A DNA stretch of 8,377 nt, taken from positions 1 to 8,377 of the forward strand of contig JAQVQJ010000051.1 in assembly GCA_028701635.1 (NCBI GenBank), given 5' to 3'. Below, in pieces: positions 1 through 8,377 of this stretch (position 1 is the stretch's first letter; every line of letters starts with the position of its first letter). The position numbers were made by a program, and so were the translations under genes. Under the pieces are notes generated by a model. That model did no database searches, was not told the DNA's origin, and saw only the letters and a program-made list of their open reading frames with translations. This DNA is from Clostridia bacterium (GTDB lineage Bacteria; Bacillota_A; Clostridia; Christensenellales; UBA1242).

Positions 1-327
1 TTAATAATCTCAAATTTATGCGAGGTGTATTTTTCAATAAATATTTATCATATAATTATAACCTTTCGTTAGAATGCTTTATATTTGAACCAAATTTGAA
101 ACGGTGTGGGGGTTTTTAGACGAACTGTCGTTAGTGGCAAGCGTAAGAGAAAAATCGACTTCGGACAATTGAAACAAAAATAGTAAACCAATAACTTGAC
201 TGAATCGTGCCATAATATAAATTAGTTGACTTTGACATGTGTAGAAACATTTGTAGCTCAGGGACAGCGACCACACAGCCCGACAGATTTTTTTATTTTT
301 GGCCGACACACTTTAATATTATTAGAA
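1..327. other. Intergenic, no convincing gene
   Basis: This stretch has open frames on both strands but none that reads like a protein. The minus-strand frame at 79-309 and the first 34 codons of the plus-strand frame starting at 226 lack any recognisable family signal. The only notable sequence is the minus-strand motif GCCACTAACGA at 138-128, which recurs almost unchanged on the plus strand at 4008-4018 before the Gabija genes. Shorter minus-strand versions (CTAACGA) lie at 72-66 and 3623-3617. I see no RNA gene and no clear terminator here. Confidence 0.5.
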
Positions 328-468
328 TTGAAAAAATATTTATATATAACTTTTTTATTTTTTTCTAATTTGTGTTTAGGGCAAATAAATCTTGTTTTTA
401 ATCCCAGTTTTGAATTAATATTTAGGTGTCATAATAACCAGTCCCTCATTCCTTCAAGAAAATTCTGA
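328..468 (+). pseudogene. 5' remnant of an exported NPSFE-type protein gene
   Basis: Reading from TTG at 328, the 46 codons give a typical lipid-facing signal peptide: two lysines, a hydrophobic run with phenylalanines, and a likely signal peptidase I cut after LCLG, before QINLV. The mature start reads NLVFNPSFE and is followed by a cysteine a few residues later. Many exported or outer-membrane proteins of Bacteroidota start with NLVPNPSFE and a nearby CP, and they run to several hundred residues. Here the frame stops at 468, so only the N-terminus survives, and the expected ATG is a TTG. The 3' end overlaps, in another frame, the next decayed gene. I infer a gene relic. A very short secreted peptide is possible but less likely. 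Family resemblance is from memory of the motif, not from a search. Confidence 0.5.
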
Positions 469-748
469 ATTTATTATCAATTATACTTATAGAGAATAAT
501 CAAAATAATCGATATTCCAATGACAGTATAAAACTCTCATATTACGTAATAAACGACAGTATAATTAAAGTTTTTGTTCATATTCCAGCAGTCACTATTT
601 ATTACCCAATAACTATCCCAGTTGAAAAAAAACAAAATTATAAAACCTGGTAATTTGGGGCTGCTTATTGATAAAATTCCTTATATTTCTATTGCATTTG
701 TTGCATTTTTTTTACTTGGTCTTTTCTTTAGAAAAAAAATCATAAACT
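438..748 (+). pseudogene. Decayed small membrane-protein gene, copy A
   Basis: A plus-strand frame is open from 438 without a start codon and reads through the peptide NDSIIKVFVHIP and then YYPITIPVEK (600-629). In the A-run at 624-632 the reading moves to the frame of 622, as if one base had been gained, and continues as IIKPGNLGLLIDKIP, then a strongly hydrophobic segment (SIAFVAFFLLGLFF) and RKK, ending near 748. The coding interpretation rests on the second copy at 3342-3634, which encodes nearly the same peptides with many silent differences. The product would have been a small protein with one C-terminal membrane helix followed by positive charges. I do not recognise the family. The 3' end meets the 3' end of the helical-repeat gene on the opposite strand (stop at 740). 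Confidence 0.55.
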
Positions 749-2050
749 CATGTTATGTTGTTTTAATAAACGATACGCGCGATCACGTAATTCAGGCATT
801 ACTTCAGTATCTTTAATAAAATTTAAATTATCAATAGCAAATGCTTTAATTATTTTATTTTTTGATTCAAGTAAATTATCAATTTTATCAAAAGCAGTAA
901 TACGAATAATACTATCAGTATCTGTAAATAATGTTTTCAAAACACTTAAAACTCTATCCTGTATACTCTTATTCTTGACTAGTAAACATAAACATTCTAA
1001 TGATAATTCTTTTGCTAATGGTCGGCGAACATTTTTATTATTATCAATTAGTATTTTTTCAATAATTGAAATAATTTCCTTTTGATTATTACATCTGCAA
1101 CGTTTAGATATTAGGCAATTTTTGTTGTCTTTACATAATAATCTATAATTTCTTGAAATGAATATTTTTAAAAAAACATTATTCGTTGAAAGAATTTCTG
1201 TACATTTTTTTAATGATTCACTTCTATTAATTTCAAATAAAGCAATGTTCTCCCAAATAATATCAAGATTATTCATATCATTAGGGAAAACTTTAGAAAA
1301 ATTATCTTTAATTTGAATATATTTTTCATCAATTCTTTCTTTTTTAAAAAAAATATGTTTTTTTAACCCATTTAAAACCTCTATCAAAGGGAAGACAACA
1401 TATACTTCATCTGAATCTTTAAAATCAAGATTCTCAAGAATAAATTTTGTTTTGCTAGATGGGAGATATGATAAAGATTCAATGGCTCTACGTCTAATAT
1501 CAGTATTAGAAACGCCTTTTATATCATCTCTTAAGTTGAAAAAAACTAATTGGCTTCTTTTAAATGATAGTTGAAATAATGCAGGCAATGCTTCGGAAAG
1601 CCTTCGTTTTGTTTCATAATCAGAATTATCTGCAATTGAATTTAAAGTTTCAAAAAAATCATCTAAGGGATTTATTTTTAAACGAGCCAATTTACCACTA
1701 ATTAAAACACCTAATATATCATCAATGCGACTCTTATCAGGTTCAAGCAAGTATTTTGTTGTAAAACTAACAAGAACTGATTTATCATGCTTTTCAACAA
1801 TAGCTTTAATTATAGCTAACATTAAAAGTAGGTAAGTAGTTAATGAAGAAATAAAAGTAACAATATCAATTTTCTCTAAAATAAAAAGGAATACTATTAA
1901 AAATAGAACAATTAAAGATATTATATTGGCAAATATATCTTCAAGTAAAGAGAATTTAGTTAAAAAGTGTATTAGTTTGGTGGTTACTTTATAAAAAAGT
2001 GTTTCAATTAAATATAAACATTTTTTTATAAATTTTGTAAAAAAGCTCAT
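740..2050 (-). CDS. Membrane-anchored helical-repeat (HEAT-like) protein
   Basis: The 436-residue product has two predicted membrane helices (about 41-58 and 62-84) after a basic N-terminus. A long helical region of roughly 350 residues follows, with short amphipathic helices and HEAT-like patterns (for example around 146-160, 184-196 and 341-410, with 'D..VR...A..L' spacing). This architecture suggests a membrane-tethered protein scaffold; no enzymatic motif is visible. A cysteine cluster C306-x5-C312-x5-C318-x-C320 sits in an inter-repeat loop and could bind a metal. The ATG at 2050 overlaps the TGA of the upstream radical SAM gene (ATGA), so the two are probably translationally coupled and work together. 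The HEAT assignment is by pattern only; a more general alpha-solenoid is equally possible. The specific function is unknown. Confidence 0.75.
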   Translation of the reverse strand: MSFFTKFIKKCLYLIETLFYKVTTKLIHFLTKFSLLEDIFANIISLIVLFLIVFLFILEKIDIVTFISSLTTYLLLMLAIIKAIVEKHDKSVLVSFTTKYLLEPDKSRIDDILGVLISGKLARLKINPLDDFFETLNSIADNSDYETKRRLSEALPALFQLSFKRSQLVFFNLRDDIKGVSNTDIRRRAIESLSYLPSSKTKFILENLDFKDSDEVYVVFPLIEVLNGLKKHIFFKKERIDEKYIQIKDNFSKVFPNDMNNLDIIWENIALFEINRSESLKKCTEILSTNNVFLKIFISRNYRLLCKDNKNCLISKRCRCNNQKEIISIIEKILIDNNKNVRRPLAKELSLECLCLLVKNKSIQDRVLSVLKTLFTDTDSIIRITAFDKIDNLLESKNKIIKAFAIDNLNFIKDTEVMPELRDRAYRLLKQHNMSL

Positions 2051-3312
2051 CTAAATGTTTTTAATATTTTTAAAGATAATAGTTCTTGTTTTTGCCAATT
2101 ACCATATAAAATGCCACTATTACTAAGCTTCATTAATTCTTTTCTAACATCTTCACTTATAGGTTTAAAACCTAATTTCATAAATCTAGTTTGAGGCAAA
2201 GGAATAAAAAAATGTCCATGTATTTTAACATTTTTTCTTTTAATAGATTTAATAAAATTCATTGTAAGTCTTATATCATCAACTGTTTCACCTGGCATAC
2301 CAAAAATTAAATCAACATTAATTTTGAAATTAAAAAGCAGTGCTAATTCGATTGCTTTTTTAACATCATCAACCGTGTGTCCTCTATGTGCTGAATCTAG
2401 CAATCTTTGACTTGCTGTTTGAGCTCCAATAATAATATTATCATTGTCTACATATGTACGTAAAATTTCTAATGTGTCTTCATTAATTTGTTCAGGTCTA
2501 ACTTCTGAAGGGAAGGTGCCAAAAAATATTCGACCATTATTACCTAATATTGATCTAGCTTTTGCAAGTAAATTATCAATCGCAGCTAAATTAATCTCCT
2601 TGCCATCAATCGACCCATAAGAAAATGCATTCGGAGAAATAACCCTAAAATCTTTAAGATTTTTTTCTTTCATAAATGTGATACACTTAGCAATTGTTTC
2701 TATAGACCTATGGCGTGGAACTAAACCATGAATGTATGAATTTTGGCAAAAACTACAAGCGAAAGGACAACCCCTTGTAATTTCAATGGGTCCGTATTTA
2801 TTGTGATTTAATGATATAGGAATAGATTTATTTAAATCAACAGTAAGAGGTCTGCCAGTATCAATAATTTTTTTATTATTATTTAAAAAAACAACACCTC
2901 CAATTTTTTCAAACATAAAATTTTCATTATATGCTTTGATTATTTCTTTGAAAGTTTCTTCACCTTCATATCTAACAATTATATCAATTTTTAAATCTAA
3001 GGCGGTCTGAGGGCTTCCAGTTGGATGTGGTCCACCTGCAACTATAAGTATATTTGGAAAAAAGGTTTTAATACCTAATAGCATTTCTTGAATATCCCAA
3101 AATTGTGGTGTGGAAAATGAAATCGCAAAAATTAATTTGATGTGATTTTTTGATAAAATATTTAATTCATTAATAACATCTTTGTAATCCTTTATAAAAT
3201 ATAATTTGTATTCGGGCAAAGAAATATCAGCCTCTAATGCACCAATTAAAGCATTAAAGCTATTTTTATTTTCTCTCAAATAAAGAAATACTATACCAAT
3301 TGATTCTTTCAT
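2047..3312 (-). CDS. B12-binding domain / radical SAM protein
   Basis: The product has 421 residues. Residues 1 to about 150 form a Rossmann-like cobalamin-binding domain with the GGPHPTGSP loop (93-101) and YEGEETF (115-121), a form common in B12-radical SAM proteins. The radical SAM core follows: C182-x3-C186-x2-C189 within TRGCPFACSFC would hold the 4Fe-4S cluster. Further core signatures are IIIGAQTAS (293-301), RGH (310-312) and FGMPGET (337-343). The segments RHRSIE and RVISPNAFSYGS resemble, from memory, the MJ_1487-type B12-binding/radical SAM family, whose substrate is unknown. Such enzymes use SAM and often cobalamin for methylation or rearrangement. ATG at 3312 follows an A-rich leader on its strand (no Shine-Dalgarno), usual for Bacteroidota. 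It is first in a two-gene operon with the helical-repeat protein. No precursor peptide gene is visible nearby. Confidence 0.88.
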   Translation of the reverse strand: MKESIGIVFLYLRENKNSFNALIGALEADISLPEYKLYFIKDYKDVINELNILSKNHIKLIFAISFSTPQFWDIQEMLLGIKTFFPNILIVAGGPHPTGSPQTALDLKIDIIVRYEGEETFKEIIKAYNENFMFEKIGGVVFLNNNKKIIDTGRPLTVDLNKSIPISLNHNKYGPIEITRGCPFACSFCQNSYIHGLVPRHRSIETIAKCITFMKEKNLKDFRVISPNAFSYGSIDGKEINLAAIDNLLAKARSILGNNGRIFFGTFPSEVRPEQINEDTLEILRTYVDNDNIIIGAQTASQRLLDSAHRGHTVDDVKKAIELALLFNFKINVDLIFGMPGETVDDIRLTMNFIKSIKRKNVKIHGHFFIPLPQTRFMKLGFKPISEDVRKELMKLSNSGILYGNWQKQELLSLKILKTFR

Positions 3313-3341
3313 TTTTTAAGTTTGCAAAATTAATAAATTTA

Positions 3342-3634
3342 TTCAAACGAGTAATAAACAAATTAAGAAATGATATTATTATCAAAGAGTTTTACATTCA
3401 TTAAATTTATAAACCAATACTTATCTGAAGATACTTATATTACTCTGTTACAATTCCTGTAGAAAAAATTTTAATTATTAAACCTGAATAATGGGGACTG
3501 CTCTTTGAGAAAATTCCTTTGTTAGTTTGGCATTAATTACTTTTTTTTTAACCAGTCTTTTCTTCAATAAAATTGTATTCAAATTCTTCCATTATAATTT
3601 AATTCTCCTAAATTTGTCGTTAGTTAATTTATAA
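3342..3634 (+). pseudogene. Decayed small membrane-protein gene, copy B
   Basis: This is a second, diverged copy of the gene relic at 438-748, in the same orientation. Aligned peptides are YYSVTIPVEK (3438-3467; copy A has YYPITIPVEK), IIKPE-stop-WGLLFEKIP (copy A IIKPGNLGLLIDKIP), and after a one-base shift near 3525 LALITFFLTSLFFNK (copy A IAFVAFFLLGLFFRK). The upstream part NDIIIKEF (from 3369) matches NDSIIKVF, and the 9-mer gtaataaac is shared at 3351 and 546. Copy B is broken by in-frame stops (TAA at 3402 and 3489-3491) plus the frameshift, all different from the lesion in copy A. It starts about 30 bases upstream of the divergent radical SAM start, so the promoter of that operon must lie within or beside it. 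The function of the lost protein is unknown. Confidence 0.55.
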
Positions 3635-3689
3635 AAAACGATAATATGTGTTTGTAATCGTATAAAAAAGATTTAAAAACAATAATTTT

Positions 3690-3863
3690 ATGAGTTACAT
3701 ACAACAATATTTCTGCAAAGCACCTCAAGACCTTGCATATCAAGATATTACTGATTTTTTTGCAAATGAAAGAGAGGAGTCAGATAAAATTGAATTTAAA
3801 TCTTATCATTCAACTGGTAAAAATGATAAATTGCCTAAGCAATTATTAGAACACGTATTATAG
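3690..3863 (+). pseudogene. Truncated AlbA_2 (Schlafen-like) domain gene
   Basis: A 57-codon frame from ATG at 3690 to TAG at 3861-3863, preceded by an A-rich leader. Residues about 14-40 read LAYQDITDFFANEREESDKIEFKSY when taken in pieces: an acidic, helical lead-in, then the ES/SD..IEFKS core. This matches the beginning of AlbA_2 domains, found at the N-terminus of putative DNA-binding or ATP-binding proteins of several hundred residues that often sit in defence islands. The family would continue into the helix and the GG-containing strand of the fold. Here the frame ends after QLLEHVL, and no continuation is found in any frame of 3864-4010. I therefore call it a 5' gene relic. An expressed 57-residue fragment cannot be excluded. 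Confidence 0.55.
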
Positions 3864-4010
3864 ACCTTCCCTACAAAAATAAAAAAAACTAACCCGAATG
3901 ACACAGCATCGCTTTTGGATAGAAAGAAAATTTAGATAATTTAGTAAGGATATGGCACGAAAATACTTTCTGACAAAGGTTTACAGGAGCTCGTTGACAG
4001 TACGCCAGCC

Positions 4011-4146
4011 ACTAACAAGCTGCGGGCTTCATCGGCAGGGAAATCTTTCTTTGAAAATTTTGGTGGTTAATAGGAAACTTTTATATCTTTGTGGGTAGGT
4101 TGGTGGGTAAAGTGCCGCCGAAAGCCCAGCAGCCGATCGTTGTGTT
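4011..4146. repeat. Long imperfect inverted repeat
   Basis: The left arm 4015-4036 pairs imperfectly with the right arm 4114-4143. ACAA pairs with TTGT, GCTGcGGGCTT (4019-4029) pairs with AAGCCCagCAGC (4122-4133, two-base bulge), and CGGC (4033-4036) pairs with GCCG (4117-4120). About 75-80 bases lie between the arms. It begins with the motif GCCACTAACAA (4008-4018), which also occurs inverted at 138-128. Size and shape recall integron attC sites, but the outer bases do not fit the RYYYAAC/GTTRRRY consensus. Confidence 0.45.
4060..4091 (+). promoter_or_regulatory. Candidate Bacteroidota-type promoter for gajAB
   Basis: TATCTTTG at 4084-4091 fits the -7 consensus TAnnTTTG of the Bacteroidota primary sigma factor, and a TTG at 4060-4062 lies 21 bases upstream, a fitting spacing for the -33 element. 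Transcription would begin near 4097, leaving an mRNA leader of about 200 nt that contains the 4205-4264 hairpin before the gajA ATG. The call is by consensus only. Confidence 0.45.
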
Positions 4147-4204
4147 TCATGCTAAGAAAGACAGTGCAACAAGTTAATGACTAAACAATAATAGCCGACG
4201 CACA

Positions 4205-4264
4205 TTTGGCACATTTGCAAGCTCAAACTCACTAGCTGACGCTTCAGCTTGCAAAAGAGCCAAA
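4205..4264 (+). repeat. Hairpin H1 upstream of gajA
   Basis: The arms 4205-4223 and 4246-4264 are complementary at 17 of 19 positions around a 22-nt loop. The two mismatches are both A opposite A, separated by one C-G pair, giving an internal loop bordered by GCACATT (4209-4215) and AAAGAGC (4254-4260). The same two strings, in the same arrangement and 53 rather than 52 nt end to end, form the hairpin at 8055-8113 after gajB. It ends 32 bases before the gajA ATG. It could be an mRNA leader structure, a recombination site or the end of a mobile element; the sequence alone does not decide. Confidence 0.7.
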
Positions 4265-4296
4265 TTTTTGCTGACGCACCCAAAATACAGATTATA

Positions 4297-6375
4297 ATGT
4301 ACATAACAGAAATAGAAATAATTGACTTCAGGAATTTTCAATCAACAAAAATTGAAAATGGTGAAGTGAAAGGATGCAACATAAAATTTGTAGATGGAGT
4401 TAATGTGATTATTGGTCATAATAATTCGGGGAAATCAAATCTAATAAAAGCCCTGGATTTAGTTTTGAATTTCGGAGGAAGCAAGAAACTTGAAATTGAT
4501 GATTTCAATAAGAACAAGACAATTGCACAATTAATTAATGAACCTCCAAAAGTGAAAATTAGTGTGACTTTTTCTGAATCAGAAAATGAAGAAGAGTTTT
4601 CTGATGATTTAGTTACAGCTTCAACGTGGTTAACTAAATTGAATTCTCCATATACAGCAAAACTCACTTACATCTTTTATCTTCCACAAAAGGAACATGA
4701 GGACTATAAAAAAGAGATGCAATTGATAGCATCTGATGATATAGAAAATTATTGGTTGGCAATAAAACACCAATTTCTTAGAAAATATACAAGCAAAATT
4801 TATAGCGGGAATTCAGAATATAAAAATGTTGTTGACTCTGAAACCAGTAAGAAAATAGACTTTCAATTCTTAGATGCAATAAGAGATGTAAATAGGGATT
4901 TATTTACAGGTAGAAATACATTATTACGTGAAGTAATTGATTTCTTCATTGATTACGACATCAAGAGCAATGCAAAATTAGAAAGAAAAGAACAACAAAA
5001 ACAAATCGCTCAAAAACGAAAGGATTTTTCAGAAGAGGCAAAAAAGCTTATTAAACAACTACAGTCAAGAATGGAGTCAGGAAAAAAAGAAATGCTTTCG
5101 TATGCTAGTGATACAGGAGCTTCTTTTGAAAAATCAGAACCTGATTTTGAAGGACATATCTTAGATACAGAACTTTATTCAGCATTAAAACTGATTGTAA
5201 AGCATGAAACTGGAATAACAATCCCTGCTACACATAATGGATTAGGCTATAATAACCTCATTTATATTTCTCTTCTTTTGGCAAAAATGCAAAAAGATGC
5301 TTCAGGCGATTATTTAGGTAGCAATTCCAAGACTTTTCCAATTTTAGTAATTGAAGAACCAGAAGCTCATTTGCATCCAGCTATGCAATATAAATTTCTG
5401 AAGTTTTTATATGAAAATAAAAAAGAAAAGGCAAAGCAAATATTTATAACAACTCATTCACCTAACATAACTGCAGCTGTAAATTTAGATAACATTATTT
5501 GTTTTAATAGAGATAACAAAGGAAAACTAAATATAGCCTATTTAGGTAACGCTTTTGCCGAAAGTGAAACGGACTCAAAAGCTTATGTTCAAAGATTCTT
5601 AGATGCTACAAAATCGGATATGTTGTTCTCAAAAAAAGTAGTTCTCGTCGAAGGAATTACAGAACAGTTATTGTTGCCTATATTTGCAAATTATGAAAAC
5701 AAAAGCTTTGAAGATGAGCATGTTTCAGTGATTAATATTGGAGGCAGATATTTCAAGCACTTTTTAAAACTTTTTGATTCAGAAAAACCAAATACAATCA
5801 ATAAGAAAATAGCATGCATTACAGATTTGGACCCTGTATATACTATTGATGACGATACAAAAAACGAAAAGTGCTATCCTTTCGAAAAACGTGATGATTT
5901 GGTTGAATTTAAAGAATGTTCAAATTCTTTAGTTGATGATTATGCAGAATCAAAGCATGCAAATATTAGAAGTTTCTCACAACAAAAGGGTGTTGGGAAA
6001 ACATTTGAGTATGCACTTGCTTTTGAAAATCTTCAAACAGAAATTTTTATCGGAGAAACCATCGCCAATAAGGATGAGTTGAAGAAACTAGTTGAAGCAT
6101 ACAATAAAGGAAATACCCTAGACGAACTATTAGCCATTTTTAGTTCAAGAGGTTCTGAGAATAGTAGAATCAAAAATGCAATAAGTGCATCTAGTATTGA
6201 TACTGAAGAAAGAAAGAAACATCTTATTGCTTCAAGGTATTTAAACTCACTATCAAAGGGTGAGAATGCTTATGAACTTGCACAAATATTACAAGCTAAT
6301 CTTGAAAAAGATAATCCTGTTGATTTTAAGACTCCAATCTATATAAAACAAGCAATTAACTGGATATGCGAATAA
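4297..6375 (+). CDS. gajA: Gabija protein GajA: OLD-family ATPase/TOPRIM nuclease
   Basis: The product is 692 residues counted from ATG 4297. The N-terminal half is an SMC/ABC-like ATPase: start ITEIEIIDFRNF, Walker A G40-HNNSG-K46-S47, a charged probable coiled coil (about 227-265), signature region GLGYNN (315-320), Walker B ILVIEEPEAHLHP (349-361) and the switch THSP (386-389). A TOPRIM nuclease domain follows: VVLVEGITE (448-456) with the catalytic-type glutamate, INIGG (479-483), and the metal-binding D510-L-D512. A helical C-terminal part of about 130 residues ends it. In studied Gabija systems GajA nicks DNA and assembles with GajB during phage defence. At 692 residues it is longer than the roughly 580 of the Bacillus cereus protein. 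An in-frame TTG at 4249 would add 16 residues but lies inside hairpin H1, so the ATG is preferred. It overlaps gajB by 10 bases. Confidence 0.9.
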   Translation: MYITEIEIIDFRNFQSTKIENGEVKGCNIKFVDGVNVIIGHNNSGKSNLIKALDLVLNFGGSKKLEIDDFNKNKTIAQLINEPPKVKISVTFSESENEEEFSDDLVTASTWLTKLNSPYTAKLTYIFYLPQKEHEDYKKEMQLIASDDIENYWLAIKHQFLRKYTSKIYSGNSEYKNVVDSETSKKIDFQFLDAIRDVNRDLFTGRNTLLREVIDFFIDYDIKSNAKLERKEQQKQIAQKRKDFSEEAKKLIKQLQSRMESGKKEMLSYASDTGASFEKSEPDFEGHILDTELYSALKLIVKHETGITIPATHNGLGYNNLIYISLLLAKMQKDASGDYLGSNSKTFPILVIEEPEAHLHPAMQYKFLKFLYENKKEKAKQIFITTHSPNITAAVNLDNIICFNRDNKGKLNIAYLGNAFAESETDSKAYVQRFLDATKSDMLFSKKVVLVEGITEQLLLPIFANYENKSFEDEHVSVINIGGRYFKHFLKLFDSEKPNTINKKIACITDLDPVYTIDDDTKNEKCYPFEKRDDLVEFKECSNSLVDDYAESKHANIRSFSQQKGVGKTFEYALAFENLQTEIFIGETIANKDELKKLVEAYNKGNTLDELLAIFSSRGSENSRIKNAISASSIDTEERKKHLIASRYLNSLSKGENAYELAQILQANLEKDNPVDFKTPIYIKQAINWICE

Positions 6376-8051
6376 CGGCTAATACTAACATAGATATTGA
6401 ACAACATTTTAAAGTTATTGCTGGCCCAGGGGCAGGTAAAACAAAATTTCTTGTTAATCATGTTAAAAATGTACTTGCTAACTCTTGTAGATTATCCAGA
6501 AACCGGAAAATTGCCTGTATAACATATACCAATGTTGGGGTTGATACGCTTATTAGAAGAGTAGAAGATGAGAAAGACCATCTTGAAATAAGTACAATAC
6601 ACAGTTTTCTTTTTGTCCATGTTGTAAAACCTTACCTCTTTTTAATTAAAGAGAAATTTAAACTTGACCCAGCTAAGATTGACAATCCTTTCGAGCATAT
6701 TTTTTCTAATGGCTATTTTAGTCAGACTGATTTACCCAGAAGATATGTTACTGAAAATGACATGAAGGGAATTTATTGGGAAATTTCAGGTAATGAATGT
6801 AATCTTAGGATTAAAAACAAAAACAATATCTATCATAATAGTTTAATCAAGTATAAAACATTCTTCTGGGAAAAAGGGATAATACATTATGATGATATTC
6901 TTGCATTTGCATGGGAAATAATCAATAAAGATTCAAATGTATTAAGAATCTTAAGAGCAAAATTCCCCTATTTCTTCATTGATGAGTTTCAGGATACAAG
7001 TCCAATTCAAACTAAGATTGTAAAAGAAATTGCAGCGCAAGAAACTATTGTAGGAGTAATTGGTGATACTGCACAATCAATATATAGTTTTCAAGGGGCA
7101 AGTATGCAACAGTTTATTGATTTTACTTTACCTTCTTTAAGAATATATCAAATTGAGGATAATTGGAGAAGTACGAATCAAATAATAAATGTGTTAAAAT
7201 CAATACGTACAGATTTAGAACAAAAAAGTCCCGAAAATAAAAACGGGAATTTTCCAAAAATTCTTGTTGGCAATAGTATTCAAGCATTGGAGTATTGCGA
7301 CACTGTATTTGGTAAAGATAAAGTTGTGACTCTTTCATATATGGTTCCAACCGCAAATGCAATGAGAAAAAGAATTGATGTAGATAATCCTGCAAATATT
7401 TTAGTAGAAGAACATTTTGCAGTAGACTCAAATAGTGAGAGGAAAAGATTAATAATTTCTTCAATCAAAGCAATCGAATTCGCACGTCAACAACTTTTTT
7501 CAGATGCGATTAAAGAATTAAGTTATCATTTTAGGAAACAAGATGATTTCAAAGGTCAAAAAATCTCACTCACATTTTTAAAGGATTCGCTAAATAAATA
7601 CAGCTTTATTTCTAATATGTCCTTATGGGATTATTATCAAAATTTAAGTATTAATCCATTCATTACTATATCAAAGATTAGAGAAGGAAAAAATGGTAGT
7701 ATGACTGATATTGAAAGTTTTTATAAACAAACTACTTATAAGGATATCGCATTGTCGATAAGGTTGTTGAAAGATGAAAGTATACATCGTACAATACATA
7801 AAGCTAAAGGTGATGAATTCGATAATGTTTTAGTCGTTGTAAAAGGCAGATTCGGTAGGCAATATGTTGAAAGTCGTGATTTAGCATTTCTTTTAACTCC
7901 TGATTTAATAGCAAATGAAGACCATAGAGTCAATTATGTCGCATGCAGTCGGGCAAAAGAAAACTTATTGATAAATGTCCCTAAGTTGTCTGATGGTTCT
8001 AAGCAGTTACTGGCTGATAAGTTTGAAATTATTGAGATACCCAACCCATAG
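6366..8051 (+). CDS. gajB: Gabija protein GajB: UvrD-like superfamily 1 helicase
   Basis: The product has 561 residues and the full set of SF1A helicase motifs: I AGPGAGKT (19-26), Ia ITYTN (52-56), Ib STIHSF (76-81), II FIDEFQD (204-210), III VIGDTAQSIYSFQGA (231-245), IV NWRST (266-270), V TIHKAKGDEFDNV (476-488) and VI VNYVACSRAKENL (522-534). In Gabija, GajB is the helicase/NTPase partner that is thought to sense DNA ends or hydrolyse nucleotides and so release GajA from inhibition by ATP. The protein is shorter than UvrD or Rep (about 670-720) but longer than the roughly 494 residues of the B. cereus GajB. ATG 6366 overlaps the gajA TAA (6373-6375), which supports coupled translation and a joint complex. 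All catalytic motifs look intact, so the system appears functional. Confidence 0.9.
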   Translation: MRITANTNIDIEQHFKVIAGPGAGKTKFLVNHVKNVLANSCRLSRNRKIACITYTNVGVDTLIRRVEDEKDHLEISTIHSFLFVHVVKPYLFLIKEKFKLDPAKIDNPFEHIFSNGYFSQTDLPRRYVTENDMKGIYWEISGNECNLRIKNKNNIYHNSLIKYKTFFWEKGIIHYDDILAFAWEIINKDSNVLRILRAKFPYFFIDEFQDTSPIQTKIVKEIAAQETIVGVIGDTAQSIYSFQGASMQQFIDFTLPSLRIYQIEDNWRSTNQIINVLKSIRTDLEQKSPENKNGNFPKILVGNSIQALEYCDTVFGKDKVVTLSYMVPTANAMRKRIDVDNPANILVEEHFAVDSNSERKRLIISSIKAIEFARQQLFSDAIKELSYHFRKQDDFKGQKISLTFLKDSLNKYSFISNMSLWDYYQNLSINPFITISKIREGKNGSMTDIESFYKQTTYKDIALSIRLLKDESIHRTIHKAKGDEFDNVLVVVKGRFGRQYVESRDLAFLLTPDLIANEDHRVNYVACSRAKENLLINVPKLSDGSKQLLADKFEIIEIPNP

Positions 8052-8054
8052 AAC

Positions 8055-8113
8055 CATGCACATTAAGCAAACACACATATCAACCTCACGACCCAATTTG
8101 CTTAAAGAGCATG
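8055..8113 (+). repeat. Hairpin H2 downstream of gajB
   Basis: The arms 8055-8070 and 8098-8113 pair at 14 of 16 positions around a 27-nt loop, starting 4 nt after the gajB stop. The two mismatches are A opposite A with a C-G pair between them, exactly as in hairpin H1 before gajA. GCACATT (8058-8064) and AAAGAGC (8104-8110) are shared with H1, while the outer and inner stem sequences differ yet stay paired. There is no T-run after it, so it is not a standard intrinsic terminator. Confidence 0.7.
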
Positions 8114-8226
8114 TCTCTCCAACGCTTGGATTGGCTGATAGTATAAAGCACGAAATCACAACACGGTATATAAAACATTTGGCGCAAAGTGCTAATTTTA
8201 AGGGTGGTACATTTAATAAACATCGC

Positions 8227-8265
8227 AACGGTTTGATAGGGAATCGCTTTTAAATTCCAAACGTT
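8227..8265. other. Imperfect hairpin before the last gene
   Basis: AACgGTTTG (8227-8235) can pair with CAAACGTT (8258-8265) with one bulged G, with a further GAAT/ATTC pairing inside (8241-8244 with 8254-8257). A shorter CCCAT/ATGGG hairpin follows at 8273-8287. Either might end gajAB transcription or belong to the same family of intergenic structures. Support is only from base pairing. The remainder of 8114-8320 shows no convincing gene. Confidence 0.3.
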
Positions 8266-8320
8266 TCATATACCCATCCGTTATGGGCTATAAAAAGTGA
8301 CTACGTAAATAATTGAAATT

Positions 8321-8377
8321 ATGAAAAAACTAATACTTTTCTTGACTTTTATACTGACAACATTTTTTGCAGATGCA
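8321..8377 (+). CDS. Start of an exported protein (cut by window end)
   Basis: ATG at 8321 opens a frame of 19 codons up to the window edge. It reads as a signal peptide: MKK, then a hydrophobic run LILFLTFILTTFFADA with an A-x-A-like end. An A-rich sequence without Shine-Dalgarno precedes it. The product is therefore probably exported by the Sec pathway; nothing of the mature protein is visible. It lies 269 bases beyond gajB with hairpins between, so it probably has its own promoter and is not part of the Gabija operon. Confidence 0.6.
   Translation, partial: MKKLILFLTFILTTFFADA

Follow-up and report, generated by a model that had tools for sequence, protein, structure and literature searches.

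A Gabija operon as the probable cargo of a hairpin-framed, integron-like gene cassette

In the stretch of DNA analysed here (8,377 nucleotides, hereafter the window), a gajAB operon is enclosed by two hairpins, and we consider it probable that an integron-like array carries this operon as the cargo of one of its cassettes and that the hairpins aid the recombination of large cassettes. The unit looks like a mobile gene cassette, of an array type found in many Bacteroidota genomes, and the L-type hairpin H1 (4205–4264, plus strand; 58.4 bits) and the R-type hairpin H2 (8055–8113, plus strand; 52.2 bits; both covariance model scores with the hairpin's own row included in the model) would sit at the base of the extended attC-like site that operon-sized cassettes possess.

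Organization of the gajAB cassette

Outside both hairpins lie attC-like palindromes of approximately 125 bp with AAC and GTT cores. The upstream one (4014–4141, plus strand; AAC at 4014–4016, GTT at 4139–4141; 39.7 bits, E 4e-6), which was absent from the rows that built the attC-like model, belongs to the preceding cassette and delimits the gajAB cassette on its upstream side. The leader of the gajAB cassette extends from this GTT core to H1 (4139–4204, plus strand), and the 14 nt behind GTT are complementary to the flank of the attC-like site belonging to the same cassette (own-site score 8.5, preceding-site score 3.0). H1 is followed by gajA (4297–6375, plus strand; AAA_15 and OLD-like TOPRIM, from the open reading frame, PADLOC and a family scan) and gajB (6366–8051, plus strand; an open reading frame that PADLOC calls a UvrD-like helicase), whose stop codon ends 3 nt upstream of H2. 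The trailer (8114–8159, plus strand) then leads from H2 to the AAC core and, as judged by the complementarity score and the composite fold, ends in the leader-complementary flank. The cassette's own site comes last (8160–8282, plus strand; AAC at 8160–8162, GTT at 8280–8282; 99.7 bits, E 1e-18, with its row included in the model). These larger palindromes just outside the hairpins had been missed in the preliminary description of the window.

The same description had named the operon as Gabija, with which PADLOC agrees: gajA and gajB lie side by side with full-length profile matches, as in this anti-phage system, and we saw no unusual trait in them, their role here being that of cargo. It had also correctly stated that the window holds no recombinase. 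Upstream of the gajAB cassette we propose a further cassette of about 3.9 kb (130–4138, plus strand), which is without hairpins despite its size and contains two genes on the minus strand (740–2050 and 2047–3312). The GTT at 130 opens the window's best match to the flank of the site at 4014, with a score of 9.0 (runner-up 7.0).

The hairpins belong to a covarying family

H1 and H2 have a common orientation and an identical GCACATT/AAAGAGC internal loop, with two A·A mismatches around a C–G pair. This initial observation was borne out by shuffling controls. The fold z-scores on the top strand were −4.0 for H1 and −5.2 for H2 (none of 200 shuffles was equally good), those on the bottom strand were −5.1 for H1 (0/200) and −3.4 for H2 (1/200), and the two copies of the loop pattern present in the window were reached by none of 200 shuffles.

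The preliminary description had further read the differences between the two stems as covariation, arguing for selection on a folded form. In an alignment of 144 hairpins (145 were listed, and L041 was left out), 13 of 17 pairs changed on both sides, and even the pair at the loop edge covaried, from G–C to A–T in 10 of 144 rows. Since these rows had been pre-selected for pairing, the fair test of covariation is given by 131 distinct matches found by the loop pattern only: 116 of them had at least four of five outer pairs, whereas shuffling the right arms 500 times gave 30 on average and 42 at most, so that the claim of covariation stands. These matches carried 51 different left arms, and the search for further copies with the loop and compensatory stems uncovered a widespread family. 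These sequence comparisons show the hairpins to be real members of a covarying family, mostly from Bacteroidota. L and R subtypes corresponded loosely to moderately (Mantel r 0.34, permuted maximum 0.19), which ruled out strictly paired subtypes.

Such hairpins could also act as RNA elements of the cassette transcript, in which H1, lying in the 5′ leader, and H2, shortly past the final stop codon, would serve as terminators, stabilisers or regulators of large operons without any role in recombination; the complementary leader and trailer described below could then pair in the mRNA. Indeed, most of the coding runs in the direction of the hairpins in 70 of 72 modules, and the core of the R hairpin follows the stop codon at a median distance of 20 nt (≤30 nt in 52/71). 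However, the same orientation bias exists in cassettes without hairpins (84/91), and their stop codons lie 21 nt from the AAC core, which makes stop proximity a general cassette trait; moreover, one module is coded wholly, and another mostly, in the reverse direction. RNA helices usually show an excess of G·U pairs, whereas the top strand has none (GT/TG 15 versus AC/CA 21 of 2448 cells), and on this ground a top-strand RNA helix was rejected. Likewise, the Rfam 15 covariance models yielded no match in the window up to an E value of 1, by which a known RNA family was discarded. We consider this explanation rather unlikely.

Cassette borders lie at the AAC/GTT cores, outside the hairpins

In 29 framed cassettes, the AAC/GTT cores were located 35–243 nt before the core of the L hairpin and 44–198 nt behind that of the R hairpin. 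A strict site search around 147 hairpins placed sites downstream only in 46 cases, upstream only in 24, on neither side in 77 and on both sides in none; with covariance models, two-sided sites within 600 nt were likewise found for 0 of 144 hairpins, and all matches lay on a single strand in every one of 42 segments. In 103 of 138 cassettes, the start showed complementarity to the own site's flank (score ≥7), as against 5 of 138 for the flank of the preceding site, with mean scores of 7.88 and 3.96, respectively, versus 3.74 under random pairing (300 shuffles, maximum 3.95). After removal of segment L210, these counts were 78/109 and 4/109. This complementarity to the own and not to the preceding site is a hallmark of integron-type cassettes, in which R″ is complementary to the cassette's own R′ and not to its neighbour's.

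A comparison of one locus in three genomes located the borders directly. At one chromosomal site that carries different cassettes in two related genomes (L219 and L220), the left homology stops at GTT, 40 nt (L219) and 80 nt (L220) ahead of the hairpin core, and in L218, where the L219 cassette sits behind a different site, the common block again starts at GTT. Between L218 and L219, the shared cassette (98.6% identical) stops at the AAC core and is followed by unlike attC bodies, an outcome not predicted for a plain integron cassette.

The hairpins had been put forward as single-stranded recombination sites bounding a mobile gajAB module, similar to attC sites or IS200/IS605-type ends, with borders expected to fall at the hairpins. 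They do bound an apparently mobile module, and attC has proven an apt analogue, but they are not its borders, as the cores lie outside and homology breaks at GTT. IS200/IS605-type ends and palindrome-associated elements also place like hairpins in one orientation around their cargo, and a single-stranded transposon of the IS200/IS605 or PATE kind, mobilised by a Y1 transposase in trans and nested in an integron-like cassette, would fit the equal orientation of L and R elements and the differing cargo between like L/R pairs. We nevertheless judge it very improbable: the border comparison above excludes the hairpins as transposon ends, any hairpin with a nearby site has that site on one side only, and all 43 hairpin-positive genomes contain attC-like sites.

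Operon-sized cassettes carry a composite site

Turning back to the cassettes themselves, those without hairpins had a median length of 1.1 kb versus 5.8 kb for those with two hairpins, and 36/36 two-hairpin cassettes were at least 2 kb long compared to 23/93 hairpin-less ones, keeping in mind that an overlooked site would inflate the apparent length. As most cassettes (93/138) are hairpin-less, the hairpins are not required for mobility as such.

Among the 29 framed modules with close-enough sites on both sides, leader and trailer lengths were strongly correlated (Pearson 0.97, Spearman 0.81). In the 15 modules long enough for a stem test, leader–trailer pairing past the core came to 35.4 versus 20.4 for random pairing (maximum 25.5). 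Across the 29 modules, the composite fold was better with a cassette's own leader than with swapped leaders in 28. Given this complementarity, H2, trailer, attC, leader and H1 can fold as one site in the circular cassette, with a length of 368–616 nt in three examples; in the window's own cassette, the stem past the core reached only 7 bp in the fold. Hairpin-less cassettes had no extended end pairing (13.8 versus 13.4), and the extension was therefore ruled out as one of their traits.

Like L and R elements accompanied unrelated cargo in 87 module pairs and related cargo in 11. Family scans of the largest open reading frame of 60 of the 72 framed modules and of 89 proteins from hairpin-less cassettes found the two-hairpin cassettes to be rich in restriction-modification genes, although the framed proteins are larger (49,378 residues in 60 versus 25,238 in 89), which favours framed matches. 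PemK in 2 of the 89 hairpin-less cassettes indicated some toxin–antitoxin cargo, a trait shared with integron cassettes.

The sequences show that each cassette opens with a GTT core and closes with an attC-like palindrome of its own, ~125 bp long, and that operon-sized cassettes add an L hairpin downstream of the leader and an R hairpin shortly past the final stop codon. In the circular form, the complementary leader and trailer make a long foldable composite whose base is formed by the two hairpins. A tyrosine recombinase such as the IntI-like one at the array head may then cut the folded site at its GTT core, so that the cassette would be excised and inserted in circular form. Stem length and base hairpins may help the ends of large cassettes to meet or fold, an aid that short cassettes would not need, and the loop motif might be recognised by the recombinase or by a partner protein. 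More speculatively, the composite site could be a cargo-independent device that turns whole operons, chiefly anti-phage ones, into cassettes. We regard this extension as doubtful; if true, the attachment of the composite shortly past the final stop codon and directly ahead of the first gene would answer, for this lineage, the standing question of how cassettes are made.

Relation to integrons and distribution

The likeness to integron cassettes (features compared with the available text of PMC2727003 and PMC9024848) extends to tandem cassettes in a single orientation with AAC/GTT cores; the operon-sized cassettes, the extended site and the two base hairpins are differences. The attC-like sites differ as well. 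In an alignment from which 9 of 50 sites, including the window's left one, were dropped for odd arms, the remaining 41 formed a 21-bp stem with 2 bulges on the 5′ arm and 10 on the 3′ arm, and these few bulges leave no clear extrahelical base. In integron attC sites, extrahelical bases and an unpaired central spacer favour the bottom strand, according to the available text of PMC2727003. The present sites had 2 versus 5 unpaired nucleotides adjoining the core and wobble counts of 27 versus 62, the latter leaning to the bottom strand, with base composition as a confounder.

Our data point to an integron-like cassette system of large extent, and this in a phylum where a standard integron finder had seen lone integrases only, and then one complete integron, in Bacteroidetes proper (available text of PMC9024848). 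Among the literature matches listed, the titles and abstract openings did not describe such Bacteroidota arrays, preprints and most subscription papers lying outside this search. The system carries multi-gene operons, many of them for defence, under a recognisable two-hairpin frame, which offers a sequence handle for locating such operons regardless of gene content and makes the movement of large cassettes and the origin of cassettes testable questions.

All 43 hairpin-positive genomes fell within the 111 of 198 genomes with site matches (P about 2e-13; lists compared by eye), the sampled genomes overlapping with those used for model building, G003 among them. In Bacillota, attC-like sites were found in 1/101 and hairpins in 0/101 genomes. 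Draconibacterium orientale, a cultured environmental carrier, has arrays at 0.90–0.94 and 4.63–4.67 Mb. R2, run on 96 loci (121 matches), did not enter any counts, and the tree omits G002 and the short copy of G001 at 1651 kb.

Recombinases at the array heads

A further likeness to integrons is a tyrosine recombinase near the array. Among 20 genomes chosen for their hairpins and read by eye, 15 had an IntI-like recombinase within 5 kb of the array, on the same strand in 13 and on the opposite strand in 2, with G017 resting on a weak site match; none was seen near the array in G007, G011, G015, G018 and G019. The array-head recombinases leave positions 180–239 of TIGR02249 unmatched, an insert missing from the alignment. 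We take the missing stretch to be the additional domain specific to IntI that integron integrases carry (available text of PMC9668308). With 194–212 bits, none of the five scanned recombinases reached the TIGR02249 cut-off of 265, the sole match above it being a different gene in G010, while two of the five exceeded the NF040815 cut-off of 220 (204–234 bits). Most of them also have an extra N-terminal domain, which distinguishes them from IntI, including Vibrio cholerae IntI4, and from XerA-type recombinases. In fold, the predicted recombinase (model pTM 0.54) resembled IntI4 most closely (2a3v, E 4e-16), narrowly ahead of XerA (5hxy, 8e-16), whereas sequence-profile ranking placed the archaeal Xer structures 4a8e and 5hxy on top and 2a3v third. 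Some relatives carry the NCBI name ‘site-specific tyrosine recombinase/integron integrase’.

That the composite sites are inherited, inactive cassette borders preserved solely through homologous recombination among arrays deserves hardly any credence, since pair-specific complementarity is maintained in unlike sequences and several array heads have an open recombinase gene, even though the gene lacks its middle in L219 and L220, some recombinase matches contain stop codons and one cassette can be followed by different attC bodies. With regard to an attI site, which in integrons lies beside the integrase gene, the first cassettes of the arrays frequently start at a GTT in agreement with their own site, and CTATAAnnnA lies ahead in 4 of the 28 listed.

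Hairpins and sites in other genomes

H1 (4205-4264) and H2 (8055-8113), the hairpins flanking the gajAB (Gabija) operon, had been proposed to fold around a common internal loop; folding was confirmed, and the loop pattern exceeded chance expectation. Further copies with the same loop and compensatory stem changes were found in scans of viral sequences and genome contigs. With a stricter loop pattern, nine viral stretches were retrieved, four of which (L001, L007, L008 and L009, the last with a one-base shift) folded with the same loop and had outer stems that were paired yet different in sequence. The contig scan gave at least 120 stretches; among the 120 listed, nine were not Bacteroidota by record title (two Ignavibacteriales, one Chlorobiota, one KSB1, one Desulfobulbaceae, three Bacillota or Clostridia and one further bacterium), with some genera placed in the phyla to which we take them to belong. 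Of 131 distinct hits retrieved by pattern only, 116 had four or more of the five outer pairs, compared with a maximum of 42 for shuffled arms, and in an alignment of 144 hairpin copies, themselves selected for pairing, 13 of 17 pairs had changes on both sides.

The covariance-model search of Bacteroidota suggested in the preliminary description was likewise productive: the hairpin model (R1) matched in at least 43 of 198 genomes, all of which fell within the at least 111 matched by a model of the attC-like site (R2), both counts being lower bounds because 24 and 15 candidates per genome, respectively, were scored. Among 101 Bacillota genomes, R1 matched in none and R2 in one, 241 bases from a contig end.

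Attachment-like sites delimit cassettes

In the window, R2 matched once on each side of gajAB (4000-4152 and 8146-8293). At the inspected junctions in which an R-type hairpin such as H2 precedes an L-type hairpin such as H1, the intervening sequence contained a long imperfect palindrome that begins close to AACA and finishes close to CGTT. A strict search for palindrome arms, which gave no site at 77 of 147 hairpins, placed them downstream only at 46, upstream only at 24 and on both sides at none. Site length was mostly about 125 nt, with a few sites of 164 or 192 nt.

Hairpins and sites clustered in the genome stretches examined, with all matches within a segment on one strand. Consecutive sites enclosed 138 cassettes, of which 93 had no hairpin, 36 two, eight one and one more; the median length was 1112 bp for hairpin-less (n=93) versus 5845 bp for two-hairpin cassettes (n=36), although an overlooked site would make a cassette appear longer. 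The stop codon lay a median of 21 nt upstream of the AAC core in hairpin-less cassettes (n=88) and 20 nt upstream of the R-hairpin core in modules framed by L and R hairpins (n=71). CTATAAnnnA preceded GTT in four of the 28 first cassettes listed. When L190 (9998-13493) is compared with L216 (14807-18416), a framed module in one genome looks like a hairpin-less and a framed cassette of the other genome fused, with the intervening site missing. A framed operon in G001 (2600292-2606108) is transcribed entirely opposite to the hairpin and array direction, and a ParD/ParE-like toxin-antitoxin pair, by sequence appearance, lies behind an attC-like site in L121 (6467-7010).

A cassette travelling as a circle cut at GTT is expected to be complementary, at its start, to its own site's flank and not to that of the preceding site. 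Such complementarity was found for the own site in 103 of 138 cassettes versus five of 138 for the preceding site, was higher by mean for the own site in 25 of 28 segments, and scored 8.5 versus 3.0 for the gajAB cassette. By this rule the preceding cassette in the window would start at 130. Although large (3.9 kb), this proposed cassette gave no match to the hairpin model, and both of its genes (740-3312) are oriented against the array. One of them (2047-3312) matches PADLOC PDC-M51A and, judged by eye, looks like a radical-SAM protein. A 57-nt direct repeat (626-682 and 3463-3519, 75% identical) surrounds these minus-strand genes.

The hairpins as proposed parts of an extended site

In framed cassettes, the leader (GTT core to L hairpin) and the trailer (R hairpin to AAC core) were correlated in length (Pearson 0.97, n=29) and paired over up to 20 perfect base pairs, the own leader performing better than other leaders; end pairing of this type was looked for in hairpin-less cassettes and was absent. 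We infer from the sequences that in operon-sized cassettes the recombination site is extended and includes H1 and H2. In the circular cassette, the order H2, trailer, site, leader and H1 would form one long palindrome with both hairpins at its base. In the window cassette the end pairing is short, reaching 7 bp beyond the core.

The borders of related loci did not coincide with the hairpins; such coincidence had been envisaged for a mobile gajAB module. Three loci (L218, L219 and L220) had flanking genes and a recombinase gene in common and carried different cassettes; in L219 and L220 the middle of the recombinase gene was lost. On the left, L219 and L220 were the same through ATAAGCAAGTT and diverged beyond it, the hairpin core starting 40 nt further in for L219 and 80 nt for L220; the right flanks of the compared loci shared CCGTTATAA and the sequence after it. 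In L218, a different site preceded the L219 cassette (98.6% identity over 4.9 kb), and the sequence in common began at the GTT of that site. Different attC bodies follow this common cassette in L218 and L219 (behind 9831 and 9954, array-oriented strand), which counts against a simple picture.

Cargo of framed and hairpin-less cassettes

When the largest protein from each of 60 framed modules was scanned, matches were obtained to ResIII (15), Eco57I (9), N6_Mtase (7) and SWI2_SNF2 (5), and ten of the 60 matched PADLOC mad2; non-defence cargo was also framed, such as AcrB-type transporters in two modules. In 89 hairpin-less cassettes every PADLOC family had at most two matches, mostly methyltransferases, and the commonest Pfam family had four, but the larger size of framed proteins favours profile matches in the framed set. 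L and R elements were both alike (at least 80%) in 87 module pairs with unrelated and 11 with related cargo, and L or R fell below 65% in 43 of 169 cargo-related pairs. Window gajAB shares a like frame with unrelated 134-aa and 1287-aa proteins in L206, the region of L121.

Recombinases near the arrays

In 15 of 20 genomes, which were chosen for hairpins and among which the G017 count depends on a weak site match, relatives of integron integrase were located no more than 5 kb from a site or hairpin, as judged by comparing positions by eye; none was seen within that distance in the other five. The nearby recombinase was on the same strand in 13 genomes and on the other in two. A database search gave at least 6523 relatives at E 1e-30 (8000 candidates scored). 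Across 12 aligned recombinases R230, H319, R322 and H345 were invariant and Y354 nearly so. The array recombinases lacked a stretch present at the corresponding place in the IntI of G010 and ended in SPLD-like residues; in most, the N-terminal part was enlarged by an additional domain, present once or twice, that has a WS..LR.W.IP motif and for which no Pfam match exceeded the cut-off. Five scanned recombinases reached 194-212 bits with TIGR02249 (cut-off 265) and 204-234 bits with NF040815 (cut-off 220).

In a tree, array recombinases grouped with others of their kind and were separated (100/99) from seven XerC/D-like proteins encoded in the same genomes, and the single true IntI formed a long branch beside them, its placement being unsure. 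In a predicted structure (pLDDT 79.8, pTM 0.54), the closest fold was V. cholerae IntI4, narrowly before XerA, whereas XerA-like proteins ranked first by sequence profile. At several places in G002 (from 913 kb to 3.82 Mb) there are near-identical copies of a short gene resembling a recombinase and containing a single in-frame TAG. The recombinase of L231 (G001, 1380300-1381800) shares an identical last stretch with the array-head recombinase located at 118 kb and is different in the remainder, a pattern that reads as if gene conversion had occurred.
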